From: Acidobacteriota bacterium
Lineage (GTDB): Bacteria > Acidobacteriota > Vicinamibacteria > Marinacidobacterales > SMYC01
Direction of reading: 5' to 3'
NCBI GenBank assembly: GCA_004356105.1
Contig: SMYC01000180.1
Location: 1 to 64,000, forward strand
DNA: 64,000 bases
Below are positions 1-64,000 of this stretch, one piece after another. Each line of letters opens with the position of its first letter. The stretch's first letter is position 1. The notes under the pieces are model-generated. The model was given only the letters and a program-made list of their open reading frames with translations. It ran no database searches and had not been told where the DNA came from. The position numbers and the translations under genes were made by a program.

Positions 1-88
1 CCATCGCGTTCCGCCCCCCGCTGGCAAAAGCATTCCCCGTCCCAAGAAAAATAACGCGCATGCATGAACCTCGAAGCGCCCGGATTCC

Positions 89-300
89 GTTCACGTTTTT
101 GGAGCAAGATGATCAATATTGAGAAAAGCGTAACGCAAAGGCGCCAAGACGCAAAGACGCAAAGAAGAGAAAGAAAAGACCGCTTGAGCGCCTTGCGAGA
201 CTTTCTTCTCTTCCCATTCTTTCTTGTCCCCAGCTCTCCTCCTATCCCCACCTCCCCTTGCTTTTTGAAGCTGTTAAAGGCCATGGGGATGTGGGGATAA
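89..300. repeat. Interspersed modular repeat copy (GTTCACGTTTTTGGAGC terminus, AATATTGAGAAAAGCGTAACGCAAAGGCGC module, CCTATCCCCACCTCCCC/GGGGATGTGGGGATA module)
   Basis: Shares modules with copies at about 18.9, 37.0 and 42.6 kb; the ORF 64-300 over it gives only repeat peptide (TQRRQDAKTQRR). Confidence 0.8.
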
Positions 301-328
301 AGATGCCGACTGGCGGCGGTGTTAGCAG

Positions 329-1144
329 TTACAGGACTTCGTTGAGGCTTCCGGTTCGGTAGCCTTCGAGGTCGATCGTCACGAATTTGAAGCCGAGGGC
401 TCGGAACGCTGTCGTGAGGTCGCGCCTCATGCTTTCGGTGAGAGCGCGGGGGAGCTCCTCCGGGGAGAACTCGAGACGGACGAGAGCGTCGTGATGGCGC
501 ACGCGCATGTGGCGGAAGCCGAGACCTCTAAGCAGCGACTCGCCTTTTTCAACCGTGGAGAGATTCTCGATCGTGATGGGCGTCTGATACGGGATACGAG
601 AGGATAGGCAAGCGGAAGCAGGCTCGTCGGCGGTGGGAAGATCGAGCTCCCGCGACAAAAGGCGTATCTCTTCTTTCGTGAGCGCGGCTTCCTCGAGTGG
701 GCTGCGAACGCCTGCAAGCTTTGCGGCTTGACGTCCGGGACGGTAATCGCCGAGGTCGTCGGCATTGGCGCCGTCGACGATGACCGAGATGCTCTTTTCC
801 TTCGCGAGCCGCTCGAGACGTGAATAGAGCTCGGATTTGCAGTGGAAGCAGCGGTCGGGGTTGTTCGCAAGGTAAGCGGCGTTCGTGATCTCCTCGGTCT
901 TGACGAACTCGTGGCGCAGGCCGAACCTTTTGACAACGTCGAGAGCCATTTGGCGCTGATAGTCGGGATAGCTCGGGCTTTCGCCCGTCACCGCGAGCGC
1001 GCGATCCCCGAGCGTTCGTTGCGCTTCGACCGCAAGGTAGGAGCTGTCGACTCCGCCGCTGAAGGCTACGATGACGGAGCGCATCTCACCGAGGATGACC
1101 TTCAGGCTGTCGCGCTTGACGTGAGCTTCTATCTCGTAAGTCAT
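329..1144 (-). CDS. larE: ATP-dependent sacrificial sulfur transferase LarE (PP-loop family)
   Basis: VIVAFSGGVDSSYLA PP-loop, NPDRCFHCKSELY, DGANADDLGDYRPGRQAA motifs. Start trimmed to MTYEIEAHVK at 1144 because the upstream ORF extension is repeat DNA. Confidence 0.88.
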   Translation of the reverse strand: MTYEIEAHVKRDSLKVILGEMRSVIVAFSGGVDSSYLAVEAQRTLGDRALAVTGESPSYPDYQRQMALDVVKRFGLRHEFVKTEEITNAAYLANNPDRCFHCKSELYSRLERLAKEKSISVIVDGANADDLGDYRPGRQAAKLAGVRSPLEEAALTKEEIRLLSRELDLPTADEPASACLSSRIPYQTPITIENLSTVEKGESLLRGLGFRHMRVRHHDALVRLEFSPEELPRALTESMRRDLTTAFRALGFKFVTIDLEGYRTGSLNEVL

Positions 1145-1177
1145 ATTGGCCTCTAACCATTGAGAATCGTGGATTTT

Positions 1178-1325
1178 GTTCACGTTTTGGAGCCAGAAAA
1201 TCTCACCGCAGAGGCGCAGAGCACGCGGAGAAGAACAGGTGTCCCTGGCTTCGGTGTCATCAGAATCCCGGTTCTCCTCTGCGTCCTCTGCGCCTCTGCG
1301 GTTCAAAGGCTTTCAGGTTTACCCG
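1178..1325. repeat. Interspersed modular repeat copy (RRGAEDAE-encoding type)
   Basis: gttcacgttttggagccaga at one end and gctttcaggtttacc at the other; internal inverted ccgcagaggcgcagag / cctctgcgcctctgcgg. Confidence 0.8.
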
Positions 1326-1335
1326 GCTAGGTAGC

Positions 1336-1518
1336 CTAGCTGTCACGCCACTCGTGGACTTCCTCGTCAGCGATGTCGAGCTCGATGGGGGATATACGTA
1401 ACACCGTTAGCGTAACGCCGCATTCGGGGCAGCCGATGCGTTCTCCGCGATCGACATCGAGCTCGTCGAGCTCGATCTCGAAATCGCACGCGGGACAGAA
1501 AGGGTAAGCGGCAGCCAT
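1336..1518 (-). CDS. LysW-like small acidic zinc-ribbon protein
   Basis: CPACDFEIELDELDVDRGERIGCPECG: two CPxC knuckles and an acidic tail. Confidence 0.65.
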   Translation of the reverse strand: MAAAYPFCPACDFEIELDELDVDRGERIGCPECGVTLTVLRISPIELDIADEEVHEWRDS

Positions 1519-1558
1519 CGTCGAAGCGAGGATTATAGCGCTCAGCTCGAGCGCTGCG

Positions 1559-4051
1559 CTATGGCTGAAGGTTGAGCGTGCTCGCCGTGGCGCCCCCGAG
1601 AAGCGAGCCGCTATCCCCGGAGAGCCAGCCGCTGTTCTGGTCGAAGTAGTGGGGGCTCAGCGGATGGCCGGAGGCGCCGGTCGGAACGATCGAGCGCGAC
1701 CGTGTCAAATCAGAGAGGTCCGCCAAGAAGCGAAACGACGTGCCGGCCGGCGCGTCGTAGGGCGAGCGCAACGAGACCACCGCATTTGCGATGGTATAGG
1801 TCGAGCCTCCGAAGGGCAGGGGCCCGCGGTTGAAGAGCCAGCTGAGCGGCTCCTCGCGACCCAAGGGGTGGAGGAACATCGTGCCGTGCAACGTGGCCCA
1901 ATCCCAGCCATCCATGTCCTCGCCTAGTCGTGCGGTCAAGGCGGTGGTGGCGCCATCGAGACTACGCTCGAAGATGCGTGCACGCGTCTCTGCGTCGGGC
2001 GTGTTCTTGTCGTCCCAAAAGGGCGACGCTTCGTCGTCGATGATGGCGTGTAGACCGCCCGCATGCCCGGCTTCGAGAAATTCAAGCAACCTTTCGAACA
2101 ACGCGTCGCCGAGCTCGTCTCGAAACGTATTCTCGATGAGGCTGCGATAGAGCGCGTAGTAAATGGCGGGCGCGGGGCCGCGGTCCATCTGGCCGTTCCA
2201 AATTCTCAAGTAATCGAGCGCTTTTTGCTGAGCTTCTCCCGAAGGCGACAGCGCCACGGCGATGCGCAGCACCGGCTCCGTCGACGGATCGTAGCGATCT
2301 TGCTGAATGCGGGCGAAGTCATCGAGGCTCATCGAACGGCTCGTTTGCAGCAAGTCCGTAATGCGACGCGCGCGGTAGTCGGCCAGCGTATCGGGACCCA
2401 GGGGATAGGGTGTATCCTCTGGCAACATCTGTTGGTTGGCGCTGACGATGAAGCCCTCTTCCGGGTTGAAAATCATCGGCTTCAGCTCGTGAGGCACGTT
2501 GCCTTGCCAATCGAATGCCTCCACGCTGCCATCGACGGGGACGACGCCATCGAAGCCGACGCGCACGGGCACGTCGCCGGCGGGAAAAAAACCGATATTG
2601 CCCTCCACATCCGCATAGATGAACGAAAGAGCGGGGGAGGACCAAGAGCGAAGCCCTTCGGTGAACTCCTCCCACGACCCGGCGAGATTGATCTTGAGCA
2701 TCGCCGTCACGTGATCCCCGTTCCAGAGGCCGTCCCATCGCTCTGCGAGCAGTCGTCCATCCTCCGTTTCGCCGATGATGACGCCGTGATGGGTCACGCG
2801 AACTTCAACGTTTTCGGCCGGACCGTCTTTGACGGGGATGCTCTCAGGGAGAACGTCTATATCGAGCCATGTCTCACCGGAGGCATATTGCGCCGGGTTC
2901 AGTGGGTTTACTGTCTCCAGATAGATGTCTTGCACATCCGCGATGAGCGCCGTCACGCCCCAGGCGATACGTTGATTTTGGCCGAACAAAACGAACGGCA
3001 GGCCGGGGATGCTTGCACCGGCAACCTCCAAGTCGTCACCCGAGAGATGGATCTCGTAGAACACGGACGGCATGGACAGGCTCAAATGAGGGTCGGCCGC
3101 GAGCAAAGGTCGCCCAGATGCGGATCGCTCGCTTGCCACGACCCAGGAATTGCTGGCTCCAAAGCGAACGGTCTCTGGAAGAGGCGGAAGTGCTTTGAGT
3201 CGAAAACCTTTCCGCGCTTCCTGGCTCGCTTCGTCTTCGAGAGGTGGCGGCGCCGCGAGCCCGGTGAGCCTGTAGGCGTCTTCCACGCCAACCACGTCAA
3301 CGAGCTCTCCGCGCAAGAGCTCCGCGCGTGCATTGAAAGACAGGTTGAACGCCAGCCATTTGGAGATCGCGAGGCTGTCGACCGCACTCCACGGCTCCGG
3401 GATGTGATCCAGAATCTGAAACTCGGGAGGGAGTTTGTCGAGATGCGCACTCCGATAGGCGTTGACGCCAGCGGCATAGGCCTCGAGGATTTCGCGGCCT
3501 TCGGGCGCCATCCGGTCGAGCTCTTGTCCTGCTGCCGCCCCTAGTCCAATGGTTCTCACCATACGGTCGTGGTCCAGGGCTTCGGCGCCAAAGAGCTCTG
3601 CCAACCGGCCCGTCCCCATCCGCCGCGCGAGCTCCATTTGGAAATAGCGATCTTGCGCATGGACGAATCCGGTGGCGCGCGCGAGATCGCGGACGTCGCC
3701 TCCACGAATATGCGGCACGCCCCGTTCGTTGCGCCGGACCTCGACCGAAGCCGTCAGCCCTTGAAGTGTCGCGACCCCCTCGGTTTGTGGGAGCGACTGC
3801 TGGCCGCGATAAAAAAAATAACCCGCAACACTCCCCACGAGAAACACGACGAGGAGAACGAGAAGGAAGAGTAATTTTAAGAGTGAGCGCGAGGCGCCGT
3901 CTCCGCTTCGTGTCCGTCGGCTAGGCGCCATCTTGCGCGGTCCGGCGCGTGACGGCGCCGCCCGATCTTCCCCTCGGGGCTTCGGTCCTTTTTTGGAAGG
4001 GGGTGGCGTTGACTTCTTGGTGCCCGGACGACGCGGAAGCTTCTTACTCAT
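1559..4051 (-). CDS. Penicillin acylase family protein (Ntn hydrolase), membrane-anchored
   Basis: RGVPHIRGGDVRDLARATGFVHAQDRYFQMELARR, GASNSWVVA (catalytic Ser), LLAADPHL; N-terminal TM segment. Confidence 0.92.
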   Translation of the reverse strand: MSKKLPRRPGTKKSTPPPSKKGPKPRGEDRAAPSRAGPRKMAPSRRTRSGDGASRSLLKLLFLLVLLVVFLVGSVAGYFFYRGQQSLPQTEGVATLQGLTASVEVRRNERGVPHIRGGDVRDLARATGFVHAQDRYFQMELARRMGTGRLAELFGAEALDHDRMVRTIGLGAAAGQELDRMAPEGREILEAYAAGVNAYRSAHLDKLPPEFQILDHIPEPWSAVDSLAISKWLAFNLSFNARAELLRGELVDVVGVEDAYRLTGLAAPPPLEDEASQEARKGFRLKALPPLPETVRFGASNSWVVASERSASGRPLLAADPHLSLSMPSVFYEIHLSGDDLEVAGASIPGLPFVLFGQNQRIAWGVTALIADVQDIYLETVNPLNPAQYASGETWLDIDVLPESIPVKDGPAENVEVRVTHHGVIIGETEDGRLLAERWDGLWNGDHVTAMLKINLAGSWEEFTEGLRSWSSPALSFIYADVEGNIGFFPAGDVPVRVGFDGVVPVDGSVEAFDWQGNVPHELKPMIFNPEEGFIVSANQQMLPEDTPYPLGPDTLADYRARRITDLLQTSRSMSLDDFARIQQDRYDPSTEPVLRIAVALSPSGEAQQKALDYLRIWNGQMDRGPAPAIYYALYRSLIENTFRDELGDALFERLLEFLEAGHAGGLHAIIDDEASPFWDDKNTPDAETRARIFERSLDGATTALTARLGEDMDGWDWATLHGTMFLHPLGREEPLSWLFNRGPLPFGGSTYTIANAVVSLRSPYDAPAGTSFRFLADLSDLTRSRSIVPTGASGHPLSPHYFDQNSGWLSGDSGSLLGGATASTLNLQP

Positions 4052-4550
4052 TGCGAGATGGGGACGCGTCCCGCTCGTAGAGGCCGCTCTTGCCTCCGAG
4101 CTTGCGCATGAGCCGTATGTTCTCGATAACCATCGTCTTGTCGGCCGCTTTCACCATGTCATAAATCGTGAGGGCCGCGACAGAGACGGCGGTGAGGGCT
4201 TCCATCTCGACGCCGGTGCGTCCGTGGGAGCGCACGGTGGCCTCGATCGCGAGCCCACTCGAGTGGTCACGAATGTCGACATCGACGTAATCGATGGCCA
4301 GGGGATGGCAGAGAGGGATGAGATCCGACGTGCGTTTCGCCGCGAGGATCCCGGCGAGCCTTGCTGTCTCGATGACGTTGCCTTTCTTGGTCTTACCCTT
4401 GCGCACGAGCTCGAGAGCCTCCGGAGCGATCCGAATGTCGCCGGCCGCGACGGCTTCACGATCGGTGTCCTGTTTGGCGCGCACGTCGACCATGCGCGCG
4501 GCGCCGCCTGCGCCCAGGTGACTCAGCTCGGGTTGCGTCCGGCCTGCCAT
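4044..4550 (-). CDS. moaC: Cyclic pyranopterin monophosphate synthase MoaC
   Basis: MVDVRAKQDTDREAVAAG, LIPLCHPLAIDYVDVDI, GRTGVEMEALTAVSVAALTIYDMVKAADK. Confidence 0.95.
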   Translation of the reverse strand: MAGRTQPELSHLGAGGAARMVDVRAKQDTDREAVAAGDIRIAPEALELVRKGKTKKGNVIETARLAGILAAKRTSDLIPLCHPLAIDYVDVDIRDHSSGLAIEATVRSHGRTGVEMEALTAVSVAALTIYDMVKAADKTMVIENIRLMRKLGGKSGLYERDASPSRNE

Positions 4551-5767
4551 AAGTCCTCTTTGATTAGAAAACTATCGAGGGGGTAGAAGCGGACGTCGTC
4601 GCCTGCTTCCAGTTTGTCGATCTCCTCCGGCACGATCAGAAGCGCGTTGCTCTTCGAGAACGCCACAATGTCGCCCGAGCCTCGGGTGGCGATCGGGAAG
4701 GCGTGGAGCTCGCCGCTCTCCCCTGTACGGACCCAGCCCGGAACAAACGCGCGCCGAACGCCACGGTTTCGGAGTTTTTTCTCGAGCGTAGCGGAAAGAA
4801 GCGCGCGCGTCGGATCCTCGGCGCCTTCTAGGCGCGCTAGCGCGGTTCGCACGAAAAGCTCGAAGGTGACCATCGTCGAAACGGGATTTCCGGGAAGTCC
4901 AAATACCAGCGTACCATCTCCGAGCCCGAACACGAGTGGTTTGCCGGGCTTCAACTGAACGGCGTCGAACAAGAAGCGAACGCCGAAAGTCTCGAGCACT
5001 TTTTCGACGAGATCGAAACGACCCATGGAAACGCCGCCCGACAGAAGCAGGATGTCGAAGTCGAGCCCCTCGCGGATCAGTGTTTCGAGTGACGCTTCAT
5101 CGTCGCGCGCGACGCCGAGAAAGCTTGTCTCGGCTCCCGCAGACCGACATTGTGCGACGAGAGAAAAGCCGTTGCTGTTGCGGATTTGGCCAGGCCCCGG
5201 CGTCTCGGACGGAGCCACGAGCTCATCCCCCGTGGCGATCACGGCGACCTTGGGGCGCGGGCCCACTTCGAGACGTGTCTTGCCAACGGTGGCGGCCACG
5301 GCGACCGCAGGTGGGTCGAGCCGGGTGCCACGCCGGAGGACGATATCGCCCTTTCGGACTTCACTGCCTTTGGGCGCCACGTTTTGATGTGCTTTGACCG
5401 GGGTGAGGATCTCCACATCTGCGTCGACCCATTTGGAGTTTTCCACCATCTGGACGGCGTCCGCGCCTTCGGGTACGGGCGCGCCCGTCATGATCTGCGC
5501 AGCCTCCCGGACGCCAACGCGAAAGTCGGGAAGTGTCCCCGCCGGAACTTCGCCGACCACCGTTAGGCGCGCGGGAACACTGGCCACATCTTCGGCGCGC
5601 AGCGCGAAACCATCGACCGCGGATCTCGCAAAGGGCGGCATGTCCATATCGGAAGCAACGTCCTCTCGGAGAAGCCGGCCACAGGCGTCGTCGAAATCAA
5701 TCGTCTCCGTCGGCAGAGGGTCGATATTGTCGAGCACGAGCGCGAGGGCTTCATCGACGGGAATCAT
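4523..5767 (-). CDS. moeA: Molybdopterin molybdenumtransferase MoeA
   Basis: MPPFARSAVDGFAL, QIMTGAPVPEGADAVQMVE, LLSGGVSMGRFDLV, VFGLPGNPVSTMVTFELF. Confidence 0.95.
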   Translation of the reverse strand: MIPVDEALALVLDNIDPLPTETIDFDDACGRLLREDVASDMDMPPFARSAVDGFALRAEDVASVPARLTVVGEVPAGTLPDFRVGVREAAQIMTGAPVPEGADAVQMVENSKWVDADVEILTPVKAHQNVAPKGSEVRKGDIVLRRGTRLDPPAVAVAATVGKTRLEVGPRPKVAVIATGDELVAPSETPGPGQIRNSNGFSLVAQCRSAGAETSFLGVARDDEASLETLIREGLDFDILLLSGGVSMGRFDLVEKVLETFGVRFLFDAVQLKPGKPLVFGLGDGTLVFGLPGNPVSTMVTFELFVRTALARLEGAEDPTRALLSATLEKKLRNRGVRRAFVPGWVRTGESGELHAFPIATRGSGDIVAFSKSNALLIVPEEIDKLEAGDDVRFYPLDSFLIKEDLWQAGRNPS

Positions 5768-6845
5768 TTTTCACTCCTTTGTTCTCGGCTTCGAGAGTGA
5801 GGGCGCGTATTTGCTCTTCGAGAGCGCGAACTCTCTTTCGAAGCTTCGACAACCCCCGTAGCTCTGCCGTCGATCGCATCACCTCTGTGTGAGGACGTGC
5901 CGGATAGCCGGACACCATGGCAGACGCGGGAACGTTGCCGATGATGCCGGACTGCGCGGTGAGCACGGCATCGTCGCCAATTTTGAGGTGGTCCACCATC
6001 CCGACTTGGCCGCCCATCAAAACGCGCTTGCCGATGACGGTGCTGCCCGAGACACCGGACTGCGCGGCCATCGCTGTGCCCTCACCGATTTGGACGTTGT
6101 GCGCGATGTGGACGAGGTTATCGATCTTGACACCGTGGCCTACCACTGTATCGCCCAACGTGCCGCGATCGATGGTCGCGTTGGCGCCGATCTCGACATC
6201 GTCCTCGATGGTGACGGAGCCTACATGTCGCACTTTGATGAACCTGGCCTCGCGCCTAGCGAAGCCGAAGCCATCCGCACCGATAACGGCGCCGGGATGC
6301 ACGATGACGCGCGCGCCCAGCGAGACACGCTCGCGGATGACAACGTTCGGCCACAGCGTGCACGCTTCACCGATGGTGGCCGAGCGCCCGAGAAAGACGC
6401 CTTGGTACAGAACACTGCCGGCGCCGATGCGCGCGTTCTCGCTGACGCACGCGAAGGGGAATATCGTGACGTCGGACCCGACTCGAGCAGAACTGTCCAC
6501 GTGCGCCAAAGGGTGAACGCCTGGCGCCACCGTGTCTTCAGGGAAGAACAGGTCCACGAGCCCGACAAAAGCGAGAAACGGATCCGGGTGCACGATTTGC
6601 GGGACCGCCAGCTCTTCGATGGGCTCTTTGGTGATGAGCCCACCCGCCTTCGTCGTGTTCAGAGCCGCGCGATAACGGATGTCAGAGTAGAAAGAGAGAT
6701 CGTTCGGACCCGCTTCGGAGAGAGACGCTAAGCCTGTCAGCTTGCGGCTGGAATCGACCACCACGCGTCCCCCGAGTCTTTCGGCGAGCGTGGCAAAATC
6801 CATTTCAATGTTAGTGTCTGTGCTGGAACCGTGTTTTAAGCTCAA
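5751..6845 (-). CDS. lpxD: UDP-3-O-acylglucosamine N-acyltransferase LpxD
   Basis: Hexapeptide repeats, GADGFGFARREARFIKVRHVGSVTIEDDVEIGANATIDRGTLGDTVVG; alternative start at 6803. Confidence 0.95.
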   Translation of the reverse strand: MSLKHGSSTDTNIEMDFATLAERLGGRVVVDSSRKLTGLASLSEAGPNDLSFYSDIRYRAALNTTKAGGLITKEPIEELAVPQIVHPDPFLAFVGLVDLFFPEDTVAPGVHPLAHVDSSARVGSDVTIFPFACVSENARIGAGSVLYQGVFLGRSATIGEACTLWPNVVIRERVSLGARVIVHPGAVIGADGFGFARREARFIKVRHVGSVTIEDDVEIGANATIDRGTLGDTVVGHGVKIDNLVHIAHNVQIGEGTAMAAQSGVSGSTVIGKRVLMGGQVGMVDHLKIGDDAVLTAQSGIIGNVPASAMVSGYPARPHTEVMRSTAELRGLSKLRKRVRALEEQIRALTLEAENKGVKNDSRR

Positions 6846-6995
6846 TGGAGGAGAATCCTCAGGCGACTAGGCGTCCCGATAGGATACGGTAGAAGGGGGT
6901 TCCTTTCCAAGCTGCCCCTCCCGTTTGCAGGCAGGTGATTGTCTTCGAACGGTTTGCTAAACTAGTGTGGGGAAGCCGTCTGCGGATTATCAGCT

Positions 6996-9296
6996 ATGTC
7001 AGAGACTCCACAAAAGACTCTAGGTAAATATCAAATCCAAGGGGAGCTCGGTAAAGGCGCGATGGGCGTCGTCTATCGGGGCTTTGACCCTGCGCTCGAG
7101 CGTGAGGTCGCCATCAAAGTGATGGGCGCCGCGACGGTCTCCGATCCCGAGCTGAAAAAGCGATTCGAGCAAGAGGCCAAGGCCTCGGCGCGGCTACAGC
7201 ACCCGAACATCGTCACGGTGTACGACTTTGGCTATGACGATCAAGGTGCGCCTTACATGGCGATGGAGCTCTTGAGGGGGCAGGATCTCGAGCAACGTAT
7301 CCGGAAAAGCCCACTAACGCTCAGAGAAAAACTGGACGTGGTCGCGCAGGCCTGCCTCGGTCTCGCGCACGCTCACGAGCATCATATCGTTCACCGAGAT
7401 ATCAAGCCTGCGAATATTTTTATCTCCGAAAGCGGCATCGCGAAAATCATGGATTTCGGCGTCGCTAGGCTTATGCAGACGTCGCAGACACAAACGGGCA
7501 CCGTGCTCGGAACCGCGGATTATATGTCTCCGGAGCAGATCCGCGGGCAAAAGGTCGACGGCCGCTCGGATATTTTCAGCGCCGGCGTCATCCTCTATCG
7601 ACTTTTGACGAACAAGAAGCCGTTCACCGGAGAGAACATCCAGGCGGTCTTCTTCAAGGTGCTCAATCAGGAGCCCCCAGAGCTTGTGCTTCCCGATGGC
7701 GGCGGTGATATGCCGGAGCTTCAGGCGATCGTGGACAAGGCTCTGATGAAGGACAAGGATGAGCGTTATGCGTCCGCGAAGGATTTCGCCGCTGACATCA
7801 GCGACCTGATGAACCTCTATCAAGACATCCTGAACGAGAACACGGTTTTCGACACCATGTTCGATCCGTCGACGATGATCGACATGGAGCCCGGCTCCGA
7901 TGGCTCGGGCCGCCGGCGTACGACCCCCACGGGGCGAGTGCTCGGCTCGACGAGCTCGGGATCGCGTACCCATCGAGCGGGAACCGCGTTCCCTGCGGGG
8001 CGGACACGCCCGGGCGCCACAGCTGCTTCTCGGACCGCAACGGGGACACCGACGCAAATGATGCGCGGTACCCAGGCCGGCACGACGTCAGCGACGCGCG
8101 TCGGCGTCGGCATCCCGCTTCAAGAGTCGAGCGGGGGCGTTCTCAAGTGGGTCGGTCTCGTGGCGCTATTGGCCGCCATCGGCGGCGGTGTTTTCTGGTT
8201 CACGCAGCAGAATGCACCTCCCGAGGTTTCCGCTGGAGCCGCTCCGGCTCCCGCCGGCCCGACGGTCGACGTCGCAGGACAATTCGTGCTCGCCGAGAGG
8301 TCTCTCGCGGCCGGACAACTCTCTCAGGCGCTCATCGCAGTCGATGCGATTCTGTTTGCCGAGCCAAATAACGAAGACGCGGCCGCCCTCAAAGATCGGG
8401 TCAACGAGGCGATGGAGAACATACAAGTCGCGCCGCCCGTCGTGGCGCAACCTGCCCCGGCCCAGCCCGCGCCACGCGGACCCTCAAATACCCAGCGCGC
8501 CACGGCGCTCGCTGCGGATGCCTCGCTTTCCATCGGTGCCGGCGACCTCGAGCAAGCGGAAGCGCTAATCGTCCAAGGCCGAGGGCTAGATCCCGGAAGC
8601 CCCCGGTGGCAGCAGCTCGATCAGCAATTGCGGCGTGCCCGCGAAGGCGTTGCCTCGCGCGCGCGCGCCTCGGAGCAGCAAGCGGAAATCGATCAATTCA
8701 TCGTTGAAGCAACGGGACATTTGAAGGCGCGGGACTACCAATCCGCCATCGCCGCTTACGACAAAGCGCTCGCGGTCGCGCCGGACAACCCCCAGCTGAT
8801 CAACGCGAGGAACATGGCGCAAACAGCGATGCAGCAGGCGGCCGCGGCGGCTTCGGTGACGGCACTCTCGATTCAGGAAAGTCCTACCGTGTTCACCGGT
8901 CGGGGACAATCGGACACGCCGAGAGGCTTCGAGTCCGGAGGCGTCAACGTCCAGCGTGCCACGCGCGCTCCCGTGAACCCGGCGGATTTAATCGTTCAAA
9001 TCGTACCGGTGACGGTGCAGCCGGGTGATCCGTATTTTCTAAGAGTACGGATCTATAATCGTGGTAATCGACCCATCGGCGTGAAGTCGCTCGAGCTCGT
9101 TTCGACCTTCGGGTCCCGGACGACGGGGCGAGGCCAGCCACTCCAACCCATGGTTCAACGCGTCAACCCGAAAGACACGAGCTTGATCTGGGAAGTGCAG
9201 AACACGTGGACCGAGGAGCAGAACACGGGGAAGATCGAAGCCATTGTGACGCTCATCGGCGACGCGCAGCTCAGGAAGACGATCGAATGGCGATGA
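6996..9296 (+). CDS. Transmembrane Ser/Thr protein kinase with TPR-like and C-terminal extracytoplasmic region
   Basis: GKGAMGVVYRG, HRDIKPANIF, DFGVARL, GTADYMSPEQIRG; TM GVLKWVGLVALLAAIGGGVFWF. Confidence 0.93.
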   Translation: MSETPQKTLGKYQIQGELGKGAMGVVYRGFDPALEREVAIKVMGAATVSDPELKKRFEQEAKASARLQHPNIVTVYDFGYDDQGAPYMAMELLRGQDLEQRIRKSPLTLREKLDVVAQACLGLAHAHEHHIVHRDIKPANIFISESGIAKIMDFGVARLMQTSQTQTGTVLGTADYMSPEQIRGQKVDGRSDIFSAGVILYRLLTNKKPFTGENIQAVFFKVLNQEPPELVLPDGGGDMPELQAIVDKALMKDKDERYASAKDFAADISDLMNLYQDILNENTVFDTMFDPSTMIDMEPGSDGSGRRRTTPTGRVLGSTSSGSRTHRAGTAFPAGRTRPGATAASRTATGTPTQMMRGTQAGTTSATRVGVGIPLQESSGGVLKWVGLVALLAAIGGGVFWFTQQNAPPEVSAGAAPAPAGPTVDVAGQFVLAERSLAAGQLSQALIAVDAILFAEPNNEDAAALKDRVNEAMENIQVAPPVVAQPAPAQPAPRGPSNTQRATALAADASLSIGAGDLEQAEALIVQGRGLDPGSPRWQQLDQQLRRAREGVASRARASEQQAEIDQFIVEATGHLKARDYQSAIAAYDKALAVAPDNPQLINARNMAQTAMQQAAAAASVTALSIQESPTVFTGRGQSDTPRGFESGGVNVQRATRAPVNPADLIVQIVPVTVQPGDPYFLRVRIYNRGNRPIGVKSLELVSTFGSRTTGRGQPLQPMVQRVNPKDTSLIWEVQNTWTEEQNTGKIEAIVTLIGDAQLRKTIEWR

Positions 9297-9781
9297 GCTT
9301 GTGGGTTGCGGCGTTGTTCGCGTTCGCCCCCGCGATCGCCGACGAGCCGATGATCGATCACCAACCGGTGGAGTGCACGGTCCCGGAGAAAAACGCGCGT
9401 ATCTGCGCTTACGTGCTCGATGACGGCGAGGTGAAACGCGTCCGTGTTTACTTTCGCTCCCAGAATCAAGACGCTTACTACTGGAGCGAGATGGCTTTCG
9501 ACGGGATTCAGTTCTGCGCTACGTTGCCGGTCGCGAGAGGCAAGGTGCGCCACATCGACTATTACGTCTGGTCGGTCGACGACGAGTTTCAAACGGCGCG
9601 CACCCGTCCACACAAGATTTCGATGTCCAAAAGCTCGAGCTGCTCCTATCCCGTGATCGACGAGGACCCCGAGCGCATCGCCAATGTCGTCGTCAACGCG
9701 ACCTCCACGAAGCAGGGCAACAAGATCAAGGACTTCGAGGAAAAAAGCGTCGCAACATTCAATCCCACGAAGAAGAGGTAG
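9287..9781 (+). CDS. Secreted protein, short member of the local YFR-domain family
   Basis: Signal peptide MAMSLWVAALFAFAPAIADE. VRVYFRSQNQDAYYWSEMAFDGIQFCATL...HIDYYVWSVDDEFQTARTR matches the domain in the next two genes. Start trimmed from 9206; overlaps the kinase stop. Confidence 0.65.
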   Translation: MAMSLWVAALFAFAPAIADEPMIDHQPVECTVPEKNARICAYVLDDGEVKRVRVYFRSQNQDAYYWSEMAFDGIQFCATLPVARGKVRHIDYYVWSVDDEFQTARTRPHKISMSKSSSCSYPVIDEDPERIANVVVNATSTKQGNKIKDFEEKSVATFNPTKKR

Positions 9782-10178
9782 CTTCATTCGCGGGCCTAGG
9801 GCTGAGCGCCGCCCACGAAAGTCCTGGACGCGTGGCCTCTAGCCGCCCGCTCGACAGGCTTGCTGCACAAAGCGGTCAAAATATCCAGATATGACGCCGC
9901 CGCCGCGCCTCGCCAGCACCCAAAATGGCCTCGAACTTTAGGCCACGAACTTCTGACACCGGGGACTTGGCTACTAGCAACTACGTGCTCGATCATCTTG
10001 TGCCGCGTCGCCCAAGGCTTCTAGAGCCGGAGCCTGAGAAGGGCGAGTTGACACGGGTGGCCCAGATGCGATACTTCTACGCTCCCCATAGAACTGCCCG
10101 GGTCGATGCCAGAGGCAAAGCCAGGTCTCGATTCTCATAAATTCTCAGAATTCATTCACGACCGCCAGGGAGTTTTTC

Positions 10179-11959
10179 ATGCGACCGAGGGCAACGCAAT
10201 TCGTGCTTTCTTTACTCGCTCTGTTATTGCCCGCAGGGGCGGTTTCCGGGCAGACGCTGCCGGTTATCGAGCTCGAGCCTGTCATCGAGTGTTGGTACCA
10301 CTCGGATTTCCCGGTCCTCACGGCGCTCGTGGACCCGTCGGACGAGATCGTCCGCTCGCGTCTCTACTTTCGCTGTAGCTTGTTTCCGGACTACTACTTC
10401 GTCGACCTAGAGAGCGAGAGCGGCGTGTATACTGGCGTCGCGCCCAGGCGGAAGAAAGCTGTCCCGAGGTCCACTACTACGTCGAGGCCGTGACCCGCGA
10501 TTTCTCTTCCGTGCGCACGCAGGAGCAGATCGCGGAGGTGACGAGCCCCTCGGAATGCAGCCGTCGCGGCCAAGCGGGGATTTACCCCGGCAACGACCCA
10601 CGGATCGTGCTCGGCTCGACGGTGGCCGGACCTCAACTCGCGCCAGGATTCAAAGGCTTCGGAATCATCCGTTTCATCTCGGCGGGCGGGGCGGTGGTCG
10701 CCGCCGGCGGGTCGGGCGTTTCCACCGGGGTGATCGCGGGGGTGGCGGCAGGCGGTGCGGCGGCTGCCGGCGTGGGCGTCCTTGCCGCATCGGGTGGCTC
10801 TAGCGCCTCTGGTGACGCCCCCACGGGCGCCGCTCCGATTTCGGTGCCGCCGCCAATAACACCCACGGCTCCCGTTTCGACGCCACCGCCAACGGAGGAC
10901 GTTGAGGCTTGTTTCATGCTGAATCTGCTGGTGCCCGTCATCGAAGTCAATCAGGTCTTGACGATCGATGGGCGCTGCTCGAGCGGAGGTGCCGGCTTAT
11001 CCTATCGCTACGACTTGGGGGATGGTCGCGTCAAGGAAGGACAGCCTTTCGTTACCGTCATCTGGCCTAATCCCGGCATCTACACCCTAACGCTAACGGT
11101 TACGCGCAGCGCCCCGCCTTTTGGAGGAGGGCTCCAGCTTGTGGACGAGGATACGTTCTCGCAAACGATTACGGTTACGGAGCCCCCTGCCCCTCCGTCC
11201 GAGCCAACTGGCGCCGATCTGCAACTCACCAAAACAGCGTTTCCGTCGAGCGTTGGGAGCGGCGCCCTCTTTACGTGGTCGCTCACCGTCACGAACCTGG
11301 GCCCGGGTGTGGCGACAGACGTCATCGTGTTGGACAAGTTTCCGCCCGGCCCCGATGTCGAGGACACGCCGTCTGGATGTAATGTCTCTGGCGGTGAGGT
11401 GTCGGGTTACACGGTCGATTGCCGTATCGGGGTCCTTCAATCGGGTCAGTCCATCACGCTCGATTTCGATATGCAGGCCCCCTTTGTGGAGCAATCACAA
11501 ACGTTCGTTAACAACGCGACTGTCTCGTCCGCGAGCATGGACCCCGATACTTCGAACAACGGGGCTAGTGCGGCGGTAGCGGTCACACCGTTCCGGGAGT
11601 CCGTGGGGAGCGTAAGAACGAGCATGACGAGTGATCTCGACGCGGCGCCTCGCAACGGTGCCACGATGGGAAGTATCGTATTGAACGGAGCGGCCGTCGC
11701 CATGACGAACAACGCGTCTCCCATCCGCTTTCAGCTCACCGGAAAGCTGGGAAAGAACGTGATCGAGGCCCATCTTGCATCGTCCACGTTGGGAGAAATT
11801 TTTTGGCGATTCGATTTCACAGCCGCGCAGGGCTTCATGCCGAACGGCTTCATCGTAGAGTCGGGGCAGGTCGTTTCTCGAGATGCCCGTTCCATCGTGT
11901 TTCGTCTGGACGGGCGGGATCAAAGGATCCGGTTCAGTTTCATCTTGGAGACTCGCTAG
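10179..11959 (+). pseudogene. Secreted YFR-domain/glycine-rich/PKD/DUF11-like protein, split by a single-base frameshift near 10443-10445
   Basis: ORFs 10179-10493 and 10490-11959 join as one protein colinear with the 12148-13812 paralog if one C is restored in gcgcccagg. Could be an assembly error or recoding instead of a pseudogene. Confidence 0.7.
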
Positions 11960-12147
11960 ACGAGACCCGGCTTCGTCGCCCCTGCGAGGCGGTTAGAAGT
12001 CTGACCAAAAGCGTAGTATCGAGGTCCATCGGGACGGGTGACGCGGAAGCGTTGACGCGGGCGCTGCCAGACGGTAGCCTGAAGTCATAACCACACAATC
12101 CAAATTCCTGAGCTCGGGCTGCTTTTTAGCCCCTGGGGTCTTCGGTT

Positions 12148-13812
12148 ATGACGAGAACCTGGAACTTTGTCGTTACGGTCGGTCTTTGCGCCGGCGTTGC
12201 CGGCGGACAGACGGTGCCTTCTGGGCCTTCGGTATCGCTTGATCCGAAAATCGAATGCTGGTCTCTCGACGGCCATCCGAGCGTACAAGCGACCGTTACG
12301 CCCGACGCTCCGATCGCGCGCCTATACTTTCGCTGCAGTCTCTACCCGGACTACTACTTCGTCGATCTAGAGCCGCGAGACGGCCTATATGCCGCGATTC
12401 TGCCGCAGGCCCAGGCGAGCTGCCCCGCGGTTCACTATTACGTCGAAGCGGTCGGCAGTGACTTTGCCAGCAGCCGCACGCGTGAGCGCGTGGCCGACGT
12501 GAAGGAAGCGTCCGAGTGTCGGCGGCGGTTTCCCCTTGCGAGTATCTTCGAGGGGCGGCCATCCATCATCCTCGGCGCTACATCCGCCCTCGCTCCGCAG
12601 ATGGCGCCTGGGTTCTCGCTCGCCGGCATTTCTGGATTCCTCTCCGCGGCCGGCGTCGCCTCCGGCGCTGCCGGCGGTGCGGCGCTCGGTACTTCTGCGA
12701 TCGCGGCTATCGGCGGCGTGGCTGCCGGCGGCGCCGCCTTGGCCGTGAGCCAAAGCGGTGGTGAAGAGCTCCCGATGGAGACGGTTGTAGAACTGGGCGA
12801 CGTTGCGAGCGAGCCGCCGCCGGCCGCGACGACCACCGCGGCCACCCCTCCTTCGGTACCGCCGAGCGATCCGGGCGATACCGAGCCCATCGCCTGCTTC
12901 GACATGGATCCGAACCCAGCCGTCGTCGCGACGGGTGAGCCCCTGCGTCTCGATGCAAGCTGCTCTCGAGCCGACAGCGAGGGCCAAAGCAGCGATCGAA
13001 TTGCGCAATATGCCTGGGATTTCAGCGACGGTCGGCAGAAAACTGGCCGTGTCGTTACCATCGTCTTTCGAGAAGCCGGTAACTACGACGTCACGCTGAC
13101 GGTGACTGACGGCGGCACGTCGGCGCGAGCCCGTTCGAATCAGGACAGCTTGACGCGACAAATCGTCGTTGAAAACGTCGTTGAGGAACGTATCGAGGCG
13201 TGCTTTACCGCGGCAGATGCGGACTTCGGTACGGGATGAAAGATCCGAGTGGATGCTTCTTGCTCCAAGGGGGACATCACGAGCTACGAATGGGTGTTCT
13301 CGGACGGGATCGGCAACTATAACTATTCGGGCCAGACGGTCGTCAAAGACTGGAAGAACTGTTCCGTGCCGCTGAACACGACCGTTTCGCTCACGGTGAA
13401 AAACGCGAACGGGCACGACACGATCACGAAATCCGTCGTGGTGCAGTATCAGCGCGCGGGAGGTTCCAGGGGCTCCCGCCAGATCGATCTCATGGCCCGT
13501 CTCGATGCGACGTCGGGAAGCGCGATCCTCGGGGCCCGCCCCGTGTCGAACGATACCCAAATCGTGGCGCTCCGCTCGGGGGCTCCGAGCCGCTTTCGCC
13601 TGGAAGCACAGGCGGGTGCCAATCATGTCGTGGTGCAGCTCGTTGGGCCCTCGTCGTCGAGCGGTGTCCTTCAACTCGAGTTCGCTTCTACGTCTGGTCT
13701 CGTTGCCGGTAGCCTTCGTGTCTTAGGTGGGGAAGTCCTCTCGCTAGAGGGCCGGCGCGTCGTCCTGCGATTGGGCCGGGAGCCGGTCCGCGTCGAGCTC
13801 CAGATCAAGTGA
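12148..13812 (+). pseudogene. Secreted YFR-domain/glycine-rich/two-PKD protein interrupted by in-frame TGA at 13237-13239
   Basis: 12148-13239 and 13249-13812 are in the same frame. The second PKD domain reads ACFTAADADFGTG*KIRVDASCSKGD, versus ACFDMDPNPAVVATGEPLRLDASCS in the first. Confidence 0.7.
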
Positions 13813-13901
13813 GGCGGCCTCGAAGAGGTAAAGTTTCGGGCCTTTCAAGACACACTTTGCTCGAGGAGCGGACGAGTAGCAAGCAGTGATAAAATAGAAC
13901 T

Positions 13902-15347
13902 ATGCGGTTAATATGCGGGGTAGCCCGCGCCGTCGTCCTCTTGGCAAGCCAAGCGTACGGTGTGGCGCAGGATCCGGTCGGGGCGGAGCGTGTGCTCAGC
14001 CTCGAAGAGGCCGTCAAGCTTGCCCTGGTCAATAACTTGCATCTGATGTCGACCGTGGACGCGGTACAGGGCGCTCTTATCTCCGAGCATTTGGCCGAGT
14101 CGCGTTTCAACCTCAAAATCACGCCGTCCTACTCTCGAGGCGTCGGCGAGCAAACAATCGTCGATCAGAGGTTCGGTCTCGACGCGTCGAAGCTCTTGCC
14201 TTTCGGCACGACGATCACGGGAAGCTATCGCACGGACTCCGCCAGCAATGATTTCGGTAACTTTAACAATTCCGCGCTCTCCTTCGGCGTGACACAACCT
14301 CTTCTGCGTGGCTTCGGTAAGAAAGCGACGGTGTTCAACCTCGAGAACGCGAGGCGGAGCCTGCAGGGCTCCGAGCGCAATCTCGAGCTCGCCCGTCAAA
14401 GACTGGCGGTGGATGTGGTCGCGAGCTACTACAACATCGTTCGGCAGCGAGGACTGGTCGAGGTCGCGCAGAAATCTCTCGAGCGAAATAAAGAGCTTCT
14501 TCGCGCTTCCGAAGCTCGCCTCGAAGTTGGCCTGGCGTCGAAGCTCGATGTCTTTCGCGCCGAGCTCCAGCTCTCGCGAGCCGAAGAAGGTGGCATCTTG
14601 AGAGGCGAAGCGCTCGAGCTCGCCATCGACACGTTCAAGTTCAACCTCGGACTCGGCCATCTCGAGCGTGTCTCTCTCGAGATGGTCGAGCCGGAATATC
14701 AGCCGGTCGAGATCGACGTCGACGCGCTTACGCGGATCGCCCTGCAAAACCGCATCGAGTTGCACGAGGAGCGCGATCGCATCCAAGATTCCCGGCGATC
14801 GCTATCGATCTCGAAGCAAAATCTCCTCCCGGTGCTAGATTTGAACATGCGCTACGAGCAGCGGGGTATCGGCGAGTCGTTCTATTCGAGCCTGGACTTT
14901 CAAGACCGCGCGCTCAACGTGTTCTTGTCTACCAGCTACGCGCTCGACCGATCGTCTGAGAACGCTTCCTTTGCCCTGTCACAGATCGATGTCGACGCGC
15001 GCCGGCGCTCGCTCCGACTCGTCGAGTACAACGTCGCCAACGAGGTTCGGGCCGCCGCTCGCAACGTTGAGCGCGTCGGAAAGAGCATCGTGCTGCAAGA
15101 GCGAAATATTGAATTCGCGGAGAAGCAGCTTCGGCTCGCGACGCTGCGCTACCAGCGCGGGCTCGCAAGCAACTTCGATATCATCGATGCCGAGAACAAC
15201 TTGATTCAAGCCCGTAGCAACTACGTGTCGCTTCTCGCGGACTATCACGTCTCGCAGATGCGGCTGAAGCGCGTCACGGGAACGCTCGACATCGAAAGGG
15301 AGTTTGCCCCTGGCAGCTTTCTTCCGGGCGCGAGGCATCATCCGTGA
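13902..15347 (+). CDS. TolC family outer-membrane efflux protein
   Basis: LSLEEAVKLALVNNLHL, paired coiled-coil repeats, QRGLASNFDIIDAENNLIQARSNYV. Confidence 0.9.
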   Translation: MRLICGVARAVVLLASQAYGVAQDPVGAERVLSLEEAVKLALVNNLHLMSTVDAVQGALISEHLAESRFNLKITPSYSRGVGEQTIVDQRFGLDASKLLPFGTTITGSYRTDSASNDFGNFNNSALSFGVTQPLLRGFGKKATVFNLENARRSLQGSERNLELARQRLAVDVVASYYNIVRQRGLVEVAQKSLERNKELLRASEARLEVGLASKLDVFRAELQLSRAEEGGILRGEALELAIDTFKFNLGLGHLERVSLEMVEPEYQPVEIDVDALTRIALQNRIELHEERDRIQDSRRSLSISKQNLLPVLDLNMRYEQRGIGESFYSSLDFQDRALNVFLSTSYALDRSSENASFALSQIDVDARRRSLRLVEYNVANEVRAAARNVERVGKSIVLQERNIEFAEKQLRLATLRYQRGLASNFDIIDAENNLIQARSNYVSLLADYHVSQMRLKRVTGTLDIEREFAPGSFLPGARHHP

Positions 15348-16927
15348 GCGAGACCACGGGCACTTTCCGTCGGGAAAGCCCGGTCGAGACGCCAGTCGAG
15401 GCGCGGAGCGCTGTGTTGCCTGCCCTCGCTTCATGGCTGAAGGCGCATCCGCGCCACGCCCTCTTTGCGGGGGGGGGCCTGGGGCTCTTGGCGATTGGCC
15501 TGGTCATCATGTCAGAGCACTCGTCTGGGCCGATGCTCTTGGCCGCCGTCGAGGAAGGCCTGTTCGAAGTGAAGATTGTCGAAAGCGGGACGCTTCAAGC
15601 GCTTCGCTCGGTGACCTATTCCTCTGCGATCCCCGGAAGCCAGGCGAAAATTCTCGAGATCGTTTCCGAGGGTGCGCATGTCGAAGTCGGAGACATGCTG
15701 GTGAAGTTCGACTCGCAGCCTTTTGCCGAAGAGCTCGAGCAAACCAGGGCACAGCTCGCTCAGGCGCAAGCCGAGCTCGTGAAGGCGACCGAAGAACACA
15801 AGCTCTTACTCATCGCCGCCAAGGAAGAGAAGACCCAATCGACGGACAAAGTGCGGCTTGCGGAGCTCGAGCTCGAAAGCGTCATCGAAGGTAAAGGCAA
15901 GGTCGCGGAAGCGGAGTCCGCGGCTCGACTCGCTCAAGCGAAGCGGGAGCTCGCGAAGGCCGAATCGTCCTATGAGGATTTGAAACCGCTTCTCGCGGAA
16001 GGCTTCATCACAAAGCTCGAGCTCGACCGCTCCAAGCAAGCCGTCGACAAAGCAGCCGAAGACCTGAAGCTTTTCGAGATCAAACATCGCACTTATATGA
16101 AGTACACGCGGCCGGCCGAAATGGAGGGCTCGCGAGCGACGCTCCAAAACAGCAAGGAAAGGCTTCGCCAGACCTATCGCGCGAACACGTTTCGCCTCTC
16201 GCAAGCGGATGCGACGCTCGATCTCGCCCGCAGCAAATATTCCGAGCTCGTCTCACGCGTCGAGTTCCAGAGCGAGAACTTGAACCGCTGTGAGATCCTA
16301 GCCACCGTCTCGGGACTCGTTATCTACAAGGAGGTCTTCTTCGGGAGCGAGAAGCGGAGGGTGCAGGTCGGCGATCAGGTCTGGCCCAATCAGCCGTTGA
16401 TCATGCTGCCCGACCTCTCTCAAATGACGGTCGAGACACAGGTCCGCGAGACGGATATCTACAAAGTTGAAAAGAACCAGCGGGTTTTAATCTCGGTGGA
16501 AGCCTATCCCGAGCTCACGCTCGAGGGTGAGGTCAGCTTCATCGGCACGCTCGCCCAAGCAGACCAAGCGCGCCGGGGAGGCAAGTACTTCAATGTCACG
16601 ATTCTCGTCGCAAAGGCCGACCCGCGGCTGCGGCCGGGCATGTCGGCCCGTGTGGAGCTACTCGTCGAGCGGCTCGAAAAGGCGCGCTACGTTCCGCTCG
16701 AAGCGGTGTTCGTGCGGGGCGGCCGGCACTATACCTACGTTATGCGCGGCCGATCGCCCGAGGTGCAGGAAGTCCTCGTCGGGCCCAGCAACGAGAACCA
16801 CACGGTGATCGAGACCGGGCTCGAGCCGGGCGACAGGGTTCTATTGCGCGATCCGAACGACCACGCGAGCCCGCTCGGAGGCGACGCTCTTCCGGGATTT
16901 CTCGACGTGGTCGCGCCATTACCCTGA
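15344..16927 (+). CDS. HlyD/MacA-like periplasmic adaptor subunit
   Basis: VKIVESGTLQALRSVTYSS, long coiled coil, LRPGMSARVELLVERLEKARYVPLEAVFVRGGRHYTYV. Confidence 0.9.
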   Translation: MSETTGTFRRESPVETPVEARSAVLPALASWLKAHPRHALFAGGGLGLLAIGLVIMSEHSSGPMLLAAVEEGLFEVKIVESGTLQALRSVTYSSAIPGSQAKILEIVSEGAHVEVGDMLVKFDSQPFAEELEQTRAQLAQAQAELVKATEEHKLLLIAAKEEKTQSTDKVRLAELELESVIEGKGKVAEAESAARLAQAKRELAKAESSYEDLKPLLAEGFITKLELDRSKQAVDKAAEDLKLFEIKHRTYMKYTRPAEMEGSRATLQNSKERLRQTYRANTFRLSQADATLDLARSKYSELVSRVEFQSENLNRCEILATVSGLVIYKEVFFGSEKRRVQVGDQVWPNQPLIMLPDLSQMTVETQVRETDIYKVEKNQRVLISVEAYPELTLEGEVSFIGTLAQADQARRGGKYFNVTILVAKADPRLRPGMSARVELLVERLEKARYVPLEAVFVRGGRHYTYVMRGRSPEVQEVLVGPSNENHTVIETGLEPGDRVLLRDPNDHASPLGGDALPGFLDVVAPLP

Positions 16928-16941
16928 GGGCCCCTGAGCTC

Positions 16942-17637
16942 TTGACCGCCCTCGTTCGAGCCGTCGACGTCCACCGTATCTACCCTCGCGCGGGGATCGA
17001 GCTTTCCGCTCTCGGCGGCGTGAGCCTCGATATCGAGCGCGGGAGCTTCGTGGCGATCGTCGGCCGCTCCGGATCGGGGAAATCCACGCTCATGAACTTG
17101 CTCGGCGTCCTCGACCAGCCGACCCGTGGCCAAATCCTTCTCGAGGGGACAGACACGGGCAAGCTCGATGACAAAGCGGCCAGCCGCCTTCGGAGCCGCC
17201 TCATCGGGTTCTTGTTCCAGTCGTTCAACCTCATTCCGCAGATGACAGTGCTCGAGAACGTGGAGACGGCGCTTCTTTATAGCGGCCGCCCCGAGAAGGA
17301 ATGGCGCGCGCGCTCGGAACCCCTGCTCGATCGCCTCGGAATTCTCGAGCGTAGCTCGCACCGTCCCTCTGAGCTCTCGGGAGGTGAAGCCCAGCGCGCC
17401 GCGCTCGCGCGCGCTCTGGTGAACGACCCCGAGCTTCTTCTCGCCGACGAGCCTACGGGGAATCTCGATTCCCGAACCGGCGAGGAGGTTTTGGCACTTC
17501 TCGAAGGCCTCGTCGCCGAAGGGCGCACCCTCGTGCTCGTGACCCATGACCCAAGCATTGCCGCGCGCGCGGACCGCGTCATCGAGCTCTCCGACGGGCG
17601 GCTCGTGCGCGACAGTGAATCGGATGGCGTGGCGTGA
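16942..17637 (+). CDS. ABC transporter ATP-binding protein (MacB/LolD-like), TTG start
   Basis: Walker A GRSGSGKSTLMN, signature LSGGEAQRAALARAL, Walker B LLLADEPTGNLD. Confidence 0.95.
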   Translation: MTALVRAVDVHRIYPRAGIELSALGGVSLDIERGSFVAIVGRSGSGKSTLMNLLGVLDQPTRGQILLEGTDTGKLDDKAASRLRSRLIGFLFQSFNLIPQMTVLENVETALLYSGRPEKEWRARSEPLLDRLGILERSSHRPSELSGGEAQRAALARALVNDPELLLADEPTGNLDSRTGEEVLALLEGLVAEGRTLVLVTHDPSIAARADRVIELSDGRLVRDSESDGVA

Positions 17638-18848
17638 AGCCTCGCGCGTTGACGCGGCTCGCGTGGCGAGGACTGGTGCAGCACAAATTGCGGTCGACGC
17701 TCTCGGCGCTCGGTATCGTCTTTGGCGTGGGGGCCGTCATCGCGATGTTGTCGGTCGGCGAAGGTGCGCGTCGCGAGATCCTAGCCGAGGTCGGAAGGCT
17801 CGGCGTAACGAGGGTGTCGGTGCGTGCCGGAAAGCTGTCCGAAGAGACGGCGCACGATGCTAGAGCGCGTCAATCGCCTGGGCTGACGATCGCGGATGCG
17901 CGAGCCATCGCCGAGGTCTGTCCCACCGTCGTTAGCCTCGCGCCGCTACGCGAGCTCTCGGAGCAAATCGTGCACGAAGGGCGCCGGAGCGAGGCTACGG
18001 TTGTGGCGACGACGCCGTCCTATTTCGGCACCGAGGAGCTCGTGCTGCGCGAGGGTCGCTTTCTCGCGGATACGGATCTGCGTCAAGCGAACCGCGTCAT
18101 CGTGCTGGGTCACGACCTTGCGGCCTCGCTATTTCCCTACGAGGACGCCGTCGGATCGCGCGTGCGTATCGAGTTGGATTGGTATATGGTCGTGGGGGCG
18201 CTCGAGGCGCGGGAGCGCTCACGCCGGGGCTCGCGCCTCGCAGGACGGAATGTGAATCGGGTTGCCTTTATCCCGCTTTCCGTCATACCTGAGCCCAGCG
18301 GACGGGTGGACGAAATCGCCATCCGTATCGACGAAGCGGATGCGGTGCGTGATTCGGCGAGACTCATCGAGTCGGTGGTGTCGCGCCGTCATCGGGGCGC
18401 TCGGGATTTCGAGCTCGTCGTGCCGCAAGAGCTCCTCGCCAGCTACGAACGCGCGCGTTTCCAATTCAATGTCATCGTGGGCGCGGTGGCTGCGATCTCG
18501 CTCGTGGTCGGCGGCATCGGCATCATGAACATCATGCTCGCCAACGTTACCGAGCGCATAAGGGAGGTCGGCGTGCGCCGCTCGCTCGGGGCGAGCCGCG
18601 ACGACATCGTGCAGCAATTCTTGATGGAGGCCCTATTGCTCACCGGTAGCGGTGGCCTAGCTGGGATCGTTGTCGGTGCGGTCGCCGCCTACGCTGTCTC
18701 GATCTACGCCGACTGGCCGACAGCCCTCAGCTTCCGCGCCGTCCTGGCCGCCATGCTGCTCGCGGTCGTGACGGGCTTGGGCTTCGGAATCTACCCAGCC
18801 CTGAGAGCCGCCCAGCAAAACCCCGTCGAAGCCCTCCGCCACGAATGA
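17634..18848 (+). CDS. ABC transporter permease (MacB/FtsX family)
   Basis: RSTLSALGIVFGVGAVIAMLSVGEGARREI, VGGIGIMNIMLANVTERIREVGVRRSLGAS. Confidence 0.94.
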   Translation: MKPRALTRLAWRGLVQHKLRSTLSALGIVFGVGAVIAMLSVGEGARREILAEVGRLGVTRVSVRAGKLSEETAHDARARQSPGLTIADARAIAEVCPTVVSLAPLRELSEQIVHEGRRSEATVVATTPSYFGTEELVLREGRFLADTDLRQANRVIVLGHDLAASLFPYEDAVGSRVRIELDWYMVVGALEARERSRRGSRLAGRNVNRVAFIPLSVIPEPSGRVDEIAIRIDEADAVRDSARLIESVVSRRHRGARDFELVVPQELLASYERARFQFNVIVGAVAAISLVVGGIGIMNIMLANVTERIREVGVRRSLGASRDDIVQQFLMEALLLTGSGGLAGIVVGAVAAYAVSIYADWPTALSFRAVLAAMLLAVVTGLGFGIYPALRAAQQNPVEALRHE

Positions 18849-18869
18849 CCCCAGCCACTTTCATCTCTG

Positions 18870-19110
18870 CTCGAAAGACAACGCGAAGTCGCTAAGGCAT
18901 GAGACAAGGAGATCAATATTGAGAAAAGCGTCACGCAAAGGCGCAAAGACGCAAAGGAAAAAAAGAGAAAGAGGATGAAAGGAGCCGCGTTTCCACCCTT
19001 TTTTTGGGCTCTAACCCGTCAGGACCAAGGATTTAGCACGTTCTGAAGCGAGTTTTTTCTTATCCCCGCATCCGCTCCTATGTCTCCGTGCCTCGGTGGC
19101 CATTTTCCTA
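18870..19110. repeat. Interspersed modular repeat copy
   Basis: gatcaatattgagaaaagcgtcacgcaaaggcgcaaagacgcaaagg plus ctctaacccgtcaggaccaaggatttagcacgttctgaagcg module (inverted copy at 42775-42818) plus cttatccccgcatcc. Confidence 0.75.
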
Positions 19111-19119
19111 TCGCGGTTG

Positions 19120-19467
19120 CTAGGTACCGGTGGTCCAGCTGGCGAGGGCTTTTGCTTCGTCGTCGAAGACTTCGAAGATGGGTAAGAGCTTCGTAATCGT
19201 GAGGGTGTTGTGGACGCGCTCGTTGGGGTTTAGAAGCTTTAGCTTGCCGCCGAAGCGTTCGACCGTGCGGTGGCCGGAGACGAGCTCGCCCATCCCGGCG
19301 CTGTCCATGAAGGTGAGCTCGGTGAAGTCGACGAGGATTTGATTGCGACCGCCGGCTAGTAGCGTGTCGATGGCTTCTTGAAATTGCTCGTGACCACCAC
19401 CTCCGGTCAGCTGTCCTCCAAGGACGAGAATGCTGATCCCGTCTTTCTCCCGCAGATCTAATTTCAT
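19120..19467 (-). CDS. STAS-domain anti-sigma factor antagonist
   Basis: ILVDFTELTFMDSAGMGELVSGHRTVERFGGKLKLLNPNERV. Confidence 0.92.
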   Translation of the reverse strand: MKLDLREKDGISILVLGGQLTGGGGHEQFQEAIDTLLAGGRNQILVDFTELTFMDSAGMGELVSGHRTVERFGGKLKLLNPNERVHNTLTITKLLPIFEVFDDEAKALASWTTGT

Positions 19468-19486
19468 GAACTTTCCCTGTACGGGC

Positions 19487-21391
19487 TCAACCCGTGATCA
19501 CCCGGATCGCTTGCCAGTCGATCTCGACGCTATATCTCGATTGCAATTTGGCGACGAACGCGCTCCATACCCGGGCCCGCAGCTCGCTCAAGATTTGCTC
19601 TTCGAAGCCGGCTTTCTGCTCCTCGAACTCGGCAGGCACGAAGCCTGATTTCTCGATGATGCGCATGATGACGTAACCGTTTTGAGCTTCGAGAGGCGCC
19701 GAGACCTCTCCCGGCGCAAGCTCGAAAGCTTGCCTCTGGGCGGCGACGGAGCGCCCTGCCCCGGGTAGCTCGGTGCCTCTAAAAAAGTTCTCGCTCGTTT
19801 GGAGCTCGACATCCGCCGTCGCCCCCGATAGCAGCGCTTCGCGTATCTCGTGGGCGCGCGCGATCGCGAGATCCATCGCGTGGCTGCTCCGCAGTTTCTC
19901 CGCCGCTTCGACGCGAACCTCGTCGAAATCAGCGGTGCCGGCCGCCCGCTCTTCGAGGATCTGCAAGAAAGCGTAGCCGCGGCTGAAACCCAGTGGGATG
20001 GCTGGTGTGATATCTCCAATTTCCGTCTCGAAAGCGAGGTTGGCCGCTGCCTGCGAAGCCGACAGCTGCGGGATTCTGTCGGCTCTGCCAAAAAACGCCG
20101 TGTCTTGCGGCACGAGGAGTTCGTACTCGGCTGTCAGGACGTCGATGGATCCGCTCGCTTGCAATTTCTCGGCGGCGCTCTCGACGGCATCGTCGACCCG
20201 GGCGGAAGCTTTCTCTTGCGTCAGCGTCCCGCGAATCTGCTCGCGCAACCCTTCGAGGGGCTGCGTCAAGGCCTCCTGCTTGTTCGTGACCTTGATGATG
20301 TGGAAGCCGTATTGTGTCTCGACGAGATCGCTGATCGCGCCAACTGGGAGCGTGAACGCAGCCTGGTCGAACTCCGGGACCATTTGTCCCCTGCCGAAAA
20401 AGCCGAGGTCGCCGCCGTTTGCCGAGGTTGTGTCCTCGGAGTGCTCGGTCGCGAGCTCTGCGAAATCGGCGCCGCCCTTGGCCTGCGCGAGCACGGATTC
20501 GGCTTTTGCGCGGATCTCGGCTTCGTCTACTTCCGGGCTTGTTTTGAACAGAATGTGGCTTGCTTGGACTTGTTCGGGGGACGAGAAACGTGTGAGGTTT
20601 TCGTTGTAGTAACGCGTGATCTCCCGGTCGGTCACCGTGACGGCACTCATGAAGAGCTGAGGGGTGAGGGCGATGAACCGGGCTTTGCGCTGTACCGGCC
20701 GACTGAACTCGTTCGGGCTTGCATCGTAAAAGGCGCGGACCTCGTCGTCGCGCGGCTCGTAATCCGCGCCGAAGTCGGACTTGCTCACGACCGTATATTC
20801 CATGTGAATCTTTTCGTTGCGCCGGCGATACTCTTCTTCGACGTCGGCATCGCTAACGACGACGCCGTCTTTGACGAGGTCCTCGAGCTTCGCTCGCAAC
20901 AGGCCCTCGCGAACTTGTTGCTCATAATCGGCCGGCGTCACACCTGCGCCGCTGAGCTCGTTCAGATAAGCGTCGCGCCCGATGAATTGACCGTTTTGCT
21001 GAAGGCTCGGATCGTTCTGAATGCTGTTGCTGACCTCGCCGTCGCTGACACTCATCCCCAGGCGCCTCGCCTCGAGAGTGAGAGCTTTTTCTTGCACCAA
21101 CTGCTGGACAATGTAATTGTCGAGACCGAGCTGTCGGAGCAAGTCCGGGTTGTACTGGGCGCCCATTTGCTGCCGGTATACCGATTCCTGCACGCGAAAG
21201 CCTTGGATGAACGCCTGGGACGAAATCGGGTCGCCATCCACCCACGCGACGTCGCCGGTCGTTCCCGCGGCGCTCGATGGTTGCATGAAATCCGGGATGT
21301 AGAGCGCGACGAAGGCGACGATCACCAGCATGAGGAGGAATGCTCCCATGAACCAGCCCACGCTTTTCCTGTTGCGAAAGTACTTCAGCAT
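19487..21391 (-). CDS. SurA/PpiD-like peptidylprolyl isomerase
   Basis: N-terminal TM, parvulin ASHILFKTSPEVDEAEIRAKAESVLAQAKGGADFAELATEHSEDTTSANGGDLGFFGRGQMVPEF. Confidence 0.94.
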   Translation of the reverse strand: MLKYFRNRKSVGWFMGAFLLMLVIVAFVALYIPDFMQPSSAAGTTGDVAWVDGDPISSQAFIQGFRVQESVYRQQMGAQYNPDLLRQLGLDNYIVQQLVQEKALTLEARRLGMSVSDGEVSNSIQNDPSLQQNGQFIGRDAYLNELSGAGVTPADYEQQVREGLLRAKLEDLVKDGVVVSDADVEEEYRRRNEKIHMEYTVVSKSDFGADYEPRDDEVRAFYDASPNEFSRPVQRKARFIALTPQLFMSAVTVTDREITRYYNENLTRFSSPEQVQASHILFKTSPEVDEAEIRAKAESVLAQAKGGADFAELATEHSEDTTSANGGDLGFFGRGQMVPEFDQAAFTLPVGAISDLVETQYGFHIIKVTNKQEALTQPLEGLREQIRGTLTQEKASARVDDAVESAAEKLQASGSIDVLTAEYELLVPQDTAFFGRADRIPQLSASQAAANLAFETEIGDITPAIPLGFSRGYAFLQILEERAAGTADFDEVRVEAAEKLRSSHAMDLAIARAHEIREALLSGATADVELQTSENFFRGTELPGAGRSVAAQRQAFELAPGEVSAPLEAQNGYVIMRIIEKSGFVPAEFEEQKAGFEEQILSELRARVWSAFVAKLQSRYSVEIDWQAIRVITG

Positions 21392-21504
21392 TCGATGAAC
21401 CTCGATCGGATCATGCTATCGAAACCCTTTGGCGCAATCAAGCCGGCGCGTTGCATAAGGTGTGCCCGATGTGTTAAACTGCTTTAGAATCAGCGGTGTA
21501 GGCA

Positions 21505-22758
21505 ATGGCAAAGCACAACCCGTATCAAACGAACACGGGTATCCACATCGAGTGGTTTACCGTGAAGCGTAGCACGATCTACGCTTTGGCCTTTTCCGCT
21601 ATCGGCCTGTTCGGCGCCGGCATTTACGGTTATTTCGAAGTCTTTGGCGACCCCGAGCCCGATGTCGAACAAGTGAGTGAGACCGACCATACGGCGCGTT
21701 TCCTCGACCTCGACGGTACCGTGAAAGTGCGCCATTCGGGAACTTACGAGTGGGTCAATGCGACGTTGGCTATGGGCCTGAACCGCGAAGACACGATCCG
21801 TACGCTCGGAGGGTCGACAGCGCAGGTGCGCCTTTTTGACGGTACGGAATATCTGCTCAAACCGGATTCCATTCTCGTGATCGAAGAAGCCTACGAGGAT
21901 CCAGAAACGAAGGCCACCAACGTTGCCGTCAAGTTGGAATCTGGACAGATCAGCCTCAACACGCCGAGACGCAACGTCCCGGGCTCGCGCTCGGATGTGG
22001 TGACGCCGGGCGCGGAGGCAAGCTTCGACGAGAACACTACGGCGGATGTAAGCTTTGACACGTCGACCCGTATGACGGGGTTTACCATCTTACGCGGCGG
22101 TTCGGCCGTGCGCTCGGGGAACAATCAGGTGCGCCTCAGTGCGTCTCAAGCCGTGGAGGTCGACGCCAATAGCCGCTTTACGGATATCATCGAGCTTCCG
22201 GGCGTGCCTCTTCTGATACAACCCGCAAACCTCGAGATCCTTGCGGTGAGCAAGACGACGGAGTTCAAATGGAACCCGGTCGAGGGAGTCCGAAAGTACA
22301 ATGTCGTGCTCGGCCGTTCGCCAAATTTTCTCGATCCTATCCTCGAAAGCAACATCTCTGGCGAGTCCATATTCCATGCACGATTGGAGCCCGGGACTTA
22401 TTTTTGGCAAGTTACGGCGATCGATGGCGACGGCCGCCGCGGCGCGCCGAGCTCGCTAGCCAAGTTCACGGTGCGCAAAGTTGTTAATCGCACCGCCTCG
22501 CTCGCCTTGACGGTGTTCAAGCCTTCGGTCTCGTTGGACGGTTTGGTCACGGTTCAAGGCCGTACCGACGTCAATTCTGTCGTGACCGTTGACTATGGTA
22601 TGGGCGACGACCGCGTACAAGTCAAGAGCGACGGGACTTTCATTTACCGATTCTTGGTGACGAGCGCTGGCAGGCACCGCGTGGTCGTCAAAGCGCGCGC
22701 CCGAGACGGAGGGGGCGTTGCCGAAAAGACCGTCTACGCGGACACAGGAACCGATTAA
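21505..22758 (+). CDS. FecR domain-containing protein
   Basis: GSTAQVRLFDGTEYLLKPDSILVIEEAYED, LESGQISLNTP; C-terminal FN3/Ig-like segments. Confidence 0.8.
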   Translation: MAKHNPYQTNTGIHIEWFTVKRSTIYALAFSAIGLFGAGIYGYFEVFGDPEPDVEQVSETDHTARFLDLDGTVKVRHSGTYEWVNATLAMGLNREDTIRTLGGSTAQVRLFDGTEYLLKPDSILVIEEAYEDPETKATNVAVKLESGQISLNTPRRNVPGSRSDVVTPGAEASFDENTTADVSFDTSTRMTGFTILRGGSAVRSGNNQVRLSASQAVEVDANSRFTDIIELPGVPLLIQPANLEILAVSKTTEFKWNPVEGVRKYNVVLGRSPNFLDPILESNISGESIFHARLEPGTYFWQVTAIDGDGRRGAPSSLAKFTVRKVVNRTASLALTVFKPSVSLDGLVTVQGRTDVNSVVTVDYGMGDDRVQVKSDGTFIYRFLVTSAGRHRVVVKARARDGGGVAEKTVYADTGTD

Positions 22759-22806
22759 CGGTGAGGATGTCTTGCCGGCTGGGCCGGCTGGGCTCGGACT
22801 GAAATC

Positions 22807-24333
22807 GTGGTGAGACGCGACACACCGAGCCGCTCCAAAAGTAGCCCCGTCAAGACCGTATCTCACCCGTCGCAAGGCAACGTGCCACCAGCCACTCGCA
22901 AGAAAACGACGAAGCGGCGCACGAAGAGCACTCGTGCCACGAAGACGCCACCTCTTCGATTGGCTCTATTCAGCCACTCGCCCAAGCTTCAGCGCGCGCT
23001 TTCGTCGATCGTTCGTGCCGGGCTCACGCAATTCGACCCGACGCGCTTTAGGAAAGAGGACTGGGTCGCGGCGCCTTATGACGCGATCATCGTCGAGCAG
23101 GGAAAAGCCGCCGAGAATGGCCTCGTTCGATGGCTTCGAAAGCAAAACCCCGGCATTCCGCTCATCGCTTATGGGGCTAACGCGGTGCCCGCTGCGCGAT
23201 CGATCTACGCGCTGCATCTGAACTGCGTGCCGCAACGTGCTGTGTTGAGCTCCATCATCCGCGACGCGCAGCGCCATCACGAGGCCGGCCGTAAAGCGAC
23301 GGAGCTCTCGCGGAGGCTGCACGAGACGTCGCGCAAGCTCCAAGTGCTCGGTGACATTGTGTCGACCGCCAACTCCGTGCTCGAGCCGCGCCACGTGCTG
23401 AACGCCATCATGTCGCAAATTCAGGAGCTCATCCCCTCGGAGGCCTGGTCGATCCTGCTCGTCGACGAGGAAACGGGCGATCTCACGTTCGAGATGGCGC
23501 TTGGAGAAAAAGGCCCGGACCTGACGACGACCCGCATCAAGATGGGAGAAGGTGTTGCGGGTTGGGTTGCTCAAACAGGCGAGCCGACCATCGTGAACGA
23601 CGTTCGACGGGACCGTCGGTTCCAGCATCGCTTCGATGAGCTCACCAGCTTTCAAACGCGGGCGATTCTCTGCGCGCCGCTGACGTCACGTGGACGGACG
23701 ATTGGGGTTGTCGAGATCATAAACCGCGCTCAGGGAGGGCGGTTCACTCGCAAGGATATGACCTTGCTTCTCACGATGGTCGGGCCGGCCGCGATCGCGC
23801 TCGAGAACGCCATCTTGTTCCAAAAGACGCAGCGTTTGGCGGTGACCGATGACCTCACGAAGCTGTACAATTCCCGCTATCTGAACAGTTTTCTCGAGGA
23901 GTCCATCGCGCGGGCCGAGAAGGAGAATGGGCGTCTAGCGGTCGTGTTTCTCGATTTGGATGGGTTCAAATCGATCAACGATCAACATGGTCATCTCTGC
24001 GGCAGTCGTAGCTTGTTCGAGGTCGGGACGCTCATCCGGCGGGCCGTGCGCGAGGAGGACGTTGTCAGCCGATACGGCGGGGATGAGTTCGTGGTGGTAC
24101 TGCCCGAGACCGATGGTGACGGAGCTCTAGCGGTGGCGGAGCGCATTCGCGAGTCCCTGAACGCCCACCTGTTTCTCGAGGATTTCGGGCTCGAGGAGCG
24201 GCTTTCCGCGAGCTTCGGCGTAAGTCTCTACCCGGAACATGGGCGTAGCCCTCAATATCTTATGCAAAAGGCGGACCAAGCAATGTATAGTGTTAAGGAA
24301 CAAGGCAAAGATGCAGTTTGTCTCGCCAGTTGA
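22807..24333 (+). CDS. GAF domain diguanylate cyclase (GGDEF), GTG start
   Basis: GAF region MGEGVAGWVAQTGEPTIVNDVRRDRRF; RYGGDEF active site and RxxD inhibitory site (REED) five residues upstream. Confidence 0.92.
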   Translation: MVRRDTPSRSKSSPVKTVSHPSQGNVPPATRKKTTKRRTKSTRATKTPPLRLALFSHSPKLQRALSSIVRAGLTQFDPTRFRKEDWVAAPYDAIIVEQGKAAENGLVRWLRKQNPGIPLIAYGANAVPAARSIYALHLNCVPQRAVLSSIIRDAQRHHEAGRKATELSRRLHETSRKLQVLGDIVSTANSVLEPRHVLNAIMSQIQELIPSEAWSILLVDEETGDLTFEMALGEKGPDLTTTRIKMGEGVAGWVAQTGEPTIVNDVRRDRRFQHRFDELTSFQTRAILCAPLTSRGRTIGVVEIINRAQGGRFTRKDMTLLLTMVGPAAIALENAILFQKTQRLAVTDDLTKLYNSRYLNSFLEESIARAEKENGRLAVVFLDLDGFKSINDQHGHLCGSRSLFEVGTLIRRAVREEDVVSRYGGDEFVVVLPETDGDGALAVAERIRESLNAHLFLEDFGLEERLSASFGVSLYPEHGRSPQYLMQKADQAMYSVKEQGKDAVCLAS

Positions 24334-24393
24334 ATTCCCTCTAGACAGTCAGAAATTTTGATTTTCAGCGGTACAGATTCGAGTGGGAGTCGG

Positions 24394-25419
24394 ATGAATA
24401 TTCGCTCTATTTTTGGTTTCATGTCCAATGAGCTCGCCATCGATCTAGGGACCGCGAACACGCTGGTCTACGCGAAAAATAGAGGTATCGTTGTTTCCGA
24501 GCCTTCCATCGTTGCCATCAATGACGTGACGACGAAAGTCGAGGCGGTCGGCAAAGAGGCCAAGGAGATGTTGGGGCGCACGCCCGGCCACATCACCGCC
24601 ATCCGGCCCATGAAGGACGGGGTCATCGCGGATTTCGAGATAACCGAGAAAATGCTCGCTTATTTCATCCAGAAAGCTAATAACCGCAGGGTATGGATCG
24701 CGCCCCGTATCATCATCGGCATCCCGTCCGAGATCACGCAAGTCGAAAAGCGGGCCGTCAGGGACAGCGCGCTTCGTGCCAAAGCGAGCGAGGTCTTTCT
24801 CGTGGATCAAGCGATGGCGGCTGCCATCGGCGCCGGTCTTCCCATCACGGAGCCCTCGGGGAATATGGTCGTCGATATCGGCGGCGGCACGACGGACGTC
24901 GCGGTCATCTCTATGGCGGGAATCGTCTATTCGAGCTCTGTCCGCGTCGCGGGCAACGAGATGGACGAGGCCATCATCAAGTACCTCCGCAAGAAATATA
25001 ACCTGCTCATTGGAGAGCGCACCGCGGAACAAGTCAAGATGGAGATCGGCTCCGCTTACCCGCTCGACAAACCCGTGACCATGGAAATCAAGGGGCGCAA
25101 CCTGATCGAGGGCATTCCCAAGACGCTGGTCGTCTCCGACGAGGAGATCCGCGAGGCGCTCGAAGAGACCGTGAGTATCCTCATCAGTGCCGTGCGTGTC
25201 GCGCTGGAGCGGACCCCGCCCGAGCTCTCGGCGGACATCGTGGATCGCGGCATCGTCCTAACGGGCGGTGGCGCTCTTCTCAAGAACCTGGATAAACGTC
25301 TTCGCGAAGAGACGGGCCTTCCTGTCTCGATGGGAGAGGACCCTCTTTCCTCGGTAGTCCTGGGCACGGGCCGTATGCTCGAAGACGTCGACCTACTCAG
25401 GAAAGTCTGTCTCGACTAA
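24394..25419 (+). CDS. mreB: Rod shape-determining protein MreB
   Basis: ELAIDLGTANTLVYAKNRGIVVSEPSIVAI, NMVVDIGGGTTDVAVISMAGIVYSSSVRVAGNEMDEAI. Confidence 0.97.
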   Translation: MNIRSIFGFMSNELAIDLGTANTLVYAKNRGIVVSEPSIVAINDVTTKVEAVGKEAKEMLGRTPGHITAIRPMKDGVIADFEITEKMLAYFIQKANNRRVWIAPRIIIGIPSEITQVEKRAVRDSALRAKASEVFLVDQAMAAAIGAGLPITEPSGNMVVDIGGGTTDVAVISMAGIVYSSSVRVAGNEMDEAIIKYLRKKYNLLIGERTAEQVKMEIGSAYPLDKPVTMEIKGRNLIEGIPKTLVVSDEEIREALEETVSILISAVRVALERTPPELSADIVDRGIVLTGGGALLKNLDKRLREETGLPVSMGEDPLSSVVLGTGRMLEDVDLLRKVCLD

Positions 25420-25436
25420 CACTCCCGCGCATTAAG

Positions 25437-25830
25437 AATGGACACAGAGACACAGAGACACAGCGCGGCGGAACCGCAACCAAATCTCCGCCGCGAGCGG
25501 TCAGCATTCAGCATTCAGCGGTCAGCTCGTGGCGCTCGGCGCTTCGCGCCTCGGTCCCATTCTCAGTGTGGATCCGGCGCAGCTGGTCAAATTCTTGCAG
25601 GAAATAGAAGCTTTTTCGGATTAGTAGTACAGCGACACAGAGTTTCGAAAACACTTACCGTTTCCGCTGGGCGCAACGAGATGTTCCAGATAGCTCATGA
25701 CGTCATCGTCCGCCGGGATGACGCTGCTAGCAGCGTCGAACACAGAGGCAACCATAGAACCCGCCGAGTGCTCTTCGCTCGCTCTTGCTTTCTCTGTGTC
25801 TCTGTGCCCCTGTGGCCATCCCCTTTGGCT
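25437..25830. repeat. Cluster of interspersed short repeats between mreB and mreC
   Basis: gacacagagacacagagacacag; ggaaccgcaaccaaatctccgccgcg (also at 41979-42035); cagcattcagcattcagcgg; ctctgtgtctctgtgcccctgtggcc. Confidence 0.75.
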
Positions 25831-25844
25831 GTGGCTAATCGTTC

Positions 25845-26711
25845 ATGGCTAGCACACTAAACGCCCCGCTGGGCTCCCGCGGAGGACATTTTTTCTTTCT
25901 GTTCGTTCTCGTTGTGCAGGCGCTTCTACTGTCGTCGCAAGTGACGACGGAGCGGGGAGACGCGGTGTTGCGCGGCTTGATCGTCGCACTCCTGTCACCG
26001 TTTCAACGCGGGGCCGAAGCTGTGGTCGGCGGCGCTCGCTCGACGTGGAACGGCTATGTCGATCTGCGCGGCGTTCGGGAAGACAATCAGCGCCTTCGCG
26101 AAGAGGTCGCGAGGCTCGAACAAGTGGTATGGCTCGAGCGCGATCTCGTCGCGAGCTACCGCCGGCTCTCCGGAGTGCTCGAGCTCGCTGAGCGCCTTCC
26201 CTATGAGCCGATCGTTGCCGAGGTGATAGGCCTCGACGCGAGCGCCTGGTTTCGCACGATCACGGTCAATCAAGGCAAGAATCGCGGCGTGGTGCTGAAC
26301 GCGCCCGTCGTCGCCGCCGGAGGCTTGGTCGGCCGCGTCATCTCCTTGGGTCCGGATGTCGCTCAAATTCAGCTCTTGACCGATCGGGATTGCGCCGTCG
26401 GCGCGCTTCTCACCCGCACGCGCAACCGTGGCATCGTGGCGGGAAGCGGGGAGCAGTCCAGCCCGTCCGGCCTCCTGTTGAACTATGTCAGCAATCTCCA
26501 GGACGTGGTCGAAGGGGATCCCATCGTGACCTCGGGAATCGACGGGATCTATCACAAAGGCATCGCCATCGGGCGCGTCGCCTCCGTGCGCAACGGGCCG
26601 CGTCTGTTCAAAACCATCACCGTCGAACCCGCCGCTAAACTCGCGCGCCTCGAGGAAGTTTTCATCCTTCCTGTTGTCGGCGACATCGAGATCACCGAAC
26701 AGGTCGAGTGA
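25845..26711 (+). CDS. mreC: Rod shape-determining protein MreC
   Basis: VVAAGGLVGRVISLGPDVAQIQLLTDRDCAVGALLTRTRNRGIVAG; N-terminal TM and coiled coil. Confidence 0.95.
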   Translation: MASTLNAPLGSRGGHFFFLFVLVVQALLLSSQVTTERGDAVLRGLIVALLSPFQRGAEAVVGGARSTWNGYVDLRGVREDNQRLREEVARLEQVVWLERDLVASYRRLSGVLELAERLPYEPIVAEVIGLDASAWFRTITVNQGKNRGVVLNAPVVAAGGLVGRVISLGPDVAQIQLLTDRDCAVGALLTRTRNRGIVAGSGEQSSPSGLLLNYVSNLQDVVEGDPIVTSGIDGIYHKGIAIGRVASVRNGPRLFKTITVEPAAKLARLEEVFILPVVGDIEITEQVE

Positions 26712-27187
26712 AGTTTCTGGAAATCGCCCTCGCGATTCTGGTCGCGTTCCTCGTCCAGACTGTGCTCGGGCGCTACTTTGCCTTCCTGAACGTCTACCTC
26801 GACCTATTCACGGTGGTTGCGGCGACTTTCGGCCTTCTCCGGGGACGGATGGTGGGGCTTTGTACCGGCACCGCGGCTGGACTGTTGCAGGACGCGTTCT
26901 CTGGAGGTTTGCTCGGGTTCAACGGGATGTCGAAGACGACCGTGGGTTATCTTGCGGGTATCGTGGGACACCACTTGATCATCCGGGGATGGTCCACACG
27001 CCTTCTCTTTTTCGTCGGGGCGACACTGCTCGACATGGCGATCCTTGCGGGTGTCGGCCGTCTCGCCGAACAACCTCGGGTTCTCGGTGAGGGCTTGACC
27101 CCTCTTTATTTGTGTGTCGGCAACGCGATCGCTGGTATCCTCTTGTTAGGTCGAGTGGATCGGAATCGATCCTCGGAGATACTGTAA
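26708..27187 (+). CDS. mreD: Rod shape-determining protein MreD
   Basis: Position in the mre cluster, multi-TM, GLLQDAFSGGLLGFNGMSKTTVGYLAG. Confidence 0.9.
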   Translation: MKFLEIALAILVAFLVQTVLGRYFAFLNVYLDLFTVVAATFGLLRGRMVGLCTGTAAGLLQDAFSGGLLGFNGMSKTTVGYLAGIVGHHLIIRGWSTRLLFFVGATLLDMAILAGVGRLAEQPRVLGEGLTPLYLCVGNAIAGILLLGRVDRNRSSEIL

Positions 27188-27201
27188 CCCCTCTCTGCGC
27201 G

Positions 27202-29046
27202 ATGAACATTTATGAAGATTTGAGACCGCTTCAAAATCGCCTCGTTTGGTGGCGCGCGCTCTTCATCCTTCTGTTTGCCGGGCTCGTGCTGCGCTATTGG
27301 CAGCTGCAAGTCGTGCGGTCGGCCGCCTACGCGCGCCAGGCCCAGGCCAATCACGTGCGGCCTGTTTCTGAGGCCGCACCGCGAGGGCTGATTCTCGACC
27401 GTCATGGCCGCATCATCGCGGAGAATCGTCCTTCCTTCAATTTGACGCTCGAAGAAGACCGACCGGAGACCCTCGCAGCACTCGACAGGCTCGTGGCGCT
27501 CCCCGTGGACGGGGATTTCGAGGCGCATCTGCGGCGAGCGCGCTTGGGACCGGCGCTCATCAAAGAGGATCTTCCGATTGAAGAAGTGGCGAAGGTCGAG
27601 GCGCGCCAACTCGAGCTTCCGGGGGCGCGGATACAGTTCGTCCCGCGCCGTTACTATCCTGCTGGGAGCCTGTCGGCCCACATCGTCGGCCATGTCGGAC
27701 GACTGAGCGAAGACCAGCTCGGCTCGGACGAGTTTGCGGGTGCTGCGCGCAACGACTACGTGGGGCAGACAGGTGTCGAGCGGATCTATAACCGATCTTT
27801 GATGGGCAAGAACGGTGTGCAGCGTTTCGTCGTGAACAGCCGCGGGAGACGTGAGCGTGTGCTCGAGCAAGTCCCGCCTATTTGGGGGGAGTCGGTTCAG
27901 CTCTCGATCGACCTCGATCTCCAGCGAGCCGCGGAAGACGCGTTCGCCGACAAAGCGGGTGCCGTGGTCGCCCTCGACCCGCGAAACGGCCAAGTACTCG
28001 CTCTCAGCAGCTTTCCCGCCTACGATCCGAACAGGTTTTCCGGGGCGATCGACGATGAGGCGTGGCGCGCTCTGACGAACGACCCGAAGTTCCCGCTTAC
28101 GAATCGCGCTACCCAGGGCCGCTATGCTCCCGGTTCGACATTCAAGATTGTGGTGGCCGCCGCGGCACTCGAGGAGGGGCTCGTGACCCCGGAAACGGAA
28201 AAGAGCTGCAAAGGCTGGGTGCGGCTCTACGGCAATGTGTTTCACTGCAATCGTGCCGGAGGGCACGGGAGCTTGAGTTTGATCGAGGCTTTGGCGCAGT
28301 CGTGCAATAGCTATTTCTATCGGCTTGCTACCGAGCTGCAGATCGAGACCATCGCTCATTACGCGCGGCTGTTTGGTCTAGGCACCCCAACAGGCATCGA
28401 TTTGCCCCATGAAGTATCCGGACTAGTGCCTGACCCGGAGTGGAAGAAGAGGGCGCGCAACGAGCCGTGGTATGCGGGGGAGACCGTCTCCGTGGGCGTC
28501 GGACAGGGTGCGGTGCTCGTGACGGCGCTCCAGATGGCGCAGCTCGTGGCCACGGTAGGAAGCTCCGGCGATGTGCACCGTCCCAAGCTGTTCTTGCGGC
28601 GACTACCCGCCGGGGCTGCTCCCGAGCCGTACTTGGACATGGTGCTCGAGCCCGCCACCCGACATGTCGGCTTGCGTGCCGAACATTGGCGCGCATTGCA
28701 AGAAGGGATGTTCCAGGCGGTGAACGGCGTTGGGACGGCGCGCCGCGCCCGGATTCGCGGCATCGATGTGAGCGGAAAGACGGGGACGTCGCAAGTCGCC
28801 TCACGCGCCCGATTGGCTGCGTCCAAGGACGCGGACCGGCCGGAGCACTTGCGCAACCACGCCTGGTTCATCGGCTATGCGCCCAGGGTGAATCCGGAGA
28901 TTGCGATTGCCGTGATCGTGGAACATGGCGGGGGTGGTGGTCGTGTGGCGGCTCCGATCGCGCAACAGATTATGAAGGCCTATTTCGACGGAAAGCTGGA
29001 ACGGAGAGACCAGCGTGCTCGACAGACAACTATGGCGCTTCATTGA
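27202..29046 (+). CDS. mrdA: Penicillin-binding protein 2
   Basis: APGSTFKIVVAAAALEEG (SxxK), SCNSYFYRLA (SxN), SGKTGTSQV (KTG). Start trimmed to MNIYEDLRPLQNR. Confidence 0.95.
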   Translation: MNIYEDLRPLQNRLVWWRALFILLFAGLVLRYWQLQVVRSAAYARQAQANHVRPVSEAAPRGLILDRHGRIIAENRPSFNLTLEEDRPETLAALDRLVALPVDGDFEAHLRRARLGPALIKEDLPIEEVAKVEARQLELPGARIQFVPRRYYPAGSLSAHIVGHVGRLSEDQLGSDEFAGAARNDYVGQTGVERIYNRSLMGKNGVQRFVVNSRGRRERVLEQVPPIWGESVQLSIDLDLQRAAEDAFADKAGAVVALDPRNGQVLALSSFPAYDPNRFSGAIDDEAWRALTNDPKFPLTNRATQGRYAPGSTFKIVVAAAALEEGLVTPETEKSCKGWVRLYGNVFHCNRAGGHGSLSLIEALAQSCNSYFYRLATELQIETIAHYARLFGLGTPTGIDLPHEVSGLVPDPEWKKRARNEPWYAGETVSVGVGQGAVLVTALQMAQLVATVGSSGDVHRPKLFLRRLPAGAAPEPYLDMVLEPATRHVGLRAEHWRALQEGMFQAVNGVGTARRARIRGIDVSGKTGTSQVASRARLAASKDADRPEHLRNHAWFIGYAPRVNPEIAIAVIVEHGGGGGRVAAPIAQQIMKAYFDGKLERRDQRARQTTMALH

Positions 29047-30106
29047 TTGGCTGATGATCCTGGGGCTGTTCGTGGCCGCGGGGTTCGGACTGCTCGTCAT
29101 CTACAGCGCAAGCCAGGCCGGGCCGACGCCGGAGCTCTATAAAGCCCAGATCGCCCGACTTCTCATCGGGTTGAGCCTGATGTTCGTGGTCATGCTCTTC
29201 GACTATCACACGATCGTCGACCGGGCAGAGCTCCTCTATGTCGTGATCGTGGGCTTGTTGATTTACCTCGTGCTCTTCGGCGGATTGCGCGCGGGCACGA
29301 ATCGTTGGCTCGAGTTCGGCTTTGGAACGTTTCAACCTGGCGAGCTCGCAAAGATTGCCGTGGTGGTGTTCCTCGCGAAGTATTTTTCCGGTGTGCGAAA
29401 GGACCAGCTCGGAACCTCCGAGGTCGTCATTGCCGGGCTCTTCGCCGGGGTCCCGTTGATTCTGATTGCGCTCCAGCCGGATCTCGGGACGGCGGCCACG
29501 ATAGGGGTCGTGTTTGCTGCGATGGCACTGCTCGCCGGGGTACGGACGAAACTCCTTCTATTTGGTGTCTTCGTCGTTTTACTGACCGTCCCGCTCGTGT
29601 GGAGTTTCGCGCTGAAAGACTATCAGAAGGAGCGGGTGTACTCGTTTCTCGATCCGGGGCGCGATCCACGGGGCGCAGGCTATCAGAGTATCCAGTCGAT
29701 GATTGCCGTTGGGGCCGGAGGCTTCATCGGCCAAGGATGGCTCGAGGGCACTCAGAGCCAGCTGCAGTTCCTCCCTACGCCACATACCGACTTCATTTTC
29801 GCGGTCGTGGGGGAGGAGTTCGGTTTCGTGGGGGTGGTGACGGTCATCATTCTTTACTTGGTGATTGTGCTCCGTTCCATCGAGACCGCCCGACGGGCGC
29901 GAGACCGGCTCGGAATCTATCTCGTCTTCGGGGTTTTGTCGATGTTCGTGTTTCAGACGCTTTATAACTTGTACATGGTGGCGGGGCTCGTTCCCATCAA
30001 GGGGTTTCCTTTACCATTGATGAGTTACGGAGGTTCGTCACTGCTAGCCACGCTGGTCGGTTTCGGCCTGATCTTGAACGTGAGGATGCGGCGTTTTGTT
30101 AATTGA
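29015..30106 (+). CDS. rodA: Rod shape-determining protein RodA (SEDS)
   Basis: LQPDLGTAATIGVVFAAMALLAG, PLPLMSYGGSSLLATLVGFGLILNV. Confidence 0.95.
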   Translation: MLDRQLWRFIDWLMILGLFVAAGFGLLVIYSASQAGPTPELYKAQIARLLIGLSLMFVVMLFDYHTIVDRAELLYVVIVGLLIYLVLFGGLRAGTNRWLEFGFGTFQPGELAKIAVVVFLAKYFSGVRKDQLGTSEVVIAGLFAGVPLILIALQPDLGTAATIGVVFAAMALLAGVRTKLLLFGVFVVLLTVPLVWSFALKDYQKERVYSFLDPGRDPRGAGYQSIQSMIAVGAGGFIGQGWLEGTQSQLQFLPTPHTDFIFAVVGEEFGFVGVVTVIILYLVIVLRSIETARRARDRLGIYLVFGVLSMFVFQTLYNLYMVAGLVPIKGFPLPLMSYGGSSLLATLVGFGLILNVRMRRFVN

Positions 30107-30212
30107 GCTCAGTATTCAGCATCCAGCATTCAGGACCGCATTTCGGGATGAGGCTCTCAGGGTTACGGGAATGCGCTCGAATGAGAGGACCTGAATGCTG
30201 AATGCTGTTCTT
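30107..30212. repeat. ATTCAGCATTCAG-type inverted repeat element
   Basis: Left arm cagtattcagcatccagcattcaggacc, right arm ggacctgaatgctgaatgctg. Confidence 0.7.
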
Positions 30213-30574
30213 GTGGTAGAGTTTAGGTGAAGCGCCCTACTGATTGTGGTGCTTAACTGTTTTGTTGTTTTTCTCGGAGGGTTCGTTCCCTCCCGATATT
30301 GAAAAAGGAGGCTGCGCCTAAGAAAGGCCGGCTCGATGGGAATCGCAAGGGGCTTTCCCTGCGCAGGGACGTTTGGCATCGCTTTCGGCGAGTTGTGGCA
30401 ATCGTGTCGCCACGTCCCCTAAGGACTTTTGTTGGTTTGGCAGTAACGCTTTCGTTGTTTTCGGATAAAGACGAGACATCGATCGAGGCGCATTGAGGGT
30501 CTCGAGCACGTGTAGTCCGCAGAAGCTCCGTCCCTAGCCGCCCTCTCTTCGGCATGCCTCACCGAGGCTCACTC

Positions 30575-32083
30575 ATGCCGGACAAAGAAATGATCATCAG
30601 CCACAGCTTGCTCGAGACGCGTCTCGCGATCGTCGAGGATTCCGTGGTTTCAGAGGTCGCTTTCGAGCGCGAACGAAGCCGCGGTGTCGTGGGTAATCTC
30701 TACAAAGGCCGTGTGAACCGCGTGCTTCCCGGTATGCAATCGGCGTTCGTCGATATCGGGCTCGAGCGGGACGGGTTTCTCTATGTTTCGGACGTCATTG
30801 ACGACGAGGACAATCTCACCGAAGAAGAGGAGAGGATCGTCGAGACGGAGCGAGAGATCCGAGCGGCGAAGAAAAGTAGCACCCAGTCTATCGACGAGCT
30901 ATTGAAAGAAGGACAAGAGGTCCTCGTGCAGGTGGCCAAGGAGCCGCTCGGCACCAAGGGCGCCCGGATCACTTCTTACGTGAGCCTTCCTGGGCGGCTT
31001 CTCGTTTACATGCCCACGGTCGAGCACATCGGTGTTTCGCGAAAGATTGAATCAGCCGAAGAGCGCTCCCGCCTTCGCCGTCTCATCCAGGAGACCAAAA
31101 AGCGCCCTGGCGGTTATATTGTTCGCACCGCGGCGGAGGGGAAGGACGATGAAGCCATCGTCGCCGACCTCACTTATCTCGAGAACAAATGGGTCGAGAT
31201 CGTGGAGAAGTCCGAGCACGTCAAGGCCCCCGCACTCATCCACAAAGACTTGGGCCTCGTGTTCAAGTACATCCGCGATGTTTTATCCCCGGAGTTCTCT
31301 GCTATTCGTATCAACTCGGAGGAGCTCTTCGATCAGGTGTTGAACTACGTGCGTCAAATTCAGCCGCAGATCCTGCATCGGGTGAAGTACTACTCGAAGA
31401 ATTACCCCATCTTCGACGAGTATGGCGTGCAGTCCGAGATCGACAAAGCTCTACGCAGCAAGGTTTGGCTGAAATCCGGCGGCTACATCGTGATCAACCA
31501 GACAGAGGCGCTCGTGGCCATCGACGTCAATACCGGTCGCTATACCGGGGACCGCCGGCTCGAAGACACGATCACGCGCATCAATCTCGAAGCGCTCGAA
31601 GAGATCGTTCACCAGGTGCGGCTCAGGGATTTGGGCGGCATTATCGTGATCGATTTTATCGACATGGAGGAGCGAAGAAACCAGAACAAGGTTTACGCGG
31701 CTCTCGAACACGCGTTAAAAAAAGATCGATCGCCCACCAAAAGTATCCAGATCAACGAGTTCGGGCTCATCGTGCTCACACGCAAACGTGTCAAGCGCTC
31801 GCTCGAGCGTGTCTTGTGCCGGCCCTGTCCCTCCTGTCAGGGAAGCAGCTGGATCAAGTCACCTACCACCCTGGCTTACGAAATCGTGGATCAGGTCCGC
31901 AAGGACTTGGTCGAATATTCCAAAGGGCTCACGCTACGGGTGCACCCCGAGCTGGCGCGAGCTTTGCGCGGCAAAGATGCGCCGGCCATGGAAGAGCTCA
32001 AATCGATTCTACATAACGACGTCGACCTCCGCTCTGATCACAACCTGTATCAGGAGCAGTACGAGCTCGTCGCCAGGAAATAG
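30575..32083 (+). CDS. rng: Ribonuclease G/E family protein
   Basis: MQSAFVDIGLERDGFLYVSDVI, ALVAIDVNTGRYTGDRRLEDTITRINLEA, GGIIVIDFIDMEE, CRPCPSCQGSSWIKSPTT. Confidence 0.95.
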   Translation: MPDKEMIISHSLLETRLAIVEDSVVSEVAFERERSRGVVGNLYKGRVNRVLPGMQSAFVDIGLERDGFLYVSDVIDDEDNLTEEEERIVETEREIRAAKKSSTQSIDELLKEGQEVLVQVAKEPLGTKGARITSYVSLPGRLLVYMPTVEHIGVSRKIESAEERSRLRRLIQETKKRPGGYIVRTAAEGKDDEAIVADLTYLENKWVEIVEKSEHVKAPALIHKDLGLVFKYIRDVLSPEFSAIRINSEELFDQVLNYVRQIQPQILHRVKYYSKNYPIFDEYGVQSEIDKALRSKVWLKSGGYIVINQTEALVAIDVNTGRYTGDRRLEDTITRINLEALEEIVHQVRLRDLGGIIVIDFIDMEERRNQNKVYAALEHALKKDRSPTKSIQINEFGLIVLTRKRVKRSLERVLCRPCPSCQGSSWIKSPTTLAYEIVDQVRKDLVEYSKGLTLRVHPELARALRGKDAPAMEELKSILHNDVDLRSDHNLYQEQYELVARK

Positions 32084-32108
32084 GCCCTAATTCTGCGGGC
32101 CTTTACCG

Positions 32109-33002
32109 GTGGACAAAGGACAGCACATCCTCGTCATTCGTGCGGGCGCGCTAGGCGATACGATTCTCACGTTTCCCGCGATTGCGGCCCTGGTGGCTCC
32201 GGGCAACCGTGTCGAGCTCCTCGGGACGCTCCCTTACACCGAGCTCGCGAAAACGCCTGGCTTGGCTCACGACGTGCACTCGATCGACCGCGCTCGCTTC
32301 CGTGCATTTTTCGACGAACGCGCCGAGGATACTGAGCTCCTCGCCTTTCTCGAAGCTTTCGACTTGATCGTTGCCTGGGCGCGCCTTCCGCTGCTCGGGG
32401 TGAAAGCCGACCGGCTGCAGCTCCGTTACGTCGAGACGTCGCCGAATCCACCCGAATCCGTGCACGCGAGCGACCATCTGATGGCATCCGTGCGGGCGCT
32501 CGGGTTTCGAGCACCGGTTGCGCCGCCCGAGCTTCGCTTCGGCGACCCTGGTCCGCTCCTTGACCGTTATGGCCTTAGGCCGGCAAGTTTTGTTGCTATC
32601 CATCCTTCGAGCGGCAGTCCGAAAAAGAACTGGCCGCCTCATTGGTTCGCTGAGTTTGCGCGTTGCGCTACCGCTGCGGGACAGGATCTGCTCTGGATCC
32701 AGGGCGAAGCTGACCATGGCGTCGTCTCGAGACTTTCGCGTGCCGTGCCGGGGCCGGTCGCGGCAGAGCTTCCGCTGCGCGATCTCGCCACCCTTCTCGC
32801 TTCTTCGGCCGCCTTCATCGGCAACGATTCGGGCGTCAGTCACCTAGCGGCGGCGGCCGGCGCCCCTACGTTGGCACTGTTCCTTTCCACCGACCCGCGA
32901 CAGTGGGCGCCCCGAGGGCGTTCGGTGCGCGTTGTGGAAGCGGGGGCTTCTCCGGAGGCAGTGTGGGGATTTACACTCGTGCTCAAAAAGAGCCCTTACT
33001 AG
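32109..33002 (+). CDS. Glycosyltransferase family 9 (heptosyltransferase-like)
   Basis: ILVIRAGALGDTILTFPAIAAL, FVAIHPSSGSPKKNWPPHWFAE, FIGNDSGVSHLAAAAGAPTLALF. Confidence 0.92.
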   Translation: MDKGQHILVIRAGALGDTILTFPAIAALVAPGNRVELLGTLPYTELAKTPGLAHDVHSIDRARFRAFFDERAEDTELLAFLEAFDLIVAWARLPLLGVKADRLQLRYVETSPNPPESVHASDHLMASVRALGFRAPVAPPELRFGDPGPLLDRYGLRPASFVAIHPSSGSPKKNWPPHWFAEFARCATAAGQDLLWIQGEADHGVVSRLSRAVPGPVAAELPLRDLATLLASSAAFIGNDSGVSHLAAAAGAPTLALFLSTDPRQWAPRGRSVRVVEAGASPEAVWGFTLVLKKSPY

Positions 33003-33287
33003 TGTAGAATCAACGCTTAACGGACTAGAGGGGGATCCCCCCCGAGTCCTCGTAGGGAAATTCCTACACGACGGACCTATGAAACCATGCGCAATGCAAT
33101 GCCGGGGCTAGTCGCACCTATAAACGCCACAACCCCTAGTGGTTGCCAGCGGGAACCCCCTCGATTGTGTAGTCCGTCAAAACCTATACTTAGGCACACT
33201 TCTTGCTAGTAAACGCGTTACATCAACTAAAACAATAACTCTGACGGGACCTGAAAATGCCGGGTCTCAACAAAGGAGTCAACGAAA

Positions 33288-33629
33288 ATGGCGACGATGG
33301 CATTGCTGGACAAGCAGGAATTCGGGATCGGCATTTACCGTGGTTCAGAGCGCGTAGGCAAGATTCGCTTCCATATCGGCATTCGTGCCGCCGAAGGCGA
33401 AGTCACGTACTCTGCCGCCGACCAAGAGCTCCGAAAGTCTATTCGGACACTCTTGGGCAGGAAGCGAAGCTGGCGGTGGCAGGATTTGACGCGCAAGCTC
33501 ATTGACAACCTCTCGCTGTCCACGGGAGGACGCTTTGTGCTGCGGTTTGGTACGACGCCCTCTGACGAGGGACGTGGTGCCGGCGAGCACGGCCTGCGTA
33601 GAGCGATCAATCGCGCTGTCAATGAATAG
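33288..33629 (+). CDS. Conserved-looking hypothetical protein, 113 aa
   Basis: ORF preceded by aaaggagtcaacgaaa and followed by a strong terminator hairpin. Confidence 0.6.
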   Translation: MATMALLDKQEFGIGIYRGSERVGKIRFHIGIRAAEGEVTYSAADQELRKSIRTLLGRKRSWRWQDLTRKLIDNLSLSTGGRFVLRFGTTPSDEGRGAGEHGLRRAINRAVNE

Positions 33630-33668
33630 TTTTTCCCCACAATAAGAGAACTACCCGCCCCTTAGAAG

Positions 33669-33714
33669 CCCTCGGTGCTGGCCCCCGCCCGCCAGCATCG
33701 GGGGTTTCGTTTAT
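33669..33714 (+). terminator. Rho-independent terminator downstream of 33288-33629
   Basis: ccctcggtgctggc / gccagcatcggggg stem followed by tttcgttt. Confidence 0.75.
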
Positions 33715-33887
33715 GTACTACTAATTTAGGAGTCGTGAAGACCATAACTCAGTACGACAAGAACGCAGAGGAAAGTCTCTAATCTAACCTCTGCGGTGAG
33801 ATTTTTGGTTGCGGCCGCAGGCCAGGCCGCGCTAAGTTGAGCGCCCAGGTAGCCGGTAGCGGATAGCAGCCCGAATTACGGACCTGG

Positions 33888-34637
33888 CTACCGTCCTAAG
33901 GCCAATCGGTCCGCCAACGGGGCGGGGAGACCGGCGGCGCGGATTTTTTGTTGGGTTTTTTCGTAGGGGTAGTTGACGCGGTAGATGGTCATGGTCATGC
34001 GTTTGTCGTCGAGGACGCCGAAGCTGGCGCGGTTATCGCCGTCGCGGGGCTGTCCGATCGAGCCTGGGTTGATGAGATAGCGCTTTGTTTTGTCGAGCTT
34101 TATTCGGCAGTTGTCGCCGCCATTGGTCACCGGAATGTAGGTCGTTAGCGCTTCGTCGTCGAGTCCGAAGACGACTGGAAAATGGCTGTGACCGAAGAAG
34201 CAGATGGGCGTCTTGAAGTACTGAAACATGTTGAGAGCCTCGATCTCTCCAAAGATGTAGGCGTCTTCGTCGAGCGGCGTTCCATGGGAGATCGAGAGAA
34301 GATCACCCACGGTAACGGGTCCTTTGGGGAGCGCTCGGAGCCACTTGAGGTTCCGTGGGAGCAGCTGATTTTCGGTCCAGCGCGCCGACTCGAGCGCGAC
34401 TTTGTTGAACATGTCGCCGTTATCGATGCCGCTACACACCTTGTCGTGATTGCCTCGGATGATGACCATACGTTTGAGCTTGCGGACTCTGTCGACAATC
34501 GGGTTCGGGTCGGCGCCATAGCCGACGAGGTCGCCGAGGATAACGATGCGGTCGAAGCGTTTGCGGCGCACGCGCTTTAGCACCGCGGTCAGCGCTTCGA
34601 GGTTCGAGTGGATGTCGCTCAGTACGAGATATCTCAT
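33888..34637 (-). CDS. Metallophosphoesterase (YfcE-like)
   Basis: LVLSDIHSNLEAL, ILGDLVGYGADPNP, IRGNHDKV, FFGHSHFP. Confidence 0.92.
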   Translation of the reverse strand: MRYLVLSDIHSNLEALTAVLKRVRRKRFDRIVILGDLVGYGADPNPIVDRVRKLKRMVIIRGNHDKVCSGIDNGDMFNKVALESARWTENQLLPRNLKWLRALPKGPVTVGDLLSISHGTPLDEDAYIFGEIEALNMFQYFKTPICFFGHSHFPVVFGLDDEALTTYIPVTNGGDNCRIKLDKTKRYLINPGSIGQPRDGDNRASFGVLDDKRMTMTIYRVNYPYEKTQQKIRAAGLPAPLADRLALGR

Positions 34638-35143
34638 GAATCACTTCGATAAGGCGCGAGCAGCCGGTATAGGCGTGTCGAATTCTGTTCGATAGATTGA
34701 CCTTCGAGATCCAAGCGCAGGTTTGCCAAACGGTAATACGCTTTTCTCTGTTCTGCAAGGACGCGCGCTTCCTCGGGGTTTTTCCACAGCGGGCGGCGGT
34801 CGCCCCTCACCCGCGCGAGCAGCTCGTCGGTAGGTACGTCGAGCCAGATCGAAATGCCCGCTTCCATCATGACGCGTCGGTTCTCCTCGATCGTAAACGC
34901 ACCTCCACCGCTAGCGAGCACGCCCTTCGATTGTTGCTCGAGCGTTCTCAGCAATGCCTTCGTCTCACGCTTGCGGAAACTCTCTTCTCCTTCGGTCTCG
35001 AAAATAATCGGGATGCTCGCACCCGCTTCTTGTTCGACCGCACGGTCCAAATCGAAAAAAGGAAGCGACAACTGCGTGGCTACCGCCTTTCCCAGCGTCG
35101 TCTTACCGGCGCACATGAAGCCTACTAGGAAGAACCACGTCAT
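34634..35143 (-). CDS. aroK: Shikimate kinase
   Basis: FLVGFMCAGKTTLGKAVA P-loop, DLDRAVEQEAG, ASGGGAF. Confidence 0.92.
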   Translation of the reverse strand: MTWFFLVGFMCAGKTTLGKAVATQLSLPFFDLDRAVEQEAGASIPIIFETEGEESFRKRETKALLRTLEQQSKGVLASGGGAFTIEENRRVMMEAGISIWLDVPTDELLARVRGDRRPLWKNPEEARVLAEQRKAYYRLANLRLDLEGQSIEQNSTRLYRLLAPYRSDS

Positions 35144-35150
35144 TGGCTGT

Positions 35151-36434
35151 CTACCCTGCCAAATAGTCGAGAGTCTCCCAGAAGCCTGGATAGGAGATCT
35201 TTACTTGATCCAGATGATCAATTGTACAGTCTCCGTCCACTCCAAGTGAAGCGATAGCCCAAGCCATCACCATGCGGTGGTCGCCGTAGGTTCGGAGAGT
35301 CGCCGGGGAGAGTTGACGGCCACCTTTTACGACAAAACCGTCCGGGGTCGTGGCTACGTCGGCCCCGAGGGCGCCCAAGCCTTCTACAATGGCAGCGAGG
35401 CGATCGCTCTCCTTCACACGGAGCTCCGAAGCACCCTCCACCCGCGTCGTTCCGTCCGCGAAGGCCGCCGCAACCGCGAGTATGGGCACTTCGTCGATCA
35501 TCGCTGGAAGCTTATCCGCTCGAACAACCGCCCCGTGGAGCTCGCGACCCCGCACGTGAATATTACCGATCGGTTCTTCGCCGTCATGCGTTTCGTGAGG
35601 CTCGACCTGAATATCCGCACCCATGTCGAGGAGCACGTCTAGCAGCGCGGCTCGAGTCGGGTTCAATCCAACATTCTCGACGACGAGATCGGAATCGGGC
35701 AGAAACGCCGCCGCGGTCAAGAAAAACGCTGCAGAAGAAAAATCTCCGGGAACGCGAAAATGCCCCGCGCTCAGGCGCGCGACACGGCGCAAGGACACGA
35801 CGCCATCTTCGATGACCGGTTCCGCGCCGAACCCACAGAGAGCGATTTCCGTGTGGTCTCTCGATGGGAACGTTTCTCGCACGCGCGTTGTGCCTGTCGC
35901 GCGGAGTCCGGCAAGCAGGAGTGCCGTCTTCACTTGCGCGCTCGGAATGGGTAGCTCGTAATCGATGCCGTGGAGCTCGCGACCGCCGTGAATCGTGAGC
36001 GGGAGCCGGCCGCCGGAAGTTTCAATGGAGGCCCCCATTGCTGCTAGCGGCTTCACGACGCGATCGATGGGCCGCTGTGACAGGCTTTCGTCGCCGATAA
36101 TCCGGGATTCGAATGGCTGCGGTGCGAGATAGCCGCACGCCATGCGCGCGGTGGAGCCCGAATTTCCCGCGTCGAGGTCCTGCTCGGGTGCTCGCAGCCC
36201 GTCGAGGCCGACACCTTCGATCTCGAGGGTGGCGTCCTGCTGCTCTGCCTCTACGCCTAGCGAGCGAACGAGATCGACGGTGCGGCCACAATCGGCGCCT
36301 GGTGGGAAACCTTCGATGCGCGTGCGCCCGTCGGCGATAGCACCCAAGAGCACGAGCCGGTGACCAATCGATTTGTCCCCAGGTGGTGCGAAGTGACCCC
36401 GCAGCCGAACCCTCGAATGGGGTGACATTGACAA
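35151..36434 (-). CDS. aroA: 3-phosphoshikimate 1-carboxyvinyltransferase
   Basis: PPGDKSIGHRLVLLGAIADG, DAGNSGSTARMACGYLA, LRVKESDRLAAIVEGLGALGADV, YGDHRMVMAWAIA. Confidence 0.96.
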   Translation of the reverse strand: MSMSPHSRVRLRGHFAPPGDKSIGHRLVLLGAIADGRTRIEGFPPGADCGRTVDLVRSLGVEAEQQDATLEIEGVGLDGLRAPEQDLDAGNSGSTARMACGYLAPQPFESRIIGDESLSQRPIDRVVKPLAAMGASIETSGGRLPLTIHGGRELHGIDYELPIPSAQVKTALLLAGLRATGTTRVRETFPSRDHTEIALCGFGAEPVIEDGVVSLRRVARLSAGHFRVPGDFSSAAFFLTAAAFLPDSDLVVENVGLNPTRAALLDVLLDMGADIQVEPHETHDGEEPIGNIHVRGRELHGAVVRADKLPAMIDEVPILAVAAAFADGTTRVEGASELRVKESDRLAAIVEGLGALGADVATTPDGFVVKGGRQLSPATLRTYGDHRMVMAWAIASLGVDGDCTIDHLDQVKISYPGFWETLDYLAG

Positions 36435-36472
36435 GATGGTAGCACGTAGACTCGGAATCGGGCGAGTGTGGG

Positions 36473-36940
36473 TTGTTTCAACCTGTTGAATCTTGTAGCC
36501 TTGCGGCCGGAGGGATCGTGAAGCCGAAGAGGAGTTGCGTTCAGATCGATATCCAGAGTAGCTTCGAGATGGTCGATTTGGTGCAGGTTGTCTTCGAGTC
36601 GGTCTCGGCGGAAGTCGGCTTCGAAGCCGACGCGTCCCATTGGATGAGCGTCGCGATTCGCGAATCGGTGACCAATGCCGTCCGTCACGGGAACAAGCTC
36701 GACGTGTCCAAACGCGTCATCGTTCGCTTCGAATACGAGGCGAGTGAGCTCAGCGTTACCGTGCAAGACGAGGGCGAAGGCTTTGACCCGGACGAAATTC
36801 CGGACCCGCTCGCGGAAGAGAATTTGCTGCGTGCCAGCGGCCGCGGGATCTTCTTCATGAAGAACTTCATGGATGAGGTCAGCTATCACTTCGAGCCCAA
36901 CCAGGGCACCCGCGTCACGATGATGAAACGCGTCGAATAG
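36473..36940 (+). CDS. RsbW-like ATP-binding anti-sigma regulatory factor (HATPase)
   Basis: IRESVTNAVRHGNK (N box), VQDEGEGFDPDEIPDP, GRGIFFMKNFMDEV; likely GTG start at 36518. Confidence 0.88.
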   Translation: MFQPVESCSLAAGGIVKPKRSCVQIDIQSSFEMVDLVQVVFESVSAEVGFEADASHWMSVAIRESVTNAVRHGNKLDVSKRVIVRFEYEASELSVTVQDEGEGFDPDEIPDPLAEENLLRASGRGIFFMKNFMDEVSYHFEPNQGTRVTMMKRVE

Positions 36941-36952
36941 GCCTCGGCACGT

Positions 36953-37162
36953 AACCTGAAAGCGTTTCGATTCGGGGCCCCTTCGAGCTAGATCAATATT
37001 AGGAAAAGCGTAACGCAAAGGCGCAAAGACGCAAAGGCGCAAAGAAAAAGAAGCAAGAACTGAAAGTGGATGTAAAAGAAAGAGGGAAGAACAGACGGTC
37101 TTGCGCGGTCTCGCAAGACGACTTTGCGACTTTGCGTTACGCTTTTCTTAATATTAATCTGG
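36953..37162. repeat. Complete copy of the modular palindromic repeat
   Basis: gtaacctgaaagcgtttcg...gatcaatattaggaaaagcgtaacgcaaaggcgc / ctttgcgttacgcttttcttaatattaatctggctccgaaacgtgaac: near-perfect inverted arms. Confidence 0.88.
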
Positions 37163-37222
37163 CTCCGAAACGTGAACGGAGCTCGCGATTCTGGCGGGCT
37201 CGCGGCTAGGGGCTAGCGAGAG

Positions 37223-37987
37223 ATGCGAGCACTCTCGGTCGCTGTTGAAGCCGCGCTTGCGGGCGGTGCTGTTCTCGAGTCCTACTACGGCGGTACTTTC
37301 GAGATCTCCTTCAAGGGCGAGCTCGATTTGGTTACTCAAGCTGACCTCGAGTCCGAAGCGACGGTCCTCTCGATCTTGAGCGCGCGCATGCCGGACGCTT
37401 CCATTCTCGCGGAGGAAAGCGGTGGTCCGACCGGCGACGCGCCGAAGCGATTCGTCGTGGATCCGTTGGACGGGACGACGAACTTCGCCCATGCCAATCC
37501 GATGTTCGCCGTCTCGATCGGCTACGAGGAAGATGGTGAAGTGCGCGCCGGCGTCGTCTACGATCCCGTGCACAAGGAGCTCTTTACCGCGGAGAGTGGT
37601 CGCGGCGCCTTTTTGAACGGCGAAAAGCTCGACGTGTCGGCAACGTTACAGATCAAGCACGCGCTTCTCACGACGGGATTTCCGTACGACCTCAAAGATG
37701 ACCTCGAGGGGACCATGCGGCTTTTCAAGAAATTCATGGGCACAGCGCGGGCGATCCGGAGAGGCGGTTCTGCCGCTCTCGATTTGTGCTACGTCGCTGC
37801 CGGACGCTTCGACGGGTTCTGGGAAGAGAAGCTCGGCCCGTGGGACACTGCTGCTGGCGCTTTGTTCGTTCAGGAAGCAGGCGGGCAGGTTACGGGAATG
37901 ACCGGCGGCCCGTTCCATTACTCCCAGAAAACGATCGTGGCGTCGAACGGGCGGCTCCACGATCAGATGCTCGAGATTCTCTCCTAG
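37223..37987 (+). CDS. Inositol monophosphatase family protein
   Basis: DLVTQADLESEATVLSIL, ILAEESGG, VDPLDGTTNFAHANPMFAVSIG, WDTAAGALFVQEAGG. Confidence 0.93.
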   Translation: MRALSVAVEAALAGGAVLESYYGGTFEISFKGELDLVTQADLESEATVLSILSARMPDASILAEESGGPTGDAPKRFVVDPLDGTTNFAHANPMFAVSIGYEEDGEVRAGVVYDPVHKELFTAESGRGAFLNGEKLDVSATLQIKHALLTTGFPYDLKDDLEGTMRLFKKFMGTARAIRRGGSAALDLCYVAAGRFDGFWEEKLGPWDTAAGALFVQEAGGQVTGMTGGPFHYSQKTIVASNGRLHDQMLEILS

Positions 37988-38104
37988 TTACCCTGTCCTA
38001 TCGATAGGACGATCGAGCGGCCATTCCGCGCCGTTTCCCGCGTTCTCGGCTGGCACGTAGCATGCAACAACGATCGTCGCTCGCCGCCAGAAAAGAGGAG
38101 TACG

Positions 38105-38776
38105 ATGATTTATCGACTGGCTGTACTGTTGTGTGTCATCTCCTTTCTTCCGGTCCCTCTCGCGTCGGCGCATTCAGTTGCCTTTCGGCTCGGGCGGTTC
38201 GCGCCTCGAATCGACAGTTCTCTGTGGGCGGAGAACCTCGAGACGTTTACGCTCGCGCGCGGGGATTTCGATGCTTTGGCAGGCGGCGTCGAATTGGCGA
38301 TCGAGCTCAACGAGTATCTCGATCTTGCTTTCGGCGTGGAGTCGAGCTCACGAACCGCGTTCACGTCCTATCGTGATTTCGTGCGTGATGACAGCACCGA
38401 GATCATCCAGGATTTGAGTCTCCGCACGATACCCGTGACCGCCGGTCTGCGCCTGCTCCCGATCGGCAAATCTCATCGCATCTTTCCGTATGTGTCGGGC
38501 GGGGCGGGATTCTATTTCTACGAATACCGAGAAGAGGGGGAGTTCATCGACTTCTCGAACTTCGACATTTTCAACGATACTTTCGTGGATCGCGGTCTGG
38601 CCTATGGTGCCTACCTTGCCGGCGGCGTCGAGGCGCGTGTCAGTCCCATGATCTTCGTCTTCGGGGAGTATCGCCGGCACTGGGCGCGCGGGACGCACGA
38701 GGGCGACTTTCGCGGTTTCGGAAGCTTCGATTTGGCGGCGCATCAAGGCAGCTTCGGGGTCAAGCTGCGTTTCTAG
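38105..38776 (+). CDS. Outer-membrane beta-barrel protein
   Basis: Signal peptide, alternating beta pattern, C-terminal GSFGVKLRF. Confidence 0.75.
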   Translation: MIYRLAVLLCVISFLPVPLASAHSVAFRLGRFAPRIDSSLWAENLETFTLARGDFDALAGGVELAIELNEYLDLAFGVESSSRTAFTSYRDFVRDDSTEIIQDLSLRTIPVTAGLRLLPIGKSHRIFPYVSGGAGFYFYEYREEGEFIDFSNFDIFNDTFVDRGLAYGAYLAGGVEARVSPMIFVFGEYRRHWARGTHEGDFRGFGSFDLAAHQGSFGVKLRF

Positions 38777-38852
38777 CGGACTTGTTATAATGGTGCAAAC
38801 CAAATGGAGAATTCTAGTCAAGCTTAGCCAAGCGCAGTTTGTGGAGAAAGAA

Positions 38853-40430
38853 ATGACCGACAATCACGAAAGGCGACCCGAACCGCGGAAGCACTCGAAC
38901 TTGGGCCGCGTGGCCGCGCTGGGATTCGGCCTCATCGGCGTTTTGATCGCTCTGGCCGTGGCTACAGGCCGTGGTGCTTCCGGGGCTCCCAACCCGCCCG
39001 CCCATAATTCGTCGGTCCAGCTCGATGAGCCTTCTCAAGTGCGCGCAACGCAGAGCACCACTCCGGCGGAACAGCCGCTCGTCGATACAGACGATCTCCC
39101 CACGGTCGACAAGCTCTCTCGCGCTTTTGCAGCCGTTGCGAGCAAGCTCGAGCCCGCAGTAGTCAACATCTTTACTGAAGGCACCGAGCGCGCTCGGCGG
39201 CCGCCTTCTGGCACACCCTTGGACGATTTCTTCGAACGTTTCTTTCGCGACCAGCCGGAAGGGCAAAGACGCCGCAGCCTCGGCTCCGGTGTGATCGTGG
39301 ATCCGAGAGGCTACGTCATCACCAACAACCACGTGATCGAGAATGCCGACGAAATCGAGGTCCGGTTCTCGGATCAAACCCGCTACCAGGCCGAGGTCAT
39401 CGGCACCGACCCGGCGACCGATCTCGCCGTCCTGCGGATCGACGCGGATCGCACTTTCGCCTATGTTGACTTCGGAAGCTCCGAGAATACGATGGTCGGG
39501 GAGTGGGTTCTCGCCATGGGGAACCCGTTCGGTTTCGGCCACACGGTGACAGCCGGCATCGTGAGCGCCAAAGGGCGTCTTATCGGCCAGGGCAGCTACG
39601 ACAATTTTATCCAGACGGATGCCGCCATCAATCCGGGCAATTCGGGCGGGCCTCTCGTCAACATGCGTGGCGAGATCATCGGCATCAACTCGAACATCAT
39701 CTCGAGCTCCGGTGGCAATATGGGGATTGGTTTTGCTATCCCGTCGGACATGACGCGCAAGATTTACGACCAGCTTGTCTCGGTCGGGAAGGTGACGCGG
39801 GGATGGCTCGGCGTGAGCATCCAGAATCTCACCCCCGACCTCGCCAGAAGTTTTGGTCTCTCGGGACAAAAGGGCGCCGTCATTTCCGAGATCCTCGAGC
39901 CCAATGGGCCCGCGGCCAAAGCGGGCCTGGAGGCGGGGGACATCATCGTCGAGCTCAACGGGGTGTCCATCGAGTCCAACAATCACCTCGTCCACATCGT
40001 CGCGGATGTGCGGCCCGACGAGACCGTTCCAGTGAAGTTCTACCGTGACGGCGAGCTTAGGACGACGGACGTCACGATGGCGCTTCGCACCATCGACGCG
40101 AATCTCACCCCCGAGCCTCCGACACAAGACCGGGGTCGCCTCGGCATCAGTGGTCAGAACTTGTCCGATGAGCTCGCGACCGAGCTCGGCGCCAGCTCGG
40201 CGGCCGGCGTCGTGTTGATGGATATCGACCAGGACGGGCCGGGAGAGGATGCCGGGCTTCGTCGCGGCGACATCATCATCGAAGCGAACCGCCAGCCCGT
40301 GCGCAACGTGGACGACCTGCAGCGACTCATCGGTGAAGTTCCGGCGGGCGGCGACTTGCTCTTGCGCATCGAGCGGATCGTGTCCGGCCAGCAGTCGAGC
40401 TTTCTGTGGATTCCTGTGCGGCTCGAGTAA
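38853..40430 (+). CDS. DegP/HtrA family serine endoprotease (two PDZ domains)
   Basis: GSGVIVDPRGYVITNNHVIENADEIEVRFSD, DLAVLRID, INPGNSGGPLVNMRGEIIGIN. Confidence 0.95.
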   Translation: MTDNHERRPEPRKHSNLGRVAALGFGLIGVLIALAVATGRGASGAPNPPAHNSSVQLDEPSQVRATQSTTPAEQPLVDTDDLPTVDKLSRAFAAVASKLEPAVVNIFTEGTERARRPPSGTPLDDFFERFFRDQPEGQRRRSLGSGVIVDPRGYVITNNHVIENADEIEVRFSDQTRYQAEVIGTDPATDLAVLRIDADRTFAYVDFGSSENTMVGEWVLAMGNPFGFGHTVTAGIVSAKGRLIGQGSYDNFIQTDAAINPGNSGGPLVNMRGEIIGINSNIISSSGGNMGIGFAIPSDMTRKIYDQLVSVGKVTRGWLGVSIQNLTPDLARSFGLSGQKGAVISEILEPNGPAAKAGLEAGDIIVELNGVSIESNNHLVHIVADVRPDETVPVKFYRDGELRTTDVTMALRTIDANLTPEPPTQDRGRLGISGQNLSDELATELGASSAAGVVLMDIDQDGPGEDAGLRRGDIIIEANRQPVRNVDDLQRLIGEVPAGGDLLLRIERIVSGQQSSFLWIPVRLE

Positions 40431-40458
40431 AGATCTATAATGCCGGCGGGATCGCCGG

Positions 40459-41076
40459 ATGGGAAGCATAGCGGAGCGTTTGGTAGAGGCCGTACGCGGT
40501 CTCGGGAGCCTTGCCGGCGGGCCAGGTCTGTTCGTCGTAGCGTTTTTCGACTCTTCGCTCCTGTCGCTCCCCGAGGTCAACGACCTTCTGTTGATCTATT
40601 TCGGAGCGCGCTTCCCGACTCACGCCTATTACTATGCCTTCATGACCGTGCTCGGCTCCGCTGCCGGTGCGAGCCTTCTCTATTGGCTTGCCCGTTGGAA
40701 GGGATATGGCTTCCTCAAGAACAAGTTCTCCGACGGGAAGATCGATTCCGTGTTCCGCTTATTCGCGCGCTACGGAGCGCTTGCCGTCGCTGTGCCCGCG
40801 ATCTTGCCGCCACCGTTCCCCTTCAAGATTTTCGTGCTCTCAGCCGGCGTTTTGGGGCTTCCCTATCGCCGCTTCTTGTTCGCGATCCTCCTCGGCCGCT
40901 GCTTTCGTTACTTCGGAGAAGCGTTTCTAGCGGTGCGCTACGGCGACGTCGCGATCGTGTATTTGAGAGACAACGCTTCGTCGGTTCTTATGGGAACGCT
41001 CCTTGTCTTTACCATCGCTTTCGGGATTTTCTTCCTGCTTCAGCGCCGTCGGCCTTCCTTGAAAGCCGATGGATGA
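40459..41076 (+). CDS. VTT-domain (SNARE-associated/YqaA-like) membrane protein
   Basis: FFDSSLLSLPEVNDLLLIYFGARFP, GSAAGASLLYWLARWKGYGFL, PPPFPFKIFVLSAGVLGLPYRRF. Confidence 0.82.
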   Translation: MGSIAERLVEAVRGLGSLAGGPGLFVVAFFDSSLLSLPEVNDLLLIYFGARFPTHAYYYAFMTVLGSAAGASLLYWLARWKGYGFLKNKFSDGKIDSVFRLFARYGALAVAVPAILPPPFPFKIFVLSAGVLGLPYRRFLFAILLGRCFRYFGEAFLAVRYGDVAIVYLRDNASSVLMGTLLVFTIAFGIFFLLQRRRPSLKADG

Positions 41077-41908
41077 AGTCATCCGTCCGTCGCGCATGGC
41101 GGGAACGTGGTACCCCGCTGAGCCGGCTGCGCTTCGTGCGCTCCTCGAGAGCTCGGTCAAAAACGCTGAGGCCTGTGACCTCACGGGAAGATTACGTGCG
41201 CTCGTCGTGCCGCATGCCGGGATTCGATATTCGGGGCGCATTGCCGCCGCCGCCTATGGTCTCTTGGCGCGTGAGCGTTTCGACAGCGTGCTGTTGCTCG
41301 GGCCGTGCCATCGAGGGGGCGACGGCCTTTTTCTGATTCAAGGGGGAGGTATCGAGACGCCGCTCGGCGTCGTTCGAATCGACCGGGACCTCGTCGCGAC
41401 GCTCGAGCGCTCGTCCTCCCGCATCCGATACGAGCCCGAGGTGCATCTCGACGAGCACAGCTTGGAGGTGCAATACCCGTTCTTGCAGCGTTTTCTTCCT
41501 GACGTTCCCGTCGCGCCCATATTGATGGGTTATCAAACGCGTGAAATGATCGCCATCGCGATCCATGCCATCGAGGGCGCGGTGAAACAATCGGGGCGTT
41601 CCGTGCTACTCATCGCAAGCTCGGACCTTTCTCATTTTGAGCCGCGTGCCCGCGCTAGGGAGCTCGACGCCGAAGTCGTCGGTTGTCTCGAGCGTTTCGA
41701 TCCTCGCGGGCTCGCCGAGCTACTCGAGGCGCGTCACGAGCACGCTTGCGGAGGCGGCCCGATGATCGCGGTGCTCGAGGCGGCCCGCACCCTCGGCGCG
41801 TCGCAATCACGCGTGCTCGCCTACGGAGATTCAGGCGATGTCACGGGAGATCTAGCGGGTGTCGTAGGCTATGCCTCCGCCGCGTTCATGGACGGCAGCG
41901 AAGCTTGA
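41069..41908 (+). CDS. amrB: AmmeMemoRadiSam system protein B (MEMO1 family)
   Basis: MAGTWYPAEPAALRALLE, VVPHAGIRYSGRIAAAAYGLL, LLGPCHR, HSLEVQYPFLQR, SDLSHFEP. Confidence 0.93.
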   Translation: MDEVIRPSRMAGTWYPAEPAALRALLESSVKNAEACDLTGRLRALVVPHAGIRYSGRIAAAAYGLLARERFDSVLLLGPCHRGGDGLFLIQGGGIETPLGVVRIDRDLVATLERSSSRIRYEPEVHLDEHSLEVQYPFLQRFLPDVPVAPILMGYQTREMIAIAIHAIEGAVKQSGRSVLLIASSDLSHFEPRARARELDAEVVGCLERFDPRGLAELLEARHEHACGGGPMIAVLEAARTLGASQSRVLAYGDSGDVTGDLAGVVGYASAAFMDGSEA

Positions 41909-41974
41909 GCCTCACATAGAATTACTGGGTGGGATTTGCGTTGACCGCGCAAATGTTTGGTATTACTTGAGAAG

Positions 41975-42035
41975 CCGTCATGGCCACAGAGACACAGCGC
42001 AGTGGAGCCGCAACCCAATCTCCGCCGCGCTATGC
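41975..42035. repeat. Short repeat copy (cacagagacacagcg...gccgcaacccaatctccgccgcg)
   Basis: Matches the segment at 25440-25495. Confidence 0.7.
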
Positions 42036-42051
42036 AAAGCGAGCGTAAGCA

Positions 42052-42609
42052 ATGACTCGGTTACTTAGCGAGGAGCAACGAGCCACGCTGCTGCGCGGCG
42101 CGCGCTATGCCCTCGAGGATCATTTCGCTCTCGCCGGAAGAGCCGAGCCGAAGGTGGGTCTTGCCATCGAGGCGGGAGGGGTCTTTGCTACGTTGAGACT
42201 CGACGGCGAGCTCAGAGGCTGTATCGGCTACGTCCGCCGCTCGGCCGAGCTTTCGAGACTCATCGCGAGCGCGGTCGTTGCCGCTGCGACCGGCGATCCG
42301 AGATTCCAGCCGGTACAGCTAGGTGAGGTGTCGCGACTTCGCATCTGCGTTTCTGTTCTGACCATGCCCGAGCCCCTCGACAAGATCGACAGGCTCGACG
42401 CGATCGAGATCGGCCGTGACGGCCTGATCGTCGAGCGCGACGGCGTCCGAGGCTTGCTGCTGCCTGAAGTTGCCTCTGAACGAAACTGGACCCGCGATCG
42501 CTTCCTTGGCGCGACTTGCTTGAAAGCCGGTCTTCCGGAAGATAGTTGGAAGAGCGCCGACACCGCGGTCCAAAGATTCGAAACGGACCGCTTCGAGGAA
42601 GTTGACTAA
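42052..42609 (+). CDS. amrA: AmmeMemoRadiSam system protein A (AMMECR1 family)
   Basis: GVFATLRLDGELRGCIGYVRRSAELSRLIASAVVAAATGDPRFQPVQ, GLLLPEVASERNWTRDRFL. Confidence 0.93.
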   Translation: MTRLLSEEQRATLLRGARYALEDHFALAGRAEPKVGLAIEAGGVFATLRLDGELRGCIGYVRRSAELSRLIASAVVAAATGDPRFQPVQLGEVSRLRICVSVLTMPEPLDKIDRLDAIEIGRDGLIVERDGVRGLLLPEVASERNWTRDRFLGATCLKAGLPEDSWKSADTAVQRFETDRFEEVD

Positions 42610-42616
42610 GACCAGC

Positions 42617-42819
42617 CAGGTAAACCTGAAAGCGTTCTAAATGCACACCACACAGCTGACTCTCATCCCCACATCCCCCTCCTATCCCCACATCCCCTTG
42701 CCTTTAAAAACGCTGCTAAAAGCAAGGAGAGGTGGGGATAGGAGGGGATGTGGGGATAAGAAAGAATTTAATTTGCTTCAGAACGTGGTACAAAATCCTC
42801 GGTTCTGACGGGTTAGAGG
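42617..42819. repeat. Modular repeat copy with about 37-nt inverted arms (tccccacatcccc type)
   Basis: catccccacatccccctcctatccccacatccccttgc versus gcaaggagaggtggggataggaggggatgtggggata; ggtaaacctgaaagcgtt at one end. Confidence 0.85.
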
Positions 42820-42839
42820 CTAGCGACCTAGCCAGCCGC

Positions 42840-44612
42840 CTAGCGACCGGTGACTCTTATGACTTCCGAGACAGTCGTGTCGCCTTTAACCAATTTTTGG
42901 ATCGCCGACTCTCTCAATGTGCGCATTCCCTCTTCGCGGGCGGTTTTCAGGATTTCGGGGGACTCCGTTTTCGAGACGATCAGTTTTCTTATCTTGCGTG
43001 ATGTGGGCATGATCTCGTAGATGCCGCTCCGACCTAGATAACCGGTTTGGCGGCAGTTGATACATCCTTTCCCCTGGCGAAACGTCAGGCCGCGGATTTT
43101 TTCGAAGGGTACGCTCAATCCGTATGCGTCCTCCTCCGTAGGCTTTACGTCTTCGATGCATTTCGGGCACAACGTGCGGACGAGCCTCTGGGCGATCACG
43201 CCCACGAGCGTCGATGCGATGAGAAAGGGCGGCGTTCCGAGATCCAGCAAGCGTGTTATGGCGGACGGGGCGTCGTTCGTGTGGAGTGTCGAGAAGACAA
43301 GATGGCCGGTGAGCGCAGCTTGGATGGCCATTTCCGCAGTCTCGCTGTCGCGAATCTCACCTACCATCAGGATATCCGGGTCCTGGCGGAGCACGGTGCG
43401 GATGGTGTTGGCGAAGGTCACGTCGATCTCCGGTCGGATTTGAACCTGGTTGAAGTCGTCATAGACGAGCTCGATGGGATCTTCGATCGTGACGATGTTG
43501 ACTTCAGGCTTCGAGAGATGTTTCAGGACGGAATAAAGCGTCGTTGTCTTGCCGCTGCCCGTCGGGCCGGTGACGAGGATGATGCCTTCCCGGTGCTCGA
43601 GAAAAGGTAAGAAGCGCGGGAGGTCCGTTTCGGAAAAACCGAGCTCCTCGATGGATTTCAAAAGAATATCCGGGTCGAAGATTCGCAGCACGGCTTTCTC
43701 GCCGAACACCGTCGGCATGGTGGAAACGCGAATCTCGATCTCCTTCCCGCCTTCGCTTCTTTTGATCCGTCCGTCTTGAGGCCGCCTCTTCTCCGCGATA
43801 TTGAGCCCGCTCAGCATCTTTACTCGGCTCACGACGGCCTGGTAGACGATCTTCGGGATGACGTGAACGTCGTGCAGGACACCGTCGATACGCAAGCGGA
43901 CGAGCGCGATGTTGCGCTTGGGCTCCATGTGGATGTCCGAGGCGCGTTGATCGAAAGCATGCGTCAACATGTTGTCGAGTGCAGTGACGACGGGCTGCAT
44001 CGTCGGGTCCATCTCTTCGGATGGGCCGGAGAGAAATTCCTGGTTGGTGACGTCGATGGATGTGAGCCGGCCATCGGTGAGCTGGGACTCCGCGGCGTCG
44101 AGGGACGTTTTGAGGTCGTAGAAACCTTTGTTGACGGCCATGATGTCCGAGCGTGACGCGACGACGAGCTTCACCTCCATGCCCCCGAATTGCTGCAGAT
44201 CTCGAAGCGGCGCCCGGTTGAACGGGTTGGCGATCGCGAGCGTCACCGTGTTGGCGTGCTTCGACACCGCGCACATCGTGTGGCGCCTCGCGAAGGGTGC
44301 GGGGAGAGCCGCGGTGACGACGTCGAGGTCGAGATCTAGCGGGTTGATCTTGAGGTAAGGCAGCTTCGCGTGTTTTGCGACCGCCTGCGTGATGTCGTCT
44401 TCGCCGAGCTTGCCGAGCCTTCGGATGGCGGCTTCTTCGCTGAGTTGCTGTACTTGCATGTAACGCTGGACCTGGTCTTCCTCTTCGCTCGTCAGGAGTC
44501 CCTGAACTTTGAGGATCTCAACGAGATCCGGGATAGCGCTGGACTCGTTGGTCGGGGCAGTCGGGCGACGGGGCGCGCTCATACTTTGGACGGGGGAACT
44601 TCTCCTACGCAA
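42840..44612 (-). CDS. Type IV pilus/type II secretion ATPase (PilB/GspE family)
   Basis: VTGPTGSGKTTTLYSVL, VGEIRDSETAEMAIQAALTGHLVFSTLHTNDAPSAITRL, CxxC zinc motifs. Confidence 0.94.
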   Translation of the reverse strand: MRRRSSPVQSMSAPRRPTAPTNESSAIPDLVEILKVQGLLTSEEEDQVQRYMQVQQLSEEAAIRRLGKLGEDDITQAVAKHAKLPYLKINPLDLDLDVVTAALPAPFARRHTMCAVSKHANTVTLAIANPFNRAPLRDLQQFGGMEVKLVVASRSDIMAVNKGFYDLKTSLDAAESQLTDGRLTSIDVTNQEFLSGPSEEMDPTMQPVVTALDNMLTHAFDQRASDIHMEPKRNIALVRLRIDGVLHDVHVIPKIVYQAVVSRVKMLSGLNIAEKRRPQDGRIKRSEGGKEIEIRVSTMPTVFGEKAVLRIFDPDILLKSIEELGFSETDLPRFLPFLEHREGIILVTGPTGSGKTTTLYSVLKHLSKPEVNIVTIEDPIELVYDDFNQVQIRPEIDVTFANTIRTVLRQDPDILMVGEIRDSETAEMAIQAALTGHLVFSTLHTNDAPSAITRLLDLGTPPFLIASTLVGVIAQRLVRTLCPKCIEDVKPTEEDAYGLSVPFEKIRGLTFRQGKGCINCRQTGYLGRSGIYEIMPTSRKIRKLIVSKTESPEILKTAREEGMRTLRESAIQKLVKGDTTVSEVIRVTGR

Positions 44613-44709
44613 TTATCACCTCACCTCCTACTCTCAGTCAATGGACGAGAAAAAGACCCGAAAACCTCCCTCATACGCGTATCTCCAACTCAGAGTGGAG
44701 TTTGTTGTC

Positions 44710-44738
44710 TTGACACCGTGAGGTGGCATTGCTACTAT
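44710..44738 (+). promoter_or_regulatory. Sigma70-type promoter of tRNA-Val
   Basis: TTGACA - 17 nt - TACTAT about 22 nt upstream of the mature tRNA 5' end. Confidence 0.75.
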
Positions 44739-44759
44739 TCACGTCCGACTAGAGTCACT

Positions 44760-44834
44760 AGGCGCGTAGCTCAGTGGGAGAGCGCTACCTTGACGTGGTA
44801 GATGTCCGCGGTTCAAATCCGCGCGCGCCTACCA
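44760..44834 (+). tRNA. tRNA-Val(GAC), CCA encoded
   Basis: AGGCGCG/CGCGCCT acceptor, CTACC-TTGACGT-GGTAG anticodon arm, CGCGGTTCAAATCCGCG T arm, ACCA. Confidence 0.96.
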
Positions 44835-44841
44835 GTGCTAG

Positions 44842-44885
44842 CGTCCGCGGCCAATCCGCTTTTGGATTCGCCGCGGACGTTTTTG
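44842..44885 (+). terminator. Hairpin plus T-tract between tRNA-Val and thrS (terminator/attenuator)
   Basis: CGTCCGCGGCCAATCC-GCTTTT-GGATTCGCCGCGGACG then TTTTTGATTTTG. Confidence 0.85.
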
Positions 44886-44893
44886 ATTTTGTT

Positions 44894-46816
44894 ATGCCAA
44901 TTACGGTGAAACTCCCAGACGGGACGGCGAAGGAATATGACGCCGGGGTGACCCCGCGCACGATCGCGGAGGATATCGGCCCGGGCCTAGCGTCAGCGGC
45001 GATCGCGGCGCTCATCGATGGAGAGCCCCGGGATCTCAGTCGCCCGATCGACAAAGACGCTGAGGTGCGCATTCTCACGCCGAAAGACGAGGAGACCCTC
45101 GAGATATTTCGTCATAGCTCGGCTCATTTGATGGCGGCCGCCGTTACGGAGCTCTTTCCGAACGCAAAATACGGGATCGGCCCGCCCATCGATGGCGGGT
45201 TCTTCTACGACTTCGCTGTCGACGAGCCCTTCACGCCGGACGATCTTCAGAAGATCGAAGACAAGATGAAGGAGCTCGCGAAGAAGAAGCTCCCTTACGA
45301 GCGACAGGAAATACCGAAGCCGGAGGCTATCGCGAAGTTCGAGGAGCTCGGTCAGCCGTTCAAGGAAGAGCTCGTCAAAGAAAAAGGAGGCGATGTCGTC
45401 TCGTGCTACCGCGTCGGCTCGTTCTACGATTTTTGCGAGGGGCCGCACGTGCCGCATAGCGGCGTCATCAAGGCGATCAAAGTTCTCAAGAGCTCCGCTG
45501 CCTATTGGAAGGGCGACGAGGCGAATGCGCCCATGCAGCGCATCTACGCCACGACCTTCTACGACAAGAAAGCGCTCGCGGAGCACTTGAAGCAGCTCGA
45601 AGAAGCGAAAAAGCGCGACCATCGCAAGCTTGGAACGGAGCTTTCGCTTTTCATCATCCGGCCCGAGGCGCCGGGGCAAGTCTTTTGGCTTCCAAAAGGT
45701 TTGAAAGTCGTCAACGGTCTCATCGCGTATATGCGCGAGAAGCTCGACAAGCGCGGCTATCAGGAGATCCAAACGCCGATCGTGATGAACGTCGACGTAT
45801 GGAAGCGCAGCGGCCACTACGAGCACTATAAAGACAACATGTATTTCGTAGAGTCCGATGGCATGGACGCTGCCATGAAGCCGATGAACTGCCCGGGCGC
45901 GGCTCTCGTCTACGATTCCGCTCTGAGGAGCTATCGCGAGCTCCCGCTGCGGTTGTCGGAGTTCGGCCATTGTCATCGCTACGAGCGCTCGGGCGTGCTT
46001 TCGGGACTCACGCGGGTGCGGTCCTTCGTCCAGGACGACGCCCACATTTATTGCACCTACGAGCAAATCGAGCAGGAGATCGTGGACCTCATCAAGCTCG
46101 CCCACGAGGTCTATGCCGATTTCGGGTTCGAAGATGTACGGGTGGAGCTTTCGACACGGCCGGAAAAGGGCAAGACCGTGGGGACGGACGAGCAATGGGA
46201 GCTCGCCGAGGCGGCCCTCGTTCGGGCCCTCGAGACAGCTGAGACGATCTATCGCGTCAATCCCGGCGACGGAGCTTTTTACGGCCCCAAGATTGATTTT
46301 CACGTGCAGGACGCGATTGGGCGCACGCATCAATGCGCGACGATCCAGGTCGATTTCGCGCAGCCTGACAATTTCGACCTGCACTACGCTGCCGAGGACG
46401 GGACGCGCAAGCGGCCGGTGCTCATCCACCGCGCGATTCTCGGCTCGCTGGAGCGCTTCATGGCGGTGCTCATCGAGCACACGGCAGGCGCTCTACCGGT
46501 CTGGCTCGCCCCCGTGCAGGCGGTGGTGCTTCCGATCTCCGACAAACATCACGCTTACGCCCGAAAGGTCGCGGATGAGCTGAAGGCCGCGGGTCTGCGC
46601 GTCGACGTCGACGACCGGAACGAGAAAATCGGTCGAAAGATCCGCGAAGCCCAGCTTCAGAAAGTCCCCTTCATGCTCGTTACCGGGGACAAGGAAATCG
46701 AAGGCGAAACGGTGTCCGTACGCAACCGAAAAGACGGCGACCAGGGGCCCGAGACGATCCCGGACTTTATCGAATCGGTCGAGGCCTTGGTTCGAGAACG
46801 TGCACTGAGGCCTTGA
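44894..46816 (+). CDS. thrS: Threonine--tRNA ligase
   Basis: TGS domain MPITVKLPDGTAKEYDAGVTPRTIAEDI, HSSAHLMAAAV, KPMNCPGAALVY, GRTHQCATIQVDFAQPDNFDLHY. Confidence 0.97.
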   Translation: MPITVKLPDGTAKEYDAGVTPRTIAEDIGPGLASAAIAALIDGEPRDLSRPIDKDAEVRILTPKDEETLEIFRHSSAHLMAAAVTELFPNAKYGIGPPIDGGFFYDFAVDEPFTPDDLQKIEDKMKELAKKKLPYERQEIPKPEAIAKFEELGQPFKEELVKEKGGDVVSCYRVGSFYDFCEGPHVPHSGVIKAIKVLKSSAAYWKGDEANAPMQRIYATTFYDKKALAEHLKQLEEAKKRDHRKLGTELSLFIIRPEAPGQVFWLPKGLKVVNGLIAYMREKLDKRGYQEIQTPIVMNVDVWKRSGHYEHYKDNMYFVESDGMDAAMKPMNCPGAALVYDSALRSYRELPLRLSEFGHCHRYERSGVLSGLTRVRSFVQDDAHIYCTYEQIEQEIVDLIKLAHEVYADFGFEDVRVELSTRPEKGKTVGTDEQWELAEAALVRALETAETIYRVNPGDGAFYGPKIDFHVQDAIGRTHQCATIQVDFAQPDNFDLHYAAEDGTRKRPVLIHRAILGSLERFMAVLIEHTAGALPVWLAPVQAVVLPISDKHHAYARKVADELKAAGLRVDVDDRNEKIGRKIREAQLQKVPFMLVTGDKEIEGETVSVRNRKDGDQGPETIPDFIESVEALVRERALRP

Positions 46817-46902
46817 GTTATGGTATTTACAGTGGCAACCGACCCAAAAGGGCAGGCATAATAGCTGGATGTATTTTGAAGCGGGAACGAAGGAGGTGAC
46901 AC

Positions 46903-47475
46903 ATCGATAGGTCTACTCGCGTAAACGAGCGGATTCGCGCACGAGAGATTCGGTTGATCGACGAGAACGGAGAGCAGGTCGGCATCGTCAAGCCGGAAGA
47001 CGCGCTCCGGATGGCTCGCGAGAAAGAGCTGGATTTGGTGGAGATTGTCGCGAAAGCGAACCCGCCAGTTTGCCGGATCATGAATTACGGCAAATATTTG
47101 TATCAGAAGAACAAGCGCGCGCATGAAGCGAAGAAGCACCAGAAACAGATTCAAGTCAAAGAAATCAAATTTCGCTTGAAGATCGATCACCACGACTACG
47201 GATTCAAGAAAAACCACGTCGAGCGATTCTTGATGGACGGCAACAAAGTCAAGACGACGATCATGTTTCGAGGTCGGGAGCGCTCGCACGGCCAGCTCGG
47301 TGTAAAGATTTTGGACCGACTATCGAAGGACCTCGGGGAGATCGCGAACATCGAGTCGCGCACGAGGATGGAAGGAAACCAGATGCATCAGATTCTGACG
47401 CCCAGAAAAGCGGTCATCGAGAAGATGAAGGCCGCGAAAGAGGAAGGCAAGGTAAAAGAGCCGGAATCGGCGTAG
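46903..47475 (+). CDS. infC: Translation initiation factor IF-3 with ATC start codon
   Basis: aaggaggtgacacATCGATAGGTCTACTCGCGTAAACGAGCGG; [58 protein letters not shown]. Confidence 0.93.
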
Positions 47476-47525
47476 CGTATTGTCGCGCCCTCGCCTCGTG
47501 GCGAGCCAGAAGGAGTAACGCACAA

Positions 47526-47723
47526 GTGGGAAAGAAAGCAAAGTCGCATCGAGGGGCTGCCAAACGTTTTCGCAAGACGGCGAGCGGCAAAATCAAGCGC
47601 AGCCATGCCAATGCCGGACACATGATGACGAAGAAAAGCCGCCACCGGAAGCGCAGGCTGCGTAAGTCGGGCCTTGTTTCGAAGGCCGATGCTAAGTTCA
47701 TCGCGCCGCTGATTCCGTATTAG
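47526..47723 (+). CDS. rpmI: 50S ribosomal protein L35, GTG start
   Basis: [44 protein letters not shown]. Confidence 0.97.
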
Positions 47724-47752
47724 GCTGATATCGTTTCGGAGTTAATCGAGAA

Positions 47753-48112
47753 ATGCCCAGAGTCAAACGAGGTTCGAACCGGCACGATCGCCGCAGAAAA
47801 ATATTGAAGCTCGCGAAAGGGTTTCGAGGCACCAAGAGCAAGCTCTATCGCTCTGCCATGGAATCGGTGGATCGCGCATTGTCCTATGCTTATCGCGACC
47901 GTCGTACGCGCAAAAGGGATTTTCGCCGTCTGTGGATCATCCGCATCGGTGCGGGCGCGCGCTTGAACGGCATGTCCTACAGCACGTTCATGGCGGGGCT
48001 GCAAAAAGCAAGCGTCGCCTTGAACCGGAAACAACTAGCCGAGCTCGCGCTCGCCGATGAAAAGGCGTTTTCTGAGCTCGTTGGCGTCGCGAAAGAAGCC
48101 CTGGCGAGCTGA
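47753..48112 (+). CDS. rplT: 50S ribosomal protein L20
   Basis: [39 protein letters not shown]. Confidence 0.97.
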
Positions 48113-48117
48113 GTGCA

Positions 48118-48441
48118 GTGCCTGCAGTGCCTGAAAAGGGTGACTCGGAACGCGCCGCACCCAAGGCGTCTCGCCGCCTGAAGGCTCTGAAGGGGCGCGT
48201 CGAGCAAGCGACCGCGCTCATAGAACAGCTTCGGGAGTCCAACTTCTCGCTGAAGAGCGAAGTCGCAGAGCTGAAGCGGCAGGTGGAGTCGCTCTCTCCT
48301 CGCGTTCCCCTTGCGGCCCCTTCGGAGGACACCGCAGAGCTTCAGGGCGAGCTTGCCGCGCTCCACGAAGAGCGCAAGAAAATCCGCACCAAGGTGGAGC
48401 GGCTTCTCGAGCGGATCGGAAAGCTCGAAGCGAGCCCTTGA
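48118..48441 (+). CDS. Coiled-coil protein, possible ZapB-like cell division factor
   Basis: Heptad coiled coil directly upstream of zapA. Confidence 0.55.
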   Translation: MPAVPEKGDSERAAPKASRRLKALKGRVEQATALIEQLRESNFSLKSEVAELKRQVESLSPRVPLAAPSEDTAELQGELAALHEERKKIRTKVERLLERIGKLEASP

Positions 48442-48475
48442 GCGAGCTGGCTCCGTCGCCTACAATACCGACCCT

Positions 48476-48805
48476 ATGAGCGATGGAAAGCAGCCGGATT
48501 TGAGTCTCGTTCCAGTGGTGATCATGGGACAGACCTACAAAGTACGTGCGGAAGAGAACGTTGCCTATATCGAGGAGCTCGCGCGCTTCGTGGATACGAA
48601 GATGGCGACGATCTCTGATGCTTCGAATCAGGCGGAGCCTCTAAAGGTCGCCATTCTCGCGGCGCTGAACATCGCTGATGAGTTTTTCAAGTCAGAGGAG
48701 AAGGCGCGCGATGCTGACGAGGTGCTTGCTCGCCACGCCTCGGCGCTAGCGAAAACGCTAGAAGAGGCTCTGCGAGAGCCGACAGAGACTTCTCCGGCGT
48801 TATAA
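48476..48805 (+). CDS. zapA: Cell division protein ZapA
   Basis: VPVVIMGQTYKVRAEENVAYIEELARFVDTKM...KVAILAALNIADEFFK. Confidence 0.88.
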   Translation: MSDGKQPDLSLVPVVIMGQTYKVRAEENVAYIEELARFVDTKMATISDASNQAEPLKVAILAALNIADEFFKSEEKARDADEVLARHASALAKTLEEALREPTETSPAL

Positions 48806-48806
48806 T
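48779..48806 (+). promoter_or_regulatory. Putative promoter of 6S RNA overlapping the zapA 3' end
   Basis: CCGACA - 16 nt - TATAAT; the -10 box spans the zapA stop codon. Confidence 0.55.
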
Positions 48807-48813
48807 TGAGCTT

Positions 48814-48990
48814 GAGTACCCTGCTTTGCGCGTGATGGGGAAAACTATTGAGCCAACGTCTATTTGAAGGGGAGACCCCCCCGGCGGATCGGAGCATGGC
48901 TCCTCGAGAGTTCGCGAAGGACGCAGGAAGGGTCACCCACCTTTGCAGGTGGTTCAAATAGATTCTCTCACACGGCAAAGCGGGGTCTTT
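48814..48990 (+). ncRNA. ssrS: 6S RNA
   Basis: Terminal helix ccctgctttgc.cgtg / cacggcaaagcgggg, second helix tctatttgaa / ttcaaataga, apical ggagcatggctcc, T-tract end, directly downstream of zapA. Confidence 0.83.
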
Positions 48991-49028
48991 TTTTTCAGGA
49001 TTCAGGATTCAGCATTCAGTCCCGTTCT

Positions 49029-50081
49029 ATGAAGCTTGCCGCGTTTGGGGAAGACGCTTTTCTTCGGGAGCTTCAGGATCGAGTTCCCCTTTCCGAGCAC
49101 GTCTCTATTGGGATTGGGGATGACGCGGCTGCGATTTCTGTGCCGGACGGTGAGCTCGTGCTTCTTACCGTTGATACGCTCGTTGAAGGCACGCACTTTT
49201 TATGGAAGACGACCCCGCCACGTTTTCTTGGACGAAAGGCCGTGGCGGTCAGCGCTAGTGATATCGCCGCGATGGGCGGGGTAGCGCTCGGAGTGCTTCT
49301 TTCTCTGAGTGTTTCCGGTGACCTCGAGGTGGAAACGTTACGCCAGATTGTTGACGGGGCCGCGGAGCGCTGTTCTGAGCTCGGGATGGCCCTCGTGGGC
49401 GGCAACCTGGCGCGCTCCGATGGGCGGGCGGTCGTTGACGTCACGGTTCTTGGTCATACCGAATCCGGCAAGACGCTCCGTCGCGGAGGCGCCCGCGCGG
49501 GAGACGCGATCTTCGTCTCGGGCAAGATTGGGGCGAGTGCCGTGGGTCTCTGGCTCTTGCAACAAGGCGCGGCTTTGTCACCCTCGGGAGGTGCCATCGT
49601 CCCGGACGCCTTGCGCGAGGGGCCGCTGCAGTTCGCCGAGCCATGTATTCGGGCGCATCTCGACCCGGAGCCGCGGCTCGCGCTGGGAAGAGAGCTCAGA
49701 GCGCGCGACCTTGCCACTGCCTGCATCGATGTGTCGGACGGGTTGAGTCTCGATTTGCATCGCTTATGCCGCGCGAGCGGCACCGGCGCGCGCATCGAAG
49801 AACAGGCGCTTCCTTTGGCGGCCAAAGCACTCGCATGGAAACGGGAGCATGGCCGCGACGCCGTCCAGGCCGCTCTCTCGGGCGGCGAGGATTACGAGCT
49901 CCTTTTCACCACGCGCGATACGTCCGCCATCGAAGCGTTTCGGGATACCTGCGACATTGCACTCACGCGGATCGGTGAAATGACGCCGGATGAAAACGCC
50001 GTCGAGCTCGTGCGGCGCGACGGATCGGTAGAGCCGTTGAGCGCGCGCGGTTGGGATCACTTTCAAGAAAGAAGGAGCTGA
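49029..50081 (+). CDS. thiL: Thiamine-monophosphate kinase
   Basis: GIGDDAAAI, TVDTLVEGTHF, GRKAVAVSASDIAAMGG, CIDVSDGLSLDL, LSGGEDYELLFT; start trimmed from 48864. Confidence 0.95.
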   Translation: MKLAAFGEDAFLRELQDRVPLSEHVSIGIGDDAAAISVPDGELVLLTVDTLVEGTHFLWKTTPPRFLGRKAVAVSASDIAAMGGVALGVLLSLSVSGDLEVETLRQIVDGAAERCSELGMALVGGNLARSDGRAVVDVTVLGHTESGKTLRRGGARAGDAIFVSGKIGASAVGLWLLQQGAALSPSGGAIVPDALREGPLQFAEPCIRAHLDPEPRLALGRELRARDLATACIDVSDGLSLDLHRLCRASGTGARIEEQALPLAAKALAWKREHGRDAVQAALSGGEDYELLFTTRDTSAIEAFRDTCDIALTRIGEMTPDENAVELVRRDGSVEPLSARGWDHFQERRS

Positions 50082-50083
50082 CC

Positions 50084-51367
50084 ATGGCGACGCGCAAGCT
50101 CGGCATGTGGATGGTGACCGCGCTCGTTGTCGGCAACATGATTGGCTCGGGCATCTTTCTTCTTCCTGCAGCGCTCGGGTCTTTTGGCGGTATCAGCCTC
50201 ATTGGTTGGATCGTCTCCGCCGGCGGCGCCACGCTTCTAGCACTCGTCTTCTCTCGACTCTCGCGCCTCGTCAAGAAATCGGGCGGCCCTTACGTCTATA
50301 CCCGTGAGGCATTCGGGGACTTCCCGGGATTTCTTGTGGCGTGGGGCTATTGGATCTCCATTTGGACGACCAATGCCGCGATTGCGGTGGCCTTCGTGAG
50401 CTACATGACGCTTTTCTGGGAGGCGCTCGGTGATAACGCCGTTCTCTCGGTCGGACTCGGTCTCGCGACCATTTGGGTGCTCACTTGGGTCAACGTTCTC
50501 GGCGTGCATACCGCGGGCGTCGTACAGCTCGTCACGACGGTGCTGAAGGTGCTCCCGCTCCTCGCGATCGCATTTTTTGGCTTATTTTATGTGGATGTTT
50601 CGAACTTCCAGCCTTTCAACGCGAGTGGCCAGTCTCCGTTCGCCGCCGTCACGGCCACGGTGGCCCTCACGGTTTGGGCTTTTCTTGGCCTCGAGTCCGG
50701 GACGACCCCGGCCGAGCACGTTCACGAGCCCGAAAAGACGATTCCGCGCGCGACCATCATCGGCACGCTAGGTACCGCCGTGATCTATATCCTTGGCACC
50801 GTTGCCGTAATGGGAACGATTGCGCCTGCCGATTTAGCGGGATCGAACGCGCCTTACGCGGAAGCCGCGCGCGTGATGTGGGGGTCGTGGGCGGGATATG
50901 CGGTGGGTGCGGGCGCGGTCGTCTCTTGCTTCGGCGCTTTAAACGGCTGGCTCCTGCTTCAAGGTCAGATACCTCTCGCTGCCGCGCGCGATGGCCTGTT
51001 TCCGAAAATGTTCGGGCGTATGTCGAAATATGACACCCCCGCTCATGGGCTCGTGTTCTCGAGCGTTCTCGCGAGCCTGCTGCTCATGATGAACTATTCC
51101 AAGAGCCTGATAGAGCAGTTCACGTTCATCATCTTGCTCGCGACGTTGAACACTCTCGTGCCTTACCTGTTCTGCTCGCTCGCCGAGCTCATGCTCCGCC
51201 GCAAGCTCTCCTACGCGTCGATCGTTTCGTTGCTCGCCTTCGCCTTTTCGCTATGGGCGATTGCCGGGGCGGGCCAGGAAATCGTGTATTGGGGCTTTTT
51301 GCTCTTGATGCTCGGCGTGCCCGTCTATGTCTGGATTCACCGCGACAGGTCGGGCGCCTTGCAGTGA
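50084..51367 (+). CDS. APC family amino acid permease (basic amino acid/antiporter-like)
   Basis: VVGNMIGSGIFLLPAALGSFGGISLIGWIVSAGGA, FLGLESGTTPAEHVHEPEKTIPRATIIGT. Confidence 0.92.
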   Translation: MATRKLGMWMVTALVVGNMIGSGIFLLPAALGSFGGISLIGWIVSAGGATLLALVFSRLSRLVKKSGGPYVYTREAFGDFPGFLVAWGYWISIWTTNAAIAVAFVSYMTLFWEALGDNAVLSVGLGLATIWVLTWVNVLGVHTAGVVQLVTTVLKVLPLLAIAFFGLFYVDVSNFQPFNASGQSPFAAVTATVALTVWAFLGLESGTTPAEHVHEPEKTIPRATIIGTLGTAVIYILGTVAVMGTIAPADLAGSNAPYAEAARVMWGSWAGYAVGAGAVVSCFGALNGWLLLQGQIPLAAARDGLFPKMFGRMSKYDTPAHGLVFSSVLASLLLMMNYSKSLIEQFTFIILLATLNTLVPYLFCSLAELMLRRKLSYASIVSLLAFAFSLWAIAGAGQEIVYWGFLLLMLGVPVYVWIHRDRSGALQ

Positions 51368-52797
51368 AAATCCGAGCTTTGCTGGAACTGGTGGCCGAGC
51401 TGCAAGATCGTTGCTTCGTCGAAATGCCGTCCGACGAGCTGGACGCCCACCGGTAGACCGTTCTCGCTGAACCCCGCGGGAAAGCTCAATGCCGGGGCGC
51501 CGATGAGGTTGGCGGTGATCGTGAAGATGTCCATGAGATACATCGAGAGCGGGTCGTCGACTTTGTCGCCAATCGGAAAGGCGGGGGTCGGCGTGGTCGG
51601 CATGAGAACGGCGTCGACGCGCTCGAAAGCGTTCTCGAAGTCCTTCGCGATCAAGCTCCGTACCCGCTGTGCCTTCTGGTAATACGCGTCGTAATAGCCC
51701 GCGGAGAGAACGAAGGTACCGAGGAGGATGCGGCGTTTGACCTCGGGCCCGAACCCTTCCGCTCGGGTCTCGGCCATCATCTCGCGAAGGGCTTTGGTAG
51801 CACCGTTGCGCAGTCCGTAGCGCACGCCTTCATAGCGCGCGAGGTTGGAGCTCGCTTCGGCTGTCGCGAGCAAATAGTAACAAGCGACCGCGTGCTCGGT
51901 GGAGGGGAGCTCGATGGCTTCGGTCTCTACACCGAGGGATTCGAAAAGCCGTACGGCGTCGTCAAAGCTGGCCCGGACGCTGTCATCGATACCTTCACCC
52001 GTCGCGGACTTCGGGATCCCCAGGCGGAGCTTGGCGACGTCCGCGTCGAGCTCTCGCGAGTAGCTCGGCACCGGGCGGGTGGCGCAGGTGGCGTCTTTCG
52101 GGTCGTCCCCCGCGAGCGTTTCGAGAAGAAGAGCGGCATCCTCGACCGTTTGGCACATGGGTCCGATCTGGTCGAGCGAGGAGGCAAAAGCCACCAAACC
52201 GTAGCGTGACACGCGCCCATAAGTCGGCTTGAGGCCGACAACGCCGCAGAGCGCGGCCGGCTGGCGGATAGACCCCCCTGTATCGGTTCCGAGCGCGGCA
52301 GGGGCAAGACGGGCCGCCACGGCGGCTGCAGAGCCGCCGCTCGAGCCTCCAGGGACACGATCGATATTCCACGGATTCTTCGTCGTCTGGAAAGCGGAGT
52401 TCTCCGTCGATGAGCCCATCGCAAACTCGTCCATATTGGTCTTTCCGAGCACGACCGCGCCAGCGGCATGGAGACGTTCGATGACGGTGGCGTCATAGAC
52501 GGGGACGTAATGCTCGAGAATGCGCGAACCACAGGTGCAGCGGCTTCCCGCGACGGAGATGATGTCCTTGACGGCGATGGGAACGCCGTGGAGCGGGCCG
52601 CGTTTGGTCTCGTCGAGCGCGTCGAGTGCCTGTGCCCGCTCGGTGGCCACGGCGGTCATGGGCTCGAGGAACGCGCCGAGTGACGGATCGATGCTCTCGA
52701 TGCGCTCGGTAAAAGCTCGGGTGGTCTCTGCTGCGGAGAGCTCGCCGGCGCGAAGCTTTTGCGAGAGGGAAGTGACGGTCTCTTGCCAAAGCGTCAA
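51337..52797 (-). CDS. gatA: Asp-tRNA(Asn)/Glu-tRNA(Gln) amidotransferase subunit A
   Basis: GVPIAVKDIISVAGSRCTCGSRIL, GGSSGGSAAAVAARLAPAALGTDTGGSIRQPAALCGVVGLKPTYGRVSRYG. Confidence 0.96.
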   Translation of the reverse strand: MTLWQETVTSLSQKLRAGELSAAETTRAFTERIESIDPSLGAFLEPMTAVATERAQALDALDETKRGPLHGVPIAVKDIISVAGSRCTCGSRILEHYVPVYDATVIERLHAAGAVVLGKTNMDEFAMGSSTENSAFQTTKNPWNIDRVPGGSSGGSAAAVAARLAPAALGTDTGGSIRQPAALCGVVGLKPTYGRVSRYGLVAFASSLDQIGPMCQTVEDAALLLETLAGDDPKDATCATRPVPSYSRELDADVAKLRLGIPKSATGEGIDDSVRASFDDAVRLFESLGVETEAIELPSTEHAVACYYLLATAEASSNLARYEGVRYGLRNGATKALREMMAETRAEGFGPEVKRRILLGTFVLSAGYYDAYYQKAQRVRSLIAKDFENAFERVDAVLMPTTPTPAFPIGDKVDDPLSMYLMDIFTITANLIGAPALSFPAGFSENGLPVGVQLVGRHFDEATILQLGHQFQQSSDFHCKAPDLSR

Positions 52798-53099
52798 GGC
52801 AGCACCTTGGGCACTTTGAACAAGCCGTCGCTCGCGTCGGGCGCTTGGTCGAGAACGGCCTTTCGGTCGAGGCTCTCTCTCGGGCGGTCGTCGCGCAGTC
52901 GGCTCCCACCTTCGAGCCCCGCTTCGAGAAGCGCGTGCGACGTCGGCTCGACCCCGACCGTGTTGAGCGCTTGGATGCGCTCGGCGTAGCCCAGGAATGC
53001 CTCGAGCTGTCCTCGAAAGCTCGCGCGCTCGTCGTCCGAGAGAGCTAGATGCGCGAGCTCGGCGAGCTGTCGCACTTCCCGATCGTCGAGCTTGTCCAT
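52794..53099 (-). CDS. gatC: Asp-tRNA(Asn)/Glu-tRNA(Gln) amidotransferase subunit C
   Basis: VRQLAELAHLALSDDERASFRGQLEAFLGYAERIQALNTVGVEPTSHA. Confidence 0.93.
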   Translation of the reverse strand: MDKLDDREVRQLAELAHLALSDDERASFRGQLEAFLGYAERIQALNTVGVEPTSHALLEAGLEGGSRLRDDRPRESLDRKAVLDQAPDASDGLFKVPKVLP

Positions 53100-53135
53100 A
53101 CTTACTCCTGTGGAGCGCTAGTATATACTTTCGCC

Positions 53136-54140
53136 ATGACTTCGGAGACGGAGACGCGCACGCCGGCCACCCACGCGTCGAAACCCGTGACCATAGCTGA
53201 GATCTCTCTCGTCATCCCGGTCTATAACGAAGAGGGGAACTTACCGAATCTCTATCGCGAGATTACCGAAGTGCTCGAGCCCTATGGGCGCGCTTACGAG
53301 ATCGTGTTCATCGACGACGGCAGCACGGATGCGAGCTTTGCGCTCTTGAGCGCGCTCCATCATCAGGATTCCCGAGTAAGGGTCATCCGTTTCCGGAAGA
53401 ATTTCGGGCAAACAGCGGCTCTCGCCGCCGGTTTTGCCGAAGCGCGCGCGCCGGTCATCGTGACGCTCGACGCGGATTTGCAGAACGAGCCCGCGGACAT
53501 CCCTCGTTTGGTCGAGAGGCTCGATGCAGGCTTCGATATGGTGTGCGGTTGGCGGAAGGATCGGAAAGACCCGTTCCTGTCACGCATCCTTCCATCGACG
53601 ATCGCCAATTGGTTGATCTCGGTCACGACGGGAGTGCATCTGCACGACTACGGCTGCACGCTCAAAGCGTTCCGCGCGGACGTCGTCAAGAATCTTCAAC
53701 TTTATGGCGAGATGCACCGCTTCATTCCGGCCGTTGCGAGCAGCATCGGCGTCTCGATCGACGAAGTCGTCGTCGGCCACCGCGCGCGAAGCCAGGGGGA
53801 GTCGAAATATGGCATCTCCCGAACTTTCCGCGTGGTTCTCGACCTCATGACCGTCAAGTTCCTTCTGAGCTATTCGAGCCGCCCCCTCCAAATCTTCGGC
53901 ACCGCAGGCTTTCTGATGGGCCTCGTGGGTACGTCCGTCGGGGCTTATTTGACCTGGGTCAAGTTCGGGCTGGGAGAGCCGATTGGTGGACGCCCGCTCT
54001 TGTTGCTGGCGAGCTTGCTGATGCTGAGCGGCCTGCAACTCGTGAGCCTGGGATTGGTCGGGGAGCTTCTGGTCAGACTGAATCAAGAAAGCCGCACGCG
54101 CCCACCCTATGCCATCCGCGAGATCCTCGGCGGTGATTGA
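53136..54140 (+). CDS. Glycosyltransferase family 2 (GtrB/DPM1-like with C-terminal TM)
   Basis: SLVIPVYNEEGNLPNLYREI, VFIDDGSTDAS, VTLDADLQNEPADIP, QGESKYGISRTFRVVLDLMTVKFL. Confidence 0.94.
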   Translation: MTSETETRTPATHASKPVTIAEISLVIPVYNEEGNLPNLYREITEVLEPYGRAYEIVFIDDGSTDASFALLSALHHQDSRVRVIRFRKNFGQTAALAAGFAEARAPVIVTLDADLQNEPADIPRLVERLDAGFDMVCGWRKDRKDPFLSRILPSTIANWLISVTTGVHLHDYGCTLKAFRADVVKNLQLYGEMHRFIPAVASSIGVSIDEVVVGHRARSQGESKYGISRTFRVVLDLMTVKFLLSYSSRPLQIFGTAGFLMGLVGTSVGAYLTWVKFGLGEPIGGRPLLLLASLLMLSGLQLVSLGLVGELLVRLNQESRTRPPYAIREILGGD

Positions 54141-54238
54141 CCGGTCGACATCTTCTAGACCGTAGGAGCAAGCAAATCGTGGTCGTCGCCAAGTCGGGGC
54201 CGACCGGCAAGTTAGTTATCATGCCTCTCAGTATATGA
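54137..54238 (+). pseudogene. Possible toxin C-terminal stub (TTG-start frame) coupled to YgiT
   Basis: Frame LTGRHLLDRRSKQIVVVAKSGPTGKLVIMPLSI* ends in ATGA overlap with the YgiT start. Confidence 0.35.
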
Positions 54239-54498
54239 AGAATAGCAGGAAGTCCTCGTCGCTCACCTGCGATCTGTGCGCCGGGCGCGGAGTCAAAATC
54301 CGTTACGTCACTCGAAGCTACGGGAAGGGTGCCAAACTGCTGCTGATCGAGAACGCCCCAGTCGTCAGCTGCCCCAATTGTGGTGAGAGCTATGTCACTG
54401 CGGAAACACTTCATGAGCTCGAGCGCATCAAGACGCATCGACGTTCCTTAGCAAAGAAAAAAAACATCCCTATCGCAAGTTTCCCAAGATCTGCTTGA
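54235..54498 (+). CDS. YgiT/MqsA-type zinc finger protein (antitoxin-like)
   Basis: TCDLCAGRGVKIRYVTRSYGKGAKLLLIENAPVVSCPNCGESYVTAETLHELERI. Confidence 0.85.
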   Translation: MKNSRKSSSLTCDLCAGRGVKIRYVTRSYGKGAKLLLIENAPVVSCPNCGESYVTAETLHELERIKTHRRSLAKKKNIPIASFPRSA

Positions 54499-54601
54499 AT
54501 CAAACCGGTCTAGAACCAAGCGTCACTTTCGCCGTCATCGTCGCTCCAAGCTGTTTTCATGTCGGTCATTGACTTACTAAGCCAGTGACCTATAGTGGAG
54601 A

Positions 54602-54895
54602 GTGCGGTTCGAATGGGACCCGAAGAAGGACAGGGCCAATTGGGAGAAACATGGTCTCTCTTTCCATGAAGTCAAGGAGCTTTTCGCGAACGGTTCTGAC
54701 TTTCTCGAAATCTACGATGAGGAGCACTCAGACGAGGAGGATCGCTTCATCGCGATCGGTCTGATCCGTGTTGGAGTTGTCGCCGTGGTCTATACAGAAC
54801 CTCAGGACGACGTCGTGCGCATCGTGAGTGCGCGGAATGCCACGAAGCGGGAAGTCGTGCTGTTCCGAAGGTTCTATGGGGGTATTCATGAGTGA
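54602..54895 (+). CDS. brnT: BrnT family toxin, GTG start
   Basis: FEWDPKKDRANWEKHGLSFHEVKELFANGSDFLEIYDEEHSDEEDRFIAIGLIRVGVVAVVYTE...RIVSARNATKRE. Confidence 0.9.
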   Translation: MRFEWDPKKDRANWEKHGLSFHEVKELFANGSDFLEIYDEEHSDEEDRFIAIGLIRVGVVAVVYTEPQDDVVRIVSARNATKREVVLFRRFYGGIHE

Positions 54896-55181
54896 CGATA
54901 TTCGCGAACTGACCGAGGAGGATTTCGCACGCTCTATTCCGCGAAAACAACGCGACCGCATCATGCGGGGGCGGATTGATCCAGAAAAAGACATCGTCGC
55001 CCTGCGGCGTTTCGCCGGTTTGACGCAGGAAGAGTTCGCAGAAGCATTGGGCATCAGCGTCCACACCTTGCGCAATTGGGAGCAGGGCCGGCGAAGTCCC
55101 GAGGGACCCGCACTAGCACTCCTGCGCATAGTGGCGCGTCACCCACGAGTGTTACGCGAGAATTTGGCTGCGTCAGCCTGA
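54888..55181 (+). CDS. XRE-type helix-turn-helix antitoxin
   Basis: IVALRRFAGLTQEEFAEALGISVHTLRNWEQGRRSPEGPALALLRIVARHP; 8-nt overlap with the toxin. Confidence 0.88.
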   Translation: MSDDIRELTEEDFARSIPRKQRDRIMRGRIDPEKDIVALRRFAGLTQEEFAEALGISVHTLRNWEQGRRSPEGPALALLRIVARHPRVLRENLAASA

Positions 55182-55308
55182 CAGGCGGCGCTAGCCGAAC
55201 GGTTGGACCGAGCCTAAGACCTGGGGCAAGCTCGGGCTGGGCGCATTTGGGCCATCACGCCGGTCTCGGTCCTGTCCGCCCACACACCTGCCCGCCGGAA
55301 GAACCGCG

Positions 55309-55325
55309 GGGGATTTTAAGTCCTC
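55309..55325. repeat. tRNA anticodon-arm-like direct repeat, left copy (GGGGATTTTAAGTCCTC)
   Basis: 16/17 identical to 59898-59914; the reverse complement is a tRNA-Leu(UAA)-like anticodon arm. Confidence 0.6.
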
Positions 55326-55429
55326 GGAGGGGGCAGGACTATAGGGTTCCATCCGGCCCTCTTGCCCTGAAACCAAGCAGTTACAAGGAAACGATGGCCG
55401 GGATTGTGACCCCTTGATCCCGGTAGTGG

Positions 55430-55700
55430 TTCGAAGGTATTCTCGGCCTCTACCGCGCGCATCGCGTCGTTGATCGCCTGGCCGATGTTCCTACTTTCGG
55501 AGAGCTGAATGAGCGAGGAAAAGCGTGTATTCTCGGGCAGGTAGAGCACTCCCGCCCTGGCCCGCCGGACCGATCTTGCGACGGCCCGTGCTCTTCCCCT
55601 CGAGTTGCCGCGCTGCAGCTAGCTTGAAATTTGCTGTCGGCGTAACGTAGGAAGATCAGTCCGAGGACTGGGACGGAATACTCAGAGGACTTGCTTGCTG
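55430..55700 (-). pseudogene. Degraded N-terminal fragment of type I restriction-modification methyltransferase HsdM
   Basis: Three frames on the minus strand: KSSEYSVPVLGLIFLRYADSKFQA, then [16 protein letters not shown], then [37 protein letters not shown]. Confidence 0.82.
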
Positions 55701-55839
55701 TCCCGCGAGAATTCTATCGCTTCACCGGAATGCCCGCGGGCACTAGTTTTTTGGAATAACGGGTGCCACCACACAGTTGCGGTTCAACTTATCTCTGTAT
55801 TTTTCAATTGATCCAAGACCGCGCTTGATCGTGACGGGC

Positions 55840-57189
55840 TCACTTTCGAGCTCGCGCCGGCTTCGTTTTGGCTGCGGGTTCCGGCGCACCTACTGAATCA
55901 AGCAGGCTGGCCTGGCGAACGGAGTAGCGTACTGGCTTCTTGCTCTTCTCCAATTCGCGTTCATCGACCAGTCGCTTCAACCATTCCTCGGCCTGCCGCT
56001 GCGTCACCGCCATATCCTTGGCAACCTCGGCCGCCTTTTTGGGTTCTCGCACGACGCGATGGATCACGGAGCGCACTGTTTTGAACAGTTCGTCAGCAGC
56101 ATCAAGCGTCAGTGGGTCAGCCGGGTTTGTGGCACTAGATGCGGGCTCCGACGAGGCCACGGCCGGTTCCTCTGGATCCGGTTCTTTGTCTTGCCTCTGA
56201 GGAACGAATGAGAGCTTCTTCTGCTCCAGCGAGGGCGACGACGTGGGGACTGAGGCGGAGAGCGCTACGTTGAGACCATCCGTATCTCCCGGATTCGGCC
56301 AAGGCAGAGCCCCTTTTTTCCTCAGTGCCTCGAGACCGTTGGTTGTTTCGCCGGTCGAGCGCACATAGACGGGCACTAGGTGCAGTTTCTCCAGTTGCTC
56401 TGTCGCACCGGCCCACGTGCCGCCTTTGTCCTGGTCCGTGCTCACGACAAGCGCAGCATCAGACAACGCATAAATAACTTTGTTCCTCTGCATCGCGTGG
56501 CCCACGTTGAAGCCCGCCTTCGGGTCGTAGGGCGAGATCAACACGAGCTGTCCTTGCAGTAACAAATTCCGGTGCTCGCGGGTCATGGCAGTCCTTTCGA
56601 GGCTGTCCGCCAGCACTCCGATGACTTTGCCGCCCGCCTCTAGGGCTCCTCGCATAGCCGCCTGGTCGATGCCCCTGGCGCCCCCGGAAACCAGGGTTCG
56701 CCTGCCAAGCGCCGCGATGCGGCCAATCTCTTGGGTATACTCGATCAGCGCGTCATCCACGTTGCGCGAGCCAACAACTGCGAGACCGCCGCTATCGAGG
56801 ACCTGCCTCTCACCACAGCCGTACAGCAACGCCGGCGAGTCCTCCTTCAGGCGCGCCCTCAGCCGTGGTGGGTATGCCGCGTCGGCCCGGCTCACCACCC
56901 AGATCGCCCTTGCCTGCCAGTGTTCGACGGCCTGGCTCAAGAGGAACCCTCTTGCAAGCAGGCGCTCGAGCCGGTCCTTACGGATGATGCGGTCGCAGTC
57001 TCCGAGGAGCGGATTCGCTGCCGGCGTCACAAGATCGGCCGGCTGCGCCCCCACCTGTCGGAGGTGCATAGCGAGCTTCTTGTACTCCCCGGATGTAAGG
57101 AGGTCGACCCGATTCTTGGGGCGGCCAGCGATCAGCGGAGCTGTCAGCAGTAGGATCGCGTTGGTGTTCGCGGAAAGCATGTCGCTCAT
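55840..57189 (-). CDS. DprA/Smf-like (SLOG superfamily) protein with C-terminal winged-helix region
   Basis: [64 protein letters not shown]; start trimmed to [14 protein letters not shown] overlap with the upstream gene. Confidence 0.9.
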
Positions 57190-59261
57190 TGGCCAGCTCC
57201 CGTCTGAGCAAGAGCCAACGGCCACACCTCGCCGCTCCCCTTCTGGCGAAGCAACCATGCCGCGACGGTGAAAGTCCAACGTGAGTCCACCATGTCATCG
57301 ACGAGCAGCAACGGCTCATCGGAGAGGTCATCATCGACGATCGCCAACGAACCGTCAATATTGCGCGCTTGTTGAGTACTGTTCGCCATCGTCTTCTGTT
57401 CGGGGCGATTGTCCGTCTTGATCAGCACCGGCTTGAACGGAAGACCGAGAGCTGCAGCCAGGCGCCGCGCGAAATCGGGCACCAGGGTCAAATGGCGCAG
57501 CGACGGGACGCAGGTAACCCACGTGGGAGCCGGTTCCGGACTCCATCCCTCGACAAGCTCCTTGCAAGCGATCACCAAATCATCGGAGAAGCGCTTCTCA
57601 TTATACTTCCCCTGTCGTACCAAACTCCCCCAGCCGGAATCCCTCCAGACGCTAAGCGCCATCCCGGGCTCAGCCCGGAGAGCCGAACTGATCCGGCCGG
57701 TGACAGCGTAAAACGGCATTCCCCCGGGTGGCCACTGCTTCCGCGGCTCGATAGGCAGGCGTGTACGGCGCAGGAAGCAAATCGCCTGTTGAACCAGCTC
57801 CGCGTCCGGCGTCGTCGGCAAACGTGGCAGTTTCGGCGCGGAACCTTTGCCTGCCTCTCCATCGAGAGCGCGGATTAGAAAGTCCATGTGCCCAGAAGTC
57901 AGGCTCACGTACTCCTGCATCTGCGCCTGCTCCGCCCGACGAAGACCCGTGAGCCGCCGCGCGCGTTCCCAGAAGGCGTCGCTCAGGTCTGCCGCAGTAA
58001 GCTGCCACTTCGTCCCCTGTTTAGCGATCGGCGCTGGTGATTCTAGCGAGAGCAGCGCGACGGTCTTCTCGACGCGGCCTTTGCTGACGTTAACCTCGCC
58101 CAGGAGCTCCGGAACCGAGAGACCTTGTGGCGCACGCTCCAGGGCATCGAGCACGGCCTTCACCTCTTCCCGAGTGGGGAACGCGCTGTCGATGAAATAC
58201 CCTGTGATGTCGGTCTCTTCCTCGCCGCTCAGCAGCACGCCGTAGGCTGCCTCGAGCGCGCGCCCCGCTCGACCGACCTGTTGGTAGTAGGCCACTACGG
58301 ACCCAGGCGTCTGGTAGTGGATGACGAAACCCAAGTCAGGCTTGTCGAACCCCATGCCCAGGGCGGTCGTTGCCACCAACGCTTTTACCTGATTCTCGAG
58401 AAGAGCCTGCTCCAGTTCGGGTCGGCGGGCGCCGGTCTCACCGGTGTAGGCCTCGACGTTTAGTCCTTGAGATCGGAGCCAAGTGGCCACCTGACCCGCG
58501 TCGCGGACTGTGAGCGTGTAGATGATCCCTTGACCTGGAAGCGCGTCCACGTGCTCCGCCAACCAGGCGAGTCGCTCAGCCTGATTCGGCAAGCGAATGG
58601 TTTGGAGCGCGAGCGATGGACGGTTGAGGTCACCACGTGAAACTGCTAGGTTTGGCCCCAGCACCTCTTCCAGATCTTCCATCACGCGGTTGTTCGCCGT
58701 CGCTGTGGTTGCCAGCAAGCGCAGGTTGGGAGGCAAGGTTCGAACGATCCGCTCAATTAACCGATAGTGCGGGCGGAAGTCGTGGCCCCAATCGGAGATG
58801 CAGTGCGCCTCGTCGATCACGAGCAAGGCGATCTGATCGGCCACTTCCGCTAACACCTCGTCGCGGAAGCGCTCATTGGCCAGCCGCTCAGGAGAGATGA
58901 GCAGGATGTCCACCTCGTTACGGCGGATCGCGTCCTCGACCTCCTGCCACCGCTCCAGATTGTCGGAGTGGATCGTCTCCGCTCGTACCCCCATACGCTC
59001 TGCCGCCGCGATCTGATTGCGCATCAGCGCGAGCAACGGCGAGATGAGCAGTGCAGGGCCGGTGCCGCCTTCACGGAGCAACTTCATGGCGACAAAGTAG
59101 ACGAAGCTCTTGCCCCAACCGGTCCTCTGCACGATTAGGAGGCGCCCACGGCCTTCAACGACGTGCCGAATTGCCTCTTCTTGGCCTTCGCGGAACACCG
59201 CGTCAGGCAGCCCTGAGCCCAGCCGGAGCAGCTCTTCGGCACGCCGCGCATCATACTTCAT
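57186..59261 (-). CDS. RecQ-like DEAH helicase fused to C-terminal phosphoribosyltransferase-like domain
   Basis: [64 protein letters not shown]-terminal [25 protein letters not shown]. Confidence 0.92.
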
Positions 59262-59830
59262 AGCTCAGAACCCTCGGGCGCTGCGTCACGCTCATGGGGT
59301 GTGACGTCCTCGCAGTCGGGGCTCGCGAAGCTCTCATCGAATGACGCCAGCTCCCCAGCTTTATGTGACGAAAACAAAGCCGCCTCGCGGTCTCCGGCGA
59401 GTTCGACGTGAGCGATCATATGTCCACGTCCCGAGCATTAGATTCGAGCATTCGTATTCGCCGGTCTCTGAGCAACGTTGGATTCCACAGTTTAGGCCGC
59501 GGCACGTCCGACGAATGAGCCGAACGGCGATCTACGATCGGCATCCATCTGAGCGGGTACAGAGAGTGACATTGCTCCACTTCCCGTCAAACATATGGAA
59601 AGCTACAGCTTGAGTGGGACTTTTTCGATCTTGCGTTTGATGATGGTTGGCAGGATCAGACGGCGGAGACTCGCGCCCTTGTGCCGAGTTCCAACTCGGG
59701 TGATCGTGTCATATCGATCCGTACTATTGAGTCGTCAGTTCCTGGAAGTCCGATGAGTCTCCAAACAGCACAAGTTGAGCACAAGTCGAGTGCCTGAACA
59801 TTGTCACCTGTCGTCACGGGCACCTTCGAA

Positions 59831-59855
59831 GTCGAAGTGCGTCAGTCACTTCGAC
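59831..59855. repeat. Perfect 9-bp inverted repeat next to the tRNA remnant
   Basis: gtcgaagtg-cgtcagt-cacttcgac. Confidence 0.6.
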
Positions 59856-59856
59856 C

Positions 59857-59925
59857 TGGTACCGGGGGCGGGACTCGAACCCGCACACCTTGCGGTAGGG
59901 GATTTTCAGTCCTCTGCGTTCGCGT
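59857..59925 (-). pseudogene. 3'-half tRNA remnant (class II/Leu-like): anticodon arm, variable arm, T arm, 3' acceptor and CCA
   Basis: Minus strand gaggactgaaaatcccctaccgcaaggtgtgcgggttcgagtcccgcccccggtacca; no matching 5' acceptor/D arm is visible. Confidence 0.65.
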
Positions 59926-60019
59926 ACTCGTGAAATTGTCCACGGGCGACTGAGAACGCGCGCGTACAGGTGCGGAGCCGCAAAGAAAAAATCGCGACTC
60001 CGCGCCTTTTATGTCGAAG

Positions 60020-61045
60020 TTAGCGCGTGCCGATGACGACGTTCGAGTAGATGGCGTCTTCTGGCGTTTCGGCGCGGCCCGCGGCTCCTAGCTCGATTCG
60101 GTGGATGACCGGGTTGTAGGCGCGTGGATAGTGGAAGAAGAAGATCTCGCGATCGTCGATGAATAGACGGCTGACGAGAACCTCTCCTTCGCGTCCCCAC
60201 TCCAAGCGGATGCGGTAGGTCTTCTCGACTTTCCAGCCGCGGAAGGTGCTTCCTACATCGGTTTGACGCCCTTGCGTGATGAAACGGAGTCGGAGCCATC
60301 GGTCGTTGATGGAGCTCCGGCCGTCGAGCTTCTGCAGGCTTACGCGGAAGCGGTTGCTCGTCATGTTGCTCCCGAGGCTGGGATCCCACATGAAGAACAG
60401 ATGCCGTGGGTCGCGCGTGGGGTTGCGGATGTCGAGACCCGAGATGTCGAACTCGAGAAAGCCGGACTCGATCGTCTCCATGTCGTACACGATGAAGTTC
60501 GAGCTTGCGATGACTTTCCAACCTTCTGGCGTGAACTCGCCGCCGCCGACATCGCCCAAGCTCGAGCCGCCGGTCAGAGGATCGAAAAGCAGCACTTGAT
60601 CGGTGCTTCCCCTCGTACTCGCCCCGCCCTGGAACGAGAAGTTCCCGACGCTCGAGAAAGCGCCGGTGGTCGTCCCCACGCTTGCTCGGGCGCGCCAGAA
60701 GAACTGTCCGCTGGCGAGCTCCGAGCCAGCCGTCCAAGACGTCTGACCGGAGCCCTGGGGAATGTTGCTTGCCTGGGCGATGATAGTTCCGAACGCGTTG
60801 TCGGTGGCGATTTGGAACGTGTAAGTTGCGACGCCGCTCCCACCTGTGACTTGCACGTTCGAGACGGTGAGCGTGACTTGGCCCGAGACTTGCGCCTCGT
60901 TCGCCGGACTCACCGGGGTTGGCGCCGAGATGGTGATGCTCACACTGGTAGTGCCGCCGCCGCCTCCACTGCCGCTGTCGCTGCACCCGCCGAGCGAAAA
61001 CCCCGCCACGACGAGCATGGCCAAACGACTCAGTTGTCGAATCAT
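60020..61045 (-). CDS. Lipoprotein with Ig/FN3-like and LamG-like domains, 341 aa
   Basis: Lipobox LGGC; paralogous to the adjacent upstream gene. Confidence 0.78.
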   Translation of the reverse strand: MIRQLSRLAMLVVAGFSLGGCSDSGSGGGGGTTSVSITISAPTPVSPANEAQVSGQVTLTVSNVQVTGGSGVATYTFQIATDNAFGTIIAQASNIPQGSGQTSWTAGSELASGQFFWRARASVGTTTGAFSSVGNFSFQGGASTRGSTDQVLLFDPLTGGSSLGDVGGGEFTPEGWKVIASSNFIVYDMETIESGFLEFDISGLDIRNPTRDPRHLFFMWDPSLGSNMTSNRFRVSLQKLDGRSSINDRWLRLRFITQGRQTDVGSTFRGWKVEKTYRIRLEWGREGEVLVSRLFIDDREIFFFHYPRAYNPVIHRIELGAAGRAETPEDAIYSNVVIGTR

Positions 61046-61067
61046 GATGATGGCTCCTCGTTAATGA

Positions 61068-62093
61068 CTAGTCTCGGCGCACGATGATCAAGTTGCTATA
61101 AATAGCGTCGATAATCGATTCACCGCGTTCGCCGATGCCGAGCTCGATGAAGTGAGTATTCGGCTGGTAGGCGCGGTTGTAACCTAAGGACATGATCTCC
61201 ATGCCATCGAGGAAGACACGAGCCCGGTTTGCCGCGCCGGAAGGGCGCCAGTCCACACGAAAGGTATAAACCTGGCCAGGGTTCCAGTTCGTGAAGTTCG
61301 TGCCGGCCTCTTCCTCCCGGCCTTGCGAGATCCAGCGGAATCGCATGAAGGGCGGGTTGTGCGGGTTGTTCCAGAGTTTTTGGAGGTGGACGCGGAACGG
61401 GTTCGAACGGAACCCTCCTGCCGTAGGGTCCCACATGCCCATCAGCATATGGGAGGCTTCGTTGGCGCCGCGTGGCGTCAGGCCCACGTTCTGCCATTCC
61501 ACATAGCCGTTAACGATGGTCGGGACTTCGTAGCGAATGAAGTCGCCATTGGTGTTGACGCGCCACCCGTTCGGCGTAAAGCTGCCGCCGAATTGCCGGC
61601 CGACCGTCATGCCGTTTGTCAGGACATCGGTGACCACGACCGTCTCGCCAGCACCGGTGCCCGCGCCGGTGCCGAGAACGAATTGCGCGACGACGGACCA
61701 TGAGCCGACGGTGCTGGCCGAGATGCCGCGCGCTCTCCAGAAATAGGTGTCGAGGCCGAGGGCGGAGCCGAGCGTCCAACTGGTTTGACCCGACCCTTGC
61801 ACGATGCCGTCGGCTTGCCGGAGGATGCTGGCGAAGGCTTGGTCGGTCGAGACTTGAAACGTATACGTTATGGTGCTCCCGTCGCTTGCGGTGGCGTTGG
61901 TTACGGTGAGCGTCGGAGGATTATCTCCAATCGGGGAAGATGAGTTTGGGCTGACGATGCCCGGTGCAGAAATCGTGACGGTTACGGTCGTGGTGGTGCC
62001 GCCGCCGCCGCTGTCTCCGCAGCCGATGGCGACGGCAATGACTAGGGTGAGCAAGACTCCAAAGCTGAAGCGTCTGAGTGGTTGAGTGCTCAT
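61068..62093 (-). CDS. Lipoprotein, tandem paralog, 341 aa
   Basis: Lipobox AIGC; shares TYTFQ(V/I)x(T/S)DxAF, QGSGQTSW, (R/L)AY.P..H.IELG..GR.E...DAIYSN with 60020-61045. Confidence 0.78.
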   Translation of the reverse strand: MSTQPLRRFSFGVLLTLVIAVAIGCGDSGGGGTTTTVTVTISAPGIVSPNSSSPIGDNPPTLTVTNATASDGSTITYTFQVSTDQAFASILRQADGIVQGSGQTSWTLGSALGLDTYFWRARGISASTVGSWSVVAQFVLGTGAGTGAGETVVVTDVLTNGMTVGRQFGGSFTPNGWRVNTNGDFIRYEVPTIVNGYVEWQNVGLTPRGANEASHMLMGMWDPTAGGFRSNPFRVHLQKLWNNPHNPPFMRFRWISQGREEEAGTNFTNWNPGQVYTFRVDWRPSGAANRARVFLDGMEIMSLGYNRAYQPNTHFIELGIGERGESIIDAIYSNLIIVRRD

Positions 62094-62228
62094 AGGGGTC
62101 GATCTAACCTCCGGGAAGAGTTGTGGTTCGCGACAAAAGTTTTAGTATTGGGCCAGCCAAATCGTGTAGATTATCACAAGATGAAAGATCCACCCATTTG
62201 CCACCCATAGTGCCGGCAGGAGACTCTA

Positions 62229-63206
62229 CTGAAAGTTCTCGTCACGGGTGCCAACGGGTTCACAGGAAGCCACTTAGCCCGCCTGCTCCGGGAGGCCGGC
62301 CACGAGGTTCGTGCCCTCGTCCGCGCCTCGAGCGATCGGTCGTTGCTCGAGGGTCTCGACGTCGAGTGTTTCGAGGGTGAGCTCACGAACCCGGCTAGTT
62401 TGCGCGCGGCGGTTTCCGGGGTGGAGCGTATCTTCCACATCGCCGCCGTCTACCGGGAAGCCAAGCTTCCGGACAGCTACTACCGCGAGGTCAACGTGGA
62501 AGGCACGCGCCTTCTTGCCGAGGCTTCGCTCGGAGAAGGCGGCATCCCGTTTCTCTATTGCAGCACCTGCGGGGTCCACGGTGAAGTGGAGCCTCCGGCC
62601 GACGAAGCCTCTCCCTACAATCCCGGGGACATCTACCAACAGACGAAAGTAGAAGCTGAACGGGTCGTTTTCGCGCTTCACCGGGATCGCGGTTTGCCCG
62701 TGGTCGTGTTGCGGCCCGTGGGCATTTACGGTCCCGGCGACCGCCGTTTTTTGAAGCTCTTTCGAGGCGTTGCCAAGAAACGCTTTCCGATGATCGGCAA
62801 AGGAGACGTGTTCTACCACCTCACCTATGTGGAGGACGTTGCGCGCGGTTTCATGCGGGCAGGTGATACCCCGAGCGCTTTTGGCGAAGCGTTCATCCTT
62901 GCCGGTCCGGAATACGTCACCGTGCGCGAGCTCATTGCCCTCATCGCGAAAAAGGCCGGTGTTGCGCCGCCGCGCTTCCGCTGGCCGTCGATGCCGCTCT
63001 ACGCCGCCGCGGCGATTTGCGAGGACGTTTGCCGGCCGCTCGGCATCGAGCCTCCGCTCTACCGACGCCGGCTCGATTTCTTTCTCAAGCATCGCGCGTT
63101 CAAAATCGACAAAGCCAAGAAGGAGCTCGGCTGGGAGCCCGAAGTCGACCTCGAGAGCGGTATCGAGCAAACGCTGCAGTGGTATCGAGAGGCCGGGTGG
63201 GTCTAA
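62229..63206 (+). CDS. NAD-dependent epimerase/dehydratase (extended SDR), probable CTG start
   Basis: CTG-KVLVTGANGFTGSHLARLLREAGHEVRALVR, YYREVNVEGTRLLAEA, YQQTKVEAERVV; SD caggag 6 nt upstream of CTG. Confidence 0.85.
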   Translation: MKVLVTGANGFTGSHLARLLREAGHEVRALVRASSDRSLLEGLDVECFEGELTNPASLRAAVSGVERIFHIAAVYREAKLPDSYYREVNVEGTRLLAEASLGEGGIPFLYCSTCGVHGEVEPPADEASPYNPGDIYQQTKVEAERVVFALHRDRGLPVVVLRPVGIYGPGDRRFLKLFRGVAKKRFPMIGKGDVFYHLTYVEDVARGFMRAGDTPSAFGEAFILAGPEYVTVRELIALIAKKAGVAPPRFRWPSMPLYAAAAICEDVCRPLGIEPPLYRRRLDFFLKHRAFKIDKAKKELGWEPEVDLESGIEQTLQWYREAGWV

Positions 63207-63217
63207 GATGTCTCGGA

Positions 63218-63988
63218 ATGGACTCCACCACGCAACCTAATGACGCGCGCATCCCGATCGCGCAAAAAGAGCTCTCGGACGTCAATAAGAGCAAGATCCA
63301 AAAATATGGCGAGCTCGTCATCGGCCGACCGGGGCTCGGAGCGATGGTCGGCTACGAGCTCGTGATGCTCTTGTCGGCTTGGGTCCCCGGGGCCCTGGGG
63401 CTCTTTCTCAGAAGCAAGCTCTACCCGCGCCTTCTCGGCGCCTGCGGCCGGAACGTCCTGTTCGGGCAAAACGTGGTGCTGCGCCATCCGCGAAAAATCC
63501 GCATCGGAAACGACGTGGTTGTGGATGACAACGTGCTCCTCGACGCGAAGGGCGTCGACAACACGGGGATCCAGCTCGACGACGGGGTCTTCATCGGGCG
63601 CAACACGATCCTTTCGTGCAAGAACGGGGATATCCATCTCGAAGAGCGCGCCAATATCGGCTTCAATTGCGAGATCTTCTCCGCGGACAAGGTAACGGTA
63701 GGGAAGGACGTCATGCTCGCGGCCTATGTCTACCTCGTCGGCGGCAACCACATGCACGACCGTGTCGACATCCCTGTGTCGCAGCAAGGCCGCATCGGGC
63801 TTCCCATACGCATCGGCGACGGTTGCTGGCTCGGAGCCCACGCGGTCGTGGGCGGCGGGGCTCATGTGGGCGAGCATGCTATTATTGGCGCTGGCGCGGT
63901 CGTACTCGAAGAGGTGCCGGCCTATTACGTCGCTGCCGGCGTTCCGGCGAAGCTGATACGCGATAGACGCCAATCAACTGAAAGCTGA
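63218..63988 (+). CDS. Left-handed beta-helix acyltransferase (hexapeptide repeat)
   Basis: FGQNVVLRHPRKIRIGNDVVVDDNVLLDAKG, GDGCWLGAHAVVGGGAHVGEHAIIGAGAVVLEEVPAYYVAAGVPAK. Confidence 0.9.
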   Translation: MDSTTQPNDARIPIAQKELSDVNKSKIQKYGELVIGRPGLGAMVGYELVMLLSAWVPGALGLFLRSKLYPRLLGACGRNVLFGQNVVLRHPRKIRIGNDVVVDDNVLLDAKGVDNTGIQLDDGVFIGRNTILSCKNGDIHLEERANIGFNCEIFSADKVTVGKDVMLAAYVYLVGGNHMHDRVDIPVSQQGRIGLPIRIGDGCWLGAHAVVGGGAHVGEHAIIGAGAVVLEEVPAYYVAAGVPAKLIRDRRQSTES

Positions 63989-64000
63989 TGTTTGGAAACA

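Follow-up and report, generated by a model that had tools for sequence, protein, structure and literature searches.

PsyrTA was discovered as a toxin-antitoxin pair of Pseudomonas syringae (Sberro 2013, as cited in PMC8790059), and its listing among defence systems goes back to Millman 2022 (as cited in PMC10121019). Its E. coli counterpart, RqlH and RqlI, has been characterised (PMC4670107): RqlH by itself is genotoxic, and this toxicity is mostly lost upon deletion of the phosphoribosyltransferase (PRTase) domain or upon the substitution D663A in its DIVD loop. RqlI relieves RqlH toxicity and co-immunoprecipitates with RqlH, for which the PRTase domain is required (PMC4670107). The same study already compared the pair with ComF and DprA and described RqlH without RqlI, above all in Gram-positives, the RqlH of M. 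smegmatis having no RqlI. The same pairing of a helicase-PRTase with a DprA-like protein has also been discussed elsewhere (PMC5512222; PMC9122126). In a study in a native host, PsyrTA gave no phage protection, just a growth defect on expression (PMC12409345).

Identity and domain structure of the pair

The window analysed here is a stretch of 64,000 nucleotides from an Acidobacteriota bacterium. An earlier note on this DNA had proposed that two of its genes form an undescribed defence or DNA-processing system. The two genes and their junction are as follows:

57186 to 59261, minus strand: psyrT/rqlH homologue, predicted toxin, 691 amino acids (PADLOC PsyrT)
55840 to 57189, minus strand: psyrA/rqlI homologue, predicted antitoxin, 449 amino acids from ATG (PADLOC PsyrA)
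57186 to 57189, minus strand: ATGA start-stop overlap of 4 bases coupling psyrT and psyrA, read in the sequence

The operon is intact, with both open reading frames present in the order psyrT to psyrA. PADLOC matched the first protein to PsyrT (912 bits, residues 1-689 of 691, E 4.8e-275) and the second to PsyrA (451 bits, residues 5-425, E 1.2e-135). Four features that mark members of PsyrTA/RqlHI were found, i.e., a RecQ-like helicase and a C-terminal PRTase in one protein of about 690 residues, a DprA-like gene directly downstream that overlaps on the same strand, the Walker A lysine, the DEAH motif and the PRTase DxxD loop, and a mobile or sporadic occurrence in defence neighbourhoods. To judge from sequence, the pair is an ordinary and apparently intact member of the PsyrTA family. 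We put the probability of this identity at about 0.97, and identity together with a toxin-antitoxin mode is still highly probable; the window copy itself would presumably be active.

A new defence system was considered and rejected, as PADLOC names both proteins and the literature describes the pair as PsyrTA/RqlHI. The earlier note had itself held that a match to a named system would speak against its proposal; both genes show such a match, and the designation as undescribed therefore has to be dropped. This removes a false lead, the window pair being a standard PsyrTA/RqlHI copy. Other named systems fitted less well. ShosTA was rejected since the window protein is a helicase-PRTase and since PADLOC ShosA reached 84 bits compared to 451 for PsyrA. 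Matches to DpdF of the Dpd system were partial, with at most 289 bits compared to 912 in PADLOC, and the NCBIfam DpdF model scored 171 bits at a cut-off of 550.

The helicase part of the window PsyrT comprises about residues 20-350, with the motifs TGWGKS at 47 and DEAH at 150, and the protein scored above the cut-off of the RecQ subfamily model TIGR00614 (NCBIfam). The predicted AlphaFold model (pLDDT 90.1) gave RecQ helicases as fold matches; the top 50 of this whole-model search were all helicases, none of which was informative on the PRTase domain. The ComF-like PRTase domain occupies about residues 590-685. Pfam did not report this C-terminal domain at E 0.001, and it was aligned by hhalign, using a profile of 74 PsyrT relatives against PRTases of the ComF type encoded within the order of the host, with a probability of 97.9 and an E value of 3.3e-13. 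In this alignment the ten-residue PRTase loop of the window protein (654-663) lies loop-on-loop with VDDVFTTGAT of ComF. DSRWT here replaces the canonical TTGxT, a replacement that is the norm among PsyrT relatives: among the best 80 of at least 590 relatives the commonest loop is DD-x-V-D-S-[R/G]-W-T, and its W is invariant across the complete copies. Residues K51, D150 and D656-D659 of the window PsyrT correspond to K49, D148 and the DIVD ending at 663 of E. coli RqlH, whose importance there was established by mutation (PMC4670107), and all of them are present. The RecQ subfamily match and the ComF alignment bear out the earlier description of the protein as a RecQ-like DEAH helicase with a C-terminal PRTase-like loop, and the predicted ATGA coupling to its neighbour was likewise read in the sequence.

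The segment DDMVDSRWT (PsyrT residues 655-663; window 57273-57299, minus strand) resembles the loop of PRPP synthetases as much as that of ComF. PRPP synthetases possess a DDMVDTAGT-type loop. Residues 628-682 of PsyrT additionally gave a weak match to the ribose-phosphate pyrophosphokinase model PRK02812 of NCBIfam (E 4.8e-4).

The window PsyrA is a DprA/SLOG protein with a Rossmann fold, which matched Pfam PF02481 (DNA_processg_A) above its cut-off with E 5.7e-36. Its predicted model was closest to DprA of S. pneumoniae (3uqz), followed by ShosA of E. coli (8zva), in a Foldseek search. In its C-terminal part, at residues 364-424, the predicted model shows a small helical domain that bears a wing of two strands and resembles a winged helix. 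The PF02481 match and the predicted wing agree with the earlier assignment as a DprA/Smf-like SLOG protein with a C-terminal winged helix.

Distribution of the pair and its insertion into the host genome

PsyrT relatives were collected by a scan of genome contigs; at least 590 were confirmed, and the best 80 of these were taken further. Among these best 80, the relatives are scattered over many phyla, and copies from Bipolaricaulota, Nitrospirae, Solimonas, Yersinia and P. syringae share 71-76% identity with the window PsyrT, that of Pseudomonas syringae 71% over residues 1-688. The copy of Mycobacterium colombiense is 65% identical. Within the order of the host, PsyrT occurred in 3 of 14 genomes, the other two copies being about 50% identical to that of the window. 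Plasmid copies exist, one of them on a conjugative E. coli plasmid, and no PsyrT was found in phage records at E 1e-60. PADLOC neighbourhood counts placed defence genes among the neighbours of psyrTA loci; the counts were made without a matched control set and are to be read as presence rather than enrichment.

PsyrA adjoins PsyrT in 71 of the 76 related loci with enough downstream DNA (from the best 80 of at least 590) and is missing in the other 5. Two loci with PsyrT and without a recognisable PsyrA within 6 kb downstream come from a deltaproteobacterial (L025) and an actinobacterial MAG (L068). As RqlH without RqlI also occurs, restraint of PsyrT by PsyrA is not universal.

The window pair lies within an insertion that carries further genes:

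54141 to 60005, no strand assigned: insertion of about 5.9 kb carrying the pair, absent in two same-family genomes
54235 to 54498, plus strand: YgiT-type zinc-finger protein, orphan antitoxin-like gene (NCBIfam TIGR03831, above cut-off)
54602 to 54895, plus strand: BrnT-type ribonuclease toxin (Pfam BrnT_toxin, E 5.1e-24)
54888 to 55181, plus strand: HTH (MqsA/NadS-like) partner of BrnT (Pfam MqsA_antitoxin, above cut-off)
55420 to 55560, minus strand: N-terminal HsdM remnant of 43 residues, a fragment of a type I restriction-modification methyltransferase, just 3' of psyrA
59868 to 59923, minus strand: degenerate tRNA-like relic near the right insertion edge (Rfam tRNA, 15.3 bits at a cut-off of 29; weak)

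In both same-family genomes (L095 and L096) homology to the window ends at about 54127-54130 and restarts at about 60005-60020, with a spacer of 80-122 bp in between, and the flanks are collinear, with a glycosyltransferase on one side and, across the insertion, an epimerase together with two lipoprotein-like genes in tandem. These empty sites confirm the island that had been suspected. The toxin-antitoxin genes and hsdM remnant that had been noted beside the pair were recovered as BrnT with its HTH partner, the YgiT protein and the N-terminal HsdM fragment. The HTH partner also gave NadS and MqsA-family matches under the NCBIfam cut-offs, and the HsdM remnant matched PADLOC MTase_I (E 4.7e-8) and, slightly under the cut-off, Pfam HsdM_N (E 1.6e-4). 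The tRNA-like relic retains the anticodon arm and the T-arm, has largely lost the D-arm and is possibly a trace of the integration site. No second copy of the relic was found in the genome, and a search for direct repeats at the insertion ends yielded none, just an 11-base inverted match that is explicable by chance. The two tandem lipoprotein-like genes (window 60020-62093, minus strand) are about 44% similar to each other, are kept in the two same-family genomes and had no Pfam match.

By these sequence comparisons the window pair is horizontally acquired and mobile, and its locus sporadic. A vertically inherited housekeeping locus was rejected, since just three of the 14 genomes from the order carry PsyrT and two relatives lack the insertion. 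This distribution also bears on a role in repair or genome maintenance, in which RqlH and RqlI would jointly process DNA and the toxicity of PsyrT alone would be a by-product of an unbalanced pathway. Russell and Mulvey prefer such a cooperative function on DNA, and both the frequent occurrence of RqlH without RqlI in Gram-positives (PMC4670107) and the lack of phage protection in one study (PMC12409345) would agree with it. However, the patchy distribution, the insertion missing in close relatives, the plasmid copies and the toxin and restriction neighbours fit a conflict system better, and we consider a repair module rather unlikely.

A role in natural transformation, with the pair handling incoming DNA like ComFA, ComFC and DprA, is suggested by the three shared domain types, the PRTase being ComF-like and PsyrA DprA-like. 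This parallel, drawn in the earlier note, holds at the level of the domains and had been published before (PMC4670107). However, contig C311 of the genome carries the best DprA (G000:C311:62529), whose family match is stronger than that of PsyrA, and about 10 kb away a ComF-like gene (G000:C311:52283); the window pair was accordingly rejected as the competence locus. In addition, the pair is not kept vertically, with three carriers and two empty sites, and the authors of the RqlHI study detected no transformation in ExPEC isolates (PMC4670107). A transformation role for the window pair thus appears most improbable, and PsyrTA as a mobile toxin-antitoxin pair remains the preferred reading.

Type I restriction genes next to psyrTA

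In four loci psyrTA is nested between hsdS and hsdR, in the order hsdM-hsdS-psyrT-psyrA-hsdR:

L055, 2697 to 12668: nested operon, Vibrio furnissii
L070, 2686 to 12683: nested operon, Providencia heimbachae
L100, 4682 to 14761: nested operon, E. coli plasmid
L116, 4694 to 14773: nested operon, E. coli chromosome

An hsd gene lies directly beside psyrTA in three further loci (L008, L015 and L027). Among 5426 complete genomes of E. coli, 53 contain the psyrTA sequence of the L100 plasmid at 99% identity or more, the flanks having been read in the plasmid and one of the 53. A literature search found no report that links psyrTA to type I restriction operons. The gene arrangements suggest that PsyrTA may be tied to type I restriction, and the nesting provides one testable idea on the trigger of PsyrT.

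PsyrTA might act as a guard of the restriction-modification system, whose loss or inhibition would release the toxin and kill the cell, as PrrC does with EcoprrI. The nested loci, the three direct contacts and the hsdM remnant kept beside the window psyrA point in this direction. However, an hsd gene was found within 6 kb in 10 of 84 psyrTA loci, a low-sensitivity count made without a matched control set, so that the majority has none at this distance; the hsdM of the window is a fragment only, and three of the nested cases share similar restriction-modification genes and may stem from a single event. A guard function is quite improbable in our judgement.

Proposed mechanism and comparison with known systems

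For the preferred reading as a PsyrTA toxin-antitoxin pair, PsyrT would be the toxin, and its ComF-like PRTase domain would harm DNA metabolism if unrestrained, leading to SOS response, filamentation and loss of viability. PsyrA, whose translation is coupled to that of PsyrT through the overlapping start and stop codons of their operon, would bind the PRTase domain and restrain PsyrT. Infection may then upset either PsyrA itself or the state of DNA or nucleotides monitored by PsyrT and PsyrA, and PsyrT would be set free; its PRTase would alter nucleotides or DNA, so that both cell and phage are stopped. ShosT, whose system is the closest parallel to PsyrTA in pairing a PRTase toxin with a DprA-like partner, has been described to disturb purine nucleotide pools, with Gp0.7 of T7 as trigger (Pu 2025, cited in PMC12593503), and by analogy a similar nucleotide-directed poisoning is the likeliest chemical step for PsyrT. 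The substrate of PsyrT may differ from that of ShosT, because its loop reads DSRWT instead of the canonical TTGST. Across the whole family, the PRTase loop DD[MIV]VDS[RG]WT departs from that of ordinary PRTases. The role in conflict that had been proposed gains from the match to a published toxin-antitoxin and defence pair, and we somewhat favour abortive infection as the role of the window pair. As the native-host test found no protection by one PsyrTA (PMC12409345), not every copy can safely be assigned a role in defence.

Among the known systems, ComFA, ComFC and DprA provide the same three activities as the window pair, including a ComF-like PRTase domain, but are encoded by separate genes, with comF present in 14 of 14 genomes of the order, do not form a toxin-antitoxin pair and have the PRTase loop TTG[AS]T instead of DSRWT. 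ShosTA is similar in combining a PRTase toxin with a DprA-like antitoxin, and ShosA was the second-best solved-structure match to PsyrA; in contrast to the window PsyrT, ShosT has a HAD-like N-terminal part instead of the helicase (compare locus L098) and the canonical TTGST loop. RqlHI of ExPEC E. coli has the same helicase-PRTase and DprA-like partner in one operon, and the key residues mutated there are all conserved in the window, but it belongs to another sub-branch of the family; the copy on the E. coli plasmid (L100) is about 48% identical to the window protein and carries G in the PRTase loop in place of R. PsyrTA of P. syringae shares with the window pair the two genes, their order, domain architecture and length; its PRTase loop reads VDDIVNSRWT and differs from that of the window protein, and no other difference of substance was found.
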